From: Leuconostoc miyukkimchii
Lineage (GTDB): Bacteria > Bacillota > Bacilli > Lactobacillales > Lactobacillaceae
Length of the DNA: 64,000 nucleotides
NCBI RefSeq assembly: GCF_019656055.1
Contig: NZ_BPKY01000006.1
Coordinates: forward strand, 186,001 to 250,000
Direction of reading: 5' to 3'
Shown here one piece after another: positions 1-64,000 of the stretch (position 1 is its first letter; each line of letters begins with the position of its first letter). The notes under the pieces are model-generated. The model was not told where the DNA came from and made no database searches. It saw only the letters and a program-made list of their open reading frames with translations. A program made the translations under genes and the position numbers.

Positions 1-51
1 TGCTTGATCGTATTCTTGCCGTAACTCACGTTTTTTTCTACCAAATATCAT
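1..51 (-). CDS. YaaL-like DUF2508 protein, N-terminal fragment
   Basis: Only the first 17 codons lie in the window; the rest runs off the left edge. The readable start is [17 protein letters not shown], a basic amphipathic N-terminus like the small DUF2508 (YaaL) proteins that often follow recR in Firmicutes. The ATG overlaps the recR stop as ATGA, so the two are probably translationally coupled. Identity rests on position and this short start. Function of the family is unknown. Confidence 0.6.
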
Positions 52-653
52 AATTCTGTTCGTCCTTGTACAGCTTTAATCAATGTTAATTGATCTGCAT
101 AGTCAATATCAGACCCAACAGCCAGCCCATGTGCCAACCGTGTGACTTTAATTCCTGCCGGCTTCAAAAGCCTGGCAAGATACATTGCCGTTGCTTCACC
201 TTCAGCAGTAACATTTGTGCCAACGATTACTTCGTTGATTTCTTGATGATCTGATAAACGACGAATGAGACTAGGTAAGTTAATATCTTCAGGTCCAGTA
301 CCAGCACTCGGGGAGATAACACCATTTAAAACATGATATAGGCCATGATAATCACGTGTGTTTTCCATCGCCATAACATCACGAGAGTTTTCTACAACAA
401 ATATTGTTGACTGATCTCTTGACGAATCACGACAAATAACGCAAGGATTAAGAGTATTTTCCGTAATATTACCACATATATCACAAAATGTCAGATCTTT
501 TTTAGCAGACATTAATGACCTTGAAAAACTCGCCACATCTTCCTCACCCATACCCAACGTATAAAAAGCTAAACGTGTCGCTGTTTTTGGTCCGATACCC
601 GGTAGTTTTGTATAACTATCTATTAATTTTGCAATAGGTTCTGGATAATCCAT
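48..653 (-). CDS. recR: Recombination protein RecR
   Basis: RecR works with RecF/RecO in loading RecA at gaps and in recombinational repair. The 201-residue length is normal. Visible are the helix-hairpin-helix start ([15 protein letters not shown]), a four-cysteine zinc finger at about residues 57-74 (CDIC...CVIC) and a Toprim domain with the [13 protein letters not shown] stretch. It lies 39 nt downstream of dnaX; the ybaB/ebfC gene usually found between dnaX and recR in Firmicutes is absent. No clear Shine-Dalgarno lies directly before the ATG: an AAGGGAT is separated from it by a small hairpin (AGGCTA/TAGCCT, 662-676) that could bring it closer. Confidence 0.95.
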
Positions 654-692
654 AGATTAAAAGGCTATACTAGCCTATCCCTTCTTTATTAG

Positions 693-2435
693 TCAATCAA
701 TGACAGTGACAATATCATCGCCAAACATTTTTTTTGCTTCTGTCACGACAGGTGATTCGGTTGTTTCCACTTTTGACATTGGCTTTTCGCTTGTTGGCAC
801 GGCCTGTTTATTAGTAACATGTGGCAAATCAGTTAATGTTATACGTTGTATTGTACCCGTTTTGAGTTGTGTAACATATGATGCACGTTCCTGATGCCAT
901 TCATCTTGAGAGATAAACACCATTTCTGTTGGTAACTGCTGATCGCGCAAAACTGAGTCCAACTGACGTTGCATACTATTATCATATATTGCCTGCTCAA
1001 GTAATGCAGGATAGTCAAATGCCAACACCACGCCTTCGTCGCTAGCAGCTACAGGCTCAGCAATTGTCAACATAGCTTGTTGTGAAATATCAAATTGCTT
1101 AATCAACGTTGACCATGCCGATTTGATACGGCTAAGTGATTCACGCTTTGCATTTTGTAATACGGCAAACACTGCTTGTTGTCCAGTTCTTACCAACAAG
1201 CTGGCTTCTCCAACATCTGAATGTTGATTATTAGTTGCAACTTCACTCTTGTCAGTAACAGGGGTAGCCTCTTGATTTTCTTCACAGACTACCTGTTGCG
1301 GCTCTAATACCTGATGTCGATCAACCACATCAATTGTGACGTTTGATTTTTTTGGTATTTCTACGTTTGGTTCTGTAATTGCTTGGCTATGCTCTGATTC
1401 TGATATCATACCCAATTTGACAGTCAACAATTCCAAGTAAATATCACTTTGCGTTGTTTGCATCAACTGCTTTTGCGTATCGTCAAGCATAACCATCATT
1501 TTTTCAATGTGTTTCATATCGAGCTTTTTTGCTAACAATTGTAAATCTGCTAGCTGGACTGTTGATTTAATTAATTCTGGTGCAAGATTTGCAAGCATAA
1601 CATCTCGTAACAAACCAAGCAAATCAATCACAAAACGTTGCGCATCTTTACCCTCAATTAAAATACTATGTAGTATTTGTAAGCTTTTAGGTATTTCCCC
1701 ATCACTAAGTGTCTTAACATAGGACAGGAGTTGTGTTGCTGTTGTTGAACCTGTTACCTGTAGTGCATTATTAGCAGTTACAACACCAGTATTAAATGAA
1801 ATGACTTGGTCAAGCACTGATAAGGCGTCGCGCATGCCACCTTCCGCAACATTTGCAATAATGCGCAATGCGTCTTCTTCATAATTAATTTGTTGTTTCT
1901 CTAATATATCTACCAATCGTTTTTCAATCACTAGACTATCAATGCGTTTAAATTCAAAACGTTGTGTCCGTGACAAAATGGTAACTGGTACTTTTTGTGG
2001 TTCTGTTGTTGCTAAAATAAACTTTACATTTGCTGGGGGCTCTTCTAATGTCTTGAGTAATGCATTAAATGCACTATTTGACAGCATGTGCACCTCATCA
2101 ATGATATAAACTTTAAATTTTGATTCAATGGGGGCATAATCAACATTTGATAAAATATCTCGTATATCTTCAACACGACTGTTCGAGGCTGCATCAAATT
2201 CAATAATATCAGGAATTTGAGAATCATCAGTTTCTGAATCTATGCCATTTATTTCACGTGCAAATATTTTAGCTGCAGATGTTTTACCTGTTCCACGTGG
2301 GCCGGAAAACAAGTAAGCATGACCTGTTTGATTAGTTTCAATGGCGTTTTTCAGTGTTTGCGTAATAACCTCTTGTCCAACCATATCATCAAACGTTCGA
2401 GGTCTGTAAACACGATATAATGCTTGATATGCCAA
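693..2435 (-). CDS. dnaX: DNA polymerase III gamma/tau subunit
   Basis: Clamp-loader ATPase of the replicative polymerase. The N-terminal AAA+ domain shows YRVYRP, Walker A GPRGTGKT (about residues 45-52), Walker B IIDEVHML and sensor ATTEPQKVP; the C-terminal half is variable, as in tau. An ATG lies at 2450, but it sits in the GGAGGTGGGG ribosome binding site. The TTG eight bases further on gives the canonical MAYQALYRVYRP start, so I use 2435 (580 residues). The four zinc-binding cysteines normally found between Walker A and the DAASN motif are missing; the stretch reads NGIDSETDDSQIPD. It is followed closely by recR. Confidence 0.95.
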   Translation of the reverse strand: MAYQALYRVYRPRTFDDMVGQEVITQTLKNAIETNQTGHAYLFSGPRGTGKTSAAKIFAREINGIDSETDDSQIPDIIEFDAASNSRVEDIRDILSNVDYAPIESKFKVYIIDEVHMLSNSAFNALLKTLEEPPANVKFILATTEPQKVPVTILSRTQRFEFKRIDSLVIEKRLVDILEKQQINYEEDALRIIANVAEGGMRDALSVLDQVISFNTGVVTANNALQVTGSTTATQLLSYVKTLSDGEIPKSLQILHSILIEGKDAQRFVIDLLGLLRDVMLANLAPELIKSTVQLADLQLLAKKLDMKHIEKMMVMLDDTQKQLMQTTQSDIYLELLTVKLGMISESEHSQAITEPNVEIPKKSNVTIDVVDRHQVLEPQQVVCEENQEATPVTDKSEVATNNQHSDVGEASLLVRTGQQAVFAVLQNAKRESLSRIKSAWSTLIKQFDISQQAMLTIAEPVAASDEGVVLAFDYPALLEQAIYDNSMQRQLDSVLRDQQLPTEMVFISQDEWHQERASYVTQLKTGTIQRITLTDLPHVTNKQAVPTSEKPMSKVETTESPVVTEAKKMFGDDIVTVID

Positions 2436-2523
2436 TGTCCCCACCTCCATTATGTTTTGTCACCTTACTGTAAATAACAGTATATCCATGCTTCATTTAT
2501 ACCATAAACCATACGTTACTTAC

Positions 2524-2545
2524 AAAAAAAGACCGCAATGCGGTC
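2524..2545 (-). terminator. Intrinsic terminator of the SRP RNA
   Basis: GACCGC-ATT-GCGGTC hairpin followed by seven U on the minus strand. It forms the 3' end of the SRP RNA and separates it from dnaX. Confidence 0.85.
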
Positions 2546-2632
2546 AACTATGTACACAAGCACAACATCGAACAACCTTAGGGCTGCTACATTCCTGTCC
2601 TGACCCGGTTCGAGAGCCAATGCTTGCCTGCT
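2531..2632 (-). ncRNA. ffs: Signal recognition particle RNA (small bacterial 4.5S type)
   Basis: RNA scaffold of the signal recognition particle; it binds Ffh and targets nascent membrane proteins to FtsY. On the minus strand the diagnostic apical domain is present: GGGTCAGGACAGGAATGTAG followed by CAGCCCTAAGG. It is flanked by long pairing arms. The transcript is about 100 nt and ends in the hairpin at 2531-2545. The 5' end is placed about 7 nt after the -10 box. Position between tadA and dnaX is the usual Firmicutes arrangement. Confidence 0.93.
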
Positions 2633-2637
2633 TTACT

Positions 2638-2666
2638 ATTATATCTAATTTTTAAAATTTACGCAA
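2638..2666 (-). promoter_or_regulatory. SigA-type promoter of the SRP RNA
   Basis: TTGCGT (2661-2666) and TATAAT (2638-2643) with a 17-bp spacer. The -35 box overlaps the stop codon of the upstream HD-domain gene. Confidence 0.8.
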
Positions 2667-3177
2667 ATACTTCGGCAATTTTTTTAGTCCATTTTGTATG
2701 CCATTTAAAATATGACAAATATGCTTTTGGCACCAAGTATTCATTTACCGCAGCAAAATCGTCCACAATTGACACAATCCAGCTCTCACGATATTTTGGC
2801 AATGCAATAGTTGCTCCAAACATATGTTTTAAAATAATATCTGCTTCTTTTGCATTAATATGTGTAATTTTTTGTGCATTCTTCAACGCGACACGGGGAT
2901 GTACATAGGCATGCGATCCCTCTTCAAACTTTGTTACACGCCAATCATAGTAAAACATATCATGCAAAAGACCTGCACGTGCCGTGGCTGTTGCATCAGC
3001 ACCAATTTTTTTTGCAATAATATAAGACTGATATGAAACTGATATAGAGTGACGTAACCTGTTTGAAAAGTGATGTTGTGTGTACTGTGAAAGTTGTTGC
3101 ACTTCTTTATGTTGCAATAAATCATCGACAATATTTAAATACTCTTGGTCATTACGCCAAGCATTCGGATCTTGCAT
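2659..3177 (-). CDS. HD-domain phosphohydrolase-like protein
   Basis: 172-residue soluble protein of the HD superfamily, whose members are usually metal-dependent phosphohydrolases. Visible are RHSISVSYQSYIIAK (first His), the HD doublet in AGLLHDMFYYDW, and ILKHMF further on, in the expected order. The frame is open up to 3345, but the start MQDPNAWRNDQEYL at 3177 has an AGAGGAATAGCATAC leader and avoids overlap with tadA. The substrate cannot be read from sequence. It lies between tadA and the SRP RNA gene. Confidence 0.75.
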   Translation of the reverse strand: MQDPNAWRNDQEYLNIVDDLLQHKEVQQLSQYTQHHFSNRLRHSISVSYQSYIIAKKIGADATATARAGLLHDMFYYDWRVTKFEEGSHAYVHPRVALKNAQKITHINAKEADIILKHMFGATIALPKYRESWIVSIVDDFAAVNEYLVPKAYLSYFKWHTKWTKKIAEVFA

Positions 3178-3244
3178 GTATGCTATTCCTCTTTTGATTA
3201 GTCTTATTATATTATAGTACGAAATGTTAAATAATAATAGTCTA

Positions 3245-3748
3245 TTATTTATTTTCGTTCTTTTTTTTACGACGTAATCGTACTTTTCTAAAGAAGTTTT
3301 GCAATAATGCACCGCCCTCTTCACTACGAATGCTCGTATGTACATCGACGCGATGATTTAAACGCTCATCTTCTAATAACCGGTACAACGATCGGGTGCC
3401 ACCACCTTTAGCATCTTCAGCACCGTAGTAAACAGCCGGAATACGTGCATTTATAATTGCACCAGCACACATAATGCACGGCTCTAGTGTTACAAAAAGA
3501 GCCGTGTTTTCTAGACGCCAGGACTTTAATGTTTGATTAGCATCTTCGATGACCAATAATTCTGCATGTGCTGTTGCTAATTGATACGCCTCCCGATGAT
3601 TATGTGCCCGAGAAATTATTTGGTTATCTTTAACGATAACTGCACCAACTGGCACTTCGCCATCTTTTTCAGCAATTTTTGCTTCATTTAGAGCAACTTG
3701 CATAAAATAATCAATTTGATCTTGACTAAATATTGGTTTTTGGAACAT
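3245..3748 (-). CDS. tadA: tRNA-specific adenosine deaminase TadA
   Basis: Converts A34 to inosine in tRNA-Arg(ACG), allowing one tRNA to read three CGN codons. The cytidine-deaminase fold shows the zinc/catalytic motif HAE (ATAHAELLVIEDA) and PCIMCAGAI. The start at MFQKPIFSQDQID is preferred because TTGGAGAG lies just upstream; this gives 167 residues, normal for the family. The first codons overlap the end of the upstream methyltransferase by 23 nt, suggesting one transcript. Its C-terminus is lysine/arginine-rich. Confidence 0.93.
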   Translation of the reverse strand: MFQKPIFSQDQIDYFMQVALNEAKIAEKDGEVPVGAVIVKDNQIISRAHNHREAYQLATAHAELLVIEDANQTLKSWRLENTALFVTLEPCIMCAGAIINARIPAVYYGAEDAKGGGTRSLYRLLEDERLNHRVDVHTSIRSEEGGALLQNFFRKVRLRRKKKNENK

Positions 3749-4367
3749 ATATACTCTCCAAGATATAATATCCCTTGTTTTTATAAATAGTTCTAGCGTT
3801 ACCAAATGCAATGGTCATATTTTTTTGTGCAGAAGGCGCACCTTGCTTCTTTTGTAGTACTGCTATTAATTTACCACCCGACAGTAAGTGCTTGCTGGCG
3901 TCTTGTAACATTGCCGTAACGACATTTTTACCAGCTCGAATTGGTGGATTAACTAATATTAAAGCATATTTATCTGAAATATTATCATATACATCAGATT
4001 GAAAAACATTAACTAGCTTAGAAACGTGATTTTGCTCTGCATTTTTACGCGCAAGTTCTAAGGCACGCTCGTTCACATCAACCATATCCACTTCACGTTT
4101 AAAAGCTTTTGCGACAGCAACACCAACTGGCCCATACCCCGCACCAAGATCTAGTACTTTTCCTGCTATAAATGTTGTCTTTTTTAATGAATCCAACATC
4201 ACGCGTGTACCAAAATCAACAGTTGATTTTGAAAAAACGCCACTATCTGTCGTAAAATGTAGATGCTCACCCAGTAAATCAAAATCAAAATTTTGATAAT
4301 GATGTTCTGAATTAGGATTGGCAGTAAAATACATTTCTCCAGCCACTTTTTTGTTAGATGTGTCCAT
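3726..4367 (-). CDS. RsmC-like class I SAM methyltransferase
   Basis: Probable 16S rRNA guanine-N2 methyltransferase (RsmC/YbxB group). Visible are the SAM-binding LDLGAGYGPVGV (motif I), VDVNERALELARKNAE and the base-methyltransferase signature NPPIRAGK. At 213 residues it is the single-domain version, lacking the extra N-terminal domain of the E. coli enzyme. RBS AAAGGAG precedes the ATG. In Bacillus the homologue sits between rplL and rpoB; here it follows rplL but rpoB is 37 kb away. The exact target nucleotide is inferred from the family. Confidence 0.85.
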   Translation of the reverse strand: MDTSNKKVAGEMYFTANPNSEHHYQNFDFDLLGEHLHFTTDSGVFSKSTVDFGTRVMLDSLKKTTFIAGKVLDLGAGYGPVGVAVAKAFKREVDMVDVNERALELARKNAEQNHVSKLVNVFQSDVYDNISDKYALILVNPPIRAGKNVVTAMLQDASKHLLSGGKLIAVLQKKQGAPSAQKNMTIAFGNARTIYKNKGYYILESIYVPKTNI

Positions 4368-4390
4368 AATTGCTCCTTTGGTTTATGTAC

Positions 4391-4417
4391 AAAAAAAGAA
4401 GTACCGAAGCACCTCTT
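4391..4417 (-). terminator. Intrinsic terminator after rplL
   Basis: AAGAGGTGC-TTCG-GTACTTCTT stem with a UUCG loop and a U7 tail on the minus strand, between rplL and the RsmC-like gene. Confidence 0.85.
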
Positions 4418-4498
4418 TTAATATAGTGAATCAATTGTGAAATGAAATAATAATATATTAAGTCAATAACACTGATTCGTAATTTCGAAAAAAAGAAA

Positions 4499-4864
4499 TT
4501 ACTTCAATGTAACTGCTGCGCCTGTTTCTTCCAAGGCTGCCTTCAATTCATTGGCTGCTGCTTCGTCAAGACCTTCCTTAACGATTGAAGGTGCGTTATC
4601 AACTAATGTCTTAGCTTCCTTCAATCCAAGACCAGTTGCTTCACGAACTGCCTTGATAACCTTAACTTTAGCAGTTCCTGCTGAAGTCAATTCTACATCA
4701 AAGTCTGTCTTTTCAGCAGCGGCACCGTCAGCACCACCAGCAGCTGCTACAGGTGCTGCAGCTGAAACGTTAAATTCTTCTTCGATTGCTGAAACCAAAT
4801 CAGCCAAATCCAAGATTGTTGCATCCTTCAATGATGCGATAATCGCGTCTTTATCAAAAGCCAT
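4499..4864 (-). CDS. rplL: 50S ribosomal protein L7/L12
   Basis: Stalk protein that binds translation factors. 121 residues, starting [20 protein letters not shown] after a GGAGG site. The order is N-terminal dimerisation domain, Ala/Gly-rich hinge ([18 protein letters not shown]) and the conserved C-terminal domain ([30 protein letters not shown]). It follows rplJ by 38 nt in the usual rplJ-rplL operon. Confidence 0.97.
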
Positions 4865-4902
4865 GATTAAATCCTCCAATTTTTTGTATGTTTTTTTTAA
4901 AA

Positions 4903-5463
4903 TTATTCAGCATCTGTAGCTGCTTCAGCAACAGGAGCTTCTTCGGTAACAGTAGCAGTTTCGCCACTTTCCTCTTCCAACTTTTCTTGCAAAGCTTTAA
5001 CAGCATATGCAAATGAACGGATTGGGAATTGGAACTCGGCCAACAATTGTCCAAACAAACCTTCGCGTGATGGCAAAGATGCATATTTGTTAATGTCATC
5101 CAAGTTAGCAATGTTGCCATCGACAACACCACCCTTGATTTCCAACTTTTCGTTGGCGTCAGCAAATTTCTTCAAAATACGTGATGGTGCAATCGCATCA
5201 TCATTTGAGAAAGCAACGGCTGAAGGTCCGGCAAAAATGTCGTTCAATTCAGCAAACCCAGCTTTTTCAGCAGCACGTGTCAAAATTTTATTTTTGATCA
5301 CTTCAAGTACAACACCTTCTTGACGCAATTGATGACGTAGGTCTGTAGATTGAGCAACTGTCAATCCACGAGCATCGACAACAACGGCTGAAGCAGCGTT
5401 TTTGAATTGATCAGCAATTTCTTCAACTTTTTGTGCTTTAACTGCAATAGCTTTTTCACTCAT
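4903..5463 (-). CDS. rplJ: 50S ribosomal protein L10
   Basis: Base of the ribosomal stalk, carrying L7/L12 dimers and repressing its own operon. 186 residues with typical motifs ([35 protein letters not shown]) and an acidic C-terminal tail, slightly longer than usual. AAAGGAG precedes the ATG. An L10 leader RNA and a strong promoter lie directly upstream, so rplJ-rplL is transcribed separately from rplK-rplA. Confidence 0.97.
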
Positions 5464-5479
5464 GATATATATTCTCCTT

Positions 5480-5607
5480 TCATAATATTATTTTGCAAAA
5501 GAAATCCCGCGTACCAAAAGACACGCGGGAAAAGTTTTTTAAACTTCCTCGGCAGGATATTAAGGTACAAGTACCACCTGAGTCTTAGGCAAAATGATTT
5601 AATTCAC
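5480..5607 (-). promoter_or_regulatory. Ribosomal protein L10 leader RNA
   Basis: 5' leader of rplJ-rplL that folds to mimic the L10-L12 binding site of 23S rRNA, giving feedback control. The minus strand contains the conserved CCTGCCGAGG block preceded by GGTACTTGTACCTTAATAT. It is followed by a GC-rich hairpin (CCCGCGTGTC... GGTACGCGGG, 5506-5529) and a U-rich stretch, which could act as an attenuator before the rplJ RBS. Confidence 0.85.
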
Positions 5608-5613
5608 TTAATA

Positions 5614-5642
5614 AGTATATCAAACGAAGTTGATATCGTCAA
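5614..5642 (-). promoter_or_regulatory. Promoter of rplJ-rplL
   Basis: TTGACG (5637-5642), 17-bp spacer, TATACT (5614-5619). The start site about 7 nt on defines the 5' end of the L10 leader. Confidence 0.85.
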
Positions 5643-5648
5643 ACAGTT

Positions 5649-6341
5649 TTATAGTGCATTAAGATCCAATGAAACTGATGGACTAACTGTTGATGAGATA
5701 GATGCATGTTCTACATACGCACCCTTAACAGCTGCTGGACGTGCCTTCAAGATAGTTTCAGCAATTGTCTTGATGTTTTCAGCCAACTTACCTTCTTCAA
5801 ATGACACACGACCTACAGGCACGGCAACGTTTCCGTCACGGTCTGTACGGTATGTTACTTGTCCGCCCTTAGCATCTGAAACAGCCTTGGTAACATCGAT
5901 TGTAACTGTGCCAGTCTTTGGGTTAGGCATCAATCCCTTAGGTCCCAAGATACGTGCAACACGACCAACTTGAGCCATCATATCAGGTGTAGCGATGGCT
6001 GTATCAAAATCTAACCATCCACCTTGGATTTGTGCAACTAAATCAGCAGCACCAACAACGTCAGCACCAGCAGCTTCAGCTTCCTTAGCCTTGTCGCCTT
6101 GTGCAAAGACAATAACTTTCTTGTCCTTACCTGTACCATTTGGCAAAACAACAGCACCACGCAATTGTTGATCAGCTTGACGTGTGTCAACATTCAACTT
6201 GAAGACAACTTCAACAGATGCATCATAGTTAGCATAATCAATTTCTTTAACTAACGTTACTGCATCAGTTAAAGCATAGCTTTTTTCAGCTTCAACCTTA
6301 GCCAAAGCTGCAATATATTTCTTACCATGTTTTTGAGTCAT
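5649..6341 (-). CDS. rplA: 50S ribosomal protein L1
   Basis: Component of the L1 stalk and, in many bacteria, translational repressor of the L11 operon. 230 residues with the signature [14 protein letters not shown] and the [21 protein letters not shown] region. Its ATG overlaps the rplK stop by one base (TAATG), so the two are coupled. The rplJ promoter lies just after its stop. Confidence 0.97.
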
Positions 6342-6805
6342 TATTCTGCGTCCTCCTTGATTGCTGTACCTTCAACAGTCAAGTCAACACCTTCAACAGT
6401 AACACCCATTGAACGTGCTGTACCTTCAATCATACGCATAGCTGCTGTGATGTCATTGGCATTTAAATCAGCCAACTTGTTTTCAGCAATTGCACGAACT
6501 TGATCCAAAGTAACGTTTCCGACCTTCTTGGTATTAGGTTCACCTGAACCTTTACCAACGATCTTACGTAATTGATCAGCAGCAGGTGGTGTCTTTGTAA
6601 CGAATTCGAATGAACGATCATCGAAAACAGAGATTTCAACCGGAATGATTGAACCCGCTTGATCTGCAGTACGTGCGTTAAATTCCTTTGTGAATTGCGC
6701 AATGTTAATACCTGCTTGTCCTAAAGCTGGACCAACTGGTGGAGCTGGTGTTGCTTTAGCAGCGGCAATTTGTAGTTTAACTACTGTTGTAACTTTTTTA
6801 GCCAC
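6341..6805 (-). CDS. rplK: 50S ribosomal protein L11
   Basis: Binds the GTPase-associated centre of 23S rRNA. The family start [29 protein letters not shown] is reached with a GTG at 6805, preceded by GAGGAGG at ideal spacing. An upstream in-frame ATG at 6877 would add 24 non-family residues across the promoter/leader region and is rejected. The protein is 154 residues, slightly longer than typical. First gene of the rplK-rplA operon. Confidence 0.96.
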
Positions 6806-6873
6806 GATTTTTTCCTCCTCGTGTTGTGGTAGACGCAGCTTAAGTGCTGCTCCCACGCATGTCGATGACATAC
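6806..6873 (-). promoter_or_regulatory. Leader of rplK-rplA, possible L1-binding fold
   Basis: About 68-nt leader between the promoter and the rplK GTG. It contains a self-complementary block, GTGGGAGCAGC...GCTGCGTCTACCAC, with an internal bulge directly upstream of the RBS. L1-dependent feedback on L11-L1 operons is known, and the GGGAG plus bulge is reminiscent of L1 sites, but that match is my inference. Confidence 0.45.
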
Positions 6874-6879
6874 CCATTA

Positions 6880-6908
6880 ATTATACAAAAACATGTTCTA
6901 ATTAGCAA
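6880..6908 (-). promoter_or_regulatory. Promoter of rplK-rplA
   Basis: TTGCTA (6903-6908), 17-bp spacer, TATAAT (6880-6885), located between nusG and rplK. Confidence 0.8.
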
Positions 6909-6933
6909 GTATTTATTACAAATTAATCACTTT

Positions 6934-7563
6934 TCAGGCGTTGTCCAATACTGTATCAACGTCAGCAAAGTCTAATTCTGTTGGTGTTTCACGACCAAAC
7001 ACTTCAACTGTTGCTTCTAGCGTTTGCTTTTCGGTATCAACAGCTGTCACTGAACCTTCCATACCAGAAAATGGTCCTGCAATAATTTTAACTGTTTGTC
7101 CAACTTCAACAGCTAACTCGACAACTTCTCGTGTCACCATGCCCATACGCTTCATTAACAAGTCAACTTCTTCAGGTAACAATGAATTAGGCTTTGATCC
7201 AGCACCGTGAGAACCTAAGAACCCTGTAACACCAGGCGTATTACGCACGACATACCAAGCCTCATCAGTCATATTATAATCATGAGGTGTAGCCATTTCT
7301 ACCAAAACATAACCTGGAAAGTCATTTTCAACAGAAGTTTTTGCTTCACCATCTTGAATTGTTGTTACTTCTTGTTCAGGGACTAAAATACGAAAAATTT
7401 GTTCCGTCATGCCCATAGTTTGTGTACGAGATTCTAGGTTCGCCTTAACCTTATGTTCATAACCCGAATAGGTATGAACGACAAACCATGACTTTTCAAT
7501 ATTATCTGTATTAGGTGTCGTTACTTCATCATTTTCTTGTGGTGTTTCATTATTTTCTGACAT
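6934..7563 (-). CDS. nusG: Transcription termination/antitermination factor NusG
   Basis: Elongation factor that binds RNA polymerase and couples it to Rho or the ribosome. 209 residues. A 25-residue acidic/polar N-terminal extension (MSENNETPQENDE...) precedes the NGN domain (SWFVVHTYSGYEHKVKANLESR). The KOW domain follows (GQTVKIIAGPFSGMEGSV). The ATG has no obvious Shine-Dalgarno, and a hairpin ends a few bases before it (7574-7610). Neighbours secE upstream and rplK downstream are the standard order. Confidence 0.96.
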   Translation of the reverse strand: MSENNETPQENDEVTTPNTDNIEKSWFVVHTYSGYEHKVKANLESRTQTMGMTEQIFRILVPEQEVTTIQDGEAKTSVENDFPGYVLVEMATPHDYNMTDEAWYVVRNTPGVTGFLGSHGAGSKPNSLLPEEVDLLMKRMGMVTREVVELAVEVGQTVKIIAGPFSGMEGSVTAVDTEKQTLEATVEVFGRETPTELDFADVDTVLDNA

Positions 7564-7573
7564 TATATTAAGC

Positions 7574-7610
7574 GCTCAAGATTGAAACAAAGATTTGTTT
7601 GTTCCTGAGC
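7574..7610 (-). promoter_or_regulatory. Hairpin in the nusG 5' leader
   Basis: Inverted arms GCTCA...TGAGC closing AACAAA/TTTGTT around a short loop, ending 11 nt before the nusG ATG. No U-tract follows, so it is more likely a translation-level element than a terminator. Confidence 0.4.
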
Positions 7611-7631
7611 CATCCCTTCATTATTTTTACA

Positions 7632-7660
7632 CAAAAAAGAACTTCTCCATGGAAGTCCTT
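7632..7660 (-). terminator. Intrinsic terminator after secE
   Basis: AAGGACTTC-CATGGA-GAAGTTCTT hairpin with a U-tract on the minus strand. It lies between secE and nusG, so nusG expression needs read-through or a promoter downstream of it. Confidence 0.8.
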
Positions 7661-7701
7661 GTCGTTAGTAATAGTATACTATATTTTTAATTATTTCGCT
7701 A

Positions 7702-7875
7702 TTAATTTATGATGAAATTAAAGCCACTTTGTAAGAGCCAATCAACACCACCCAGAAATAGCGCAAAAATAACAGACACGGCAATCACTGTCACTGTTTC
7801 TTTTGATGTTTGTTCTTGTGACAGCCAAGTCACATTTTTCATTTCTGTTGCAACATTTCTAAAATACTTCAGCAT
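7702..7875 (-). CDS. secE: Preprotein translocase subunit SecE
   Basis: Small essential membrane subunit of SecYEG. 57 residues from MLKYFRNVATEMKNVTWLSQEQ, with the amphipathic surface helix followed by one transmembrane segment (TVTVIAVSVIFALFLGGVDWLL). Upstream in-frame codons to 7950 overlap rpmG and are not used. It is the Gram-positive single-span form. rpmG lies 13 nt upstream. Confidence 0.94.
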   Translation of the reverse strand: MLKYFRNVATEMKNVTWLSQEQTSKETVTVIAVSVIFALFLGGVDWLLQSGFNFIIN

Positions 7876-7888
7876 GTCTCTATAACCT

Positions 7889-8038
7889 TTACTTTGTTTG
7901 TTGATGCAATGTATGTTTTCCACAAAACGCACAAAACTTTTTAACCGCAAGACGTTCTGTGCGATCCTTTGATAATGTTACTGTATAGTTGCGTGAGCCA
8001 CAAACTGTGCACGCGAGTGATACTTTTTGACTAGCCAT
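7889..8038 (-). CDS. rpmG: 50S ribosomal protein L33, cysteine-containing form
   Basis: 49-residue ORF read directly from the sequence: starts [20 protein letters not shown] and ends [10 protein letters not shown], the L33 hallmark. Two CxxC pairs (CTVC and CAFC) make it the zinc-binding C+ version. A GGAG site precedes the ATG. It forms a short operon with secE, as in other Firmicutes. Confidence 0.93.
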
Positions 8039-8067
8039 ATGTGTTGTCTCCGTTAAATTCTCATTCT

Positions 8068-8096
8068 AGCATACCATCAACTGGTATAAAACTCAA
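8068..8096 (-). promoter_or_regulatory. Promoter of rpmG-secE with internal inverted repeat
   Basis: TTGAGT (8091-8096), 17-bp spacer, TATGCT (8068-8073). The spacer holds an inverted repeat ATACCA-N5-TGGTAT (8071-8087). The -35 overlaps the end of the tetR-family gene. Confidence 0.65.
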
Positions 8097-8683
8097 CGTT
8101 CCAATACACCATATAATATGAGATCAAGTAATTGTTCGATGCGTTTTTTCATACTCACATCGTTACCTAATTTATGGAAGTCACCAAACAAAGGGGCTAG
8201 ACTTGTTATGTAAAATGAACTCGCCATACGTGCATCCATGTTTTTTCTCAATTTAACTGCCTCTTTAGCGAAAAATTGTGCAATCGGGGCAACATAATCA
8301 CGGCCAAAAATAATGCCCAAAGCTTTTTGGTTATCTGATGACAGCGATATAAAACTACTATGAATCAACGTAAAAACATCACGCGGGTGATATGTCACTA
8401 TAATTTCTGTCATTGCGACAAGTTGGTCGCTTGGTTGATCATATGATTGCTGCAAAACTAGTCGCATACCCTCAGCCACTTGTTTACCCACCCGGTCAAT
8501 CACTTCAACAAATAATGTCTCTTTATCCCCGAAATAATGGTACAAGGCTGGCTGCGTGATATTTAACATTTTCGTAATGTCACGTGTCGTTGTCTGCTCA
8601 TAACCACGCGCTAAAAACAATTCCGTTGCAGCTAAAAGGATTCTTTCACGTGTCGCTTCACTTGTACTTGATTTCATTTCCAT
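8093..8683 (-). CDS. TetR/AcrR-family transcriptional regulator
   Basis: 196-residue repressor-type protein. The N-terminal TetR helix-turn-helix is clear (ILLAATELFLARGYEQTTTRDITKMLNITQPALYHYFGDKETL); the C-terminal ligand domain is not diagnostic. The ATG at 8683 lacks a strong RBS, and a second ATG two codons later is an alternative. It lies directly downstream of a YhgE/Pip membrane protein, a common pairing in lactic acid bacteria in which the TetR protein controls the membrane protein. A palindrome 23 nt upstream of the start may be its operator. Confidence 0.85.
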   Translation of the reverse strand: MEMKSSTSEATRERILLAATELFLARGYEQTTTRDITKMLNITQPALYHYFGDKETLFVEVIDRVGKQVAEGMRLVLQQSYDQPSDQLVAMTEIIVTYHPRDVFTLIHSSFISLSSDNQKALGIIFGRDYVAPIAQFFAKEAVKLRKNMDARMASSFYITSLAPLFGDFHKLGNDVSMKKRIEQLLDLILYGVLER

Positions 8684-8705
8684 ACTAACAGTTTACACCC
8701 TTTTC

Positions 8706-8725
8706 AGTCATAAAAAAGTATGACT
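8706..8725. promoter_or_regulatory. Palindrome upstream of the tetR-family gene, candidate operator
   Basis: Perfect inverted repeat AGTCATA-N6-TATGACT. TetR proteins bind such symmetric sites, and it lies just upstream of this regulator's start. It partly overlaps the terminator of the upstream gene. Confidence 0.45.
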
Positions 8726-8740
8726 TACGCCATACTTTTA
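8713..8740 (-). terminator. Intrinsic terminator after the YhgE/Pip gene
   Basis: AAAAGTATG...CATACTTTT stem with a U-tract on the minus strand, between the YhgE/Pip gene and the tetR-family gene. Confidence 0.65.
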
Positions 8741-8780
8741 GTGTGCTATTAAATGCTTCTATATTAATACTCATTGCCAT

Positions 8781-10325
8781 TTAATTACTAAGTGTTGCCT
8801 TGAAATTTCGCCGCTGTTTTATACGATAATAAGTGACTAATAAAATCGTAAATACTAATAACCATAATACTAATACGATAAGATTTTGTTGTACATCACC
8901 ACCAAAAATGATCTGATTAATTGCCCGATTAAAGGTAGCTAACGGCCAGACTCTTTGCAATAGACCAAAAAAACCAGTTGTCATAGTGCCAGGTATAGCA
9001 ATAACTGCAAAAATTGTTTGTAAAGTCATTAATAAACTAGCAAGCCACCAACCTGCTTGACCAAGTACTTGTTTCAAATACCAGACAATGCTCATCACAA
9101 CCCAAGAAGCCAACAAAGTTGTGCCAGCTACTGCCCAAAAATTTTCGATTGATATCTGCCAAAATCCTGCACCAAATACCATAAGCGCAACAGCGATTGC
9201 GCTAAATACGCCACCGATTTGGAATGTTTCCCACCACTGTTCTAGCGCAAATGCTTCTTGTTTAGTCGACTTGACTGGCAACATCAAACCAAATAGAAGT
9301 GATAAAATAGTGACCCCAACAACTAATACATTAGGTAAAAAGGATTGCCCATCTTGCTTTATTGGTTGCAGATCTTTAATATTAAAAATCAACGTTTGAG
9401 TAAGTGGTGACTGATTGTTACTGGATGTTTGCTGACCAAGCGACTCTTTGAGTTTATCAGCAATGCTCGATTGCCCATTTTGAATATCGTTTGCACTTGA
9501 CTGAATAATACCAGACTCATCACTCATTGCCTTAACGTTATTCAAATTAGCCACAATACTGTCTACACCGCCAGCAATTGTCGTTTGCATGGTATAAGAC
9601 ACATCGTTAATTTCCGAAGCCATCTCACTTATTTTTTCTGTATCATTTGCACTAATAGCTGCATTAAGTTGTGCGGAATAGTTGGCTAGTTTAGTCGTTT
9701 GATCTCGTACCTTATCTTGCAAATCACTTGCTGTCTGTGTATCAACGCCATTCCCCACTGCTTGTAAGTTCACCTGTAAATCTTTTGCTTGTTTTGATAA
9801 ACTTTGACTTTGGTTGGCTAAACTACTCAATATTGAACTATCGGCTGTCCCTGATATGAGTCGTGTGTTTTCACGATTCAATGCTTGCATTAATTCTGTT
9901 TGTATATATTGTGTAGCAATCTTACTTTGTCCACTTGCAACTAATTGCTGTATGCTGATGTTTTTACCAGATTTATTTAAACCTGGTAATTGTCTCGTTA
10001 GATTTGCTGGTATAATGACAACAGCACTTACCTCACCATGAGACAGTGCTGTTTCTGCTTTCTGTCTTGTCGCATACGTCACAGCTCGAAACGTCTTTTT
10101 TTGACTTAATTCACCTGCAAAATTAGCACCAATGTTTTGTTGTTTTCCGCGATATTGTCCACCTTTATCTAGGTTCACGATTGCCACACGTAACCCATTA
10201 AGTTGCTGCGTTTGATAATTTATAGTACCTAAAAATCCCACAACTAATAAGACAGGAATCAACACTGCCAGCAACCATTTTACTAATTGTCTCTTATTTT
10301 TTAACAAATTCTGCCAACTTGACAT
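8781..10325 (-). CDS. YhgE/Pip-type membrane protein (ABC-2 permease-like)
   Basis: 514 residues. A single N-terminal transmembrane helix (WLLAVLIPVLLVVGFLGTI) is followed by a long extracellular region: the YhgE/Pip N-terminal domain with VAIVNLDKGG, then a Gln/Ser-rich coiled region at about 150-300. Five or six C-terminal transmembrane helices begin near FLPNVLVVGVTILSLLFGLM. Relatives include phage-infection protein Pip and putative exporters; the transported substrate is unknown. Probably controlled by the adjacent TetR protein. Confidence 0.8.
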   Translation of the reverse strand: MSSWQNLLKNKRQLVKWLLAVLIPVLLVVGFLGTINYQTQQLNGLRVAIVNLDKGGQYRGKQQNIGANFAGELSQKKTFRAVTYATRQKAETALSHGEVSAVVIIPANLTRQLPGLNKSGKNISIQQLVASGQSKIATQYIQTELMQALNRENTRLISGTADSSILSSLANQSQSLSKQAKDLQVNLQAVGNGVDTQTASDLQDKVRDQTTKLANYSAQLNAAISANDTEKISEMASEINDVSYTMQTTIAGGVDSIVANLNNVKAMSDESGIIQSSANDIQNGQSSIADKLKESLGQQTSSNNQSPLTQTLIFNIKDLQPIKQDGQSFLPNVLVVGVTILSLLFGLMLPVKSTKQEAFALEQWWETFQIGGVFSAIAVALMVFGAGFWQISIENFWAVAGTTLLASWVVMSIVWYLKQVLGQAGWWLASLLMTLQTIFAVIAIPGTMTTGFFGLLQRVWPLATFNRAINQIIFGGDVQQNLIVLVLWLLVFTILLVTYYRIKQRRNFKATLSN

Positions 10326-10433
10326 AAAAAACCTCTTCTATTTACGATATTCATTAACTAGCATAACGATAAAAGCGGCATTTGTGACTGACTTTATAAA
10401 GTTTTATGACTTTTACAACATTCTTTTGAACAT

Positions 10434-10461
10434 AAAAAAGCCAAACTAACGTTTGGCTTTT
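10434..10461 (-). terminator. Intrinsic terminator after hpf
   Basis: AAAAGCCAAAC-GTTA-GTTTGGCTTTTTT hairpin with a U-tract on the minus strand, 9 nt after the hpf stop. Confidence 0.85.
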
Positions 10462-10469
10462 ACAATAAC

Positions 10470-11018
10470 TTAATTTTCTACAGTTTCAAGCAATCCATAT
10501 TTTCCATCTTGACGTTTGTAAATAACTGAATCAGTATTTGTTTCCGCGTCCTTGAAGATGAAGAAATCATGTGCCAACAGATCCATTTGCAATGCTGCTT
10601 CTTCTGGTGACATAGGTTTCAAATCAACTTGCTTTGTGCGTACAATTTGTAAAGCTTCATCATCAACATCTGCATCTGGGATTTCATCGTTTGAATCAAT
10701 ACCCTTAAAGCCAGTTTCTCGTGACTTGCGATTAATCTTAGTCTTGTACTTACGAATCTGACGTTCCAACTTTTCGGAAACAGCGTCCACAGCAGCATAC
10801 AAATCAGGATTTGTATCTTCCGCACGTAACACAACATAAGGTAATACAATTGTTACTTCAGCTTTACCAGAATTATCTGATTTATAGGTGCGCAAGTTGA
10901 CATTAGCACTTGATTTTTCCTCGATGTAACGGTTCAACTTTGTCAAACGCTTCTCCACATATTCGCGAAGTGCATCAGTCACTGCGATATTTTCGCCACG
11001 TACATTATAATCTAACAT
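10470..11018 (-). CDS. hpf: Ribosome hibernation promoting factor, long form
   Basis: Dimerises 70S ribosomes into inactive 100S particles in stationary phase. 182 residues from MLDYNVRGENIAVTDALREY, with the RNase-like S30AE N-terminal domain (EKRLTKLNRYIEE) and the long-form C-terminal dimerisation domain (MSPEEAALQMDLLAHDFFIFKDAET, VIYKRQDGKYGLLE). Start chosen for the GGAGG site 8 nt before it. A cre-like 14-mer overlaps the promoter region upstream, so carbon control is possible. Confidence 0.94.
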   Translation of the reverse strand: MLDYNVRGENIAVTDALREYVEKRLTKLNRYIEEKSSANVNLRTYKSDNSGKAEVTIVLPYVVLRAEDTNPDLYAAVDAVSEKLERQIRKYKTKINRKSRETGFKGIDSNDEIPDADVDDEALQIVRTKQVDLKPMSPEEAALQMDLLAHDFFIFKDAETNTDSVIYKRQDGKYGLLETVEN

Positions 11019-11048
11019 AATTAATTCCTCCATTGAGTTACTAGATTC

Positions 11049-11075
11049 ATTATACCATATGTGTAAGCGTTTTCT
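11049..11075 (-). promoter_or_regulatory. hpf promoter with cre-like site
   Basis: Extended -10 TGG-TATAAT (TATAAT at 11049-11054). A 14-mer TGTAAGCGTTTTCT at 11062-11075 differs from the cre consensus TGWAANCGNTNWCA at one position and lies between -10 and -35. Confidence 0.55.
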
Positions 11076-11099
11076 GTAAAAACATTTATTTTCTCATAT

Positions 11100-11774
11100 T
11101 CATCTTGCTAAAGATATACTTTTCACATTTATAGCGCCTGCACTATACAATAAGTCAGCCGCATGATAAAGCGTATTTCCTGTCGTATAAATATCATCCA
11201 CTAACAAAACGTGCTTTCCTCGCAAGGATATGCTGCTCTCTTTCAAAGTGAAAGGCTGTTGTCTTAACATGCGTGCTTTACGATTAAATTGAGATTGATG
11301 GGATTTTTTTATTGTTGTCACTTGAAGCAATTCTTGATAAATAATGCCTTCAAGTAACCCCGTTGTTTGATTAAAACCACGTGTCTTCATTGTATTTTCA
11401 CTGACTGGTATTGGTACAATGACATCTTTTGATAACGACTTGATTATCTGAATAAACTTAGAATTAAAAATACCACGTAACTTGTAGTCACCATTAAACT
11501 TATATTGTTGCATGAATGAACGCATAGCATCATTATATTGGTACAGTGCTGTGTGCTTAAGTAGTATTTTCCCTTGCTGCTGCCAACGCCGACAATCCCG
11601 ACATAACTGCGTTGATTTTTGTTGTCTGCCACAGCCTGAGCAGGACATTGTAATGACTGCAAAATCTGATTCACAGGCTTGACATATTAGTTTTTTTTGA
11701 TTTTTTAGTAGACCCAGTGTTTGTAACAAGGATAATTCATTATCAATATAATTTTGGCACATCTGACAATTCAT
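11100..11774 (-). CDS. comFC: ComF-type phosphoribosyltransferase-like competence protein
   Basis: Late-competence protein that cooperates with ComFA in importing single-stranded DNA. 224 residues: an N-terminal zinc-ribbon region (CQMCQ, CQAC, CSGCG, CRDC), then the type I phosphoribosyltransferase fold with VIVPIPVS and the PRPP loop VLLVDDIYTTGNT. Its ATG overlaps the comFA stop (ATGA), indicating one coupled operon. Confidence 0.93.
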   Translation of the reverse strand: MNCQMCQNYIDNELSLLQTLGLLKNQKKLICQACESDFAVITMSCSGCGRQQKSTQLCRDCRRWQQQGKILLKHTALYQYNDAMRSFMQQYKFNGDYKLRGIFNSKFIQIIKSLSKDVIVPIPVSENTMKTRGFNQTTGLLEGIIYQELLQVTTIKKSHQSQFNRKARMLRQQPFTLKESSISLRGKHVLLVDDIYTTGNTLYHAADLLYSAGAINVKSISLAR

Positions 11775-13048
11775 ATATGTCCTCCCAGTCGTCGACCGCG
11801 TTGATTCATTTTCTTAATTTGATTTTGTGCAGCAATTACTTTGAGATTGGTATGCCGGATATAAGCTTGAACTAATCCAGTTGGCCTGTCATGATTACGT
11901 CCAACACGCCCAGCAATTTGCACTAATGCGTTTTCACTAAAAATAGGCTCATCTGCTCCCAAAATTAAAACATCAATTCCTGGAAATGTCACACCTCTTT
12001 CCAAAATAGTGGTTGTCACCAAATATTGAATGTCCTTATCGCGCATTTTTTGTACTTTCTCTTGCCTTTCTGGATCCGAAGCATGTACATAGTCACCAGC
12101 AATATCTGGTAAACATTGCTTAATACCCTGATAAACTCGTCTTAAGTCAGAAACCTTTGGCACAAAAATTAAAAACCGCCTATCTTCTTGATAAAATTTT
12201 TTTAGCTGTCTTAAAAATTTTGACGGTAACTTCTTCCGCCAATGACCAACGACTGTTGTTTTCAATAGTGGTAATAAATGTTGATGAAATCTGAGGGGTA
12301 AATATGATACCGTTAAATCTTTAGATGTTACACGCTTTTGTAATTTTTTAGTTGGTGTCGCACTAAGATAAATTAATGCGCTGCTTGCTTTTCTAGCATG
12401 TTTTACAGCATGCACCAGCATTTTATCCCCATCATAAGGAAAACTATCTACTTCATCAACAATTAGTAGATCAAAAGCTGATTTAAAACGAAGCATTTGG
12501 TGCGTTGTGGCTAAAACAAGCTGTGTGTAGCGGTAGTCTTCTGTCTGCGCACCATGTAACACAACCATATCTGTCTCTGAAAAGGCAGCGCGAAAACGTG
12601 GTGCCAATTCTATAATAACGTCAACTCGTGGTGACACAATCCCTACACGGTACTTTTTCTGCAATGCATGATGAATTACTGGAAATAGCATCTCTGTTTT
12701 TCCTGCACCCGTAACAGCCCATACCAGATGCTCTCGTTTGTATAATAATGTTTGAATGAGTTCATCACTGACAACTTGTTGCTGTGCGGTTAATTGCCCT
12801 TGCCATGATAAAGCTGCTTTGCCATCAAATTCATTTGGTTCTGGTAAATGCAGCAAGACATCATGTGAACTGACACGTCCCAATGTCAAACATCCGCAAC
12901 AATAATAATGATTATTCGGTAACTTTTCAGTATTTTTTTGTCCACATCGTTGACAAACGCTATCTATAAAAGTGGGCAACGTGATTAAGTTTTTGGGTCT
13001 TGCCTCGATTTTAGGATTAAGAAGTTGACGACCATAATATGCTTTCAT
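11771..13048 (-). CDS. comFA: Competence DNA-uptake helicase ComFA
   Basis: DEAD-like ATPase of the transformation machinery. 425 residues. Order: N-terminal four-cysteine zinc finger (CQRC...CCGC), Walker A VTGAGKTEM, DEVD box, ATPTKKL, and C-terminal helicase motifs (TTTILERGVTFPGIDVLIL, QIAGRVGRN). The ATG at 13048 has no clear ribosome binding site and lies 5 nt after a TATTAT box, so the mRNA may be leaderless. Only 17 bp separate it from the divergent YigZ-family gene. Confidence 0.94.
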   Translation of the reverse strand: MKAYYGRQLLNPKIEARPKNLITLPTFIDSVCQRCGQKNTEKLPNNHYYCCGCLTLGRVSSHDVLLHLPEPNEFDGKAALSWQGQLTAQQQVVSDELIQTLLYKREHLVWAVTGAGKTEMLFPVIHHALQKKYRVGIVSPRVDVIIELAPRFRAAFSETDMVVLHGAQTEDYRYTQLVLATTHQMLRFKSAFDLLIVDEVDSFPYDGDKMLVHAVKHARKASSALIYLSATPTKKLQKRVTSKDLTVSYLPLRFHQHLLPLLKTTVVGHWRKKLPSKFLRQLKKFYQEDRRFLIFVPKVSDLRRVYQGIKQCLPDIAGDYVHASDPERQEKVQKMRDKDIQYLVTTTILERGVTFPGIDVLILGADEPIFSENALVQIAGRVGRNHDRPTGLVQAYIRHTNLKVIAAQNQIKKMNQRGRRLGGHI

Positions 13049-13052
13049 ACTG

Positions 13053-13059
13053 TATAATA
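13053..13059. promoter_or_regulatory. Overlapping divergent -10 boxes of comFA and the YigZ gene
   Basis: TATAATA serves as TATAAT on the plus strand and TATTAT on the minus strand. Start codons lie 7 nt and 5 nt away, placing both transcription starts at or next to the ATG. The -35 boxes are weak. Confidence 0.5.
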
Positions 13060-13065
13060 CGATTT

Positions 13066-13701
13066 ATGATCAAATATCTCACAATCGCACCAAATACTTT
13101 TACTTGGACACAAGAAATCCAAAAATCACGTTTTATTTTAAATCTTGCACGAATTGATTCTGAAGAGTCTGCGCGTGCATTTATCGATCATATATCTAAA
13201 ACACATTACAAGGCCAACCATAATGTCTTTGCTTATGTCCTAGGGAACAATGATGATATTAAACGTTATTCTGATAATGGTGAACCAAGCGGAACAGCAG
13301 GCATACCTATGTTAGAGGTATTACAGAAAAACGAAGTACATGACGTTGTTGCTGTCGTGACGCGTTATTTTGGTGGCACTAAACTTGGCGCTGGTGGATT
13401 AATTCGCGCTTATGCCGGTACCGTAGCTGAGGGTATCAAGGCAGCCGGTCTTGTTGCTCGTTTAACACAACTGCGCGTAACTATCACAATCGATTATAAA
13501 AATTCAGACATTTTAACTTATTGGTTAACCAACCATGATTACAAGATTATAGCTACTCAATATGACGTTTCCGTACATACCACTGTTCCCGTGTCAGCCA
13601 GTGTAGTACCTGAATTTCAAACAGAAGTAAACAATCTACTCGATGGACATGCAACATTTCAAATTGGTGAAGAAACGTTCTTTGAAATTCCAGTAAAATA
13701 G
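13066..13701 (+). CDS. YigZ/IMPACT-family protein
   Basis: 211 residues starting MIKYLTIAPNTFTWTQEIQKSRF. Family signature is clear: HNVFAYVLG...RYSDNGEPSGTAGIPMLEVL and VTRYFGGTKLGAGGLIRAYAG. A ferredoxin-like C-terminal domain follows. IMPACT proteins are linked to translation stress or ribosome association, but the bacterial role is unclear. A TATAAT at 13053-13058 ends 7 nt before the ATG and no RBS is present, so the transcript is probably leaderless. It diverges from comFA and the two -10 boxes overlap. Confidence 0.88.
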   Translation: MIKYLTIAPNTFTWTQEIQKSRFILNLARIDSEESARAFIDHISKTHYKANHNVFAYVLGNNDDIKRYSDNGEPSGTAGIPMLEVLQKNEVHDVVAVVTRYFGGTKLGAGGLIRAYAGTVAEGIKAAGLVARLTQLRVTITIDYKNSDILTYWLTNHDYKIIATQYDVSVHTTVPVSASVVPEFQTEVNNLLDGHATFQIGEETFFEIPVK

Positions 13702-13709
13702 GCTATAAT
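13682..13709 (+). promoter_or_regulatory. Promoter of tRNA-Arg
   Basis: TTGAAA (13682-13687), 16-bp spacer, TATAAT (13704-13709). It overlaps the end of the YigZ-family coding region. Confidence 0.65.
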
Positions 13710-13720
13710 TGAATAGTTAT

Positions 13721-13792
13721 GATCTGCTAGTGTAATGGATCGCACGCAAGATTCCGATTCTTGAAATCCGGGTTCGACTCCCGGGTAGATCA
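13721..13792 (+). tRNA. tRNA-Arg (CCG)
   Basis: 72-nt cloverleaf. Acceptor GATCTGC pairs with GTAGATC (one G-U), the anticodon loop is TTCCGAT giving anticodon CCG (codon CGG), the T-loop is GGTTCGACTCC, and the discriminator is A. CCA is not encoded. Confidence 0.93.
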
Positions 13793-13853
13793 TCTTATCC
13801 ATTGGTATAACGACGTTTACAGATATCTGGAACACTATTATAGTACTGCACAC

Positions 13854-13891
13854 AAAAAGCCCGACTAGATTAATTTCTGGTCGAGCTTTTT
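13854..13891 (+). terminator. Terminator after tRNA-Arg
   Basis: AAAAAGCCCGAC...GTCG-A-GCTTTTT hairpin with U- or A-rich flanks on both sides. Usable in both directions, it could also end the convergent galM transcript. The bases from 13793 to 13853 hold no gene that I can support. Confidence 0.75.
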
Positions 13892-13902
13892 GTTTTATTT
13901 AA

Positions 13903-13983
13903 TTATAATTGCAAAGCCTTATCTGCGCTAAACCAAACCATTCTGTCATATCCGAATCCTTTAATGTCTGACAATTTAGGCAT
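13903..13983 (-). CDS. 26-codon small ORF downstream of galM, unrecognised
   Basis: Reads MPKLSDIKGFGYDRMVWF and then SADKALQL before a stop, 12 nt after the galM stop on the same strand. No convincing RBS is present. Composition looks protein-like rather than random, so it may be a genuine small peptide or the tail of a decayed gene. I do not recognise it. Confidence 0.25.
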   Translation of the reverse strand: MPKLSDIKGFGYDRMVWFSADKALQL

Positions 13984-13995
13984 TTTTACTTATCA

Positions 13996-14967
13996 TCACT
14001 TTCTAATGTGATAGGCCACCGTATAAGTTTTCGTATTTTCAGCTGGTAACACGATGTCACCGAAACTGGCATGATTCACAGCATCAGGCAGTGTTTGCAT
14101 TTCAATAGCCAACGCTGTTTTAATTAGACTATTGTCATCAGGATTAGCAGTGAAGACCACAACACCGTTGCGATCAGAGTCAAGAGTCAATGTCAATTTA
14201 TCATCAGGTGAAGTCAGTACAATCCCTTCGCCTTGGCGGGTTGAGTCTAGTACCCAAGCGTCATCATAATGTTCTTGTCCCAACGCATGTAAATACGAAA
14301 AATCAAATTTGGTATTTTGATTTTCAACTATTTTACCTGTTGGAATCATGTTTCCGTCAACTTCAAGGTGTTGCTGTGAAATAATTTGTAATTTGTGTTT
14401 ACTGATATCTTGATCTCTGCCAACTAAGTTAAAGTAAACGTGTGTCATAGGATTAAACAATGTATTTTCATTTGAAACACCACTAAATATAATTTCTAGA
14501 CGATCCTCATCGTTCAGCCGATAAGTCACTTGAGCAGCTAATTGACCGGCAAATTCATCATCAAAGGTGCACGTAAAATTGATTTCCGCCACTGTTCCCA
14601 AATTTTTGACCTCACCATGCCAATTAACCGCATTAAAACCATTAAACCCAGAATGTAAGACATTGCCACGATCATTTGGCGTCAATGTAAACTGTGCACC
14701 ATCAATATTATAGTCAGTTTTTGATAAGCGACCACCAACGCGACCAATTGTATTGCCAAAATGAAACGGATTATCTAAGTATGACGCTAAGTCATCAAAT
14801 TGCACCAACAGTTCTTGTTTTACACCATCACGTTCAACGGAAAATGATTGCCACGTTGCCCCGTATGAAATCGCAGTAATTCGTGTGTGATTGATATTTT
14901 CTAAGGTAAATGCCGTCACAACTTTTCCGTCAGGTAATTGGCCAAAATTCTTCTCTACTACTTTCAT
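13996..14967 (-). CDS. galM: Aldose 1-epimerase (galactose mutarotase)
   Basis: Interconverts alpha and beta anomers of glucose/galactose. 323 residues starting MKVVEKNFGQLPDGKVVTAF, with NTIGRVGGRLSK, HSGFNGFNAVNW (catalytic-type His), MTHVYFNLVG and a C-terminal AIEMQTLPDAVNH region with the usual Glu. The start at 14967 follows AGGAAAGGG; the longer frame to 15018 crosses a hairpin and is rejected. It follows mapA by 56 nt. Maltose phosphorolysis releases glucose plus beta-glucose 1-phosphate, so a mutarotase fits the pathway. Confidence 0.92.
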   Translation of the reverse strand: MKVVEKNFGQLPDGKVVTAFTLENINHTRITAISYGATWQSFSVERDGVKQELLVQFDDLASYLDNPFHFGNTIGRVGGRLSKTDYNIDGAQFTLTPNDRGNVLHSGFNGFNAVNWHGEVKNLGTVAEINFTCTFDDEFAGQLAAQVTYRLNDEDRLEIIFSGVSNENTLFNPMTHVYFNLVGRDQDISKHKLQIISQQHLEVDGNMIPTGKIVENQNTKFDFSYLHALGQEHYDDAWVLDSTRQGEGIVLTSPDDKLTLTLDSDRNGVVVFTANPDDNSLIKTALAIEMQTLPDAVNHASFGDIVLPAENTKTYTVAYHIRK

Positions 14968-14994
14968 GATACCCTTTCCTGCTATACAGCAAAT

Positions 14995-15010
14995 GAGCGA
15001 TTTCTCGCTC
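14995..15010 (-). other. Intercistronic hairpin between mapA and galM
   Basis: Perfect GAGCGA-GAAA-TCGCTC stem with a GNRA tetraloop and no U-tract. More likely an mRNA processing or stability element than a terminator. Confidence 0.5.
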
Positions 15011-15023
15011 ATCATCATGCTTA

Positions 15024-17282
15024 CTATTTTGTCAACGTCACATCTTGACCTAATAAGCCAATCACTAGTGGTTCACCTGAAATCAAGTCAACATGGGCTC
15101 CTTGACCATCGACTGTTACTTCCAAAACATGACCGCGGAATACCAAACGGAAGGCATATTTTGTCCAATTTTTTGGTAAGAATGGCTTCAAGTGTAGTTT
15201 ACCATCACGCACACGCATGCCGGCAAATCCTTGCACAATTGCTAACCACGAACCTGTCATAGCAGTTATGTGCAAGCCATCTGACGTATCATTGTTATAA
15301 TTATCTAAGTCCAAACGAGCCGCACGTTCGTACATTTCAACCGCTTTATCTTCCATTTGTAAGTCAGCAGCCAAAATTGAGTGAACGGATGGCGACAATG
15401 ATGATTCATGCACTGTCAATGGTTCATAAAATTCAAAGTTGTTACGCTTTTCTTCTTCTGTGAATGCGTCTGGGAAATAGAACATGGCATGCAATGTATC
15501 AGATTGCTTAATATATGGTGAGCGCAAAATGCGATCCCATGACCAATTTTGGTTAATTGGTCGAATGTCTTGTGCCATATCAGCAATTGGTGTCAAGTCT
15601 TTATCCAAGAATGTATCATGCTGGACAAAAATATGCTTTTTACCTGTCTTTGTTTCAACATCAGCCTCAGGCAGATACATTTTATCAACAATTTCTTGCC
15701 ACTTTACTAATTCATCATCAGTCAAAGCTAGCTTATCTTTTTCATCAGAATTGATTTCATCAAGGTGTTCAAGTGAGTATTGCAAAACCCACTTGGCCAT
15801 CCAATTTGTATAGAAATTGTTATTAACATTGTTTTCATATTCGTTGGGACCGGTAACACCATGAATCATGTACTGATCGTTTCGCGCAGAATAGTGAACA
15901 CGATCTGCCCAGAAACGTGCGATATTATACAAAACTTGTGCGCCATCACCGTCAATCCATGAGTGATCGCCTGTGATGTTTGTATAATTATAAATCGCAT
16001 AAGCAATTGTTGAATTACGGTGAATTTCTTCAAAGGTAATTTCCCACTCGTTGTGCGATTCAATACCATCAAAGGTCACCATTGGGTACAAAGCACCTTT
16101 TAAACCTTGTTCTTTGGCATTATGGAATGCACCATCCAACTGATCAAAACGATATTGTAGCAATGAACGTGTCACAGACGGATCAGCAACACCGAGATAA
16201 ACAGGAATGGCAAATGCTTCGGTGTCCCAATAAGTGGCACCACCGTACTTCTCGCCAGTAAAACCTTTTGGTCCGATATTCAAACGTGGATCATTACCAT
16301 AGTAAGTTGAGAATAACTGGAATAGGTTGAAGCGAATACCTTGCTGCGCTGCGTCGTCCCCTTCAATTTGCACATCAGCTTTTTCCCAACGATTAGCCCA
16401 TTCCTGCACATGTGCACTGTAAATGTCATCATATGTTTGCGTCCCAATATCTGCAGTTAATGTCTCACCGGCTTTAATCACTTGATCCAAACTATCATAA
16501 TCACGTGAAGTTGTCACAATCACACGTTTTTCAAAACTTACTGAGCCTTTGTCTGGTATTTCAATATCAAAATAATCAGTCACTTCTTTTTCAGAGTGGT
16601 TCACACCATGTTTTTGGCCACCGACAAAACTTTGACGCGCAACAACGCTAAATTGTGGTACACCAAATGTGTTTTCGATTGTTTGCGTAGCGACATATGA
16701 TGACTCCGTTTTATTGCCAACATCCAAAACTTGCCAGAACTTCTCATCATAGTTAGAGTCCTCGTTGACCACATCAGCGTCAATACTAGCATCAAATCGA
16801 ATTTGGTGCTTTTGACCATCAGCTGATGATAAATCATAATGAATCACTGCCAATTCCTTAACTGTTGCTGAAACTAGTCGCGTAATACTAAATGTTACGC
16901 CAAATACAGTGAAAGTACGCTTCAAGACACCACCTCTCATGTCTAAAGATACTTCAAAATCAGTGATATCATTTTTAGCCAAGTCAACTTGATTACCATC
17001 TACATGAATATCTGCTTTGACATAATTCAAAGCATTGATTGCCTTACCAAAATAAAGTGGATACCCATTTTTCCACCAGCCAACACGTGTTTTGTCTGGA
17101 AACCAAACACCACCAACGTATATACCTTGATGCGTGTCACCAGAGTACACCTCTTCAAACATACCACGCATACCCATGTATTCATTACCCAAGCTTGTCA
17201 TAGATTCTTGGAGACGCTTGTCTTCAGGATTCAAATCATGTGATGTGACTGTCCAAGGATCAACTTCAAAAATTCGCTTCAT
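15024..17282 (-). CDS. mapA: Maltose phosphorylase (GH65)
   Basis: Splits maltose with phosphate into beta-glucose 1-phosphate and glucose in the cytoplasm. 752 residues, the usual GH65 length. Conserved blocks include GNEYMGMRGMFEE, GKYGGATYWDTEAFAIPVYLG and GVTGPNEYENNVNNNFYTNW with the general-acid Glu near residue 481, plus the C-terminal MTGSWLAIVQGFAGMRV. The malEFG/malR context favours maltose over trehalose or kojibiose. The downstream enzyme beta-phosphoglucomutase is not in this window. An AAGAGG site precedes the ATG, and cre/MalR-type sites lie in the promoter. Confidence 0.93.
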   Translation of the reverse strand: MKRIFEVDPWTVTSHDLNPEDKRLQESMTSLGNEYMGMRGMFEEVYSGDTHQGIYVGGVWFPDKTRVGWWKNGYPLYFGKAINALNYVKADIHVDGNQVDLAKNDITDFEVSLDMRGGVLKRTFTVFGVTFSITRLVSATVKELAVIHYDLSSADGQKHQIRFDASIDADVVNEDSNYDEKFWQVLDVGNKTESSYVATQTIENTFGVPQFSVVARQSFVGGQKHGVNHSEKEVTDYFDIEIPDKGSVSFEKRVIVTTSRDYDSLDQVIKAGETLTADIGTQTYDDIYSAHVQEWANRWEKADVQIEGDDAAQQGIRFNLFQLFSTYYGNDPRLNIGPKGFTGEKYGGATYWDTEAFAIPVYLGVADPSVTRSLLQYRFDQLDGAFHNAKEQGLKGALYPMVTFDGIESHNEWEITFEEIHRNSTIAYAIYNYTNITGDHSWIDGDGAQVLYNIARFWADRVHYSARNDQYMIHGVTGPNEYENNVNNNFYTNWMAKWVLQYSLEHLDEINSDEKDKLALTDDELVKWQEIVDKMYLPEADVETKTGKKHIFVQHDTFLDKDLTPIADMAQDIRPINQNWSWDRILRSPYIKQSDTLHAMFYFPDAFTEEEKRNNFEFYEPLTVHESSLSPSVHSILAADLQMEDKAVEMYERAARLDLDNYNNDTSDGLHITAMTGSWLAIVQGFAGMRVRDGKLHLKPFLPKNWTKYAFRLVFRGHVLEVTVDGQGAHVDLISGEPLVIGLLGQDVTLTK

Positions 17283-17395
17283 AAGAATTTTTACCTCTTC
17301 AATTTTTCTGATTTTTAGCTTCAGCGCTAATATCTATAATTGTTAACCCTACATATTAACGCCAAAGCATCAAAATTATTTGATTGATATCATAA

Positions 17396-17453
17396 TGTAA
17401 CCGTTTACATTATCTAGTATAAGACATTTTTAATTTTATTGAAAGCGCTTGCA
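17396..17453 (-). promoter_or_regulatory. mapA promoter flanked by two cre/MalR-type operators
   Basis: Promoter TTTCAA (17439-17444), 17-bp spacer, TATACT (17416-17421). A 14-mer TGTAACCGTTTACA at 17396-17409 matches the cre consensus perfectly and covers the start-site region. TGAAAGCGCTTGCA at 17440-17453 has one mismatch and overlaps the -35. LacI-family MalR and CcpA bind near-identical sites, so the two cannot be told apart by eye. The rest of 17283-17693 shows no gene. Confidence 0.75.
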
Positions 17454-17693
17454 TAATAAAAAATTTGTTTATCGAATAATGACATTTAGTGAAATGTTGT
17501 TAATTCAAACCATACCAGTTTTTTGGACATATTTTCAAATATTTTTTCGACATTTTTGATGATTTTTAGGAAAACGTTTGTCTAAACATGACGAAATAAT
17601 TTTATCAATGAACGCATAATCAAATTAATTAACATCATAGGCACTGACAACTTGGTAAGTATCGCGATATTCTTATTACATTCTATCAAGACG

Positions 17694-18692
17694 CTACCTA
17701 CACTCATCATCACCCAAATCCGGTAAACAATAAGGAACAATCACACTTGTGGCCTTGGTTTGTTCAAGTAACGACCGTTGATCATTAAATAATAATCGAA
17801 CCGCTTCACTACCCAAACTGCGCGGTAGTACATCCACCGAATAGAAATACTTACCACCTAAACGTGCATATTCAGAACGATTAAAAGCAATTGTTGGTAG
17901 TTTAGAATGTCGCTTTAAATGCGCCTGTGCTTGTTGTCGAGCCAAATAACCAATTTTATCGTCGCTAGCAATTAGACCATCAACTTCTTGATGCTGTTCA
18001 AAATAATGTTGCAGTACTTGTTTTTGTTCTTGAAAATCCACTGGTAACGACAATACGTGTCCATCAGGAACAACCACGTGAAATCCCAATTCACGATTTC
18101 GTTCGTAGCGCCAGTCAGCCAATGTACGAACAAATAACGGTGCCTTTAAATTGAAGTGTGACACCAAGAGATTACTCGCATCTTCCCCTGCCCTGCGATT
18201 ATCGTTATCGACATACAGCACATCATTTGCCTGTTCTGGTTCACCCGTCACGACTACACGAGCGTTATTTTCTCGTAATAATTCAGAAATCGGATCATTT
18301 TCAACAGTGTAGAGTAAAATGAATCGTCGAACCTGACCAGCTTCAACCATCATTTTAACGGCATTATAAACCTCAGACCAGTTACTACCAGTAGCAGTAG
18401 TTAATAAGTATTGACGCGCTACTAATTGCGAATTGATGCCAAATAATAATTGCATCGCAAAGTCATTCTCTGCACTACCAGATGCTTGTGGTTGAAAGAC
18501 GACACCCACAGTGTTGCTTTCACTTTGAGTTAAGTTCCGTGCGGCAAAATTGGGTGTATAACCCATATCTTTGGCAATTTTTTTAATGCGCTCCTTCGTT
18601 CTAACGCTAATTTTTGGTGAATCAGCTAACGCACGTGACACTGTTGAAATAGCCACACCGGATTTATTTGCAATATCTTGTATTGTTACCAT
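17694..18692 (-). CDS. malR: LacI-family maltose regulator
   Basis: 332 residues: N-terminal LacI helix-turn-helix (VTIQDIANKSGVAISTVSRALADSPKISVRTKERI), the hinge helix (NFAARNLTQSESNTVGVVF) and a periplasmic-binding-protein-like effector domain. It lies between malG and the mapA promoter, and LacI-type operators occur before mapA, malE and msmK, so it is the expected local repressor/activator. No clear promoter of its own was found; it may be read from the malEFG transcript through a terminator. Confidence 0.88.
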   Translation of the reverse strand: MVTIQDIANKSGVAISTVSRALADSPKISVRTKERIKKIAKDMGYTPNFAARNLTQSESNTVGVVFQPQASGSAENDFAMQLLFGINSQLVARQYLLTTATGSNWSEVYNAVKMMVEAGQVRRFILLYTVENDPISELLRENNARVVVTGEPEQANDVLYVDNDNRRAGEDASNLLVSHFNLKAPLFVRTLADWRYERNRELGFHVVVPDGHVLSLPVDFQEQKQVLQHYFEQHQEVDGLIASDDKIGYLARQQAQAHLKRHSKLPTIAFNRSEYARLGGKYFYSVDVLPRSLGSEAVRLLFNDQRSLLEQTKATSVIVPYCLPDLGDDECR

Positions 18693-18723
18693 ACTGACCT
18701 CCTGTACACGTTATTTTAACATG

Positions 18724-18755
18724 AAAAAGATTGAGACTGATGCCCCAATCTTTTT
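18724..18755 (-). terminator. Terminator between malG and malR
   Basis: AAAAAGATTG...CAATCTTTTT stem, A/T-flanked on both sides. It begins at the malG stop codon and would limit read-through into malR. Confidence 0.75.
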
Positions 18756-19603
18756 CAGCCCTTAACTGAGCCGCTCGTTACACCGGAAACGTAAAATCTT
18801 TGCAAAACAATAAACAAAATGGTAATTGGAATCGCAATAATCACTGCCCCCGCAGCGAAACTCATGAACAATGAGTTAGCCGTTTCTTTGGTCATCATCG
18901 AATAGAGCCCGATAGCAACTGTATAATTTTTAACATTATCACCCATAATAACCTGTGCAAAAATGAAGTCCATCCACGGACCAGTGAAGGCCGTCAATGC
19001 TGTAAAAACAATGATTGGTTTAGACAATGGCAACGTAATTTTGGTGAAAATTTGCCACTTAGTCGCACCATCCAACATGGCACTTTCATCTAATGAATAA
19101 GGAATAGTGTCAAAAAATCCTTTCTGAATATAGAAAGCCAAACCTGCACCAGACACATAAACTAAAATTAAGGCAAACAAACTTTGTGTGAGACCCGCTG
19201 CCTTTAAAATGTAATAAACGGCAAACATGGCCATGAAACCCGGAAACATATTCAAAACCAAGGCCACCTTTAAAAATGGGCCTTTTAGCTTGAATTTCAA
19301 ACGACTTAGTGAATATGCCATTGCCAACACCAAAGCAGTGGAAATAAGCCCGCTAACAATTGAAACGAATAAGGTATTCAAAAACCAACGTCCAAAAGGA
19401 TACTGAGAATTGGTAAATAGCTGTATATAGTTATGAAAAGTATACGTTTTTGGCCAAAAATAGTTGACAAACGCCCCACCCTCACCACGAAAGCTGGTCA
19501 GTATAATCCATAGAATGGGCACAACCCAAACAATTGCCATCACAATCAATAACACATACAGAATCATTGTATTACGACGTTTTACGCCTTTTAAACTATG
19601 CAT
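18755..19603 (-). CDS. malG: Maltodextrin ABC transporter permease MalG
   Basis: Inner-membrane permease of the maltose/maltodextrin importer. 282 residues, six predicted transmembrane segments, beginning with YVLLIVMAIVWVVPILWIILTSFR. The cytoplasmic EAA loop reads DESAMLDGATKWQIFTKITLPLSKP. The start has a GGAGG site 7 nt upstream. Two bases separate it from malF, so they are co-translated. The ATPase MsmK is encoded divergently. Confidence 0.94.
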   Translation of the reverse strand: MHSLKGVKRRNTMILYVLLIVMAIVWVVPILWIILTSFRGEGGAFVNYFWPKTYTFHNYIQLFTNSQYPFGRWFLNTLFVSIVSGLISTALVLAMAYSLSRLKFKLKGPFLKVALVLNMFPGFMAMFAVYYILKAAGLTQSLFALILVYVSGAGLAFYIQKGFFDTIPYSLDESAMLDGATKWQIFTKITLPLSKPIIVFTALTAFTGPWMDFIFAQVIMGDNVKNYTVAIGLYSMMTKETANSLFMSFAAGAVIIAIPITILFIVLQRFYVSGVTSGSVKG

Positions 19604-19605
19604 TG

Positions 19606-20967
19606 TTATGCCTCCATTCCAGAATTTGATATTTTTTTGTAAGCAACAAGCGAGAACGTTGCGGACAAAATGAAGATTAATATACCAATGACAGAAGCCA
19701 AATTATAATCAGCCGTATTCAAAGTCAAGTTATACAACCAGGTAATCAATAAGTCTGTTGAACCAGCGCCATAGTAATTTGAGTTAGTGGGTCCACCACC
19801 TGTTAACAGATAAATCACATTGAAATTATTGACATTGCCAATGAATTGTTGAATCAGGCTTGGCGCCATAACAAAAACAATTTGTGGAAATGTGATCGAC
19901 TTGAAAATTTGGAACTTATTCGCGCCATCAATTTCAGCTGCCTCAATTTGCTCCTCAGATTGATTTTGCAAAATACCGGTAGTTACCAACATCGTTGCCG
20001 GAATACCAATCCATAAGTTAACAATAATAATGGTGAACTTAGCAAACAACGGATTAGTGAAAAATGGTAAGGAAGTTTTAATCAGGCCAGAGTTAATCAA
20101 CATCGTATTCACGAGACCACCATCAGCGAACATATTATTCATAATTAATAAACTAATGAACGCTGGAATCGCCATGGTCAAAATAAAGATTGTTCGAAAT
20201 ACCTTTTTACCCTTGATTCCTTTAGCATTAATCATCATTGCCAAAATGACACCGAAGAAAAATGATGTCACAGTCGCTGCTACTGCCCAAATAAGCGTCC
20301 ATGCTAATACTGGGAAAAATGTGTGAGCCATTTGTCCAGATATCACATTACTGAAATTAGCAAAACCAACCCAACTAAATAAATTTTTTGGGGGTAAATG
20401 ATTATGGTCGTAGGATGTAAAAGCAATTGCAATCATGTAAATCAATGGCAAAATGGTGAAAAACAAAACGCCGGTCATAGGAATAGCCATTAAAGTGACA
20501 TGAAGTTTCTCATCAAGCAATGAACCTAGATCTTCTCTCAGAGTAGGCAACGGGTCTCCAGCCTGTTTCAATTCCCAAATTTTACGTGCCGATGCCAGAC
20601 TAGCACGATATAAAAGAACGAACAGTATGGTAATGATGACCGCTAACATTCCCCACAGCAGTAATAGCATTGAATTATCACCTGCTTTTAATACAGAAAT
20701 TCCTATTTTTTTATCATAGACCAATCCTTGTGCACGTGTACCCAAGGTGACCATATTATAATAAGCTTTCAGGCCAGCTGTTAATAACCAAGCAATCCAA
20801 GTAACTTCTAATAGTAAAAATACAAAACCCTTGAGATATTGTTTGTTTGCAATATTAGCAGCACCCATGACAACATAAGATGCTTTAGTTACGCCATCTG
20901 CTTTTTTAAATAACTTCGTTAATGGTATATGCGTTTCAAAGGTCGAATGCTTTTTTCTTTTAAACAT
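19606..20967 (-). CDS. malF: Maltodextrin ABC transporter permease MalF
   Basis: Partner permease of MalG. 453 residues from MFKRKKHSTFETHIPLTKLF. Two or three N-terminal helices and a long cytosolic/extracytosolic linker precede the six-helix permease core; the EAA loop reads EAAEIDGANKFQIFKSITFPQ. GGAGG lies 12 nt before this ATG; an earlier ATG fused to the RBS would add only a few residues. Part of malE-malF-malG. Confidence 0.92.
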   Translation of the reverse strand: MFKRKKHSTFETHIPLTKLFKKADGVTKASYVVMGAANIANKQYLKGFVFLLLEVTWIAWLLTAGLKAYYNMVTLGTRAQGLVYDKKIGISVLKAGDNSMLLLLWGMLAVIITILFVLLYRASLASARKIWELKQAGDPLPTLREDLGSLLDEKLHVTLMAIPMTGVLFFTILPLIYMIAIAFTSYDHNHLPPKNLFSWVGFANFSNVISGQMAHTFFPVLAWTLIWAVAATVTSFFFGVILAMMINAKGIKGKKVFRTIFILTMAIPAFISLLIMNNMFADGGLVNTMLINSGLIKTSLPFFTNPLFAKFTIIIVNLWIGIPATMLVTTGILQNQSEEQIEAAEIDGANKFQIFKSITFPQIVFVMAPSLIQQFIGNVNNFNVIYLLTGGGPTNSNYYGAGSTDLLITWLYNLTLNTADYNLASVIGILIFILSATFSLVAYKKISNSGMEA

Positions 20968-20996
20968 TTTTCTTCCCATCCTCCATAAGTATGTAC

Positions 20997-21021
20997 ACAG
21001 TGAAGTGCTGCATTTCACTGT
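20997..21021 (-). other. Intercistronic hairpin between malE and malF
   Basis: ACAGTGAA/TTCACTGT 8-bp stem just after the malE stop, without a U-tract. Such hairpins commonly raise the level of binding-protein mRNA relative to permease mRNA. Confidence 0.5.
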
Positions 21022-21028
21022 TTTACTT

Positions 21029-22267
21029 TCATTTCACTGATTTTGAGGCATTTTTAACCAAAGTTGTCAGTTTTGATGGCATTTGACTATCTGAAATTTT
21101 ACCTTTATATGTGTCATTAAACAAAGCATCAGCCGATGTCCAGAAGTTGGCCATCGCTGGTGACTTAGGCATTGGTGTTGAGAATCCCTTCTTTGACATA
21201 TCAACGACGGCCTTAGCTAAAGCATCGTTTTGAATATCTGTTGATGCTTGCACTTTCTTTGATGATGGAATGTAATGTGAATTTTTGAAGCCAAGTTCCT
21301 GGGCTTTATCACTTGATAAATACTTTGCTAATTTCATCGCAGCCAATGGTTGCTTAGTATCTTGTTTAACACCAAACAGCTTAACTCCTAAGAATGCTTG
21401 CATTTGTTTTTCACCAGAACCAAGATTAACCGTTGGGTACGGTGCGATACCTAAGTTGTCACCAAGTGCCTTTTTATAATCGTTATATGACCATGGTCCA
21501 GACAATGTTGCTGAAATTTTCCCAGATTGTAAGAGACTCAATGTATTAGTGTTAGCTTGAACAACTCCGGCGTTGTCTTTTTGCGCTTTCACCCATTTCA
21601 GAACTGAAACACCCTTTTTGTTATCAATGTTAGTTCCTTTTGCTTTTTCACCATTAGCGCCGTATAACTTGTCACCAGCTGTGTAGAACAATGAAGAGAA
21701 GACGTAGTTAGCACCAGCCGACGCCATATTTGTACCAATCTTACCCTTTTTTGTTAAGCTATTCCAAGACTTGATGTCATCACTATTAAGTTGCGTCTTG
21801 TTGTAATACAAGACTTGAGACTCAATACCATAAGGATATCCGTAAACCTTACCTTTATACGTAGCACCTTTCATTGCGTTAGCAATTTGAGTTGACTTTA
21901 AACTATTAGCGTACTTGGTGTTTTGATAAATTAATCCTTGAGATGCTAACGAACCAATTTGATCATGTGGAAACATAAAGACATCGGCGGCTGCCGAAGG
22001 ATCCTTTTGTAGATTCTTAAGTGCATCCGTTGAACTTGTATACTTAATAGTTACTTTGACATTGGGATTAGCCTTTTCAAAATTTTTTACGGCTTGGACA
22101 TAAGTTGGTTTTGTATCTGTGTCAACCCACAACTTCAATTTTTTCGTTTTTGCTGTCGTTTTGGCAGCACTTACTGTTGGCGTGTCAATTAACAATCCAA
22201 CGACGGTTGAAGCCGTCATTAGCGTTACCAGTGCACCAGTTGTCACGCTCATCATTTTTTTCGTCAT
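21029..22267 (-). CDS. malE: Maltose/maltodextrin-binding protein MalE
   Basis: Extracellular solute-binding protein delivering maltodextrin to MalFG. 412 residues from MTKKMMSVTTGALVTLMTAS, with family blocks KLKLWVDTD, ADVFMFPHDQIGSLASQGLI, YPYGIESQVLYYNK and LSGPWSYNDYKK. The start follows TGGAGG. The signal region ends PTVSAAKTT and contains no cysteine, so there is no lipobox. That is unusual for a Gram-positive binding protein and suggests signal-peptidase I cleavage or an uncleaved anchor. Confidence 0.93.
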   Translation of the reverse strand: MTKKMMSVTTGALVTLMTASTVVGLLIDTPTVSAAKTTAKTKKLKLWVDTDTKPTYVQAVKNFEKANPNVKVTIKYTSSTDALKNLQKDPSAAADVFMFPHDQIGSLASQGLIYQNTKYANSLKSTQIANAMKGATYKGKVYGYPYGIESQVLYYNKTQLNSDDIKSWNSLTKKGKIGTNMASAGANYVFSSLFYTAGDKLYGANGEKAKGTNIDNKKGVSVLKWVKAQKDNAGVVQANTNTLSLLQSGKISATLSGPWSYNDYKKALGDNLGIAPYPTVNLGSGEKQMQAFLGVKLFGVKQDTKQPLAAMKLAKYLSSDKAQELGFKNSHYIPSSKKVQASTDIQNDALAKAVVDMSKKGFSTPMPKSPAMANFWTSADALFNDTYKGKISDSQMPSKLTTLVKNASKSVK

Positions 22268-22317
22268 GATTTTTTTTCCTCCAGAAAAAATTCTCTTTGT
22301 TTTTTTATTACGCAATC

Positions 22318-22355
22318 ATCATAAAACATTTATGACCGTAATGCAAGCGCTTACA
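22318..22355 (-). promoter_or_regulatory. malEFG promoter with operator over the -35 box
   Basis: TTGCAT (22341-22346), 17-bp spacer, TATGAT (22318-22323). The 14-mer TGTAAGCGCTTGCA (22342-22355, minus strand) differs from the cre consensus at one position and covers the -35. Confidence 0.75.
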
Positions 22356-22494
22356 TTTTTTATTTTTTTAAACGTAGGAGACAGTTAAAAATATTTTACT
22401 TGATCAAAATTGAGCATATAAAGGGATAATTTTAATCAAATTTGACTTATTCAATATTTTTCGCTTTCTTTAAATTAAGTTTTCTACCAGAAAG

Positions 22495-22574
22495 TATAAT
22501 GTAATATAATACTTTTGTGGAAGCGCTTGCATTTATTTCAAAATATGCTAATCTAAGTAATGTAAGCGCTATCA
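22495..22574 (+). promoter_or_regulatory. msmK-GH13 operon control region
   Basis: Two TATAAT boxes (22495-22500 and 22505-22510) with weak -35 regions. Two operator-like 14-mers follow: TGGAAGCGCTTGCA (22518-22531, two mismatches to cre, at the predicted start site) and TGTAAGCGCTATCA (22561-22574, perfect cre match). Sites downstream of the start suggest roadblock repression. No gene lies in 22268-22618. Confidence 0.65.
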
Positions 22575-22618
22575 TTTAAAATAATCATGACATCGTATAT
22601 TACAAAACGAGGAAAAAA

Positions 22619-23722
22619 ATGGCTGAAATACGTTTGGAACACATCAATAAAACATATCCACATATGGCAACGCCATCCGTGGCAGATTATAATCTTCAAA
22701 TCCATGACAAAGAGTTTATCGTGTTTGTTGGTCCTTCTGGTTCAGGTAAATCAACTGTGTTACGTATGATTGCTGGTCTAGAAGAAATATCTGGGGGTGA
22801 ATTTATCATAGATGATAAATTAATGAACGATGTACCACCCAAAGATCGTGATATTGCAATGGTTTTTCAAAACTATGCACTTTATCCTCACATGAGTGTA
22901 TTTGACAACATTGCATTTGGTTTAAAATTACGAAAAGTGCCAAAAACAGAAATCGCACAACGTGTCAAGGATGCTGCTAAAATTCTTGGTATCGAAGACT
23001 ACCTCGATCGTAAACCTGCCGATTTGTCTGGTGGACAACGTCAGCGTGTCGCAATGGGACGTGCCATCGTTCGCGATGCAAAGATTTTGTTAATGGATGA
23101 ACCTCTCTCAAACCTTGACGCCAAGTTACGTGTGGAGATTAGAGCTGAGATCACCAAAATTCACAAGCGTATTGGCGCCACTACAATATATGTGACACAC
23201 GATCAAACAGAAGCCATGACTTTAGCTGATCGTATTGTGATTATTGATCATGGTGATATTCAACAAGTTGGAACACCACAAGAACTTTACAATGAACCTG
23301 CCAACATTTTTGTGGCAACCTTCATTGGCATGCCATCAATGAACATGATTAGCGGTCAATTCAGTAAAGAAATTTTGACAACAAATGATGGCTTTACCTT
23401 GAAAATCCCACTGGGATTGGCTAAGCAACTTATTGCCCGTGGCTATGAAGGCAAAAAAGTTGTTTTTGGTATTCGACCAGAAGATATTCATTCTGAACAA
23501 GTTGCCTTGGATACTTATCCCGAAAGTAAAGTAACAGCAACAGTCTCCATAGCTGAACTCATGGGTGCAGATTCCATGCTCTACACACAAGTGGGATCAC
23601 AACAACTCATTGCTCGCGTTAATGCACGCGACTATAATCAACCTGGCTCATCAATTGAATTAGCTATTAACACCAATAAAGGTCATTTCTTTGATGTTGA
23701 AACAACTAATCGCATTGTATGA
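22619..23722 (+). CDS. msmK: Carbohydrate ABC transporter ATPase MsmK/MalK type
   Basis: Energises sugar import by MalEFG. 367 residues: Walker A GPSGSGKST, Q-loop FQNYALYPHMSVFDNI, signature LSGGQRQRVAMGRA, Walker B ILLMDEPLSNLD, H-loop YVTHDQTEAMTLADR, then the regulatory OB-fold domain (FGIRPEDIHSE). AGGAAAAAA precedes the ATG. In lactic acid bacteria such ATPases often serve several importers. First gene of a plus-strand operon with three GH13 enzymes. Confidence 0.94.
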   Translation: MAEIRLEHINKTYPHMATPSVADYNLQIHDKEFIVFVGPSGSGKSTVLRMIAGLEEISGGEFIIDDKLMNDVPPKDRDIAMVFQNYALYPHMSVFDNIAFGLKLRKVPKTEIAQRVKDAAKILGIEDYLDRKPADLSGGQRQRVAMGRAIVRDAKILLMDEPLSNLDAKLRVEIRAEITKIHKRIGATTIYVTHDQTEAMTLADRIVIIDHGDIQQVGTPQELYNEPANIFVATFIGMPSMNMISGQFSKEILTTNDGFTLKIPLGLAKQLIARGYEGKKVVFGIRPEDIHSEQVALDTYPESKVTATVSIAELMGADSMLYTQVGSQQLIARVNARDYNQPGSSIELAINTNKGHFFDVETTNRIV

Positions 23723-23773
23723 GGTTACGCCTTATACACTCTAAACAATCAAGTATTAACGAGGTAACTATTC

Positions 23774-25558
23774 ATGAATAAAGCAGCAATTTACCATCGC
23801 CCTGACTCTGAATATGCTTATTTATATACAGCACATGAGATGCGATTACGTATACGAACAGCTAAAGACGACCTTCAATCCATTACTGTTATCGCCGGTG
23901 ATCCTTATGATTGGCAAAATGGTTCATGGCAAAAATCAATCGATACAGTCATGACCAAAACTTTAGCTACTGACATACATCAGTATTGGGAAGCCTCATT
24001 AACAGCACCTTTCAACCGCTTAAATTACGGTTTTATCATGACTGACACCACTGGTCAACAACTTTTCTATGGTGATCAAGGTTTTGAATCAGTAACACCT
24101 TCTTCAAACGATAATAACGGCTTGATGGGAGCTAGTAATTACTTTAAAATGCCCTATTTTCAAGAAATTGACCGTTTTAAAGCGCCCGAATGGATTAAAC
24201 AAACAGTTTGGTATCAAATTTTTCCTGAACGCTTTGCTAATGGCGAGACACAAAATGACCCGAATGGTAGTCTACCATGGCAGGCGGATGACCATCCGTC
24301 CGCTGACAGCTTTTACGGTGGCGATTTGCGCGGTATTATCAATCATTTAGATCATTTTATTCAACTTGGAATTAACGGTTTATACCTCACACCTATTTTT
24401 AAAGCGCCTACCAATCACAAATATGACACGCAAGACTATTTTGAAATTGATCTACACTTTGGTAATAAAGAGGATTTCAAAGAATTAGTTGAAAAAGCAC
24501 ATGCTTCCGGTATCCGTATTATGCTTGATGCTGTCTTCAATCACATTGGCGATCAAAGTCCACAATGGCAAGATGTGATCGCTCATGGACGACACTCTAA
24601 ATACGCTGATTGGTTCCACATTCGTGATTTTCCTGTCCACTATACACCAACTGACAATTTCGAATTTACTGCTGATGCTAACTATGACACATTTGCATTT
24701 ACGCCGCATATGCCAAAACTCAACACTGCCAATCCAGAAGTTCAAAATTATTTAATTTCAATTGCGACCTATTGGACTAAAGAGTTTGGTATTGATGGTT
24801 GGCGTTTAGATGTAGCTAACGAGGTAGATCATCATTTTTGGAAAAAATTTCGTGACGCAATGACATCCATTAATCCGGAAATTTACATACTAGGTGAAAT
24901 TTGGACAAGTGCACAATCATGGCTACAAGGCGACGAATTCTCAGCTGTGATGAATTATGCTTTTACAGGATCAATTATTGATTTCTTCGCTAAACGTCAA
25001 ACTAAACCATCCCAGCTGGTTCATAAACTCAATACACAACTTATGTTAAACCGTGACCAAACAAATCAAATGATGTTTAATTTACTTGATTCACATGATG
25101 CTCCACGTATTTTAACAGTAGCGCAAAATAACAAAAATATTGTTAAACAAATGTATACTTTTATGTTTTTACAACAAGGAACGCCTGATATTTATTACGG
25201 TAGCGAGTATGCCATGACAGGTCAACAAGATCCGGATAATCGCAAACCAATGATTTGGCAAAAAGAGAAACAAGACGAAGATATGTATCAATTCTTGAAG
25301 CAACTCATTCAATTACGACATAATTATCAAAACGTTCTTTCAGAAGGAACTTTATCTTGGCAGACTGATGATGAAAATGGCATCATTGGACTCACTCGAC
25401 AGTTAAATGAAACTCAAATAGCCGCACTGTTTAACACCGGAACAACTAATTATGACGTTTCATCAACATACCACTCAGCAAAAATTATTGCACATGAGTT
25501 TTATGCTAATCAGATCATTCAACCAAACGGTTTTATTGTCACAGTTATCAATCAATAA
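23774..25558 (+). CDS. GH13 neopullulanase/cyclomaltodextrinase/maltogenic amylase
   Basis: 594-residue cytoplasmic enzyme of the GH13_20 type. A CBM34-like N-terminal beta domain (about 1-125) precedes the barrel (WYQIFPERFANG). Catalytic residues are visible: nucleophile Asp in GWRLDVANEVDHHFW, acid/base Glu in YILGEIWTSA and third Asp in LLDSHDAPR; HIGD marks the fourth conserved region. No signal peptide. It should cut imported maltodextrins or cyclodextrins to maltose and glucose. RBS GAGG. Specificity within the subfamily cannot be fixed from sequence alone. Confidence 0.9.
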   Translation: MNKAAIYHRPDSEYAYLYTAHEMRLRIRTAKDDLQSITVIAGDPYDWQNGSWQKSIDTVMTKTLATDIHQYWEASLTAPFNRLNYGFIMTDTTGQQLFYGDQGFESVTPSSNDNNGLMGASNYFKMPYFQEIDRFKAPEWIKQTVWYQIFPERFANGETQNDPNGSLPWQADDHPSADSFYGGDLRGIINHLDHFIQLGINGLYLTPIFKAPTNHKYDTQDYFEIDLHFGNKEDFKELVEKAHASGIRIMLDAVFNHIGDQSPQWQDVIAHGRHSKYADWFHIRDFPVHYTPTDNFEFTADANYDTFAFTPHMPKLNTANPEVQNYLISIATYWTKEFGIDGWRLDVANEVDHHFWKKFRDAMTSINPEIYILGEIWTSAQSWLQGDEFSAVMNYAFTGSIIDFFAKRQTKPSQLVHKLNTQLMLNRDQTNQMMFNLLDSHDAPRILTVAQNNKNIVKQMYTFMFLQQGTPDIYYGSEYAMTGQQDPDNRKPMIWQKEKQDEDMYQFLKQLIQLRHNYQNVLSEGTLSWQTDDENGIIGLTRQLNETQIAALFNTGTTNYDVSSTYHSAKIIAHEFYANQIIQPNGFIVTVINQ

Positions 25559-25568
25559 GGAGATTTTT

Positions 25569-27194
25569 ATGAAAACACCTTGGTGGCAATCAGCCGTCAT
25601 TTATCAAATTTATCCCCGTTCTTTTCAAGATAGCAACCATGATGGTATCGGTGATATTCAAGGTATTATTTCTCACCTTGATTACCTAAAAAAATTAGGC
25701 ATTGACGCGATTTGGTTGTCACCAGTTTATGCCTCACCTAATGACGACAACGGTTATGACATTAGTGACTACGAAAATATCATGTCTGAGTTTGGCACAA
25801 TGGCCGATATGAACGCGTTAATTGCCGCTGCTCAGGAAAGAAATATCAGAATTATTATGGATCTTGTTTTAAACCATACTTCTGATGAGCATGCGTGGTT
25901 TATGGAATCTAGAAAAAGCCTTGACAATCCTTATCGAGATTTTTATATTTGGCGAAATTCAACCAATAACACAGTTCCCAACAGTTTGCAGTCTACCTTT
26001 GGTGGAAGCGCTTGGACGTTTGATCCCCAAACAAACCAATATTATCTTCATTTATTTAGCCAAAAACAACCTGATTTAAATTGGGAAAATTACTCTGTTC
26101 GACAAAAAATCTACAAAATGATCAAATTCTGGATTAATAAAGGTGTTGGTGGTTTTCGTTTAGATGTAATTGATTTAATTGGCAAAATTCCAGATGATGA
26201 GATAACTGATAACGGTCCCAAACTTCACGATTATCTTCAAGAAATGAATCAAGCAACATTTGCTAATCATGATTTGATGACAGTCGGTGAAACTTGGGGT
26301 GCGACGCCTGAAATTGCAAAACTTTACACCAATCCTGATCGGCATGAATTATCCATGGTCTTTCAATTCGAGCATATTAGTTTGGACCAAGAAGATGGCA
26401 AAGATAAATGGTTTTACACACCACTTGATATTTCAAAATTAAAATCCGTCATGACCAAATGGCAAACAAACTTGAATCGCGATGATGGTTGGAATTCTCT
26501 TTTTTGGAACAATCATGATTTACCAAGAATTGTGTCCAGATGGGGCGATGATTCAAAGTATCGCATAATATCAGCTAAAATGTTGGCTATTTTACTACAC
26601 ATGATGAAAGGTACCCCATACATTTATCAAGGAGAAGAAATTGGACTGACGAACACACCCGTCAATAATATTGCGGCACTACGTGATATTGAATCCTTAA
26701 ACTATTACCATTCAGCGCTCAAGAATGGTTTAAGTGTTGACACGGTTCTCAATCAAATCAATCATAAAGGACGCGATAATGCACGTCGCCCTATGCCTTG
26801 GCGGAACAGCACTAATGGTGGGTTCACAGATGGTAGCCCTTGGATTGACCTCAACGAAAAATATCCCGAAATAAACGTCGCGGCAGCTCTTCATGATCCA
26901 AATAATGTTTTTTATACTTATCAAAAATTAATTACCCTTCGTCACAATAATCCAATTGTTATCTATGGTGATTTTGATCTTGTTGAAACTGCTGAGGAAG
27001 TTTTTGCTTATTACAGGCACTACGAAGGCATTACTTGGCTCATTGTTACTAATTTTAGTGGCCAACCACAACTGTTTACAAGTAATGATCACATCGAAAA
27101 GGTTTTGATAACTAACTATGAATCCCCAACAAGTTTACGACAACTATACCTCAAACCTTATGAGGCATTCGTTGTCCAAATCACACACAAATAA
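25569..27194 (+). CDS. dexB: Glucan 1,6-alpha-glucosidase, DexB-like (GH13_31)
   Basis: 541 residues from MKTPWWQSAVIYQIYPRSFQD, preceded by AAGGAG. Strongly resembles streptococcal DexB from memory: GFRLDVIDLIGKIP (nucleophile Asp followed by Val, linked to alpha-1,6 specificity), MTVGETWGATPEIAKLY (acid/base Glu), FWNNHDLPR and GTPYIYQGEEIGLTN. Cytoplasmic; it would hydrolyse isomaltose, panose and isomalto-oligosaccharides. The start is 10 nt after the preceding stop, so it is in the operon. Confidence 0.88.
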   Translation: MKTPWWQSAVIYQIYPRSFQDSNHDGIGDIQGIISHLDYLKKLGIDAIWLSPVYASPNDDNGYDISDYENIMSEFGTMADMNALIAAAQERNIRIIMDLVLNHTSDEHAWFMESRKSLDNPYRDFYIWRNSTNNTVPNSLQSTFGGSAWTFDPQTNQYYLHLFSQKQPDLNWENYSVRQKIYKMIKFWINKGVGGFRLDVIDLIGKIPDDEITDNGPKLHDYLQEMNQATFANHDLMTVGETWGATPEIAKLYTNPDRHELSMVFQFEHISLDQEDGKDKWFYTPLDISKLKSVMTKWQTNLNRDDGWNSLFWNNHDLPRIVSRWGDDSKYRIISAKMLAILLHMMKGTPYIYQGEEIGLTNTPVNNIAALRDIESLNYYHSALKNGLSVDTVLNQINHKGRDNARRPMPWRNSTNGGFTDGSPWIDLNEKYPEINVAAALHDPNNVFYTYQKLITLRHNNPIVIYGDFDLVETAEEVFAYYRHYEGITWLIVTNFSGQPQLFTSNDHIEKVLITNYESPTSLRQLYLKPYEAFVVQITHK

Positions 27195-27219
27195 ATCATA
27201 ATAATTGAGGAATAGCATC

Positions 27220-28872
27220 ATGGTACTCGCAAAAGATACTGACCAACTATGGTGGCGATCAGCAATTGGCTACCAAATTTACCCACGATCATTTCAAGAT
27301 AGCAATCACGATGGTATTGGTGACCTTAAAGGTATAACCAGTCGTTTCCCTTATTTAAAGTGGCTTGGTGTTGATTTTATTTGGTTGAATCCTATTTATA
27401 CATCTCCCAACATTGATAATGGCTATGATATCGCTGATTTTCAAAATGTTGCATCAGAATACGGCACGTTAGATGATCTCAAAACACTCATAAACAGCGC
27501 ACATCAGCAAAATATTCGTGTCATTATGGATTTGGTCGTCAATCACACCTCTAATCAGCATTTTTGGTTTCAAGAGGCACAGACCAGTCGTGATAACCCT
27601 TACCACGATTTTTATATCTGGCAACCAAATCATAATGATCAAGCACCTAATAATTGGACTAATTTCACTGGTGATAGTGTATGGACTTATAATCAAGCAA
27701 CAGATGAATGGTACTTTCATCTATTTGCACCGGAACAACCAGACCTGAACTGGGAAAATCAGTCGGTACAAACAGAAATCATCAAAATAATTACTTGGTG
27801 GTCTGAGCAAAACATCGATGGTTTCCGGCTAGATGCACTAAGTCACTTAAAAAAAATGCCATTTGATACGCTACAATCAACCGACGACTATCAATTTGAA
27901 ATATTTGCTAATAATCCGGGCATTGAAGTATTTTTATCTCTACTACATCAAACATTTCAATCACTTCATTTAATGACTATCGGTGAGGCTGGTGGTGTAC
28001 ATGCCGACACTGCTAAATTTTGGACCGGTTCGCAAGGATTTATTGATATGATTTTTGAACTAGAACACCAAGTACGGCAAACTCAAGTGCCACCGCGTGC
28101 TAACCGTAATCATTTACTTACTCGTCTCACAGCGTGGGAGAATACTTTGAATACAGATGGTTGGTTAGGATTATATCTTGAAAATCATGATCAGCCAAGA
28201 TCCATCACCGTTTATGGTAATGATAATCCCCTTGCAGCCAAAAGTTTGGCAACTTTATTGCTTTCGCTTCGTGGCACACCTTTCATTTATCAAGGTGAAG
28301 AATTAGGTATGACCAACATGTTATTTACCACACCTGATCAAATTGACGATCCACCAACATACCATGACTATCAACGTTTCTTGGCAGCTGGTATTTCAAC
28401 AGACGTAGCATTAAAACAAGCTACTAGCTGGTCACGAGACAATGCCAGAACACCTATGCAATGGACAAATTTTGGATTCTCTGACAATGAATTAAATTCA
28501 AAAAACACATGGATGGTAACTAATCCCAATACAACATTCCTCAACTACCAAAAGAATAGGCAAGATCCGAAATCAGTACTTAACTATTACCATAAATTAA
28601 TTCATCTTAGGCGAAAAGATGAGGTTTTAAAATCAGGCCGTTTTCAATCATATGACATTGGTCATCCCGATATATTAATATTTACCAGATATTTATTACC
28701 AGACAAACGACTAATTCTGATTAATTTAGCGAGCACTCCCCAATCTATTTCCATCCCTCACAGTATACTGTCTGAAAACTGGCATACAATAATATCAACC
28801 ATTGAACCCACACCAGAAATATCACCAACTATGCAATTACAACCATTTCAATCTATAATCTGGTACAATTGA
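27220..28872 (+). CDS. Alpha-glucosidase, GH13_31, probably alpha-1,4-preferring
   Basis: 550 residues from MVLAKDTDQLWWRSAI, with GAGGAATAGC upstream. Catalytic motifs are GFRLDALSHLKK (Asp followed by Ala), MTIGEAGG (Glu) and LENHDQPR (Asp). The residue after the nucleophile is Val in alpha-1,6 enzymes; Ala here points to a different bond preference, perhaps maltose-type substrates. The two adjacent GH13_31 enzymes therefore look complementary. Last gene of the msmK operon, followed by two terminators. Confidence 0.85.
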   Translation: MVLAKDTDQLWWRSAIGYQIYPRSFQDSNHDGIGDLKGITSRFPYLKWLGVDFIWLNPIYTSPNIDNGYDIADFQNVASEYGTLDDLKTLINSAHQQNIRVIMDLVVNHTSNQHFWFQEAQTSRDNPYHDFYIWQPNHNDQAPNNWTNFTGDSVWTYNQATDEWYFHLFAPEQPDLNWENQSVQTEIIKIITWWSEQNIDGFRLDALSHLKKMPFDTLQSTDDYQFEIFANNPGIEVFLSLLHQTFQSLHLMTIGEAGGVHADTAKFWTGSQGFIDMIFELEHQVRQTQVPPRANRNHLLTRLTAWENTLNTDGWLGLYLENHDQPRSITVYGNDNPLAAKSLATLLLSLRGTPFIYQGEELGMTNMLFTTPDQIDDPPTYHDYQRFLAAGISTDVALKQATSWSRDNARTPMQWTNFGFSDNELNSKNTWMVTNPNTTFLNYQKNRQDPKSVLNYYHKLIHLRRKDEVLKSGRFQSYDIGHPDILIFTRYLLPDKRLILINLASTPQSISIPHSILSENWHTIISTIEPTPEISPTMQLQPFQSIIWYN

Positions 28873-28893
28873 TATTTATAAAGTAGCCAAACT

Positions 28894-28925
28894 AAGTAAT
28901 GATGGTATATACCACTACTTTTTTT
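28894..28925 (+). terminator. Intrinsic terminator of the msmK-GH13 operon
   Basis: AAGTA...TGGTAT/ATACCA...TACTT bulged stem followed by a T7 run, 22 nt after the last stop. Confidence 0.65.
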
Positions 28926-28986
28926 GCCAATCGATTACAGACAATATTATTCTTAGCTGGGTAGATCATCTAAAATACCACTGTTT

Positions 28987-29027
28987 GTAAAAAGATAGTA
29001 CTTCATTACGAAGTACTATCTTTTTAC
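28987..29027. terminator. Symmetric bidirectional terminator
   Basis: Perfect 18-bp arms GTAAAAAGATAGTACTTC with an ATTAC loop, with A/T runs on both sides. It separates the convergent msmK operon and the polyphosphate operon. Confidence 0.85.
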
Positions 29028-29087
29028 ATTCACCACAAAAATTTAGACGTTAATAAAATCGTTGCAATAATTTAACTCTCTTTTCAC

Positions 29088-30059
29088 TCAATCAACTGTT
29101 AATGCGTCTGGTTCTGGTGCGATGACATCATGACCAGTTTGTTGTTTAATTGTTTCAAACAAAATGCCCTCTCTTAATCCAGCTTGTGAAAAGATCACCT
29201 GTTGTCCACTTAATAAAATTAATAATTCGATTAAAGGCAAAATGCCACCAACAATAATATCTCCACGTTCCTTAGCTAGACCAGGTATTTTTTTCCGTGC
29301 TTCAAGATTCTTGCTCAGAATCATTTGATAAATTCGAGTCGCATCTTGCGTACTTAGGTGGTAACCATGAATTGGTAAATCAACAATCTTTTTCTGACGA
29401 CGTGATATCTTAGCCAATGTTCGATTACTACCACCTAGCGCTACCAATGGTAGATTGGATGCTTCACTAAGCCATGATACATCCCCAAACATACGACGTA
29501 AAGCCACAGTCGCTTCAAAAAGCGAGGCTGCACTAATCACATCGTTTTCTAAAAATTCTTCACTGATTGTAACAGCACCGACTGGTAAACTCACTTCGTG
29601 TATCGCTTCTTTATTGCGAACTAACACTAATTCTGCTGAAGCACCACCTGTGTCTAGTATCAGCGCATCATTAATATTAAGCGTATTGACAATACCGATA
29701 TAATCGTAGTGCGCTTCTTCTTCACCTTTAAGTACTTCCAAAGGCAGTGTCATTTCCTCTTGAAATGCTTTTAAGAAAGCCGCTTGGTTTGTTGCTTGCC
29801 GCACTGCAGCCGTAGCAACTGCACGTATCTTAATATCATCTTTAGGATATGATGATAAAGCTTTTTTGAAATATTTCAATGCCTCTAACGTACGTGCGAT
29901 AGCATCCGGCTGTAAAATTTTATCATTTCCCATGCCCTCAGAAAGACGTACCATTTCTTGATAGCGTTCTAGTATTTCATAATGACCATCATGGTGATAC
30001 TTACTAACTGTCATTCGTACTGAATTCGATCCAAGATCAATCACTGCCAGTAATGTCAT
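29088..30059 (-). CDS. ppx: Exopolyphosphatase Ppx/GppA, short form
   Basis: Removes terminal phosphate from polyphosphate (or pppGpp in GppA relatives). 323 residues covering the two actin-like domains: AVIDLGSNSVRM at the start, AVATAAVRQATN, LILDTGGASAELVLV and VALGGSNRTLAKI. It lacks the C-terminal HD domain of the longer paralogue two genes upstream. ATGA overlap with ppk indicates coupling. Confidence 0.9.
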   Translation of the reverse strand: MTLLAVIDLGSNSVRMTVSKYHHDGHYEILERYQEMVRLSEGMGNDKILQPDAIARTLEALKYFKKALSSYPKDDIKIRAVATAAVRQATNQAAFLKAFQEEMTLPLEVLKGEEEAHYDYIGIVNTLNINDALILDTGGASAELVLVRNKEAIHEVSLPVGAVTISEEFLENDVISAASLFEATVALRRMFGDVSWLSEASNLPLVALGGSNRTLAKISRRQKKIVDLPIHGYHLSTQDATRIYQMILSKNLEARKKIPGLAKERGDIIVGGILPLIELLILLSGQQVIFSQAGLREGILFETIKQQTGHDVIAPEPDALTVD

Positions 30060-32188
30060 GCTTTTTCTCCTGTAAATGGATTATTAATTGGTTCAAAATC
30101 ACGTTGTGCGTGTTGTTCTTTTTCACGTTGCTGCTGTTCAACTTGTGATGCCAACGATTCTGCGATAAATATTTCTTGCGCATTAATCGCTGATAATCCG
30201 CGACGATCAATTTTTTCAAATACACCATTTGGTTGTAAAATTCTTGTTTTCACGTTATCATCCCACATTGTTTGGAATATTGTCAGCACCCGCTGTCGAA
30301 GATTATGATCTCTAATTGGAAAGAATAATTCAACACGGCGGTCTAAATTACGCGTCATTAGATCAGCCGATGATAAATAAACTTCCGGATCACCATCATT
30401 GTCAAAACTATAAATACGACTATGTTCTAAAAAGCGACCAACAATTGAATGTACAGCAATATTTTCGCTGACGTTCGGTATACCAACCCTCAGCATTGTA
30501 ATACCTCGAACAATTAGTTCTACTGGTACGCCTGCTTCACTAGCTTCATATAAACGTCGAATCATACGTTCATCTGATAATGAATTGAATTTCATTTTAA
30601 TACCTGCTGTTTTACCGGATTTCGCATTGGTAATTTCGTTGGTGATTTTATCGTATATAAAATCACGAATACCATCAGGTGACATATGTAATTGATGAAA
30701 ATAAAGCGGATCAGAATAACCAGTTAGAATATTAAAAATAGAGGCAACATCAGCGCCTAACTCACTGTCACTTGTGAATAAACCTAAATCAGTATAAAAA
30801 TTGGCTGTCACATCATTGTAGTTACCCGTTCCTAAGTGGACATAGCGTCGAATGGCATCATCTTCACGACGTACAATTAAGACAACTTTTGCGTGTACCT
30901 TTAATCCTCTCAGACCATAAACAACATGTACGCCTTCTTGTTCCAATTCTCGCGCCCAATGCACATTATTTTTTTCATCAAAACGCGCCTTAATTTCAAC
31001 TAAAACCGTCACTTGTTTTCCACGTTGGGCTGCATCCGCCAAGGCCTTAATGATTGGTGAATTACCAGACACACGGTATAGCGTCATTTTAATAGCTAAA
31101 ACGTCATCATCACGTGCTGCTGCTTGTACAAATTGCACAACAGGTTTAAATGTATCATAAGGATGATGTAAAAGATAATCATTTTTTTTGATACTATCAA
31201 ACATCTTATCTGGTGCTAACGCTTGTTCTTCATATCCCTTAAAAGCAGAAAACTCTAATGATGGCGCATTTATCAATTTCAACCAAGCATCAATAAACGT
31301 TAAATCAATTGCCCCGTTAACATCGTAAACTCGCTCATCCGGAACTTCTAAAGCCTTAATCAATTTAGTCATTAATGTTTTGCTCGTATTAGCACTGACA
31401 ATAACACGTATGACACGTCCACGTTCTCGTTCTTGCAACTTACTTTGTACTTCTTGTAAAATATTTGGTGTATCTTCATCATCAGCAACGTCTAATTCCA
31501 TGTCACGTAAAATATGGAAAACTGTTGATTCCTTGATTGTATAACCTTGAAATAATGCATCCAAAAATAACTGCACAACTTCTTCTACTAAAATCACTTG
31601 ATTGGATTCTGGTAGAGAAATAACACGCCCTGATGTTTCTGGTACTTGTAAAACAGCAATGTGTTTTTCAGATTTTTCATCATCTTTTTTTAGTCTCACT
31701 CCAATATTAAGCGTATCATTGGCCAAGAATGGAAATGGTCGTGTACTGTCAATTGCCATTGGTGTTAGAACCGGCAATAGCTCTTCGTCAAAGAAACGCT
31801 TTAAAAATTTGATTTGATCCTCGTTTAAATCTGTTGAATGTTGTAATGCAAAACCATGTTTTTTCAAAGCAGGAATGATACTACGATTCAAAACTTGATA
31901 CTGACTTCTAATTTGCTCACCGGCTGCCGATGATATTTCTTTTAATTGCTGTTTTGGCAACAAACCAGAGGCGTCCACTCTGTCATGCCCCACAAAAACC
32001 TGTTGCTGTAAGCTAGCCACTCGTACCATGAACCATTCATCCATATTTTTTTGCGTTATTGACAAGAACTTCGCACGTTCTAATAAAGGGTTTTGAGTAT
32101 CACGCGCTTCTTCCAGCACACGATTGTTAAAAGCTAACCAACTGATTTCTCGATTAACATAATATTTAGACTGTTTTAATTGTGTCAT
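30056..32188 (-). CDS. ppk: Polyphosphate kinase PPK1
   Basis: Reversibly makes polyphosphate from ATP. 710 residues: N-terminal domain with YVNREISWLAFNNRVLEEA, head domain (PVLTPMAIDSTRPFPFL) and two phospholipase-D-like C-terminal domains. The autophosphorylated His lies in GLKVHAKVVLI near residue 432, and a second His is in LEHSRIYSFDNDGD. Normal length. It sits between two Ppx genes in one minus-strand operon. Confidence 0.95.
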   Translation of the reverse strand: MTQLKQSKYYVNREISWLAFNNRVLEEARDTQNPLLERAKFLSITQKNMDEWFMVRVASLQQQVFVGHDRVDASGLLPKQQLKEISSAAGEQIRSQYQVLNRSIIPALKKHGFALQHSTDLNEDQIKFLKRFFDEELLPVLTPMAIDSTRPFPFLANDTLNIGVRLKKDDEKSEKHIAVLQVPETSGRVISLPESNQVILVEEVVQLFLDALFQGYTIKESTVFHILRDMELDVADDEDTPNILQEVQSKLQERERGRVIRVIVSANTSKTLMTKLIKALEVPDERVYDVNGAIDLTFIDAWLKLINAPSLEFSAFKGYEEQALAPDKMFDSIKKNDYLLHHPYDTFKPVVQFVQAAARDDDVLAIKMTLYRVSGNSPIIKALADAAQRGKQVTVLVEIKARFDEKNNVHWARELEQEGVHVVYGLRGLKVHAKVVLIVRREDDAIRRYVHLGTGNYNDVTANFYTDLGLFTSDSELGADVASIFNILTGYSDPLYFHQLHMSPDGIRDFIYDKITNEITNAKSGKTAGIKMKFNSLSDERMIRRLYEASEAGVPVELIVRGITMLRVGIPNVSENIAVHSIVGRFLEHSRIYSFDNDGDPEVYLSSADLMTRNLDRRVELFFPIRDHNLRQRVLTIFQTMWDDNVKTRILQPNGVFEKIDRRGLSAINAQEIFIAESLASQVEQQQREKEQHAQRDFEPINNPFTGEKA

Positions 32189-32197
32189 AATATCCTT

Positions 32198-33676
32198 TTA
32201 ACTCCGTTTCCCTTGTCTTTTTAGCGTAATCGGCATGCCAAAAACCGCTTCGAAGAACCGAGATTTTTTTGCGAATACGTAAATTTCCAACTGCAAATCA
32301 AGCGTTGTATGACCAACAACAACTATTTTTTCTGGTTTAATTGAAACTGTTAGTTTCGTAATCTTTTGTAATCGACTATCATCCAAAGCATCTGCCAAAC
32401 GCAACAAGGCTGCCATTTTAGCAATTCGTATACGTTGTCGTGGTGAAAATTCTTGTGTCGCACGTAGCGCATTATCTGGTGTCTCAGCACTGTGATATCT
32501 CGCAATTGCAGCAATCATACGCTGTTCTGAAGTTGATAAGCCATGGAAATCTATACTTTCCAATATTTCTTCTGAATATTGATAATGGCGCTGAGAATTA
32601 ATAAAACTACCGACATCGTGTGTTAAAGCCGCAACACCCAACAATAAACGATCGCGTGTGTCTAATCGATGATATTTTTTCAAGCGGTCAAACAATCGCC
32701 ACGCATATTGCAAAACAATTTCACGATGTTTTTCTTCAACCATATAACGATCAGCAATACCTCTTGCAGCAGTGATAATATCTTCTTGTGCTGTCGTATC
32801 TGTGACTATCAATCCATCTAACACTGTTAAATTACTGATATGTACATATTTAGCATCCACAGCATCCATCACATTCATGACTAGAATTGCTTCCATAAAA
32901 ATCATCCACACATCTTTAGTAAGCACATCATACTGATCCGAAATGGATTGATTATTAGTCTGATCGAAATTAGTAATTAATTTTGCAACTTCCTCTTTAC
33001 TAACAGTCACATCTTGCTTATGTCCCAAAAACATCTGATTAAAAACATCTGCTCCGAGTAGCACCATAGTATCACTTGCCTGAAAAGGTGGCAACATATG
33101 CCAAAAATCAGCCAATTTACTATTAATAAATTCTGGTAGTAAATCCGACATCTGCGTTATTTCTGCAGTCATCTGTCGAATAGACTGTGTTAAACGTACC
33201 GGACCAATCGCTGAATGTTGTGAAAATTTAAATTGATCGTTTTCAAAATAGGATAAATCAATTCTCGTAGAACTAACACCTAAAACAAATGTATTGCCAT
33301 TACTTAATACTTTTTTGTCATGAATTCGCAAAGCTAATTGTCGATAATAATTTTCCTGATTAGCATTTAACCAATAAAGTTCAAGTCCGGTAACATTTTC
33401 CACTTGATCAACAAAATATACTGCATTAGGCATTTTAGATAAATTTTCACTACCAAAAAGGCGCACATCACTGACTGAATAGTCCCGCAAAAGCTGTTGA
33501 AATCTTTGTAGCTGCAATAAAGCGCGTTGCATAACATCAGTTGAAAATGTTGCGAGTTCCAAATCATTTTCACTGTATTCTCGTTTGACTGTTTCAATTT
33601 GCTGCCCACTACCATCAACAATTTGTAGTTCTGCAACACCTGAACTAAGTAAAATAATACCCTTCAATTTTGCCAT
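32198..33676 (-). CDS. Ppx/GppA phosphatase with C-terminal HD domain
   Basis: 492 residues. N-terminal actin-like Ppx/GppA domains are divergent (KGIILLSSGVAELQIVDGSG, TFVLGVSSTRIDLSYF). The C-terminal half is an HD domain with ALTHDVGSFINSQRHYQYSEEIL and IARYHSAETPDNALRA. The usual DxGSNS phosphate loop at the N-terminus is degraded (LLSSGVAEL), so catalysis may lie in the HD part or be lost. ATG chosen at 33676 after AGGGGG. First gene of the ppx-ppk-ppx operon. Confidence 0.8.
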   Translation of the reverse strand: MAKLKGIILLSSGVAELQIVDGSGQQIETVKREYSENDLELATFSTDVMQRALLQLQRFQQLLRDYSVSDVRLFGSENLSKMPNAVYFVDQVENVTGLELYWLNANQENYYRQLALRIHDKKVLSNGNTFVLGVSSTRIDLSYFENDQFKFSQHSAIGPVRLTQSIRQMTAEITQMSDLLPEFINSKLADFWHMLPPFQASDTMVLLGADVFNQMFLGHKQDVTVSKEEVAKLITNFDQTNNQSISDQYDVLTKDVWMIFMEAILVMNVMDAVDAKYVHISNLTVLDGLIVTDTTAQEDIITAARGIADRYMVEEKHREIVLQYAWRLFDRLKKYHRLDTRDRLLLGVAALTHDVGSFINSQRHYQYSEEILESIDFHGLSTSEQRMIAAIARYHSAETPDNALRATQEFSPRQRIRIAKMAALLRLADALDDSRLQKITKLTVSIKPEKIVVVGHTTLDLQLEIYVFAKKSRFFEAVFGMPITLKRQGKRS

Positions 33677-33704
33677 CACCACCGCCCCCTTGGCTTGTAG
33701 TTTA

Positions 33705-34319
33705 TTAATTAGGATTAAACGAGCAAGTTAATTCGTGATCATTTATAACACCCATCGCTTGTAAATAGGAATAAATTGTAACAGGACCAGTAAACTTGAA
33801 GCCCCGTTTCTTCATATCTTTAGCAACAGTTTGTGATTGTTCATTTTGCACCGGGATGTCACTTGCTGATTGAATATGATGATTAATAACTTGCCCCTTA
33901 GTAAAAGACCACATATAATTTGAAAAACTACCAAATTCTGCCTGCAAATTCTTGATAATTTGCGCGTTATTAACTGTTGCTGCAATTTTTAAACCATTGC
34001 GTATAATTTGTTTATCTTGTTTTAAATGTATCACATCTTCATCTGACATGCTTATAATTTTATCAATATCAAATTGATAAAATGCGTTATTTAAGCCCGC
34101 TCGTTTTTTTAAAGAAATTTCCCAACTTAATCCTGCCTGAAAAACTTCCAGTGTCAGTAACTCAAACAACTTAACATCGTCATCACGTAAGGGATGCCCC
34201 CACTCTTCATCGTGATACATAGTCATAATATCAGACTGTGGATAATTACTTACCCAAGCACAACGCTGTTTGTTTATATGCTGCAACTCATCATCATTTT
34301 TAAAAGGCATATACATCAT
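33705..34319 (-). CDS. tag: DNA-3-methyladenine glycosylase I
   Basis: Excises 3-methyladenine from DNA. About 204 residues with family motifs CAWVSNYPQSDIMTMYHDEEWGHP, FELLTLEVFQAGLSWEISLKKR and FTGPVTIYSYLQAMGVINDH; the conserved Trp/Glu base pocket and zinc-ligand Cys/His (C near the start, TCSF at the end) are present. The exact start is uncertain: several ATGs and a TTG lie close together. Confidence 0.9.
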   Translation of the reverse strand: MMYMPFKNDDELQHINKQRCAWVSNYPQSDIMTMYHDEEWGHPLRDDDVKLFELLTLEVFQAGLSWEISLKKRAGLNNAFYQFDIDKIISMSDEDVIHLKQDKQIIRNGLKIAATVNNAQIIKNLQAEFGSFSNYMWSFTKGQVINHHIQSASDIPVQNEQSQTVAKDMKKRGFKFTGPVTIYSYLQAMGVINDHELTCSFNPN

Positions 34320-34350
34320 TACCACTTTCTTCAAGAGAAATAAATTTAAT

Positions 34351-34377
34351 AAAAAACCACCTCTAAAAGAGATGATT
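34351..34377 (-). terminator. Intrinsic terminator after eno
   Basis: AATCATCTCT-TTT-AGAGGTGGTT stem followed by U6 on the minus strand, 15 nt after the eno stop. Confidence 0.75.
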
Positions 34378-34391
34378 TCAAAATACCAATA

Positions 34392-35800
<1,409 letters not shown>

Positions 35801-35806
35801 AGTTTT

Positions 35807-36400
35807 TCATGATAATTCAGAAATTGCAGTTTTCATTGCTTTTTTAAAACGATACTGCATTTGCTCAAAACGTCGTGAACTAATCTCTGAATTGTGACTT
35901 TCAATGCCTAAAAGTTGTCGCACCATTTTTTTGAATTCTTCTGTTTTAGCAATATCTGTTGTATGCAATAACTCTCGCAATATGTATAGTTGTTCCGGAT
36001 TATAAGTATCAGTCCCTAGATTAAATAAATTACCTGACTCATCATTATTTTCGGACAAAACTGTTTTTTCAAACTCTGATTTAGCCGTATAATACGACCG
36101 CACGAGATCGGTAGCATGATTGGTTAATGCAGTAATAAAATAAGTTGAAAATTTAGCGCGTGGTTTTACCGTATCAAATTTTCTAACACATTTAATTAAA
36201 ACCTCCAACCCATCAGAATACCATTCATCTGATGTGATACGACTACTAATTTTACGCCGATGAACATCATAAACTGCACCACGTAAATGTTTAATCAGTA
36301 CATTGTATGCGAATTCGTGTCCGTTTTGTGCAGCACGGACTACTGCTACTAATCTATCTTTCCCCAATTTTTTCCACCATAGTTCTGTATGAAGCAGCAT
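35807..36400 (-). CDS. SigH/ComX-like sigma factor of the sigma-70 family
   Basis: 197 residues with a region-2-like core (EFAYNVLIKHLRGAVYDVHRRKISSRITSDEWYSDGLEVLIKCVRKFDTVKPRAKFSTYFITALTNHATDLVRSYY). A C-terminal region-4-like basic stretch follows (ISSRRFEQMQYRFKKAM). It occupies the conserved sigH locus after mrnC-rlmB, with the NYN-domain gene yacP absent. In related lactobacilli the gene at this locus drives competence genes, and comFA-comFC are present in this window. That role here is inference. Confidence 0.75.
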   Translation of the reverse strand: MLLHTELWWKKLGKDRLVAVVRAAQNGHEFAYNVLIKHLRGAVYDVHRRKISSRITSDEWYSDGLEVLIKCVRKFDTVKPRAKFSTYFITALTNHATDLVRSYYTAKSEFEKTVLSENNDESGNLFNLGTDTYNPEQLYILRELLHTTDIAKTEEFKKMVRQLLGIESHNSEISSRRFEQMQYRFKKAMKTAISELS

Positions 36401-36425
36401 TTACATACCCTACTTCACACAATTC

Positions 36426-37187
36426 TTACAATGGATTACGAGAACTAAATCCTTGATAAATTAACAAACTTGCAGCAACACTGGCATTTAAACTCTGAAC
36501 ATGCCCAACCATCGGAATTGTCAACATGCTATCTACTTTTTTCTTCAGTAATGGTGAAATTCCCTTTCCCTCATTACCAATTACTAATGCAGTTGCACCT
36601 TTGGCATCCCAATGGCGATAGTCTTCACCAGCCATATCTGTCCCAAACACCCAAATACCACGATCCTTTAATTCACTCACAGTATTAACTAGATTTGTCA
36701 CACGTGCTACAGGTACGTGCTCAATGGCACCCGTTGATATTTTAGCGACTGTGGCAGTTAATTGTACTGCGCGTCTTTTTGGAATAATAATACCGTGAAC
36801 ACCTGCAGCATCAGCCGTTCTTAATATTGAACCGAGATTATGAGGGTCCTCAATACCGTCTAAAATTAAGAAAAAAGGTTCAGCTTGGTGTTTTTTAGCA
36901 TTTGAAAACAAATCATCAATTGTCGCATAATTAAATGCAGCAACGCTCAAAACAACCCCTTGATGATTTCCGCCATCTGTCAACTCATCTAACTTTGATT
37001 TAGGCGCTTGTTGAATGACCAAGCCCTTTTTCTTAGCAAGTTGTGTCACTTCATTACGTATTTTATCTTGTAATCCCGTTTGGAGCCAAACTTTATTAAT
37101 TTCTTGCGTGCCTTTTAAAGATTCAACACTGGCGTAGTGTCCATAGACAAATTCTGTTTGGTCTGGTGTTTGTTGCTCTTGTTTCAT
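36426..37187 (-). CDS. rlmB: 23S rRNA 2'-O-methyltransferase RlmB-like (SpoU family)
   Basis: 253 residues: an N-terminal substrate-binding domain (FVYGHYASVESLKG) and the SPOUT knot with ILDGIEDPHNLGSILRTADAAGVHGIIIP, LVIGNEGKGIS and the knot end MVGHVQSLNASVAASLLIYQ. Predicted to methylate G2251-type positions of 23S rRNA. GGAG precedes the ATG, which overlaps the mrnC stop (ATGA). Confidence 0.93.
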   Translation of the reverse strand: MKQEQQTPDQTEFVYGHYASVESLKGTQEINKVWLQTGLQDKIRNEVTQLAKKKGLVIQQAPKSKLDELTDGGNHQGVVLSVAAFNYATIDDLFSNAKKHQAEPFFLILDGIEDPHNLGSILRTADAAGVHGIIIPKRRAVQLTATVAKISTGAIEHVPVARVTNLVNTVSELKDRGIWVFGTDMAGEDYRHWDAKGATALVIGNEGKGISPLLKKKVDSMLTIPMVGHVQSLNASVAASLLIYQGFSSRNPL

Positions 37188-37591
37188 GCGTTTGCTCTCC
37201 CTGATTCTACTTGTTCAAAAATCCAATTCATTAATGTGCTGATTCGCTCAGTTTGCCCTGATAAATGTAAAAAACCAAATAATGCCTCAACACCAGTTGA
37301 TATACGATAAGTCACAACATCAGTGTTTTTCGCCTTTGTATGTGATTTTGCATTGCGACCGCGTTTAAAATATACCAATTCACTGTCTGTTAGCAAATCA
37401 TCAGTCATCATTTGGGCAAATAGCGCAGCATGCGCTTTGGCAGACACATAATGCCTACTATGCTTTTGCAAATCGTTGACTTTTGTTAATCCTAATGAGA
37501 GTAAATGCTGACGCACTTCAAGCTCGTAAATTGCATCGCCAATATAAGCTAACGATAATCCATTCATCTGTTCGTATTGTAAATTTTGCAT
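37184..37591 (-). CDS. mrnC: Mini-ribonuclease III
   Basis: Catalytic-domain-only RNase III that matures 23S rRNA. 135 residues from MQNLQYEQMNGLSLAYIGDAIYELEVR; the IGDAIYE motif carries the metal-binding acid residues, and FGFLHLSGQTERI ends the domain. An in-frame ATG nine codons earlier (37618) is possible. The chosen ATG fits the family start but has GGAG only 2 nt before it and a TATAAT just upstream, so a leaderless transcript is possible. Confidence 0.9.
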   Translation of the reverse strand: MQNLQYEQMNGLSLAYIGDAIYELEVRQHLLSLGLTKVNDLQKHSRHYVSAKAHAALFAQMMTDDLLTDSELVYFKRGRNAKSHTKAKNTDVVTYRISTGVEALFGFLHLSGQTERISTLMNWIFEQVESGRANA

Positions 37592-37677
37592 ATCTCCATT
37601 ATACGCGAGATTTGACATGTACGTATCATTTTTGTGTGTTCTGCAGAACTATTTTAGTTTATACGAAAAAACCATTT

Positions 37678-37712
37678 ATACCAATATTTTTTGCCTAATT
37701 GGTATCTTTTTT
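37678..37712 (+). other. Terminator-like hairpin without an upstream gene
   Basis: ATACCAAT/ATTGGTAT 8-bp stem followed by CTTTTTT on the plus strand. No plus-strand gene precedes it. The whole stretch 37619-37833 holds no coding region. Confidence 0.35.
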
Positions 37713-37769
37713 GTCCTAACTGGTTTTAAAATATGCGATTAACAGCCCGATACTATTTATCACGACAAA

Positions 37770-37797
37770 AAAAGTTCACGAAAATTCGTGAACTTTT
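37770..37797 (-). terminator. Intrinsic terminator of rpoB-rpoC
   Basis: AAAAGTTCACGAA-TT-TTCGTGAACTTTT stem with U7 on the minus strand, 36 nt after the rpoC stop. Confidence 0.9.
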
Positions 37798-37833
37798 GCC
37801 ATCAATTATAATAATAAAGTGAATCGATATAAC

Positions 37834-40800
37834 TTATTCTTCAAATGTCTTAGCGACATCATCTAACTTAGGAATATCTGATGACGATTCTTTAGCTACT
37901 TCTGGTTGTGCAATGACATCGCCAACAACCTTACTCTTAATCTTACGGTATTCAGCCATACCAGTTCCGGCAGGAATAATCTTACCGATGATAACATTTT
38001 CCTTCAAACCAACAAGTGGATCATTCTTACCGCGAATAGCAGCATCAGTCAAGACACGTGTTGTTTCTTGGAAGGATGCAGCAGATAGGAATGAATTCGT
38101 TTCCAACGCAGCCTTTGTAATTCCAAGCAGCACTGGACGAGCTGTTGCTGGTACTTGACCCGCAAACAGAGCTGGTTCATTTGCACGTTGGAAATCAGCA
38201 ATATCCATTAACATTCCTGGTAGAAGATTTGTTTCACCTGGATCCATGACACGAATTTTACGTAACATTTGGCGAATCATAACTTCGATATGCTTATCAG
38301 AAACTTCAATACCTTGCAAACGATAAACCTTTTGAATTTCCGTTAGCATGTATGATTCAGTTGTTAGCGTATCAGTGACAGCAAGCAATTCCTTAGGATC
38401 AACAGGTCCTTCATTAATTGCATCCCCACGTTGAATATTATCACCTTCAGCAAAACGCATACGCGCTGCCAATGGCAAAGTATAGGTACGTGTATCTGTT
38501 TCACCTTCGATTGTCACAGCTTTTGTTCGCTCAGCTGGATTTTCTTCAATGGAAACAACGACACCAGTAACTTCTGAAATTTCTGCACGTCCCTTTGGAA
38601 TACGTGCTTCAACAATTTCTTGCACACGAGGCAAACCTTGTGTAATATCGTTACCACCCGCAACACCACCCGTGTGGAAGTTACGCATGGTCAATTGTGT
38701 ACCTGGTTCTCCAATGGATTGTGCAGCCACTGTTCCAACTGCTTCACCAACTTCAACTTCTTCACCAGTAGCCAAGTTGCGACCATAATCAAGCACAGCA
38801 ACACCGTGTTCTGTCGTTGATGTGAAGACAGAACGAATCGTTACTTCTTCAACACCTGCAGCAACAATAGCCTTTGCAACATCTTCATCAATCATTTCAT
38901 TACGAGAAACAATCTTTTCACCAGTTGCTGGATCAAAGACAGACTTCATGGCATAACGTCCTAAGATACGGTCATATAGCGGCTCAACAACTGATGTACC
39001 GTCCATAATTGCCTTAACAGCAACACCACGATCAGCATTGTTGTTCCACTCACGAACGATAACATCTTGCGCAACGTCAACAAGTCGACGTGTCAAGTAA
39101 CCTGAGTTAGCAGTCTTCAAAGCCGTATCAGACATTCCCTTACGCGCTCCGTGAGTAGAAATAAACATTTCCATCACTGTCAAACCTTCTCGGAAGTTAG
39201 CTGTAACAGGCAATTCAATAATCTTACCACCAGGTCCAGCCATCAAACCACGCATACCAGCCAATTGAACGAAGTTAGAGATGTTACCACGTGCCCCTGA
39301 ATCCTGCATCATAAAGATAGGGTTTGTTGGTTCAAACAAATCAATCAATTTATCTTGAATAACATCTTTAGCTTTGGTCCAGATTTCAGTCACACGTTGA
39401 TAACGTTCTTCATCTGTAATCAAACCACGTCGGAACTGCTTTGTAACAGTCGCAACTTGCTTATGTGCATCTTCCAAAATTTCTGGTTTCTCAGTTAATT
39501 CTGTTACGTCGTTCATTGAAACAGTCAAACCAGATTCTGTTGACTTTTCATAACCAAGATCTTTCATACGATCCAAAAGCAATGATGTTTCTGTTACTTT
39601 ATAACGCTTATAGACTTCAGCAATAACATCTGATAAGAAACCTTTTTTAAAGGCACTAACAGTCGCTGTATCTGCCAAATAGTCATGGATGTTTTCACCT
39701 GACTCGATGAAGAAATCATCACTAATACCCTTGAAATTGTCTTCAGATGGTTCGTTAATATAAGGGAAATCAACAGGTAAAATTTCGTTAAAAATCAACT
39801 TACCTACTGATGTTACCATAATCTTTGAACGTTGTTCAGCCGTAAATGGCTTTGCTTCTGGGAATGACGATGTTTGAATACCAATACGTGTATGGTAATG
39901 TACAACTTTACTTGCAAAGGCAATTTCAGCTTCTTCAACTGATGAGAATACCATACCTTCACCTTCACGGCCAACTTCTTCGGCTGTCAAGTAGTAGTTT
40001 CCAATAACCATGTCCTGAGATGGGGCCACGATAGGCTTGCCATCTTTTGGTGCCAAAATGTGTCCAGCAGCAAGCATCAACAAACGTGCTTCAGCTTGTG
40101 CTTCATCTGATAATGGCACGTGAATAGCCATCTGGTCACCATCAAAATCGGCATTATAAGCTTCAGTAACTAGCGGATGCAAACGCATGGCCTTACCTGA
40201 AACCAAAACTGGTTCGAAAGCCTGAATACCTAAACGGTGCAATGTAGGTGCACGGTTCAAAAGTACTGGATGTTCCTTAATAACATCTTCCAAAACATCC
40301 ATCACGTCTTCATCAGCTTTGTCAATTTTACGCTTAGCAGACTTGACGTTACCGGCCAATTTACGTGTTGTCAATTCTTTCATGATGAACGGACGGAACA
40401 ATTCAATTGCCATTGGACGTGGCAATCCCATTTGGTTCATTTTCAAGAAAGGTCCAACATCAATAACTGAACGACCAGAATAATCAACACGCTTCCCCAA
40501 AAGGTTTTGACGGAAACGGCCTTGCTTACCCTTCAACATGTGAGACAATGACTTTAATGGTCGGTTACCAGGACCAGCCACAGGACGACCACGACGGCCA
40601 TTATCAATCAAGGCATCGACAGCTTCTTGCAACATACGCTTTTCGTTTTGCACAATGATGCCTGGCGCATTTAAATCAAGCAAACGCTTCAAACGGTTAT
40701 TACGGTTAATAACACGACGATACAAATCATTCAAATCAGAAGTGGCAAAACGACCACCTTCAAGTTGAACCATTGGACGTAGGTCTGGTGGAATTACTGG

Positions 40801-41496
40801 AATAACATCCATAACCATCCACTCAGGCTTGTTATTTGACTGGAAAAATGCCTCGATAATATCCAAACGACGTACAGCACGTACACGTTTTTGACCGGTT
40901 GCCTCTTGTAATTCGCGCTTTAATTGATCTGCTTCAGCAGCTAAATCAACATTGGCTAACAAATCTTTTATTGCTTCAGCACCCATGCCAGCTTTAAAGC
41001 TCGCACCATATTCACGCTTCAATTCACGGTATTCACGTTCTGTCATTAATTGCTTTTTTTCAACAGGCGCGTCACCAGGTTCAATGACAACGTATGAAGC
41101 AAAGTAAATAATTTCTTCAAGTGAGCGAGGTGACATGTCTAGCACAAGACCCATACGTGATGGAATACCCTTGAAGTACCAAATATGTGTAACGGGTGCA
41201 GCTAATTCGATGTGACCCATACGTTCACGACGAACTTTTGATGATGTAACTTCAACGCCACAGCGATCACAAACAATTCCTTTATATCGGATTCGCTTAT
41301 ATTTACCACAGGCGCATTCATAATCTTTTGTTGGTCCGAAGATGCGTTCGTCGAACAAGCCATCTTTTTCTGGCTTAAGTGTTCGATAATTGATCGTTTC
41401 TGGCTTCTTTACTTCCCCGTAAGACCATGAACGAATCTTATCAGGAGAGGCCAAACCGATTTGCATGCTTTCGAACTTATTAACATCAATTGCCAT
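37834..41496 (-). CDS. rpoC: RNA polymerase beta' subunit
   Basis: 1220 residues, normal for Firmicutes. Visible: N-terminal zinc ribbon ([23 protein letters not shown]), the catalytic Mg-binding NADFDGDQM, bridge-helix/trigger-loop region ([25 protein letters not shown]) and the C-terminal [19 protein letters not shown]. Cotranscribed with rpoB across a 146-nt gap that contains an 8-bp inverted repeat CACGTTTG/CAAACGTG (41550-41611). Confidence 0.98.
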
Positions 41497-41642
41497 CTAT
41501 TTGCTGTTCCCTTTCATCATTTATTACATCAGTTTATAAGTACAATTACCACGTTTGCTATAAGCTATCATCAATAGTCATTACCATTGAAAATACCTTA
41601 CAACAAACGTGCAATAACTATACTTACACGCTGTATATTATA

Positions 41643-44600
41643 TTAAATTCCATCAGTTGTTGGCGTAACGTCTTGAGATTCTACCTTCAAGAACGCTGCA
41701 GCAACTTCTTCATCATCTTTGTTCAATAGATCAGGATTTGAACGTACTAACTTTTCAAGTGCGTCAACTGGCAATATTGTATCATCTTCATCCATTTGGC
41801 GAAGTTCAACTTCATCACCACCGCCATCCAAGACCTGCATGTCCAAACCAAGCGCTTGTAATTCTTTAACAAGCACACGGAATGATTCAGGTACACCTGG
41901 ACGTGGAATTGGTTCACCCTTAATAATTGATTCATAGACCTTAACACGACCAGCAACATCATCTGACTTATATGTCAAAATTTCTTGCAATGTGTATGCG
42001 GCACCATAAGCTTCAAGGGCCCAAACTTCCATTTCACCGAAACGCTGACCACCAAATTGTGCTTTACCACCCAAAGGCTGTTGTGTAACAAGTGAGTAAG
42101 GTCCGATTGAACGTGCATGAATTTTATCATCAACCATGTGGGCTAACTTCATATAATGCATGACACCAACACCAACACGCTTATCAAATGCTTCACCGGT
42201 ACGACCGTCATAAACAACAGACTTACCATCTTGTGGCAACCCAGCTTCACGCAAAGCAGCTTCGATTTCATCATCGCTTGCACCATCAAAAACAGGTGAT
42301 GCAACATGAATTCCTAACTTTTTAGCGGCAAATCCTAAGTGTAATTCAAGTACTTGACCAATGTTCATACGTGAAGGCACACCCATGGGTGACAACAAAA
42401 TATCAATTGGTGTACCATCTGGCATGTAAGGCATATCTTCTTCAGGGACAACAACGGAAACAGTTCCTTTGTTACCATGACGCCCGGCCATTTTATCACC
42501 AACTTGTATCTTACGCTTTTGTGCAATATAAACACGAACCATCATGTTTACACCAGGCGCTAATTCATCACCATTTTCAGGGGTATAAATACGTACGTTT
42601 TGAACAACACCACCACCACCGTGGGGAACACGTAATGAAGTATCACGTACTTCACGCGCTTTTTCACCGAAAATAGCATGAAGCAAACGCTCTTCAGCTG
42701 ATAATTCTGTTACACCCTTAGGTGTGACCTTACCAACCAAAATATCACCATCATGAACTTCAGCACCAACACGAATGATACCATCAGCATCCAAATCTCT
42801 TAACTGATCTTCACCAGTATTAGGGATTTCACGTGTCATTTCTTCCGGTCCAAGTTTTGTGTCTCGTGCTTCTGAATCATATTCTTCAATATGAATTGAT
42901 GTATAGACATCTTCTCTTACTAAACGTTCATTCAAAACAATGGCATCTTCGAAGTTATAACCTTGCCAAGTCATGAAGGCAATTAATGGGTTTTGACCCA
43001 ATGCTAATTCACCTTGTTCCATTGATGGGCCATCAGCCAAAACTTCATCAGCTTCAACATGTTCCCCTTCATGGACGATTGGTTTTTGGTTATAGTTTTT
43101 TCCACCGTTAGAACGACGGAACTTCATTAATTCATAACTGTCTAATTGACCATCTTCACGACGTACGCGAATTTCACGACCGTCAACGTATTCGACCAAA
43201 CCAGCTGCACGTGAAATCATGGCAACACCAGAATCATGTGCTGCTTTGTATTCAATACCAGTTCCAACAAGTGGTGCATGTGGATCAAGCAATGGCACAG
43301 CTTGACGTTGCATGTTGGCACCCATTAAGGCACGGTTAGAATCATCGTTTTCCAAGAAAGGAATAGCAGCAGTTCCAACAGAAACAACTTGCTTAGGCGA
43401 AACGTCCATATAATCAATTCGATCGATTGGTGTTTCAATGTTTTCTTCACCAAAACGGGCCATCACTGTATCATGTACAAAACTACCATCTTCATTCAAA
43501 GGTGAGTTAGCTTGTGCGACAATAAAGTTATCTTCTTCATCTGCTGTCAAATAGTCAATCTTGTCAGTGACCATGTGTGTTGTCCAGTCGACACGACGAT
43601 ATGGTGTTTCAATAAAGCCATATTTGTTAATACGCCCATAAGTAGCTAGCGAATTAATCAAACCAATGTTTGGACCTTCTGGCGTTTCAATTGGATCAAT
43701 ACGACCATAGTGTGTATAGTGCACATCTCGCACTTCAACACCAGCTCGATCACGTGTCAAACCACCAGGTCCAAGAGCTGACAGACGACGCTTATGGTTC
43801 ATTTCACCTAACGGGTTCGTTTGATCCATGAACTGTGACAACTGTGATGAACCAAAAAATTCTTTTACAGCTGCAACAACGGGACGAATGTTAATTAATT
43901 GTTGTGGTGTTACTGTATTCGCATCTTGAATTGACATGCGTTCACGGACAACACGTTCCATACGCGTCAAACCAATACGGAATTGATTTTGTAACAATTC
44001 ACCAACTGAACGAATACGACGGTTTCCCAAATGATCTATATCATCAACATTTCCAATACCTTCTTGTAAGTTCAAGAAGTAATTCATACCTGCCAAAATA
44101 TCGGCCGGGCGAACTGTACGATCATTTTCATCAATATGACCATTACCGATTAATAGCAAAGTCTTTTCAGGATTTTCAGGTGATTCAATTTTGATTCTTT
44201 GAAGCACAACTGGTTCTTCAAGTACAGCATCCCCAGAAGGCGTATATGTTGTTGTTTTAAAATCTTCACGTTCCAAGAATGGTGATAGCTTTGACATTAC
44301 TGTCTTATCAACAGTTGTGCCTTTTTCTGCAATCACTTCACCAGAATCAGGATCAGCTAGTGTCTCAGCTAATGTTTGGTTCAACAAGCGTGTCTTAAGT
44401 GATAGTTTCTTATTAATTTTGTAGCGACCAACTGAAGCCAAATCATAACGCTTTGGATCAAAGAAACGTGCAACAAGTAATGCACGTGATGAATCAGCAG
44501 TCTTTGGTTCACCTGGACGTAGACGTTCATAAACATCTTTCAATGCTTCTTCAACACGTGAATCAGACATATCTTTGTGCACATCTTTTTCCAAAGTCAT

Positions 44601-45257
44601 GTTCAAAGCGTCATATTGATCAGAGAAGATATCAAGAATATCTGAATCTGAACCAAAACCAAGTGCACGTACAAGTTCAGTCATCAACAACTTACGTGTA
44701 CGATCGATACGAACGTTAGCAATTCCCTTAGCGTCTGTTTCGTATTCTAACCATGCACCACGGTTAGGGATAACTGTTGTACCGTAACGTGGACGGCCAT
44801 TTTTATCATTTTCCTGATTATAATAAATTCCTGGAGAACGTACAAGTTGTGAAACGATAACACGTTCTGCACCATTAATAATGAATGTTCCTTGCTCAGT
44901 CATCAATGGGAAATCACCAAAGAACACGTCTTGGGATTTAATTTCACCAGTTTCATGGTTTGTTAAACGCAAAGTAACATGTAATGGTGCTGAGTAATTG
45001 GCATCGTGTTCACGTGCCTCATCAATATTATATTTTGGTTCCATCAACTGGTAGTCGACGTATTCTAACGATAATGTTCCTTGGAAGTCATCGATTGGCA
45101 TGATATCGCCAAACATTTCCTTAATACCGTCATCTAAGAACCATTGATATGATGCCGTTTGAATTTCAATCAAATTAGGCACATCAAGTACTTCTTTGAT
45201 GCTAGCATATGAACGACGGGTACGGTGCTTACCGTACTTTACTAAATGTCCTGCCAC
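41643..45257 (-). CDS. rpoB: RNA polymerase beta subunit
   Basis: 1204 residues. The start is the GTG of [20 protein letters not shown] at 45257, after GAGGTGAT; an earlier in-frame GTG lies inside the RBS. The rifampicin region reads [36 protein letters not shown], wild-type-like. The C-terminal [24 protein letters not shown] is present. A promoter and an internal terminator-like hairpin precede it. Confidence 0.98.
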
Positions 45258-45350
45258 ACTTATCACCTCGCTTGTTTTTCACTGTGTTCTGTTTGTTACA
45301 ATTCAGTTACAAAATCAATTTTATGTCTGATTTCGGCACCGCATAGGCAC

Positions 45351-45391
45351 AAAAAAAGCAATCGCCGCTGTTTCCGCAGACAACGTTTGCT
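45351..45391 (-). terminator. Terminator-like hairpin in the rpoB leader
   Basis: AGCAA...TTGCT stem enclosing CGTTGTCTGCGG-AAA-CAGCGGCG, followed by U7 on the minus strand. It lies downstream of the promoter at 45460-45487 and about 95 nt before the rpoB GTG, so it may attenuate rpoBC or simply end tpiA read-through. An upstream TCCGCA could pair with TGCGGA of its 5' arm. Confidence 0.65.
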
Positions 45392-45459
45392 TCAATATAA
45401 TGGTATTGCGGACAATATTTCGCAAAATGCCGTATTTATTCACAGTATTACTATTAATA

Positions 45460-45487
45460 ATTATACGCTTTTAGCATTTTTTTGCAA
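45460..45487 (-). promoter_or_regulatory. Promoter of rpoB-rpoC
   Basis: TTGCAA (45482-45487), 16-bp spacer, TATAAT (45460-45465). It gives a leader of roughly 195 nt. Confidence 0.75.
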
Positions 45488-45523
45488 GTCTGTCCAAGAT
45501 TAAAATTAATGATGTCAATTCAT

Positions 45524-46336
45524 TCAAATATGATCGACATCAAACTCTGGCACGTTAGGATCACGCGCAATTTCCACTAACTGTAAAAATTGCGTCGGAT
45601 CAAGTGCGGCTGTTCCCACAAGCACACCGTCTATGTCATTTTGTAGCATAATCTCACGCGCATTATTTGGTGTCACTGAGCCACCATATAAAATACGCAC
45701 TTGCTCTGCAATGACAGGAGAATACAGCTTAGCTAGTGTACGTCTTATGAGGTGTGCCGCTTTTTGAGCTTGATCAGCACTTGCTGCCTCACCTGATCCT
45801 ATTGCCCACGTTGGTTCATATGCAATAGTGACATTTCTAATTTGGTCCACCGAAACACCTGCTAATGCAGCAGCCACTTGAGCGACTGAAGGTTCAGCGT
45901 CCATAAATTGTGCATAAGTACTCATATCTTCATCAACATCAATAATTGGTCGCAAGCCGTTTCGCAAAGCCGCTGTCACTTTTAAGTTGACTGTTGAATC
46001 CGTTTCATTAAAAAACTTACGACGTTCAAAATGACCAATCAAAACATACTTGGCTCCGACATCTTTTAAAGCCCGTGGGGATGTCTCACCAGTGTACGCG
46101 CCATTATCTTCCCAATGCACATTTTCAGCAACAATATGAATTGGTGATTCAGCCGTGGTGCGCACCATATCTGCCAAGAATAAATCTTGCGCTGCAATAC
46201 CTGTCTCAACAATATGTTCATCCGGCACTTTATCATTAACTCTTGCTAGGAAGTCCATCACATCTGATTGCAATTTATTAATTTTCCAGTTAGCAACTAC
46301 AAACGGTACCCGTCGCGTCTTATGATTTTTAGTCAT
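45524..46336 (-). CDS. tpiA: Triosephosphate isomerase, divergent
   Basis: Interconverts glyceraldehyde 3-phosphate and dihydroxyacetone phosphate. 270 residues with VVANWKINK (Asn, Lys), catalytic His in VLIGHFERRKFF, catalytic Glu in AYEPTWAIGSG and the phosphate loop ILYGGSVTPNNA. Departures from consensus: HSERR is HFERR, and the normally invariant CVGE stretch reads DVDE. The active-site triad is kept, so activity is plausible but possibly altered. One-base overlap (TAATG) with the upstream membrane-protein gene; a C-terminal tail (DPNVPEFDVDHI) extends the usual end. Confidence 0.88.
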   Translation of the reverse strand: MTKNHKTRRVPFVVANWKINKLQSDVMDFLARVNDKVPDEHIVETGIAAQDLFLADMVRTTAESPIHIVAENVHWEDNGAYTGETSPRALKDVGAKYVLIGHFERRKFFNETDSTVNLKVTAALRNGLRPIIDVDEDMSTYAQFMDAEPSVAQVAAALAGVSVDQIRNVTIAYEPTWAIGSGEAASADQAQKAAHLIRRTLAKLYSPVIAEQVRILYGGSVTPNNAREIMLQNDIDGVLVGTAALDPTQFLQLVEIARDPNVPEFDVDHI

Positions 46337-46683
46337 TATTTATCACCACCCCTTAACATCATAAATATGAACGCCGCTTCAATTAAAAGTAACATAGCGA
46401 TATATTGTGGCTCTTCGTTAATAACATGCAACACTGCAAAACTAAAAATTAGCACACCAAGGCCGATACTAGTTTTCACCAAAGACTGGTTGTACTTACT
46501 ACGTGTTAACTGTTCTGTTAAATGCTGATTTTTTGCCACCAATTCTGACACATCGAGTTTTAACGTTTCTAATTCATCTAATAACTTATCATTTTCTTGC
46601 TGGATTGCTTCAAGTTCCGTACGTGATACAGGTTCTTCCAGCGGTAATTCAGCTGTTTTTTTTGTTCGTTTAAAGAGCATCAT
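46336..46683 (-). CDS. Small coiled-coil membrane protein, unknown function
   Basis: 115 residues, not recognised. An N-terminal charged segment and a predicted coiled coil (RTELEAIQQENDKLLDELETLKLDVSELVAKNQHL) precede two transmembrane helices (SLVKTSIGLGVLIFSFAVLHVI and YIAMLLLIEAAFIFMML) and a basic/acidic end. GGAG lies 6 nt before the first of two adjacent ATGs. Coupled to tpiA by TAATG overlap, so the two are coexpressed; a functional link is unknown. Confidence 0.7.
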   Translation of the reverse strand: MMLFKRTKKTAELPLEEPVSRTELEAIQQENDKLLDELETLKLDVSELVAKNQHLTEQLTRSKYNQSLVKTSIGLGVLIFSFAVLHVINEEPQYIAMLLLIEAAFIFMMLRGGDK

Positions 46684-46861
46684 GTTATTCTCCAATTATT
46701 ACTATTTTAACACAATTCAAAAGTTTGCATGTTTTTAAATAGGTCACAACTAGCAATCAAAAAATATTATGAATAAAATGCCATTATGACAGGGTATTCA
46801 CCCGAAAACAGCTATCCTAGTTCGACAATTTCTGCATATCGATGTTTTAATAACACATAAT

Positions 46862-46893
46862 AAAAAACATTGGCTATGAGCCAATGTTTTGAT
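46862..46893 (-). terminator. Intrinsic terminator after the immunity-like gene
   Basis: AAAACATTGGCT-CAT-AGCCAATGTTTT stem followed by a U-tract on the minus strand. Confidence 0.8.
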
Positions 46894-46936
46894 TTGGTAA
46901 GTGTGTCTGGTTCATTCTTAGTTCCTTAGGGGAACA

Positions 46937-47218
46937 TTATATTATTAAGGTGTCTCTCCCACCCAAGCCGTTTCCAATATAATGTTGTGATAATTCACTC
47001 AAAAATTTAACTGACACTGGCTTCAATTCTTGTTTTACTGCCAAAAAAGATAACTTTTGATTTAAAGAAACAGAAATCGCCCTGTCGTTGTGTGTAAGCT
47101 CTAATTCCTTCTTATACGTTACGAATATTTCTCTTTCAGTCTCAGTAATTGTCTCATCGAGAATTAAATTAACCAGTGATTTTAACAGCCAATTTTCATT
47201 CGGTACTTTCCAATCCAT
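46937..47218 (-). CDS. Putative bacteriocin immunity protein
   Basis: 93 residues from MDWKVPNENWLLKSLVNLIL, all-helical in appearance. Size, helix pattern (ILDETITETEREIFVTYKKELE ... VKFLSELSQHYIG) and lack of membrane segments or Cys recall class IIa immunity proteins of the enterocin A/pediocin type. No bacteriocin structural gene, transporter or regulator is adjacent. GGGGG lies before the chosen ATG, with a TATACT -10 further up. Identification is by family feel only. Confidence 0.45.
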   Translation of the reverse strand: MDWKVPNENWLLKSLVNLILDETITETEREIFVTYKKELELTHNDRAISVSLNQKLSFLAVKQELKPVSVKFLSELSQHYIGNGLGGRDTLII

Positions 47219-47718
47219 ATCTACCCCCATTTTCTAACCCAATTTAATAGCATTATCTATCTAAATTAACCAAGTACCATTAGATTTTAAACACCATCTA
47301 GCATTTCTTTTATTTTATTACTATTAGTATATCAAATCAAGGGCGTTGTAGAAAAAAATTAGTTTTTACTGAATCAATTGCCAGTTATTAAAAATAAATA
47401 GTTCAAACGATCATCTGATATATGATGCTATTGATGCGTTTTCTTTAAATCATTCATTATATTTGTTATGATATAGGCATATTGATTTTGTTGTATCGAA
47501 CCCTGCCGCTAAGCTATTTGTGCAATATGTGACACACTGAATATAAAGAGGCTTGATTCATACTTTACTATTAAAAATAGACGTGCAAACCCTTATCCAC
47601 GTTAAAAGATGTACCATTGGAGTTGCATATGACTGCAATTAGGAAGAATTAATCTGCCGCACTTCTTTAATTGTCTTACAATTCATCATAATACACATTA
47701 AAGAAAAGAGATTACGAC
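47219..47718. other. 500-bp AT-rich intergenic stretch
   Basis: Holds the minus-strand promoter of the immunity-like gene (TATACT near 47329) and short stop-riddled frames on both strands. No tRNA, repeat or convincing small ORF is seen. It may be the remains of lost genes. Confidence 0.4.
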
Positions 47719-48258
47719 ATGTTTACAGGTAAAAATATAAAGTTGTCACACTATCATGACAACGACGGTCAAAATTTAGCAAATTGGCAATGGGATGAAG
47801 ATTTTGTGAATCCATTGGCTAGTGATATGATCCATCCTTACACTGCTGAAGATTGGGAAAAAATATTTAGAAACGCTTCCAATAGTTACGAAAATGTTGA
47901 ATTTACTGTTCGAAAAATCAGCGATAATAGTTTAGTCGGATTTGTTGATTTATCTGATATTAGTATTCGCAACCATTCCTGCGAACTTGGCATCGGCTTT
48001 CCAAAAAAAGAAGACCGATCCAAGGGTTATGGTACTGAAACGTTATCTTTAATATTGAACTATGGTTTCAATAATCTCAATATGCACAAAATCAAGCTCT
48101 CAGTTTATCCTTTCAACATCGGTGCCATAAAAGCCTATATTAAGGCCGGTTTTATCAAAGAAGGCACATCCAAGAATGAGATTTTTTATAATGGTAAATG
48201 GGTTGATATTGACCATTATGCCATTTTTCAAGAAGACTGGTACGCAAGGCAACAATAA
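47719..48258 (+). CDS. GNAT-family N-acetyltransferase (RimJ/RimL type)
   Basis: 179 residues. Typical GNAT order: N-terminal strand with LSHYHDNDGQNLANWQWD, central LVGFVDLSDISIRNHSCELGIGFPKKEDRSKGYGTETLSLIL (acetyl-CoA loop RSKGYGTE), and the C-terminal NIGAIKAYIKAGFIKEGTSKNEIFYNGKWVD. Such proteins acetylate N-termini, amines or antibiotics; the substrate is unknown. AAAGAGATTACGAC precedes the ATG. Own terminator downstream. Confidence 0.88.
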   Translation: MFTGKNIKLSHYHDNDGQNLANWQWDEDFVNPLASDMIHPYTAEDWEKIFRNASNSYENVEFTVRKISDNSLVGFVDLSDISIRNHSCELGIGFPKKEDRSKGYGTETLSLILNYGFNNLNMHKIKLSVYPFNIGAIKAYIKAGFIKEGTSKNEIFYNGKWVDIDHYAIFQEDWYARQQ

Positions 48259-48273
48259 ACAAAATATAAAACG

Positions 48274-48312
48274 AAAGCCGCGATCTACATTTAAATAAGA
48301 TCGCGGCTTTTT
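48274..48312. terminator. Bidirectional terminator
   Basis: AAAGCCGCGATCT...AGATCGCGGCTTT 13-bp stem with T5 on the plus strand, between the convergent GNAT gene and the broken small membrane gene. Confidence 0.85.
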
Positions 48313-48314
48313 CA

Positions 48315-48565
48315 TTAGTCTCTCTTGTGTGTAACTAGCATTAAATATAATACCGTTAGTGTAGTAATCAGAGAAACAAAATATGTGACATCAACACTTC
48401 TCTTAACTATGATCCATGATAGAAAAACAGATAGATATAACACATAATCCCACCAAGCTAATTTTACATTACTGTACTTGTAACTTTTATAGACTAAAAA
48501 AAATCCAACTAAAATCCAACTAAAATTAACATGACTATAACTAGCCAATAAATAAAATTCGACAT
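48315..48565 (-). pseudogene. Small membrane-protein gene broken by an 11-bp tandem duplication
   Basis: The ATG at 48565 has AGAGG 7 nt upstream and reads MSNFIYWLVIVMLILVGF, then stops. Two head-to-tail copies of TTTTAGTTGGA lie at 48504-48525. Removing one restores a continuous 79-residue protein: ...ILVGFFLVYKSYKYSN, then the segment WWDYVLYLSVFLSWIIV and a last helix ending LMLVTHKRD, with three predicted transmembrane helices. The second frame is open from a TTG but has no RBS. So it is frameshifted by a recent slippage event, or phase-variable. The family is not recognised. Confidence 0.8.
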
Positions 48566-48695
48566 TATATTACCTCTTGACTCATAATTTAATACAATAT
48601 ACATTTGATAGCGTCCGATAACACTGCTTACTCGCTTGGTTATAAAAGTATCTAAATGTGTGATATGCTATGAAACACTGTGCAACGTTTTTCAT

Positions 48696-48740
48696 AAAAA
48701 AAGGCGTTACATCAAGGTTTTTGCAACCCTATGCAACGCC
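48696..48740 (-). terminator. Terminator after tRNA-Leu
   Basis: GGCGTTGCAT...ATGTAACGCC stem with an inner hairpin and U7 on the minus strand. Confidence 0.75.
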
Positions 48741-48754
48741 ATGAAATGCTATAA

Positions 48755-48839
48755 TGCAGCTGGCGGGAGTCGAACCCGCACGCCCTTAACGGGCACAGGA
48801 TCCTTAATCCTGCGCGTCTGCCAATTCCGCCACAGCTGC
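48755..48839 (-). tRNA. tRNA-Leu (AAG)
   Basis: 85-nt class II tRNA. Acceptor GCAGCTG/CAGCTGC, D-arm TGGCGGAATTGGCAGACGC, anticodon loop TTAAGGA (anticodon AAG, A34 probably inosine), variable arm TGCCCGTTAAGGGCG, T-loop GGTTCGACTCC, discriminator A. CCA is not encoded. Confidence 0.93.
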
Positions 48840-48866
48840 GTTATTATCTCTAGTGACAACTCTATA

Positions 48867-48895
48867 ATTCTATCGTTAATAGCACTGATTGTCAA
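48867..48895 (-). promoter_or_regulatory. Promoter of tRNA-Leu
   Basis: TTGACA (48890-48895), 17-bp spacer, TAGAAT (48867-48872). Confidence 0.8.
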
Positions 48896-48957
48896 GGTTT
48901 GGCCATTGGCTATAAACACATTTAAACATCACTATTTATTTTCCCTCAGTTTTTTAC

Positions 48958-48985
48958 TTGCTTATTTTTATCAGTATGGTACACT
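48958..48985 (+). promoter_or_regulatory. Promoter of the cold-shock gene
   Basis: TTGCTT (48958-48963), 16-bp spacer, extended -10 TGG-TACACT (TACACT 48980-48985). The start near 48992 leaves a 5' leader of about 109 nt, as is typical for cold-shock mRNAs. Confidence 0.6.
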
Positions 48986-49100
48986 GGTCTTGTAATAAAA
49001 GTTTTTGATTTTGATTTGTTTTTCTCGGAAGGCGCTCAAGTACCAATTATTTAAGTTACAAAAAAATTATTGGTGGAGCACACCAAAGGAGAAACACATC

Positions 49101-49301
49101 ATGGAAAAAGGCACAGTAAAGTGGTTTAACGGCGAAAAGGGTTACGGTTTCGTAACTCGTGAAAACGGAGAAGATGTTTTTGCACACTTCTCAGCTATTC
49201 AAGGTGACGGCTTCAAGACTCTTGAAGAAGGCCAAGCTGTTGAATTCGAAGTTGAAACTTCAGACCGCGGATTGCAAGCTGCTAACATCACAAAGTTGTA
49301 A
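49101..49301 (+). CDS. Cold-shock protein, CspA family
   Basis: 66-residue single-stranded nucleic-acid-binding protein. [33 protein letters not shown] shows RNP1 (KGYGFV) and RNP2 (VFAHF) of the cold-shock domain. AAAGGAG sits 8 nt before the ATG; upstream in-frame codons belong to the leader. Followed by a terminator. Confidence 0.96.
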
Positions 49302-49322
49302 GATTAAGTTCTTCTACTTTGA

Positions 49323-49348
49323 AAAACTCGCTTAGGCGAGTTTTTTTG
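49323..49348 (+). terminator. Terminator after the cold-shock gene
   Basis: AAAACTCGC-TTAG-GCGAGTTTT stem with T7. Confidence 0.88.
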
Positions 49349-49360
49349 TGTTCCCTTTTC

Positions 49361-49370
49361 GTGGTATAAT
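49361..49370 (+). promoter_or_regulatory. Extended -10 promoter of gpmA
   Basis: GTGG-TATAAT with the TG element 2 nt before TATAAT (49365-49370); no clear -35. Confidence 0.55.
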
Positions 49371-49410
49371 ATAATCGTTAAATTAAACACAAACTAAGGA
49401 GTTAGCACAC

Positions 49411-50124
49411 ATGGCTAAGTTAGTATTAATCCGTCACGGTCAAAGTGAATGGAACGCATTAAACTTGTTCAACGGTTGGGTAGATACAAAATTATCTGAT
49501 AAGGGCGTTGCCCAAGCAAAAGAAGCTGGAGAATTGTTGGCTGCCGAAGGTATCCAATTCGACCAAGCTTACACATCTGTTTTAACACGCGCAATTACAA
49601 CATTGCATTATGCACTAGAAGAAGCTGGTCAATTGTTCATCCCTGAAGCAAAGTCATGGCGTTTAAATGAACGTCACTATGGCGCTTTACAAGGTCAGAA
49701 CAAAGCCGAAGCTGCTGAAAAGTGGGGAGACGAGCAAGTTCACATTTGGCGTCGTTCATATGACGTTTTGCCTCCATTGTTGGATAGTTACGAAGAAGAA
49801 GTTACTGTTCAAGGCAAGAACTATCCTGCCTTTGATCGTCGCTACGCTGATGTACCTGAAGGCGAATTGCCATTGGGCGAAAATTTGAAGATTACCTTAG
49901 AACGCGTATTGCCCTTCTGGGAATCAGATATTTCAAAAGACTTAAAAGCTGGTAAAAATGTTGTTATTGCTGCTCATGGTAACTCATTGCGTGCGCTAGC
50001 AAAGCATCTTGAACATATTTCAGATGATGATATTTTAAATCTTGAAATAGCTAACGGACAACCACTAGTATATGATTTGGATAGCAATTTAGAAGTTGTT
50101 TCAAAAACTACATTAAGCAAGTAA
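49411..50124 (+). CDS. gpmA: 2,3-bisphosphoglycerate-dependent phosphoglycerate mutase
   Basis: Interconverts 3- and 2-phosphoglycerate. 237 residues: phosphohistidine motif [36 protein letters not shown] (catalytic Glu), RRSYDVLPP and the second His in [23 protein letters not shown] lies 10 nt upstream. Monocistronic with its own terminator. Confidence 0.97.
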
Positions 50125-50127
50125 TAT

Positions 50128-50162
50128 AAAAGTCGACACTAATTAAATTAGTGTCGACTTTT
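50128..50162 (+). terminator. Terminator after gpmA
   Basis: Nearly perfect palindrome: AAAAGTCGACACTAATT paired with AATTAGTGTCGACTTTT. A/T-flanked and probably bidirectional. Confidence 0.85.
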
Positions 50163-50171
50163 ACTTTAAAA

Positions 50172-50192
50172 TAAAAAAGCCTCTCGGCTTTC
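50172..50192 (-). terminator. Terminator of the tRNA-Tyr/tRNA-Gln transcript
   Basis: AAAGCC-GAGA-GGCTTT stem followed by U6 on the minus strand. Confidence 0.75.
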
Positions 50193-50202
50193 TACAATAT
50201 TA

Positions 50203-50274
50203 TTGCCCCTGCTGGATTCGAACCAGCGCATGTCGGTACCAAAAACCAATGCCTTACCACTTGGCGAAGGGGCA
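50203..50274 (-). tRNA. tRNA-Gln (TTG)
   Basis: 72 nt. Acceptor TGCCCCT/AGGGGCA, D-stem GCC/GGC, anticodon loop TTTTGGT giving TTG, T-arm GCTGG-TTCGAAT-CCAGC, discriminator A. CCA is not encoded. Confidence 0.93.
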
Positions 50275-50313
50275 ATAGTTAATTTATTTAGCCGTTAACT
50301 ATTAAATCGGCTA

Positions 50314-50396
50314 TGGGAGCGGTAGGATTCGAACCTACGAACCCGAAGGAACGGAGTTACAGTCCGTCGCGTTTAGCCAGACTTCGCTACACTCCC
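50314..50396 (-). tRNA. tRNA-Tyr (GTA)
   Basis: 83-nt class II tRNA. Acceptor GGGAGTG/CGCTCCC, anticodon loop CTGTAAC giving GTA, variable arm TTCCTTCGGGTT, T-loop GGTTCGAATCC, discriminator A. Upstream of tRNA-Gln in one transcript. Confidence 0.94.
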
Positions 50397-50416
50397 ATAT
50401 CTCAAACAACTATACT

Positions 50417-50445
50417 ATCATATCAAATTTATTTACAGTTGGCAA
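50417..50445 (-). promoter_or_regulatory. Promoter of tRNA-Tyr/tRNA-Gln
   Basis: TTGCCA (50440-50445), 17-bp spacer, extended -10 TGA-TATGAT (50417-50422). Confidence 0.75.
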
Positions 50446-50522
50446 CCCCTATTTAATAATTTCTACCGCGTAACGTACAATTATTGACATGTATTAATGT
50501 TTTATTTACTAGCGTAATAGTC

Positions 50523-50551
50523 TTGTTAATGTTGTCATATTTCATTATACT
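50523..50551 (+). promoter_or_regulatory. Promoter of the PAP2 gene
   Basis: TTGTTA (50523-50528), 17-bp spacer, TATACT (50546-50551). Confidence 0.7.
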
Positions 50552-50588
50552 AGAGTAAGGTAAAAATCCATATTTGGAGTCGTATATC

Positions 50589-51257
50589 ATGATTGTATCT
50601 GTTACAAATAAACAACGCCGATCGGCAATTATTAATGTCGTTATTGCCGTTATATTAGCCATTCTTATTAAACTAAATATCATACTGCCTAAGATAATAG
50701 ATGACAATGTTCACAGTTGGTTCGCCAATCTGCAAACTGGGTTTGGCGATGTCATTATGTCCATTGCTACTTTTCTTGGTAATCCTGTGGTTGACGTCGT
50801 TTACGTTCTTATTTTAGCAGGTATCCTCGTCATTGCTAAGTTGCACATCCCAGCTATCTGGACAGTTGCAACAATTTTGCTAGGTGACGTCTTCCTGACA
50901 ATAATTAGACTCATTATAGATCGTCCACGACCTGTGGGTCACTTACTTGCTGATAGCTCGAGTTCTTTTCCTAGTACACATGTATTTGGCTTATTCGTTG
51001 TTATATTTATCATTGCTATTCTTGTCACGCCAAACATTAATTCTACGTATGCTCAAATAATTATTAATTGGCTTACTATTATTATTGGCTTGATGACAAT
51101 AATGAGTCGTATTTATTTCAATGCGCACTTTCTCAGTGATACAATTGCTGCTGTATTATTTGCTTACAGTTGGGTAATCCTTTCCGCTTCTTTCTATCCT
51201 AAATTAGCGATATTCTTGCAGACCCACATTTCAATATTTAAACACGATGAGATATAA
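50589..51257 (+). CDS. PAP2-family membrane phosphatase
   Basis: 222 residues with about six transmembrane helices. The three PAP2 signature motifs are present: RLIIDRPRP (K/RxxxxxxRP), SSFPSTHVFG (PSxH) and SRIYFNAHFLSD (SRxxxxxHxxxD), with both catalytic His. Family members dephosphorylate phosphatidate, phosphatidylglycerol phosphate or undecaprenyl diphosphate; which one here is not determined. ATG chosen at 50589 after TTGGAG. Confidence 0.9.
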   Translation: MIVSVTNKQRRSAIINVVIAVILAILIKLNIILPKIIDDNVHSWFANLQTGFGDVIMSIATFLGNPVVDVVYVLILAGILVIAKLHIPAIWTVATILLGDVFLTIIRLIIDRPRPVGHLLADSSSSFPSTHVFGLFVVIFIIAILVTPNINSTYAQIIINWLTIIIGLMTIMSRIYFNAHFLSDTIAAVLFAYSWVILSASFYPKLAIFLQTHISIFKHDEI

Positions 51258-51301
51258 AAAACAGCGACGCCATCTAGAAATAGATAACGTCGCTGTTTTT
51301 T
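51256..51301. terminator. Bidirectional terminator
   Basis: AAAAACAGCGAC...GTCGCTGTTTTT with an inner CATCTA/TAGAT stem, between the convergent PAP2 and nrdF genes. Confidence 0.85.
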
Positions 51302-51303
51302 AA

Positions 51304-52281
51304 TTACTTTTTTCCAATTGTATAGTCGTCTTCTTCCATCGCTTCAACTGCACCAAGTAAATAACCATTTCCCACACCGGAGAAAAAATCGTGGTTTGCT
51401 GTCGATGTTGAAATACCATTCATAACAACCGGATTGACATCTTCTGCACCATCAGGGAACATTGGTTCTTGCCCCAGATTCATTAATGCTTTGTTGGCAT
51501 TATAGCGCAAGAATGTTAGTACCTGCTCTGTCCATCCCAAATCATCATATAATTCATGTGTATATTTTTCTTCATTTTCATAAAGTTCATAAAGTAAATC
51601 ATACATCCAACTTTGTAGCTCTTCACGTTCTTGTGCAGGTAGTTGATTGAAACCAATTTGAAATTTATAACCAATATAAGTACCGTGAACAGATTCATCA
51701 CGAATAATTAATTTAATAATTTCTGCAACATTCAACATTTTGTTGTGTCCTAAGAAATATAGCGGCGTATAAAAACCTGAATAGAACAAAAAAGTTTCTA
51801 GAAAAACAGAGGCAATCTTCTTTTGCAACGGTGATCCTGTTTGATAAATGCCATTAATACGATTAGCCTTATATTGTAAAAATTCGTTCGTATCAGCCCA
51901 ATCAAAAATTGCTTCTATTTCTGATTTTTCATTCAATGTTTCAAAAATAGAGGAATATGACTTAGCATGAACTGATTCCATAAACTGAATATTGTTTAAT
52001 ACAGCTTCTTCTTTTTGGTTCACAACATCTAATTTCAATTGCGCCATACCATCTTGAGACTGCAATGTGTCTAAAGTTGTCAAACCACCAAACACTAGAT
52101 TCATCGTTTGGCGTTCTTTATCTGACATGTTCCCACGCCATGTTCTCAAGTCATTTGAAATTGGAATACGTGTATCAAGCCAAAATTGTTGCGTTAATTT
52201 TTCCCATGTTGCCTTATCTAACTCATCTTCAATTGTATTCCAATTGATTGCTGTATATGAATTGTCTTTCAAATGTTCCAT
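51304..52281 (-). CDS. nrdF: Class Ib ribonucleotide reductase small subunit
   Basis: Carries the di-iron or di-manganese centre and tyrosyl radical. 325 residues; metal ligands lie in ESVHAKSYS and IRDESVHGTYIGY, and the radical-type Tyr in LFYSGFYTP. GGAG precedes the ATG, which follows the nrdI stop by 3 nt. Last gene of nrdH-nrdE-nrdI-nrdF. Confidence 0.96.
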   Translation of the reverse strand: MEHLKDNSYTAINWNTIEDELDKATWEKLTQQFWLDTRIPISNDLRTWRGNMSDKERQTMNLVFGGLTTLDTLQSQDGMAQLKLDVVNQKEEAVLNNIQFMESVHAKSYSSIFETLNEKSEIEAIFDWADTNEFLQYKANRINGIYQTGSPLQKKIASVFLETFLFYSGFYTPLYFLGHNKMLNVAEIIKLIIRDESVHGTYIGYKFQIGFNQLPAQEREELQSWMYDLLYELYENEEKYTHELYDDLGWTEQVLTFLRYNANKALMNLGQEPMFPDGAEDVNPVVMNGISTSTANHDFFSGVGNGYLLGAVEAMEEDDYTIGKK

Positions 52282-52284
52282 AAT

Positions 52285-52725
52285 TTATTCTCCAAATAAA
52301 GGCCTAATCAAGGCATAAGCTTTCTCTGCATCAAATTTACTACCCCGAAGTTCATAGGCAAACACCATCGGGACATTAAATTTTTTCGCATACCGTATCG
52401 CTGTTAAATTAAATTGTACGTTGAAATTACGATTACCTGATCCAATAACACCTTTTAAATAATGCTGATTACGACCAAATTCTATATACTCACCCAAGGC
52501 ATTAGTAAAAATCTCCGTCACTTCTGGTCCAGTGCCTGTCCCACCGTTCAAATAAGTAGGCACAATAGCAACATACGGTTCTGTCTCATTTGCATAGTCT
52601 GTTTCGTCTCCGATAACACGTGCTTCAAAAACATCCCCTTCTTTTTCAGCAATTACCTGCAATTTTTCAATAAATGACTTGGTATTTCCCTCAGTAGAGG
52701 TATACAAGACGTTAATTTTTGTCAT
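52285..52725 (-). CDS. nrdI: Flavodoxin-like NrdI
   Basis: Supplies oxidant to assemble the NrdF cofactor. 146 residues from MTKINVLYTSTEGNTKSF with the flavin phosphate loop TSTEGNT, PTYLNGGTG and GVIGSGNRNF. The TTG further up is part of the GAGG RBS region. It lies between nrdE and nrdF rather than beside nrdH, a variation on nrdHIEF. Confidence 0.93.
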   Translation of the reverse strand: MTKINVLYTSTEGNTKSFIEKLQVIAEKEGDVFEARVIGDETDYANETEPYVAIVPTYLNGGTGTGPEVTEIFTNALGEYIEFGRNQHYLKGVIGSGNRNFNVQFNLTAIRYAKKFNVPMVFAYELRGSKFDAEKAYALIRPLFGE

Positions 52726-52766
52726 AACTATTGTGTTCCTCAACTATTACTATACTATATGTACGA

Positions 52767-52801
52767 GTAAATCACCTATTATAAATTAATTAGGCGATTA
52801 C
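52767..52801 (-). other. Intercistronic hairpin between nrdE and nrdI
   Basis: GTAATCGCCTA...TAGGTGATTTAC stem with one bulge and no U-tract; likely a processing or stability element. Confidence 0.4.
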
Positions 52802-52809
52802 TTTTAAGT

Positions 52810-54981
52810 TTAAATTGAGCAACTTTCGCACTCATTAACCCCTGATTCTTGATTATCATCTGTAAAGGTACGTACATAATACAACGATTTAATTCCTTGA
52901 TTAAATGCGTAATGACGCAGAATAGTCAAATCACGAGTCGTCATTTTTTCAGAACGTCCTTTTTTCCATTCATACAAATCATCAGACAATGTAGATCGCA
53001 TAAATAGCGTTAATGCCATTCCCTGATCTATATGTTCTTGAGCCGAAGCATAGACATCAATAACTTTTCGCATATCTGTATCGTAAGCAGATACATAATA
53101 TGGCATTGTCTCATTATTCAAACCTGGTGCAGGATAGTAAACTTTTCCTATCATACCCTCTTGACGTTCTTCAATCTTGTTAACAATAGGTAGCAATGTA
53201 GCCGTTGTATCATTAACATAAGAGATTGATCCCGTAGGTGCAATTGCATGGCGATATGCATTATACATACCATACTTTGCAACATTATCCTTTAATTCTG
53301 CCCAATCATGTTTTGTTGGTATATGATGTTGTGCAAATAATTCAACAACTTTTTGTGTACGCGGTGCCCAATTGTTTTCTAAATACTTATTAAAGTAAGA
53401 ACCATCTGCATATGTTGACTTATCAAATTCAAAAAAAGTTTCATGACGTTCTTTAGCAATAGCCATTGAAGCTTTAATAGAATGATAGTTTAATGTCATA
53501 AAGAACGTTGAGGTGAAATCCAAGGCTTCATCGTCACCATAATACATCTTATTTTGAGCAAAATAAGCCGCAAGACCCATTGCTCCCAAACCTATCGCAT
53601 GTTTCTCAGTATTTCCCTTTGCAATTGATGGTACAACATCTAAATTCGATGTGTCCGATACGTATGTTAATGCACGCACCATTGTATCAACTGATTCAGC
53701 GAAATTATCTGTTGCCATCATGTTCACAATGTTAATTGATCCAAGATTACAACTCACATCTGATCCCAGTCGTGTGTACTGTTGCGCGTTATCAAGATCA
53801 GATGGTGTCTGCACTTGCAAAATTTCCGAACATAAATTAGAAGAAATAATTTTTCCTGAAACTGGGTTTTCGCGATTAGCAATATCTATGTTAATGATAT
53901 ATGGATAACCAGATTCTTGCTGTAACTTAGATATTTCTTCTTCTAGGGCACGTGGATCTACCCGGTACTTCGTAATTTTATCATTGGCAACCATATTATC
54001 ATATTCAGCTGTAATATCAATATAGTTAAATGGCTCTCCGTAAACCTTTTCAACATCGACAGGGCTGAATAAATACATGGCTTCATTTTTGCGCACTAAT
54101 TCATAAAACTTATCAGGTACTGTTAGACCAAGTGATAAGGTCTTAACACGGATTTTTTCATCAGCGTTTTCTTTTTTAGTTGATAGAAATGACAACACAT
54201 CGGGATGGAAAACTGACAAATAAACAACACCTGCACCTTGTCGCGCACCAACTTGAGAAGAGAAAGTAAAGGAGTCTTCTAGTAATTTCATAATAGGCAC
54301 AATGCCGCCTGCTGAGTTAGCAATACCCATCACTGGTGCGCCAGCTTCTCGAACATTGGAGATATTGATACCAACACCACCACCCATTTTTGATAATTGT
54401 AGTGCTGAATTAATTGTTCTACCAATGGAATTCATGTCATCAGAAGTTTGAATAATGAAACATGACACAAGTTCACCACGACGTGCACGACCAGCGTTCA
54501 AGAAACTTGGCGTCGCTGGTTGATAGCGCTGATGAATCATTTCATCAGCAAGACGTAACGCAAGTTCTTCACGACCATCTGCATAATATAAAGCATTCAT
54601 CGCTACACGATCAACATAAGTTTCAACATAATGTTGACCATCATTTGTCTTCAAAGCATATTGATTATAAAATTTAAAAGCCGCCATAAACGACTTAAAA
54701 TTAAAGTGTTGACTCTCCAAATAAGCATAAAGTTTTTCTATGAACTCTAAGCTATATTTTTCGATGAATGTGCGTTCTAAAAAGTCATTCTCAAATAACC
54801 AGTCAAAACGTTCAGCCAATGAATTGAATTTCATCACATTTGGCCAGACATTTTCCTTTAAGAAAGCATCAAGTGCTTCCTGGTCCTTTTCAAGTTGAAT
54901 TTGATTATTTTTAGGAATATTGACTTGATTGTTCAAGTCAAAATAAGTGACTTGATCTAAATTAAGTTCTTTTAACGGCAT
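52810..54981 (-). CDS. nrdE: Class Ib ribonucleotide reductase large subunit
   Basis: Catalytic subunit reducing ribonucleoside diphosphates. 723 residues from MPLKELNLDQVTYFDLNNQ, after AAAGGA. Visible: N-terminal redox Cys (GELVSCFIIQTSDDMNS), active-site NLCSEI, YNAYRHAIAPTGSISYVNDTTA, radical-transfer Tyr pair SLYYVRTFTDD and the C-terminal redox tail CESCSI. No ATP-cone allosteric domain, as expected for class Ib. A terminator-like hairpin separates it from nrdH. Confidence 0.97.
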   Translation of the reverse strand: MPLKELNLDQVTYFDLNNQVNIPKNNQIQLEKDQEALDAFLKENVWPNVMKFNSLAERFDWLFENDFLERTFIEKYSLEFIEKLYAYLESQHFNFKSFMAAFKFYNQYALKTNDGQHYVETYVDRVAMNALYYADGREELALRLADEMIHQRYQPATPSFLNAGRARRGELVSCFIIQTSDDMNSIGRTINSALQLSKMGGGVGINISNVREAGAPVMGIANSAGGIVPIMKLLEDSFTFSSQVGARQGAGVVYLSVFHPDVLSFLSTKKENADEKIRVKTLSLGLTVPDKFYELVRKNEAMYLFSPVDVEKVYGEPFNYIDITAEYDNMVANDKITKYRVDPRALEEEISKLQQESGYPYIINIDIANRENPVSGKIISSNLCSEILQVQTPSDLDNAQQYTRLGSDVSCNLGSINIVNMMATDNFAESVDTMVRALTYVSDTSNLDVVPSIAKGNTEKHAIGLGAMGLAAYFAQNKMYYGDDEALDFTSTFFMTLNYHSIKASMAIAKERHETFFEFDKSTYADGSYFNKYLENNWAPRTQKVVELFAQHHIPTKHDWAELKDNVAKYGMYNAYRHAIAPTGSISYVNDTTATLLPIVNKIEERQEGMIGKVYYPAPGLNNETMPYYVSAYDTDMRKVIDVYASAQEHIDQGMALTLFMRSTLSDDLYEWKKGRSEKMTTRDLTILRHYAFNQGIKSLYYVRTFTDDNQESGVNECESCSI

Positions 54982-55022
54982 AAATTTGTCCTTTGTAGTT
55001 TTAAAAGTCACACATTAAAGAA

Positions 55023-55055
55023 ATAAAAAGACATCGGTTGTTGTCTCACGATGTC
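55023..55055 (-). terminator. Terminator-like hairpin between nrdH and nrdE
   Basis: GACATCG...CGATGTC 7-bp stem, followed by U5 on the minus strand. Partial termination here would give more nrdH than nrdEIF mRNA. Confidence 0.55.
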
Positions 55056-55067
55056 AGGTACCTCAGT

Positions 55068-55298
55068 TTAAGCTGAAATTTTCTTCAATACATCCGGGCG
55101 GAAACCTGAAAACTTTGCCATGCCCTCTATTGAAACAACAGGCGTTTGACGAAAACCATCTGCTTTCAATGTATCAACATATTGCGTATCCTCTTCAATG
55201 TTGATTTCCTTAAATGCAATACCCTGTGCCTCTAAAAATTTTTTAGTCATCTTGCACTGCACGCAATTATATTTAGTATATACTGTTACTTTTTCCAT
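55068..55298 (-). CDS. nrdH: Glutaredoxin-like NrdH
   Basis: Electron donor to NrdE. 76 residues with redox motif CVQC near the N-terminus (YTKYNCVQCKMTKKFLEAQG), RQTPVVSIEG and the NrdH-specific SGFRPDVL. First gene of the nrd operon. Confidence 0.95.
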   Translation of the reverse strand: MEKVTVYTKYNCVQCKMTKKFLEAQGIAFKEINIEEDTQYVDTLKADGFRQTPVVSIEGMAKFSGFRPDVLKKISA

Positions 55299-55433
55299 AA
55301 GCGCCTCTTATTAGATTTATTTTTTGTATTTAATTTAAATAACTATTACTTGTAAGTTTACCTTTTTTCTAAAAAATAACAAGGACAATATGCGTCCTAA
55401 ACAAACAATTGTTCGTCATCATCCAATGAATAC

Positions 55434-55439
55434 AGTGTA
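55434..55439 (-). promoter_or_regulatory. Candidate extended -10 of the nrd operon
   Basis: TGA-TACACT on the minus strand with a weak -35. It gives a leader of about 130 nt that contains a small AGGAC/GTCCT hairpin (near 55380-55398). I saw no convincing pair of NrdR boxes. Confidence 0.4.
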
Positions 55440-55482
55440 TCACAACGAAAAACTATATAAAATTTCACAAAACAATAAGACG

Positions 55483-55511
55483 AACGTTGAAATCATTGAT
55501 ATGTCAACGTT
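55483..55511. repeat. Inverted repeat AACGTTGA/TCAACGTT
   Basis: Perfect 8-bp arms with a 13-nt loop, followed by TTTTT on the plus strand. It lies between the nrd promoter region and the candidate small RNA promoter. Could be an operator or a weak terminator. Confidence 0.45.
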
Positions 55512-55521
55512 TTTAATCCTT

Positions 55522-55549
55522 TTTGAAAAATTTAATTCTCGACTATAAT
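55522..55549 (+). promoter_or_regulatory. Promoter of candidate small RNA
   Basis: TTTGAA (55522-55527), 16-bp spacer, TATAAT (55544-55549). Confidence 0.55.
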
Positions 55550-55555
55550 TTTATA

Positions 55556-55636
55556 AAAGCCTTTTGTGGGGCGTTTTATTAACCTTTTTAACTCATGTAA
55601 ATAAAATTCGGTAGTATTGTGACCGAATTTTTGTTC
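55556..55636 (+). ncRNA. Candidate small RNA ending in an intrinsic terminator
   Basis: From the predicted start site near 55556 the transcript runs about 80 nt through CCTTTTGTGGGGCGTTTTA to a 10-bp terminator stem, AAAATTCGGT/ACCGAATTTT (55603-55631), and a T-rich tail. No ORF fits. The next gene has its own promoter at 55732-55737, so this is a self-contained unit. It matches no RNA family that I recognise; it could alternatively be an attenuated leader. Confidence 0.45.
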
Positions 55637-55728
55637 GATTTTAATACCTAATATTATTTTGTTTAAAATAATTGTTCGTTTTTTAAAACTTACAATTTTA
55701 ATAATTGATTTAGTTTTTCCTTTTTTTC

Positions 55729-55737
55729 TGGTATAAT
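55729..55737 (+). promoter_or_regulatory. Extended -10 promoter of the CNNM/CorC gene
   Basis: TGG-TATAAT (TATAAT 55732-55737) after a T-rich tract; no clear -35. Confidence 0.6.
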
Positions 55738-55774
55738 AGCGGTTAGTTATATATAAGAAAAGAGGTTTACGAAT

Positions 55775-57160
55775 TTGGATTCTGGTCCGTCTATGCTCCT
55801 CAACTTTTTCATTATTGTTGTGGTGCTATTACTCGCTATTCTATTTACACTAACAGAATATTCTTTGGTTAAGGTACGTCTCAGTGCTTTGCGTGATTTG
55901 CAAGAAAATCGTGAAAAGCCTTCACGAAATATAGCAAATGCTATCCACATGGTCACGCATTTAACTGAATACCTTTCAACCGCACAAGTTGGTATTACAC
56001 TGACAAGTTTGATTTTAGGTTGGGTTGGTGAAGAAACAGTTGCTAACATCATTCTAAGTTCAGGTGTCTTACCACCCGAATACGCTCGTGCTGTTTCCTC
56101 AGTATCTGCCATGATCATTTTTACAATCGTTCATGCTGTATTCACTGATTTGGTACCCAAAAACATTGCCATTGAATCTCCTGTGAAGGTATTACTCGTC
56201 ATTGTTCGTCCTGTACGTTTTTTCCATATTACACTTTTCCCAATGATTTGGGCGCTTGATCATTTATCAAACGTCATCACGCATATGCTTGGATTTCGTA
56301 CGGATGGTGAAGAAGATATCTACTCACAAACTGAAATATTATCTCTATCTAAAAATGCTGCTGCTGCAGGAGAATTAGATGAGGAAGACCTAACATTTAT
56401 GCAACGTGCTTTTGAGATGAATGATAAGGTCGCTGTTGATATTATGATTGATCGTACATCTATGACAGCAGTTGATGTTAAAACGCCGATTTCCGAAGCA
56501 CTTAATTTGTATTTACAAGAACGTTATTCCCGTTTTCCTGTGATTGCAGATAACGACAAGGATAAGGTTTTGGGATATGTATTTAACTATGATTTAGTGC
56601 GTCAAGCACGAATTAAAGATACTGATCCCGTTTCAAAAATCATGCGTGACATCCCTGCAGTACCTGAAAACATGGACTTACATGATGTCATGGACGAAAT
56701 GATCATCAAGCGTTCTCCTATTGCCATCGTCGTCGATGAATATGGTGGTACTAGTGGTTTAATTACTGATAAAGATATTTATGAAGAGCTTTTTGGTACC
56801 GTACGTGATGAAATCGATGATGTGTCTGATGATTATATTGAAAAGCTCGGTGATCATCATTATAAAGTTTCTGGTAAAATGACACTTTATGATTTTGAAA
56901 GATACTTCAAACAAAATGTTAAGGAATTAGAAGATAACGATGCTGTTACTCTAACCGGTTATGTTTTAAATGAAGATCCTGAGTTTAGAGCTGGCGATAC
57001 CATGAAAGTCGCTAACTTCGAACTCACCGCATTAGATTATGACAATGCTTATATTTCTCAATTCACCGTTACAGTTCTGCCAACACCGCGACAGGATCGT
57101 AACGACAATGGTATCTTTGATGAAGACGAAACTAAGGCGTCCGAGAAAGCCTCTTCTTAA
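55775..57160 (+). CDS. CNNM/CorC (HlyC/TlyC-type) membrane protein
   Basis: 461 residues. Order: DUF21/CNNM transmembrane domain with four helices (FFIIVVVLLLAILFTLTEYSLVK onward), two CBS repeats (MIDRTSMTAVDVKTPISEAL; IVVDEYGGTSGLITDKDIYEELFG) and a C-terminal CorC_HlyC domain. Relatives are implicated in magnesium or cobalt export/resistance. It starts with TTG, 9 nt after AGAGG; no ATG is suitably placed. Confidence 0.9.
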   Translation: MDSGPSMLLNFFIIVVVLLLAILFTLTEYSLVKVRLSALRDLQENREKPSRNIANAIHMVTHLTEYLSTAQVGITLTSLILGWVGEETVANIILSSGVLPPEYARAVSSVSAMIIFTIVHAVFTDLVPKNIAIESPVKVLLVIVRPVRFFHITLFPMIWALDHLSNVITHMLGFRTDGEEDIYSQTEILSLSKNAAAAGELDEEDLTFMQRAFEMNDKVAVDIMIDRTSMTAVDVKTPISEALNLYLQERYSRFPVIADNDKDKVLGYVFNYDLVRQARIKDTDPVSKIMRDIPAVPENMDLHDVMDEMIIKRSPIAIVVDEYGGTSGLITDKDIYEELFGTVRDEIDDVSDDYIEKLGDHHYKVSGKMTLYDFERYFKQNVKELEDNDAVTLTGYVLNEDPEFRAGDTMKVANFELTALDYDNAYISQFTVTVLPTPRQDRNDNGIFDEDETKASEKASS

Positions 57161-57200
57161 AAGATTACCTTTTATAATAAATTTTTGAGGAGGGAATGTG

Positions 57201-57278
57201 TTGAAATACTATGGTAATTTGTATAGCAGATACGCTCACAAATTATTGGTAGATACACAACTATACTATGCCTATTAA
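57201..57278 (+). CDS. Tyrosine-rich 25-codon mini-ORF upstream of the phosphatase gene
   Basis: A GAGGAGG site, strong for this genome, precedes GTG-TTG; from the TTG the frame encodes MKYYGNLYSRYAHKLLVD and then TQLYYAY before TAA. Seven of 25 residues are Tyr. It overlaps the next gene by 11 nt in another frame. The downstream ATG has no RBS of its own, so this looks like a leader peptide for translational coupling. Confidence 0.5.
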   Translation: MKYYGNLYSRYAHKLLVDTQLYYAY

Positions 57279-57933
57279 CCTTTATATTGTTCGACACGGT
57301 GAAACCTATTTCAATTTTTTGCACCGCTTTCAAGGCTGGTCAGATGCGCCTTTAACATCGAAAGGCATCCAGCACGGACTTGATGCAGGTTCGAGACTAG
57401 CCAACGTTCATTTTGATGGTGCTTATTCTTCAGATTTAAGTCGTGCTATTCATACCGCACGTTATATTTTGCAGAACAACACATCCGATTCGCCTCTCAA
57501 TCCCAAAGAATTGCCTGATTTTCGTGAACAATTTTTTGGATCGTTTGAAGGACTTAATAGCGATACTGTCTCTGCAAAACTTAACGCATATAAAAATAGT
57601 TCTTTGAGTACCTATGCTGATTTAATCAAGACGTATGGTATGGCTGAAGCAATGGACACAATTCGATTAGTGGACCCTTATAATTTTGCAGAAAACGATT
57701 CACAATGGTGGACCAGAGTATCTCATGGATTTGATGATATTCGTAATCGTCACCATGATGGTGATAATGTCCTTATTGTGTCACATGGCACAACAATTCG
57801 TGGTATCGCTGAAAAATTAGATCGGCACGACCTTGCTGGTGATCCTGTAAAAAATGGTGCACTGATGCAAATAGAGTTACTCAACGATTCAGCAACTATT
57901 TCAAGATTTAACGATGATACAACTATTTTTTGA
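57268..57933 (+). CDS. Histidine phosphatase superfamily protein (phosphoglycerate mutase-like)
   Basis: 221 residues with the RHG motif (LYIVRHGETYFNFLHRFQGWSDAPLT), SDLSRAIHTARYIL, FREQFFGSFEGLN and second His VLIVSHGTTIRGIAEKL. It is distinct from GpmA: more like the broad-specificity GpmB/CobC phosphatases. The ATG lacks an RBS and an in-frame stop lies 15 nt upstream, so the start is secure but dependent on the upstream mini-ORF. Confidence 0.88.
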   Translation: MPINLYIVRHGETYFNFLHRFQGWSDAPLTSKGIQHGLDAGSRLANVHFDGAYSSDLSRAIHTARYILQNNTSDSPLNPKELPDFREQFFGSFEGLNSDTVSAKLNAYKNSSLSTYADLIKTYGMAEAMDTIRLVDPYNFAENDSQWWTRVSHGFDDIRNRHHDGDNVLIVSHGTTIRGIAEKLDRHDLAGDPVKNGALMQIELLNDSATISRFNDDTTIF

Positions 57934-58099
57934 TAGATAATTTTTCTAAAAACTGATAAACTAACATTAACTTAAATAAAGGTGAGTATATTATATTGTT
58001 GAACAAATTTTAAGATTCCATACACAAAAATGATTAGATAGCTTAATTATTTTTATGTATACATCTTGAGATTGGTTCGTATTTTTACCTTTACCACGT

Positions 58100-58139
58100 A
58101 AAATACCTCCAGTCTCATAACTACTGGAGGTATTTTTTT
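58100..58139 (+). promoter_or_regulatory. Terminator hairpin that sequesters the hflX ribosome binding site
   Basis: Perfect 14-bp stem AAAATACCTCCAGT/ACTGGAGGTATTTT (58100-58113, 58123-58136) with a 9-nt loop. The T-run ends at the base before the ATG. The 3' arm contains GGAGG, the only RBS of hflX. The same structure would therefore stop transcription and, if read through, hide the RBS. Confidence 0.75.
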
Positions 58140-59438
58140 ATGACTGAAACACACTCAAATATTGAAAATCCACGTCAAGTTTTCTTAGTAGGATTATCAA
58201 CAAGTAATGGTAACTTTAATTATGAATTAGAAGAGCTAGCTAACCTTGCTAAAGCAAATAACTTAGAGCCTATCGAAACTTTTACACAAAAACTTGAGCG
58301 ACCCAATCCGGCTACATACTTTGGTAAAGGTAAAGTCGAAGAATTAGCTGAAGCAGTTAATACCTATGATGTTGATATGATTATCGCAAACGATGAGTTA
58401 TCACCATCACAGATTCGCAATTTAGAAAAAGTAACCCATGCCACAATTGTTGACAGAACAGGGCTTATCTTAGATATTTTTGCGCAACGTGCACAAACAA
58501 AAGAAGCAAAGTTACAAGTTCAATTAGCACGTTTACAATACCAACTACCTCGCCTGCGAACAAGTATGTCTGTCAGCTTGGATCAACAAACCGGTGCTGG
58601 TGGTGGCGGTTTTACATCTCGAGGTTCCGGAGAAACAAAACTAGAAGAATCACGCCGCCGTATTACAGCACAAATGGTTCATATTCGTCAAGATCTAGCT
58701 TCTCTTACAAAAGGCGATACGACACGTTCAATTCGTCGTAATAATAATGAGCTTGCAACAGTAGCTTTGGTTGGATATACCAATGCAGGTAAATCAACCC
58801 TAATGAATCGCCTATTAACACGGTTCGGTGTCGGATCAGAAAATAATGAAACAAAACAGGTTTTTGAAAAAAATATGTTATTTGCTACATTAAATACGAC
58901 TGTGCGTCAACTTACACTTCCTGATAAAAAACAGTTCCTATTAAGTGACACTGTTGGTTTTGTATCTAAGCTACCGCATAACTTAATTGCTGCATTCAAA
59001 TCAACTTTGCAAGAAGCAGCCAGTGCTGATTTATTATTGCAAGTTGTCGATGTTTCTGACGATCATTATAAAGACATGATGGCTACTACTGAAAAAACAT
59101 TGGCCGAAGTTGGCATCCATGACATCCCCATGATTACCATTTACAATAAAGCTGATCAGACAGAACTGGATTATCCTGAAGTCTCCGGCGAGAATGCTAT
59201 TACTATCTCCGCTTTAGATGTCGCTTCACAAGATGCACTGATTTCATTAATTAAAAAACAAATATTTAAAGATGTAACAACTGTTAACCTTCATATTCCT
59301 TTTGATAAAGGTCATATCCAAGCACAATTGGCAGCAAAGCACACTTTCGAAACGCTCGATTATGATAGTACTGGTACTTTGATAACTGTTGACTTATCAC
59401 CACTAGAACGCAATTTGTTTCAAGAATACATCTTGTAA
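58140..59438 (+). CDS. hflX: Ribosome-associated GTPase HflX
   Basis: GTPase that splits stalled or antibiotic-bound 70S ribosomes in other bacteria. 432 residues: N-terminal domain with NPATYFGKGKVEELAE and DRTGLILDIFAQRAQTKEAKLQVQLARL, GAGGGGFTSRGSGETKLEESRRRI, then the G domain with G1 GYTNAGKSTLMN, G3 DTVGFVSKLPHNLI and G4 YNKAD. The RBS is inside a terminator hairpin directly upstream, implying conditional expression. Confidence 0.95.
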   Translation: MTETHSNIENPRQVFLVGLSTSNGNFNYELEELANLAKANNLEPIETFTQKLERPNPATYFGKGKVEELAEAVNTYDVDMIIANDELSPSQIRNLEKVTHATIVDRTGLILDIFAQRAQTKEAKLQVQLARLQYQLPRLRTSMSVSLDQQTGAGGGGFTSRGSGETKLEESRRRITAQMVHIRQDLASLTKGDTTRSIRRNNNELATVALVGYTNAGKSTLMNRLLTRFGVGSENNETKQVFEKNMLFATLNTTVRQLTLPDKKQFLLSDTVGFVSKLPHNLIAAFKSTLQEAASADLLLQVVDVSDDHYKDMMATTEKTLAEVGIHDIPMITIYNKADQTELDYPEVSGENAITISALDVASQDALISLIKKQIFKDVTTVNLHIPFDKGHIQAQLAAKHTFETLDYDSTGTLITVDLSPLERNLFQEYIL

Positions 59439-59452
59439 AATCCACTCAATAT

Positions 59453-59494
59453 AAAAATAGCCGATAACTCGTAATTGAGTTATCGGCTATTTTT
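59453..59494. terminator. Bidirectional terminator between hflX and the MFS gene
   Basis: 18-bp perfect stem AAAAATAGCCGATAACTC/GAGTTATCGGCTATTTTT. Confidence 0.88.
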
Positions 59495-59548
59495 ATATTG
59501 ACATGTCTATTGATGGTTAAAATTGATAATCACTGCTAATCTGTTAAT

Positions 59549-60898
59549 TCATACGGTAGTTTTATGAGTATGAAAATGTAAAAAAATTAGCCCGAAAATA
59601 ATCATAGCGATTATAACTGATAAGTATCCAAACGTTTGAAAACCAGAGGTTTCACCCATTTTTGATTGTAACAAAGCGCCTACCGTTGTTCCTAATGCAC
59701 CCATAAACATCTGTGCTGTTTGTATAATTGCCGTTGCATCAGTTTTCTCTGACACACTAACATCAACCAGTGCAGCAGTTTGTGCACCTGTAAAAGCCAT
59801 ATTACGACCAACAATAAAGCCAATATACAATAAAATAATAGAAATAAGTGCCATTTGTTTAGTCCATAGTGACATTATAAGTATTACAACTATAAAAATC
59901 CAGTTTCCCATATATAATGGTATTTTAGCACCGTTTAAATCATACAATCTACCAAACACCGGATTTAACAATGCGCCAATAATTGAGCCAGGTAATAGAG
60001 AAAATCCTGCCCAAAAACTAGAGGTATGCAAAACCTCCTGCAAAAAAGTTGGAATAATTAAATTGAACCCTAACAAAACAAACATATAGAGTGCAATCGG
60101 AACCAAAAGTGTGACGAATTTTATTTCAGTAAATAATCTTAAATTCAAAAAACTTTGGTTTGAACTCTTCCCCCGCCAAATAAAAGCCACTAATGCAATG
60201 ATTATAATAACAACAAACATCCAATTAACATTACCTTTTTCTAATTGATTAACAACAAGTAACGTTAAAATTAAAAAAATAGACAGTAACGAAAAAGCGA
60301 CTAAATCAAACTTTTTCGTTAACTGTTGACGTTCTATATCAACTACTGTTCGCCATCCAAGTATAAGTGATAGCATTGGTGCCAATAGTGCAATGAAGAA
60401 AATAGCGCGCCAACCTAACGTGTCTACTAATATACCGCCATATGTCGGTCCAAATGAAGGTGCTAAGCTAATAACTAATGCAGCAAAACCCATCCATACA
60501 CCAATTTTAGAACGTGGTATGGTTGCCATCACAACATTAAAAACCAATGGCATTGCAATTCCAGCAGCAATACCTTCTAGAACACGTCCTATTAAAAGAA
60601 CAGTAATATTACTTGCAAAACCTGCAATTAATGTGCCCACCATAAAGATAAACACACTCATAAGCCATAATTTCCGACTACTAAATTTTTTTGTTAAGTA
60701 AGCACTTGTAGTGACCATGACTGTCACCGCAAGTAAATAAGCTGTTGTCACCCACTGAATGACGTTCAATTCTGTACCAAAAACTTGTGTTAACGTAGGA
60801 AACGTCACATTCATTGCTGTTTCAGCCATAATACCTGCAAAGGCCACCAAAGCCACTGATACAATGCCAAGTGCCGTTTTTAATGATACTTTTTCCAT
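59549..60898 (-). CDS. MFS drug/metabolite exporter, DHA2-like
   Basis: 449 residues of almost continuous hydrophobic segments, about 12-14 helices. Features of drug:H+ antiporters: MNVTFPTLTQVFGTELNVIQWVTTAYLLAVTVMV, motif A-like AYLTKKFSSRKLW and motif C-like SFGPTYGGILVDTLGWRAIF. Substrate unknown. AAAGGA lies before the ATG. A strong promoter and a leader hairpin precede it, so expression may be conditional. Confidence 0.87.
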   Translation of the reverse strand: MEKVSLKTALGIVSVALVAFAGIMAETAMNVTFPTLTQVFGTELNVIQWVTTAYLLAVTVMVTTSAYLTKKFSSRKLWLMSVFIFMVGTLIAGFASNITVLLIGRVLEGIAAGIAMPLVFNVVMATIPRSKIGVWMGFAALVISLAPSFGPTYGGILVDTLGWRAIFFIALLAPMLSLILGWRTVVDIERQQLTKKFDLVAFSLLSIFLILTLLVVNQLEKGNVNWMFVVIIIIALVAFIWRGKSSNQSFLNLRLFTEIKFVTLLVPIALYMFVLLGFNLIIPTFLQEVLHTSSFWAGFSLLPGSIIGALLNPVFGRLYDLNGAKIPLYMGNWIFIVVILIMSLWTKQMALISIILLYIGFIVGRNMAFTGAQTAALVDVSVSEKTDATAIIQTAQMFMGALGTTVGALLQSKMGETSGFQTFGYLSVIIAMIIFGLIFLHFHTHKTTV

Positions 60899-60925
60899 AT
60901 TTTTCCTTTACCTCTCAAAACAAAT

Positions 60926-60962
60926 AAAAGCTGATCCGCCCCATTATGGCTGATCAGCTTTT
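60926..60962 (-). promoter_or_regulatory. Leader hairpin of the MFS gene
   Basis: 11-bp perfect stem AAAAGCTGATC/GATCAGCTTTT in the transcribed leader, followed by a U-rich tract. A mini-ORF (MGRISFYLF, then stop) starts in its loop and ends just before the MFS RBS. Could be an attenuator or an operator. Confidence 0.55.
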
Positions 60963-60995
60963 ATACTCGCTAAAATTGAGTTTATTATGTTACTA

Positions 60996-61024
60996 AGTAT
61001 ACCGGAATACCTAAAAACTGTCAA
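60996..61024 (-). promoter_or_regulatory. Promoter of the MFS gene
   Basis: TTGACA (61019-61024), 17-bp spacer, TATACT (60996-61001): near-consensus. The leader is about 90 nt. Confidence 0.85.
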
Positions 61025-61097
61025 CGCTATGATGGTTCTCCAACAAACTCTACCTATGTATGGTTGAAGTGTCAACCTATTACCTATTCTAAAAACG

Positions 61098-61126
61098 AAA
61101 AAAGCCAATCCGTAGATTAGGCTTTT
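61098..61126 (-). terminator. Terminator after rpsI
   Basis: AAAAGCCTAATC-TACG-GATTGGCTTTT stem followed by U6 on the minus strand. Confidence 0.85.
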
Positions 61127-61163
61127 ATTAACGCTGTAGCTTTTAACAAAACGTAAATATTTA

Positions 61164-61559
61164 TTAACGCTTTGAGAACTGTGATGCCTTACGAGCCTTT
61201 TTAAGACCTGGCTTCTTACGTTCTTTCATACGTGAGTCACGAGTCAACAAACCTGCTGCCTTCAATGCTGCACGAAAATCTGGGTCAACTGTCAACAACG
61301 CACGAGCGATACCGTGACGTGTTGCACCAGCTTGACCAGAATAACCACCACCGATAACGTTAACTAATACATCATAGTTGCCTAATGTTTCAGTAGCATT
61401 AAATGGTTGTAAAACAACTTCACGCAAGTTAGCGAAAGGAATATATTCTTCGATTGACTTGCCGTTCATTGTGATTTGGCCATTACCTGGAACCAAACGC
61501 ACACGAGCAACTGAGTTCTTACGACGGCCTGTGCCGGCATATTGTACTGCTGTAGCCAT
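61164..61559 (-). CDS. rpsI: 30S ribosomal protein S9
   Basis: 131 residues ending in the conserved basic tail [21 protein letters not shown] that reaches the P-site t[22 protein letters not shown] and [20 protein letters not shown] are diagnostic. AAAGGAG lies before the ATG. Follows rplM by 18 nt. Confidence 0.97.
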
Positions 61560-61577
61560 AATTTAGATTCTCCTTTC

Positions 61578-62021
61578 TTAAATCAACGTGTTGATGTCAA
61601 GTGCTTCAGGCTTTTGTGCTGCATGACCATGTTCTGATCCTGCAAACACGTGCAAGTTCAAGCCTTGCTTACGACCCAAAGTGTTCTTTGGTAACATACC
61701 ATGTATTGATAATTCAAGTAACTTTTCTGGATTGAATTCACGGTAGTTTCCGGCTGTGCGAGCCTTCAAACCACCTGGGTGGTTTGAGTGATGGTAATAA
61801 ACTTTATCTGTTGCTTTTTTACCAGTCAACTTAACTTCGCTTGCATTGATAATGATAACATGGTCACCCATGTCAACGTTTGGTGTAAACGTTGGCTTGT
61901 TCTTTCCACGTAAAATTGAAGCAACTACTGTTGACAGACGTCCCAAAACAACGTCCTTGGCATCAATAATGTACCACTTCTTTTCTATTTCACCTGGTTT
62001 TGCTAAAAATGTTGTACGCAT
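61578..62021 (-). CDS. rplM: 50S ribosomal protein L13
   Basis: 147 residues, [20 protein letters not shown], with [37 protein letters not shown] and [19 protein letters not shown] lies before the ATG. First gene of rplM-rpsI, preceded by an L13 leader. Confidence 0.97.
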
Positions 62022-62041
62022 GTTTGCGCTCCTTTGATTAG

Positions 62042-62113
62042 TTGTTTACAGGCATGACCGTTCCTTGTCATGCAATTACAATAAGTTTCCGGGGCTTATC
62101 GTGAGGTAAACAA
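62042..62113 (-). promoter_or_regulatory. Ribosomal protein L13 leader RNA
   Basis: The 5' leader folds with a closing stem TTGTTTAC/GTAAACAA enclosing a hairpin GCATGAC...GTCATGC and a GCCCCGG-containing loop. Structure and position fit the L13 leader of Firmicutes, which gives autogenous control of rplM-rpsI. Confidence 0.75.
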
Positions 62114-62124
62114 TACCGTGTATA

Positions 62125-62153
62125 ATCTTACCTAAAATACTGTGGTTTGTCAA
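62125..62153 (-). promoter_or_regulatory. Promoter of rplM-rpsI
   Basis: TTGACA (62148-62153), 17-bp spacer, TAAGAT (62125-62130). Confidence 0.82.
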
Positions 62154-62223
62154 TGATTTTGACCAAAATTTACCTAGTTTAACAAAAAATAATTTTATTT
62201 AAACAAAATTATTTTTCATGCTA

Positions 62224-62991
62224 TTAATCATAATATATTTCATCGAGATACAACCCACTGGCTGGGGCCGTAAACCTTGCTTGCTCACGATCTCTGACAG
62301 CAATCAATCGCACAATATCGTGAACATCTCGTCGCCCATTTCCGATTTCTAATAGTACGCCGACCATAATACGAATTTGATTGTATAAAAATGCATTACC
62401 TTCAAAAGTAAAAACCAATTCCTGTTCCTGATTGTTGATCTCAATATCAGCACGTGTTATTGTACGAACAGTAGTAGCAGTTTGGTTTCCTGACGCCGCA
62501 AAGCTTGCAAAATCATGTTCACCTATCAAATCTGGCAATCCCAATTTAATACGTTCAACATCCAGTTGCCATTGAAAGTGCCCTGTGTAGTGTCGTTTAA
62601 AGGGATCTGTAAAATCTTGTGTTGACACTCGGTAAATGTAACGCTTAGCATGAGTGTTAAACCGAGCATGAAAATCACTTGCAACTTCATGAACAGATTT
62701 AATTATAATATCTCTTGGTAGTAAGGTGTTCAGACCTTTTCGCACACCATCAACCTTGATGTTAAATGGCAAATCAAAATGAACAACTTGTCCAAAAGCA
62801 TGCACCCCTGTATCTGTTCTTGACGCGCCAACAACTTTAATAGCTGGCACTGGATTTTTAGCCATTTGATTAACTGCTTTATTCAATTCACCCTGCACTG
62901 TTCGCTGTCGTTCAATGCCGTTTTTTGTTTGGACCTGAAAACCAAAAAAATCAGCACCATCATAAGCAACTATCGCCTTATATCGCGGCAT
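62224..62991 (-). CDS. truA: tRNA pseudouridine(38-40) synthase TruA
   Basis: Makes pseudouridine in tRNA anticodon arms. 255 residues with AIVAYDGADFFGFQVQ, catalytic Asp in GASRTDTGVHAFGQVVHFD, FHARFNTHAKRYIYR and NQIRIMVGVLLEIGNG. It lies after ecfT, a usual Firmicutes order (ecfA1-ecfA2-ecfT-truA-rplM-rpsI). Confidence 0.96.
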   Translation of the reverse strand: MPRYKAIVAYDGADFFGFQVQTKNGIERQRTVQGELNKAVNQMAKNPVPAIKVVGASRTDTGVHAFGQVVHFDLPFNIKVDGVRKGLNTLLPRDIIIKSVHEVASDFHARFNTHAKRYIYRVSTQDFTDPFKRHYTGHFQWQLDVERIKLGLPDLIGEHDFASFAASGNQTATTVRTITRADIEINNQEQELVFTFEGNAFLYNQIRIMVGVLLEIGNGRRDVHDIVRLIAVRDREQARFTAPASGLYLDEIYYD

Positions 62992-63068
62992 ATTAATTTA
63001 GAAGCGTGCTTATTATATTTCACACACTTTTCCTCCATTTAATTAGCACAGCCATGTCTCACAAAAAA

Positions 63069-63875
63069 TCACACGTGCGCTAGTTCTTTAATGACAAAAA
63101 ATATAATAACAAATCCACCAAGCGCAACAAAGGCTAGTTTATCTGTTTTTTGGTAACTTAAAACACGATATTTCGTGCGCTGGACAGCATCCTTAAAACC
63201 ACGTACTTCCATTGCATTCGCTAAATCAAGTGCGCGTTGTAACGCTCCCACAAATAACGGAATTAGTAGCGGAATAATTGCTTTTGCACGCTTCACAGGT
63301 CCGCCTGTTGAAAAGCTCATACCACGTGATTTTTGTGCATTCATAATTTTTTGTGTTTCATCCATCAATAATGGCACAAAACGCAACGCAATCGCTAACA
63401 TCAATGATAATTCAGCAACAGGAATGCCTATTTTTTTTAATGGACCTAATAAAGATTCTAAAGCATTAGCAATACTTGTGGGTGGTGTTGTCAATGTTAG
63501 AATCGTGGACATCAATATAATTAACACAAAGCGAACCATCACATAAACCGCATTTATAACTCCTGGTACAGTAACTCGTAATGGTCCAAAGCTAAATAAT
63601 ACTGGTGTTCCTGGCGTAAATAAAAGTTGTAGTACAACTGTAAATAAAATTAACCAAAATATTGGCTTTAAGCCATCCCAATAAAGTTTAAAAGGTTGAT
63701 CTGTTAATTTAACCAATACAATAACGAAAAGAGTTGTCCAAGCATAGGTTTGCCAGCTATTAGCCCAGAGCATAACAAGAATATAAACAAACGTTATAAG
63801 CATTTTTGTACGCGGATCAAGACGGTGGACCCATGAATTGCCGGAAACAAAGCGACCAATCATAATATTATTCAT
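63069..63875 (-). CDS. ecfT: Energy-coupling factor transporter transmembrane protein EcfT
   Basis: Scaffold permease shared by many vitamin importers (riboflavin, folate, biotin and others). 268 residues, five or more membrane helices, and the two coupling motifs seen as AQKSRG and AMEVRG that grip the EcfA ATPases. AAGGAGG lies 6 nt before the ATG at 63875; the start overlaps the end of the upstream ATPase gene by 8 nt. Confidence 0.94.
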
Positions 63876-64000
63876 GATCAACCTCCTTATTAATTAAATC
63901 AGCCAACTCAATCAAAGTTAAAGGTCGCCGAGACAAGAAAACACCGTTTTTTCGCAATTTTTCTGCTAACTGACCTGCTTTTGGCAAATCAAGTTTCATT
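63868..64000 (-). CDS. ecfA2: Energy-coupling factor ATPase EcfA, C-terminal fragment
   Basis: The last 43 codons are in the window; the gene continues beyond the right edge. The readable end includes [19 protein letters not shown] and [15 protein letters not shown], like the C-termini of EcfA ATPases. Position immediately before ecfT suggests EcfA2, which is inferred from usual order. Confidence 0.75.

Follow-up and report, generated by a model that had tools for sequence, protein, structure and literature searches.

Leaders in which a short upstream open reading frame (uORF) lies among alternative RNA structures have been described both for hflX-type genes and for ABC-F genes, and the comparisons made here keep to the accessible portions of the sources. 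In Listeria, the hflX-type gene hflXr (rli80) is under ribosome-dependent attenuation involving an antiterminator and an anti-antiterminator, its leader encodes a 14-aa peptide with RLR and the genome carries a second, non-resistance hflX (PMC6310831). uORFC-6-1 is a conserved structured uORF motif that is likewise found mainly upstream of hflX, mainly in Bacillales, with a conserved Arg-Leu-Arg peptide and a structure lying wholly downstream of the uORF start (PMC8632094). In the leader of the Clostridioides difficile ABC-F gene cplR, a 5' hairpin over a three-codon uORF (MRI) is accompanied by an antiterminator and by a terminator hairpin that hides the main Shine-Dalgarno (SD) sequence; the transcript ends at the start codon, and induction by retapamulin and lincomycin has been shown (PMC10201436). 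In the vmlR leader of Bacillus subtilis, a tiny uORF (MIN) sits in an anti-antiterminator followed by an antiterminator and a terminator, the SD is hidden not by the terminator but by a separate hairpin (SL-4), pausing is NusG-dependent, and the natural uORF variants MDN and MDK are equally functional while MRK is less so (PMC9226507). More distant is the pT181 repC attenuator, which is controlled by an antisense RNA and for which the accessible part of the source describes no leader ORF (PMC5435934).

The leader found upstream of hflX in Leuconostoc is probably an attenuator of the anti-antiterminator/antiterminator/terminator type that depends on the ribosome, and we class it as working like those of cplR and vmlR rather than like the RLR-type leader of hflXr, on a likeness of layout that carries no claim of descent. 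With hflXr and uORFC-6-1, it has in common its position upstream of hflX together with attenuator structures. With cplR and vmlR, it has in common a promoter of its own, predicted here from sequence, a short uORF with an SD, conserved ends and a variable sequence, and an anti-antiterminator overlapping this uORF; with cplR it also shares a terminator stem that, judging from sequence and predicted structure, hides the main SD. It differs from cplR in having five codons, a TTG start and hflX as the downstream gene and, whereas induction has been shown for cplR, it is known from sequence alone (PMC10201436). It differs from vmlR in the gene concerned and in that the SD is predicted to be hidden by the terminator (PMC9226507), and from Listeria hflXr in that Leuconostoc has a single hflX and a leader without RLR (PMC6310831), the conserved mini-ORF peptide showing no RLR (+x+) motif in the 19 aligned rows. 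Since the known hflX leaders have RLR and that of Leuconostoc does not, it therefore represents a variant, an ABC-F style leader on hflX. In other Lactobacillaceae, RLR-like leaders precede hflX at four loci (L032, L033, L034 and L044). As side observations, +x+ leader peptides (MRLRIAP..., MRLRLVS..., MRIRLR... and MRYIKFRFTT...) were seen upstream of hflX at these four loci and at L049 (Lapidilactobacillus, Lacticaseibacillus sharpeae, Fontibacillus), the Latilactobacillus fuchuensis leader (L042) reads MSIQLRLTLTTK, without +x+, and very short uORFs with good SDs, MMIF* in Lactobacillus and MMPI* in Paucilactobacillus, precede hflX at L047, L056 and L057.

The window, i.e. the whole stretch of DNA analysed, comprises 64,000 nt of Leuconostoc miyukkimchii (assembly GCF_019656055.1, contig NZ_BPKY01000006.1, positions 186,001 to 250,000 of the forward strand). 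hflX is the ORF at 58140..59438 on the plus strand, with an ATG start codon at 58140 and a product recognized as HflX by TIGR03156 (404.8 bits, cut-off 216.75), which is 87% identical to HflX of L. carnosum, 79-83% to those of L. inhae, L. gelidum, L. rapi and L. palmae, and 72% to that of L. fallax. HflX is present in 19/19 Leuconostoc genomes, counting an 80-residue fragment at a contig end in one of them (G004), and no second strong HflX was found in the window genome or in the other 18 (next matches E 5.9e-6 or weaker). Elsewhere in the window, a DHA2-type drug-efflux MFS gene on the minus strand faces hflX (59549-60898; 209 bits against an EmrB-type model with a cut-off of 230, and 169 bits against LmrB with a cut-off of 800), and Rfam finds L10 and L13 ribosomal-protein leaders at gathering score at 5491-5607 and 62039-62117, both on the minus strand.

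A leader of ~170 nt is common to all 19 Leuconostoc genomes. A pattern for its three core segments occurs once per genome in each of them and is absent from the 378 other genomes of the family in a sample of 397 genomes from 40 genera, and the reversed pattern, used as a control, gave 0 matches. The alignment rows are related by kinship and these counts are thus not independent events; nor are the five named species of loci L001-L005 extra evidence, because the same species already sit among the 19 genomes. When 61 named-record loci were compared with a covariance model of the leader, L001-L005 alone matched at E < 0.01, a threshold at which the hflX leader of L. fallax (L006) gave no match. 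In a genome search with stricter filters, covariance model R1 matched strongly in all four Leuconostoc genomes sampled, and weakly (E 0.03-0.05) in 3/97 other genomes, which is read as chance. In the stretches inspected from L. fallax, Convivina and Periweissella, hflX is preceded by another kind of leader or by hardly any leader at all. In the L. fallax leader (L006), a hairpin enclosing the SD can again be made out by eye, with a T-run meeting the ATG, immediately before position 1500. No prior description of the Leuconostoc hflX leader was found in the literature searched, where most subscription journals fell outside reach. We regard as real the existence of a genus-wide, single-copy, attenuator-like leader of known kind.

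The leader has its own predicted promoter in 19/19 genomes, although the window copy is weak. In a scan of spacers of 16-18 nt with a slight preference for 17, the best hexamer pair has in every genome a spacer of 17 nt, its end lying 30-34 nt upstream of the TTG. The putative window promoter, TAGATA-17-TAAACT (57934..57962, plus strand; predicted start about 57968-57970), matches 8/12 positions and lies below the threshold of a general promoter scan, which found 18 promoter-like sites vs 18.4 expected. A phosphatase gene ends just upstream of the leader in 13/19 genomes, and the hairpin at the hflX start might thus be an ordinary, non-regulatory terminator of that gene. This is hardly credible, however, as the conserved promoter lies in between, the promoter and the intact leader stay with hflX in the 6/19 genomes where the phosphatase gene was not found in 1.5 kb upstream, and an antiterminator would have no role in such a reading.

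Downstream of the promoter, a Shine-Dalgarno sequence, AAAGGTGAG (57978..57986, plus strand; segment pairwise identity 0.85), replaced in relatives by AAAGGAAG/GAAGGAAG or AAAGAGG, precedes the five-codon mini-ORF TTG TTG AAC AAA TTT TAA (57996..58013, plus strand), encoding MLNKF*. An initial sequence-only reading of this DNA had pointed to this frame without choosing it as the leader ORF; no other frame keeps both its start and its stop in all 19 rows, where those of this frame occupy the same columns. The runners-up are the internal TTG of the same frame (14 rows) and an ATG frame (11 rows). The latter, encoding MYTS* (58055-58069 in the window), shares start and stop in 11/19 genomes, shows no SD upstream in the window and was rejected. 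A GTG frame starting at alignment column 15, with RFR- or RSR-like ends in some species, was also rejected: its start is present in only 9/19 rows, four of which end early as MQCIVD or MQYIVD. The mini-ORF peptide follows the consensus M[LSV][NTISK][KENR]F, and the 19 genomes have ten different five-residue versions of it (MLNKF, MLNEF, MSNEF, MLTKF, MLIKF, MLNRF, MLSEF, MSKKF, MLNNF and MVNKF). Its translation is putative, the start being TTG in all genomes and the peptide variable. The same variability bears on the idea of amino-acid or tRNA attenuation, in which slow decoding of the Leu, Asn, Lys or Phe codons of the mini-ORF would be the signal. Although codon 5 (TTT) is invariant, as this idea would have it, it sits within an invariant arm of the helix H1 described below, codons 2-4 differ in amino acid between genomes and, to our knowledge, HflX has no role in amino-acid supply, all of which makes this explanation very improbable.

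The end of the mini-ORF is the first element in a chain of complementarity that runs to the hflX start. Region 1 (58006..58016, plus strand), which overlaps the mini-ORF end and contains TTTTAAGAT, identical in 19/19 genomes, is the 5' arm of the predicted anti-antiterminator H1, in which the mini-ORF end pairs with ATCTTGAGATT; region 2 (58063..58073, plus strand) is its 3' arm, and H1 is predicted in 19/19 genomes at -14.0 to -20.6 kcal/mol. The antiterminator 5' strand GAGATTGG (58068..58075, plus strand) can pair with CCAGTCTC, the antiterminator 3' strand or region 3 (58109..58116, plus strand), which lies in the 5' arm and loop of the terminator, and all 8/8 of these outer pairs are kept in all 18 distinct rows. 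An inner antiterminator helix, GTATTTTTAC/GTAAAATAC (58079..58106, plus strand), has 86.5% of its cells paired over the genus. The last link is the terminator, whose 5' arm holds CCAGT. Each of the three pairings, H1, antiterminator and terminator, rules out the next by sequence in 19/19 genomes. When the window leader was shuffled, an 8-bp antiterminator partner arose in 23/5000 cases, and in 3/5000 it also overlapped a 10-bp H1-like helix.

Conservation follows this architecture. The TTG and TTTTAAGAT are 100% identical and the antiterminator outer strands TCTTGAGATTGGT and CCAGTCTC 99%, against an identity of 0.31-0.64 in the apical H1 stems, in the two loop segments and in the spacer between SD and TTG. 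In the OFF structure (H1, apical stems, basal helix and terminator), 93.6% of cells are paired vs 46-50% when slid. It also shows more covariation than shuffles, with 10 pairs changed on both sides vs 6.3 (2/500 as high), 33 both-sided cells vs 13.2 (0/500) and a covariation score of 0.219 vs 0.162 (0/500), further pair types not being above shuffles (459/500 as high). The both-sided changes sit in the H1 apical stems (5 pairs), the basal helix (4), of which only 2/4 pairs form in the window in the register of the genus, and the terminator (1). No such change falls in the H1 core, which is nearly invariant and therefore mute on covariation. In the ON structure, 93.7% of cells are paired vs 31-54% slid; its support comes from conservation and mutual complementarity rather than covariation, because the latter is near nil (1 pair changed on both sides, 336/500 shuffles as high; score reached by 32/500). 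The analysis shows the parts of the leader, their conservation and the mutual exclusion of their predicted pairings. A large structured leader with long invariant segments could also be a protein- or ligand-binding riboswitch in which the mini-ORF is incidental. Against this, the invariant segments are those that form mutually exclusive helices plus the TTG start, and no Rfam family matches the leader at its gathering score (18 weaker matches, E 0.17-9, are read as chance), and we hold such a riboswitch to be quite improbable.

The sequence-only reading had also pointed to a second frame, containing RLVR, on which a stalled ribosome would melt the 5' arm of the terminator; this TTG-started frame is indeed present in the window at 58066-58101. 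In a rival explanation built on it, it would encode the leader peptide and a macrolide would cause the stall. RLVR is similar to the RLR motif of hflXr leaders and TTGAGATTGGT is kept in 18/19 rows; this conservation, however, is explained by its being an antiterminator strand. The frame has no shared stop, its stops being scattered and 8/19 rows reaching the hflX ATG without one, other rows read RLVC, RLVS or RLV*, no SD is seen upstream in the window sequence, and a ribosome on this frame would sit on the very strand that the antiterminator needs. We therefore give this proposal next to no weight. Macrolide-type sensing through RLR is likewise not supported, the conserved mini-ORF peptide being without such a motif, and a stalled ribosome, rather than melting the terminator arm directly, would block H1 and free GAGATTGG for CCAGTCTC.

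The terminator-like hairpin itself (58100..58136, plus strand) consists of arms at 58100-58113 and 58123-58136 that form 14/14 bp around a 9-nt loop, and is the only inverted repeat of length at least 12 reported in 57900-58200. Its 3' arm contains the hflX Shine-Dalgarno GGAGG (58126..58130, plus strand; GGAGG in 18/19 genomes, AGAGG in 1/19) and runs into a T-run (58133..58139, plus strand; segment identity 0.95, 5-8 nt across genomes) adjoining the ATG. The perfect stem, the T-run up to the ATG and the GGAGG in the 3' arm are thus as first read, and the expectation that the stem and an upstream frame would be kept in relatives holds, with 94.4% of hairpin cells paired over the genus and the TTG mini-ORF in 19/19. 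Perfection of the stem is peculiar to the window, which has the strongest terminator stem of all 19 and is alone in having a pair facing the middle A of GGAGG (among the 19 rows: 12 C.A, 4 A.A, 2 gap, 1 U-A). The fold of 58064-58142 reaches -22 kcal/mol (z -4.37) and that of 57934-58160 reaches -54.2 kcal/mol (z -6.0), with 0/200 shuffles as good in both cases. The hairpin is missing from the list of a simple terminator scan, presumably because only loops of 3-8 nt are allowed there. The suggestion that one hairpin can act both as terminator and as SD-blocker is supported by the predicted structure.

The hairpin could nevertheless act on translation only, hiding the SD while RNA polymerase runs on through a T-run that is a mere spacer. 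The SD lies inside the 3' arm in 19/19 genomes (GGAGG or AGAGG), the stem and the T-run, of variable length, share A-U pairs and, in the cplR study, regulation by retapamulin persists when the polyU tract of the reporter is mutated (PMC10201436). However, the identity of the T-run contrasts with that of the loop (0.95 vs 0.31), and cplR, which has the same layout, terminates at its own start codon according to that study (PMC10201436). Moreover, the window genome has only four places where GGAGG leads, within 3 nt, into six T and then ATG; at three of them the SD is enclosed by a hairpin of -12.0 to -18.4 kcal/mol, against -6.3 at the fourth. Control of translation alone is in our estimation unlikely, and that of both transcription and translation is the reading we infer. 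As a separate observation, a 342-aa gene, which we take to resemble coiA (L101, G000:C7:70157, minus strand), is another case of an SD enclosed by a terminator-like hairpin, with its T-run meeting the ATG.

Whether the leader would switch was addressed by folding calculations that assumed a ribosome footprint from -14 to +15 relative to the P-site and a transcript start 45 nt before TTTTAAGAT. At equilibrium, a stall modelled at codon 3 or 5 gave the antiterminator a P > 0.5 in 11/19 genomes for a transcript to the ATG and in 7/19 when the transcript was extended by 40 nt; the window was not among them on either transcript length. Taken alone, the energies of the antiterminator equal or beat those of the terminator in 15/19 genomes, the window having -18.4 kcal/mol for its terminator vs -13.7 for its antiterminator. 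Prefix folding, carried out after equilibrium folding, considered transcripts cut off 5 nt downstream of CCAGTCTC, when the 3' arm of the terminator has yet to emerge. With the footprint at the start codon or at codon 2, 3 or 5, the antiterminator then had a P of at least 0.99 in 19/19 genomes. Without a ribosome, H1 prevailed over the antiterminator in 18/19, L070 favouring the antiterminator and L066 and L069 being mixed. Since the terminator wins at equilibrium in the window, switching there would need kinetic trapping, with the antiterminator forming first, or would be leaky or weak, and this modelled result counts against an easy version of the switch model.

Taken together with the anatomy of the leader, the ribosome-dependent attenuator would operate as follows. 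With no ribosome on the mini-ORF, its 3' half AATTTTAAGAT would pair with ATCTTGAGATT to form H1, which would sequester GAGATTGG, so that the hairpin at the hflX start forms; this hairpin could then end transcription in the T-run and hide the hflX SD, and hflX would be off. A ribosome detained on the mini-ORF would keep H1 from forming, and GAGATTGG would pair with CCAGTCTC; this antiterminator would block the hairpin and leave the SD free, so that hflX would be made. A stall-dependent switch with a short leader ORF, as proposed in the sequence-only reading, is supported, and well so by the anatomy of the leader, with working parts that differ from those first put forward and an induction that we infer. 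Instead of a macrolide arrest that depends on the peptide sequence, the signal would be ribosomes halted at initiation or immediately afterwards. Drugs acting at this stage suit a leader ORF that is short and variable in sequence, which makes lincosamides, pleuromutilins, streptogramins A and perhaps tetracycline candidate inducers. HflX would then split the stalled ribosomes. More tentatively, and on balance doubtfully, the mini-ORF might be a general gauge of ribosome occupancy, with HflX splitting the ribosomes stalled on its own leader and closing the loop. If this were true, hflX would be on only while stalled ribosomes exceed splitting capacity, and the only hflX of the genus would be set by its own substrate, without a drug-specific peptide.

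A parallel exists within the same cell. One of the four places with GGAGG, six T and ATG belongs to a Vga-like ABC-F gene of the ribosomal-protection kind (L099/L103; G000:C3:225246-226607, minus strand; other copies L104-L106), which scores 394.8 bits against NF000355 (cut-off 380) and whose best model is ABCF_Vga_all (419.6 bits, below the 725 cut-off). At E 1e-80 or better, 4/19 Leuconostoc genomes carry this gene, the match in G003 containing one stop. Its leader, GTG CGT AAC TAA (MRN*) followed by an SD-bearing terminator-like hairpin, is kept in 4/4 copies, and antiterminator-like GGAATTGG/CCAATTC is found in 3/4, the fourth (L106) having AAATTGG. This MRN* leader resembles the cplR/vmlR kind as described in the accessible portions of the sources (uORFs MRI, MIN and MRK; PMC10201436, PMC9226507), and by this analogy it would be the best same-cell argument that such a layout senses ribosome arrest. 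The presence of a second attenuator of such design in the same genome makes a side-by-side comparison possible.

The leader would extend the compact short-uORF design known from antibiotic-protection ABC-F genes to hflX, genus-wide, and it sits on the only hflX found per genome, not on a spare copy. The ten peptides among the 19 genomes are a natural set for asking how far the peptide matters. For Leuconostoc, a genus used in food fermentation, the leader suggests that ribosome splitting may be held in reserve until early ribosome stalling.
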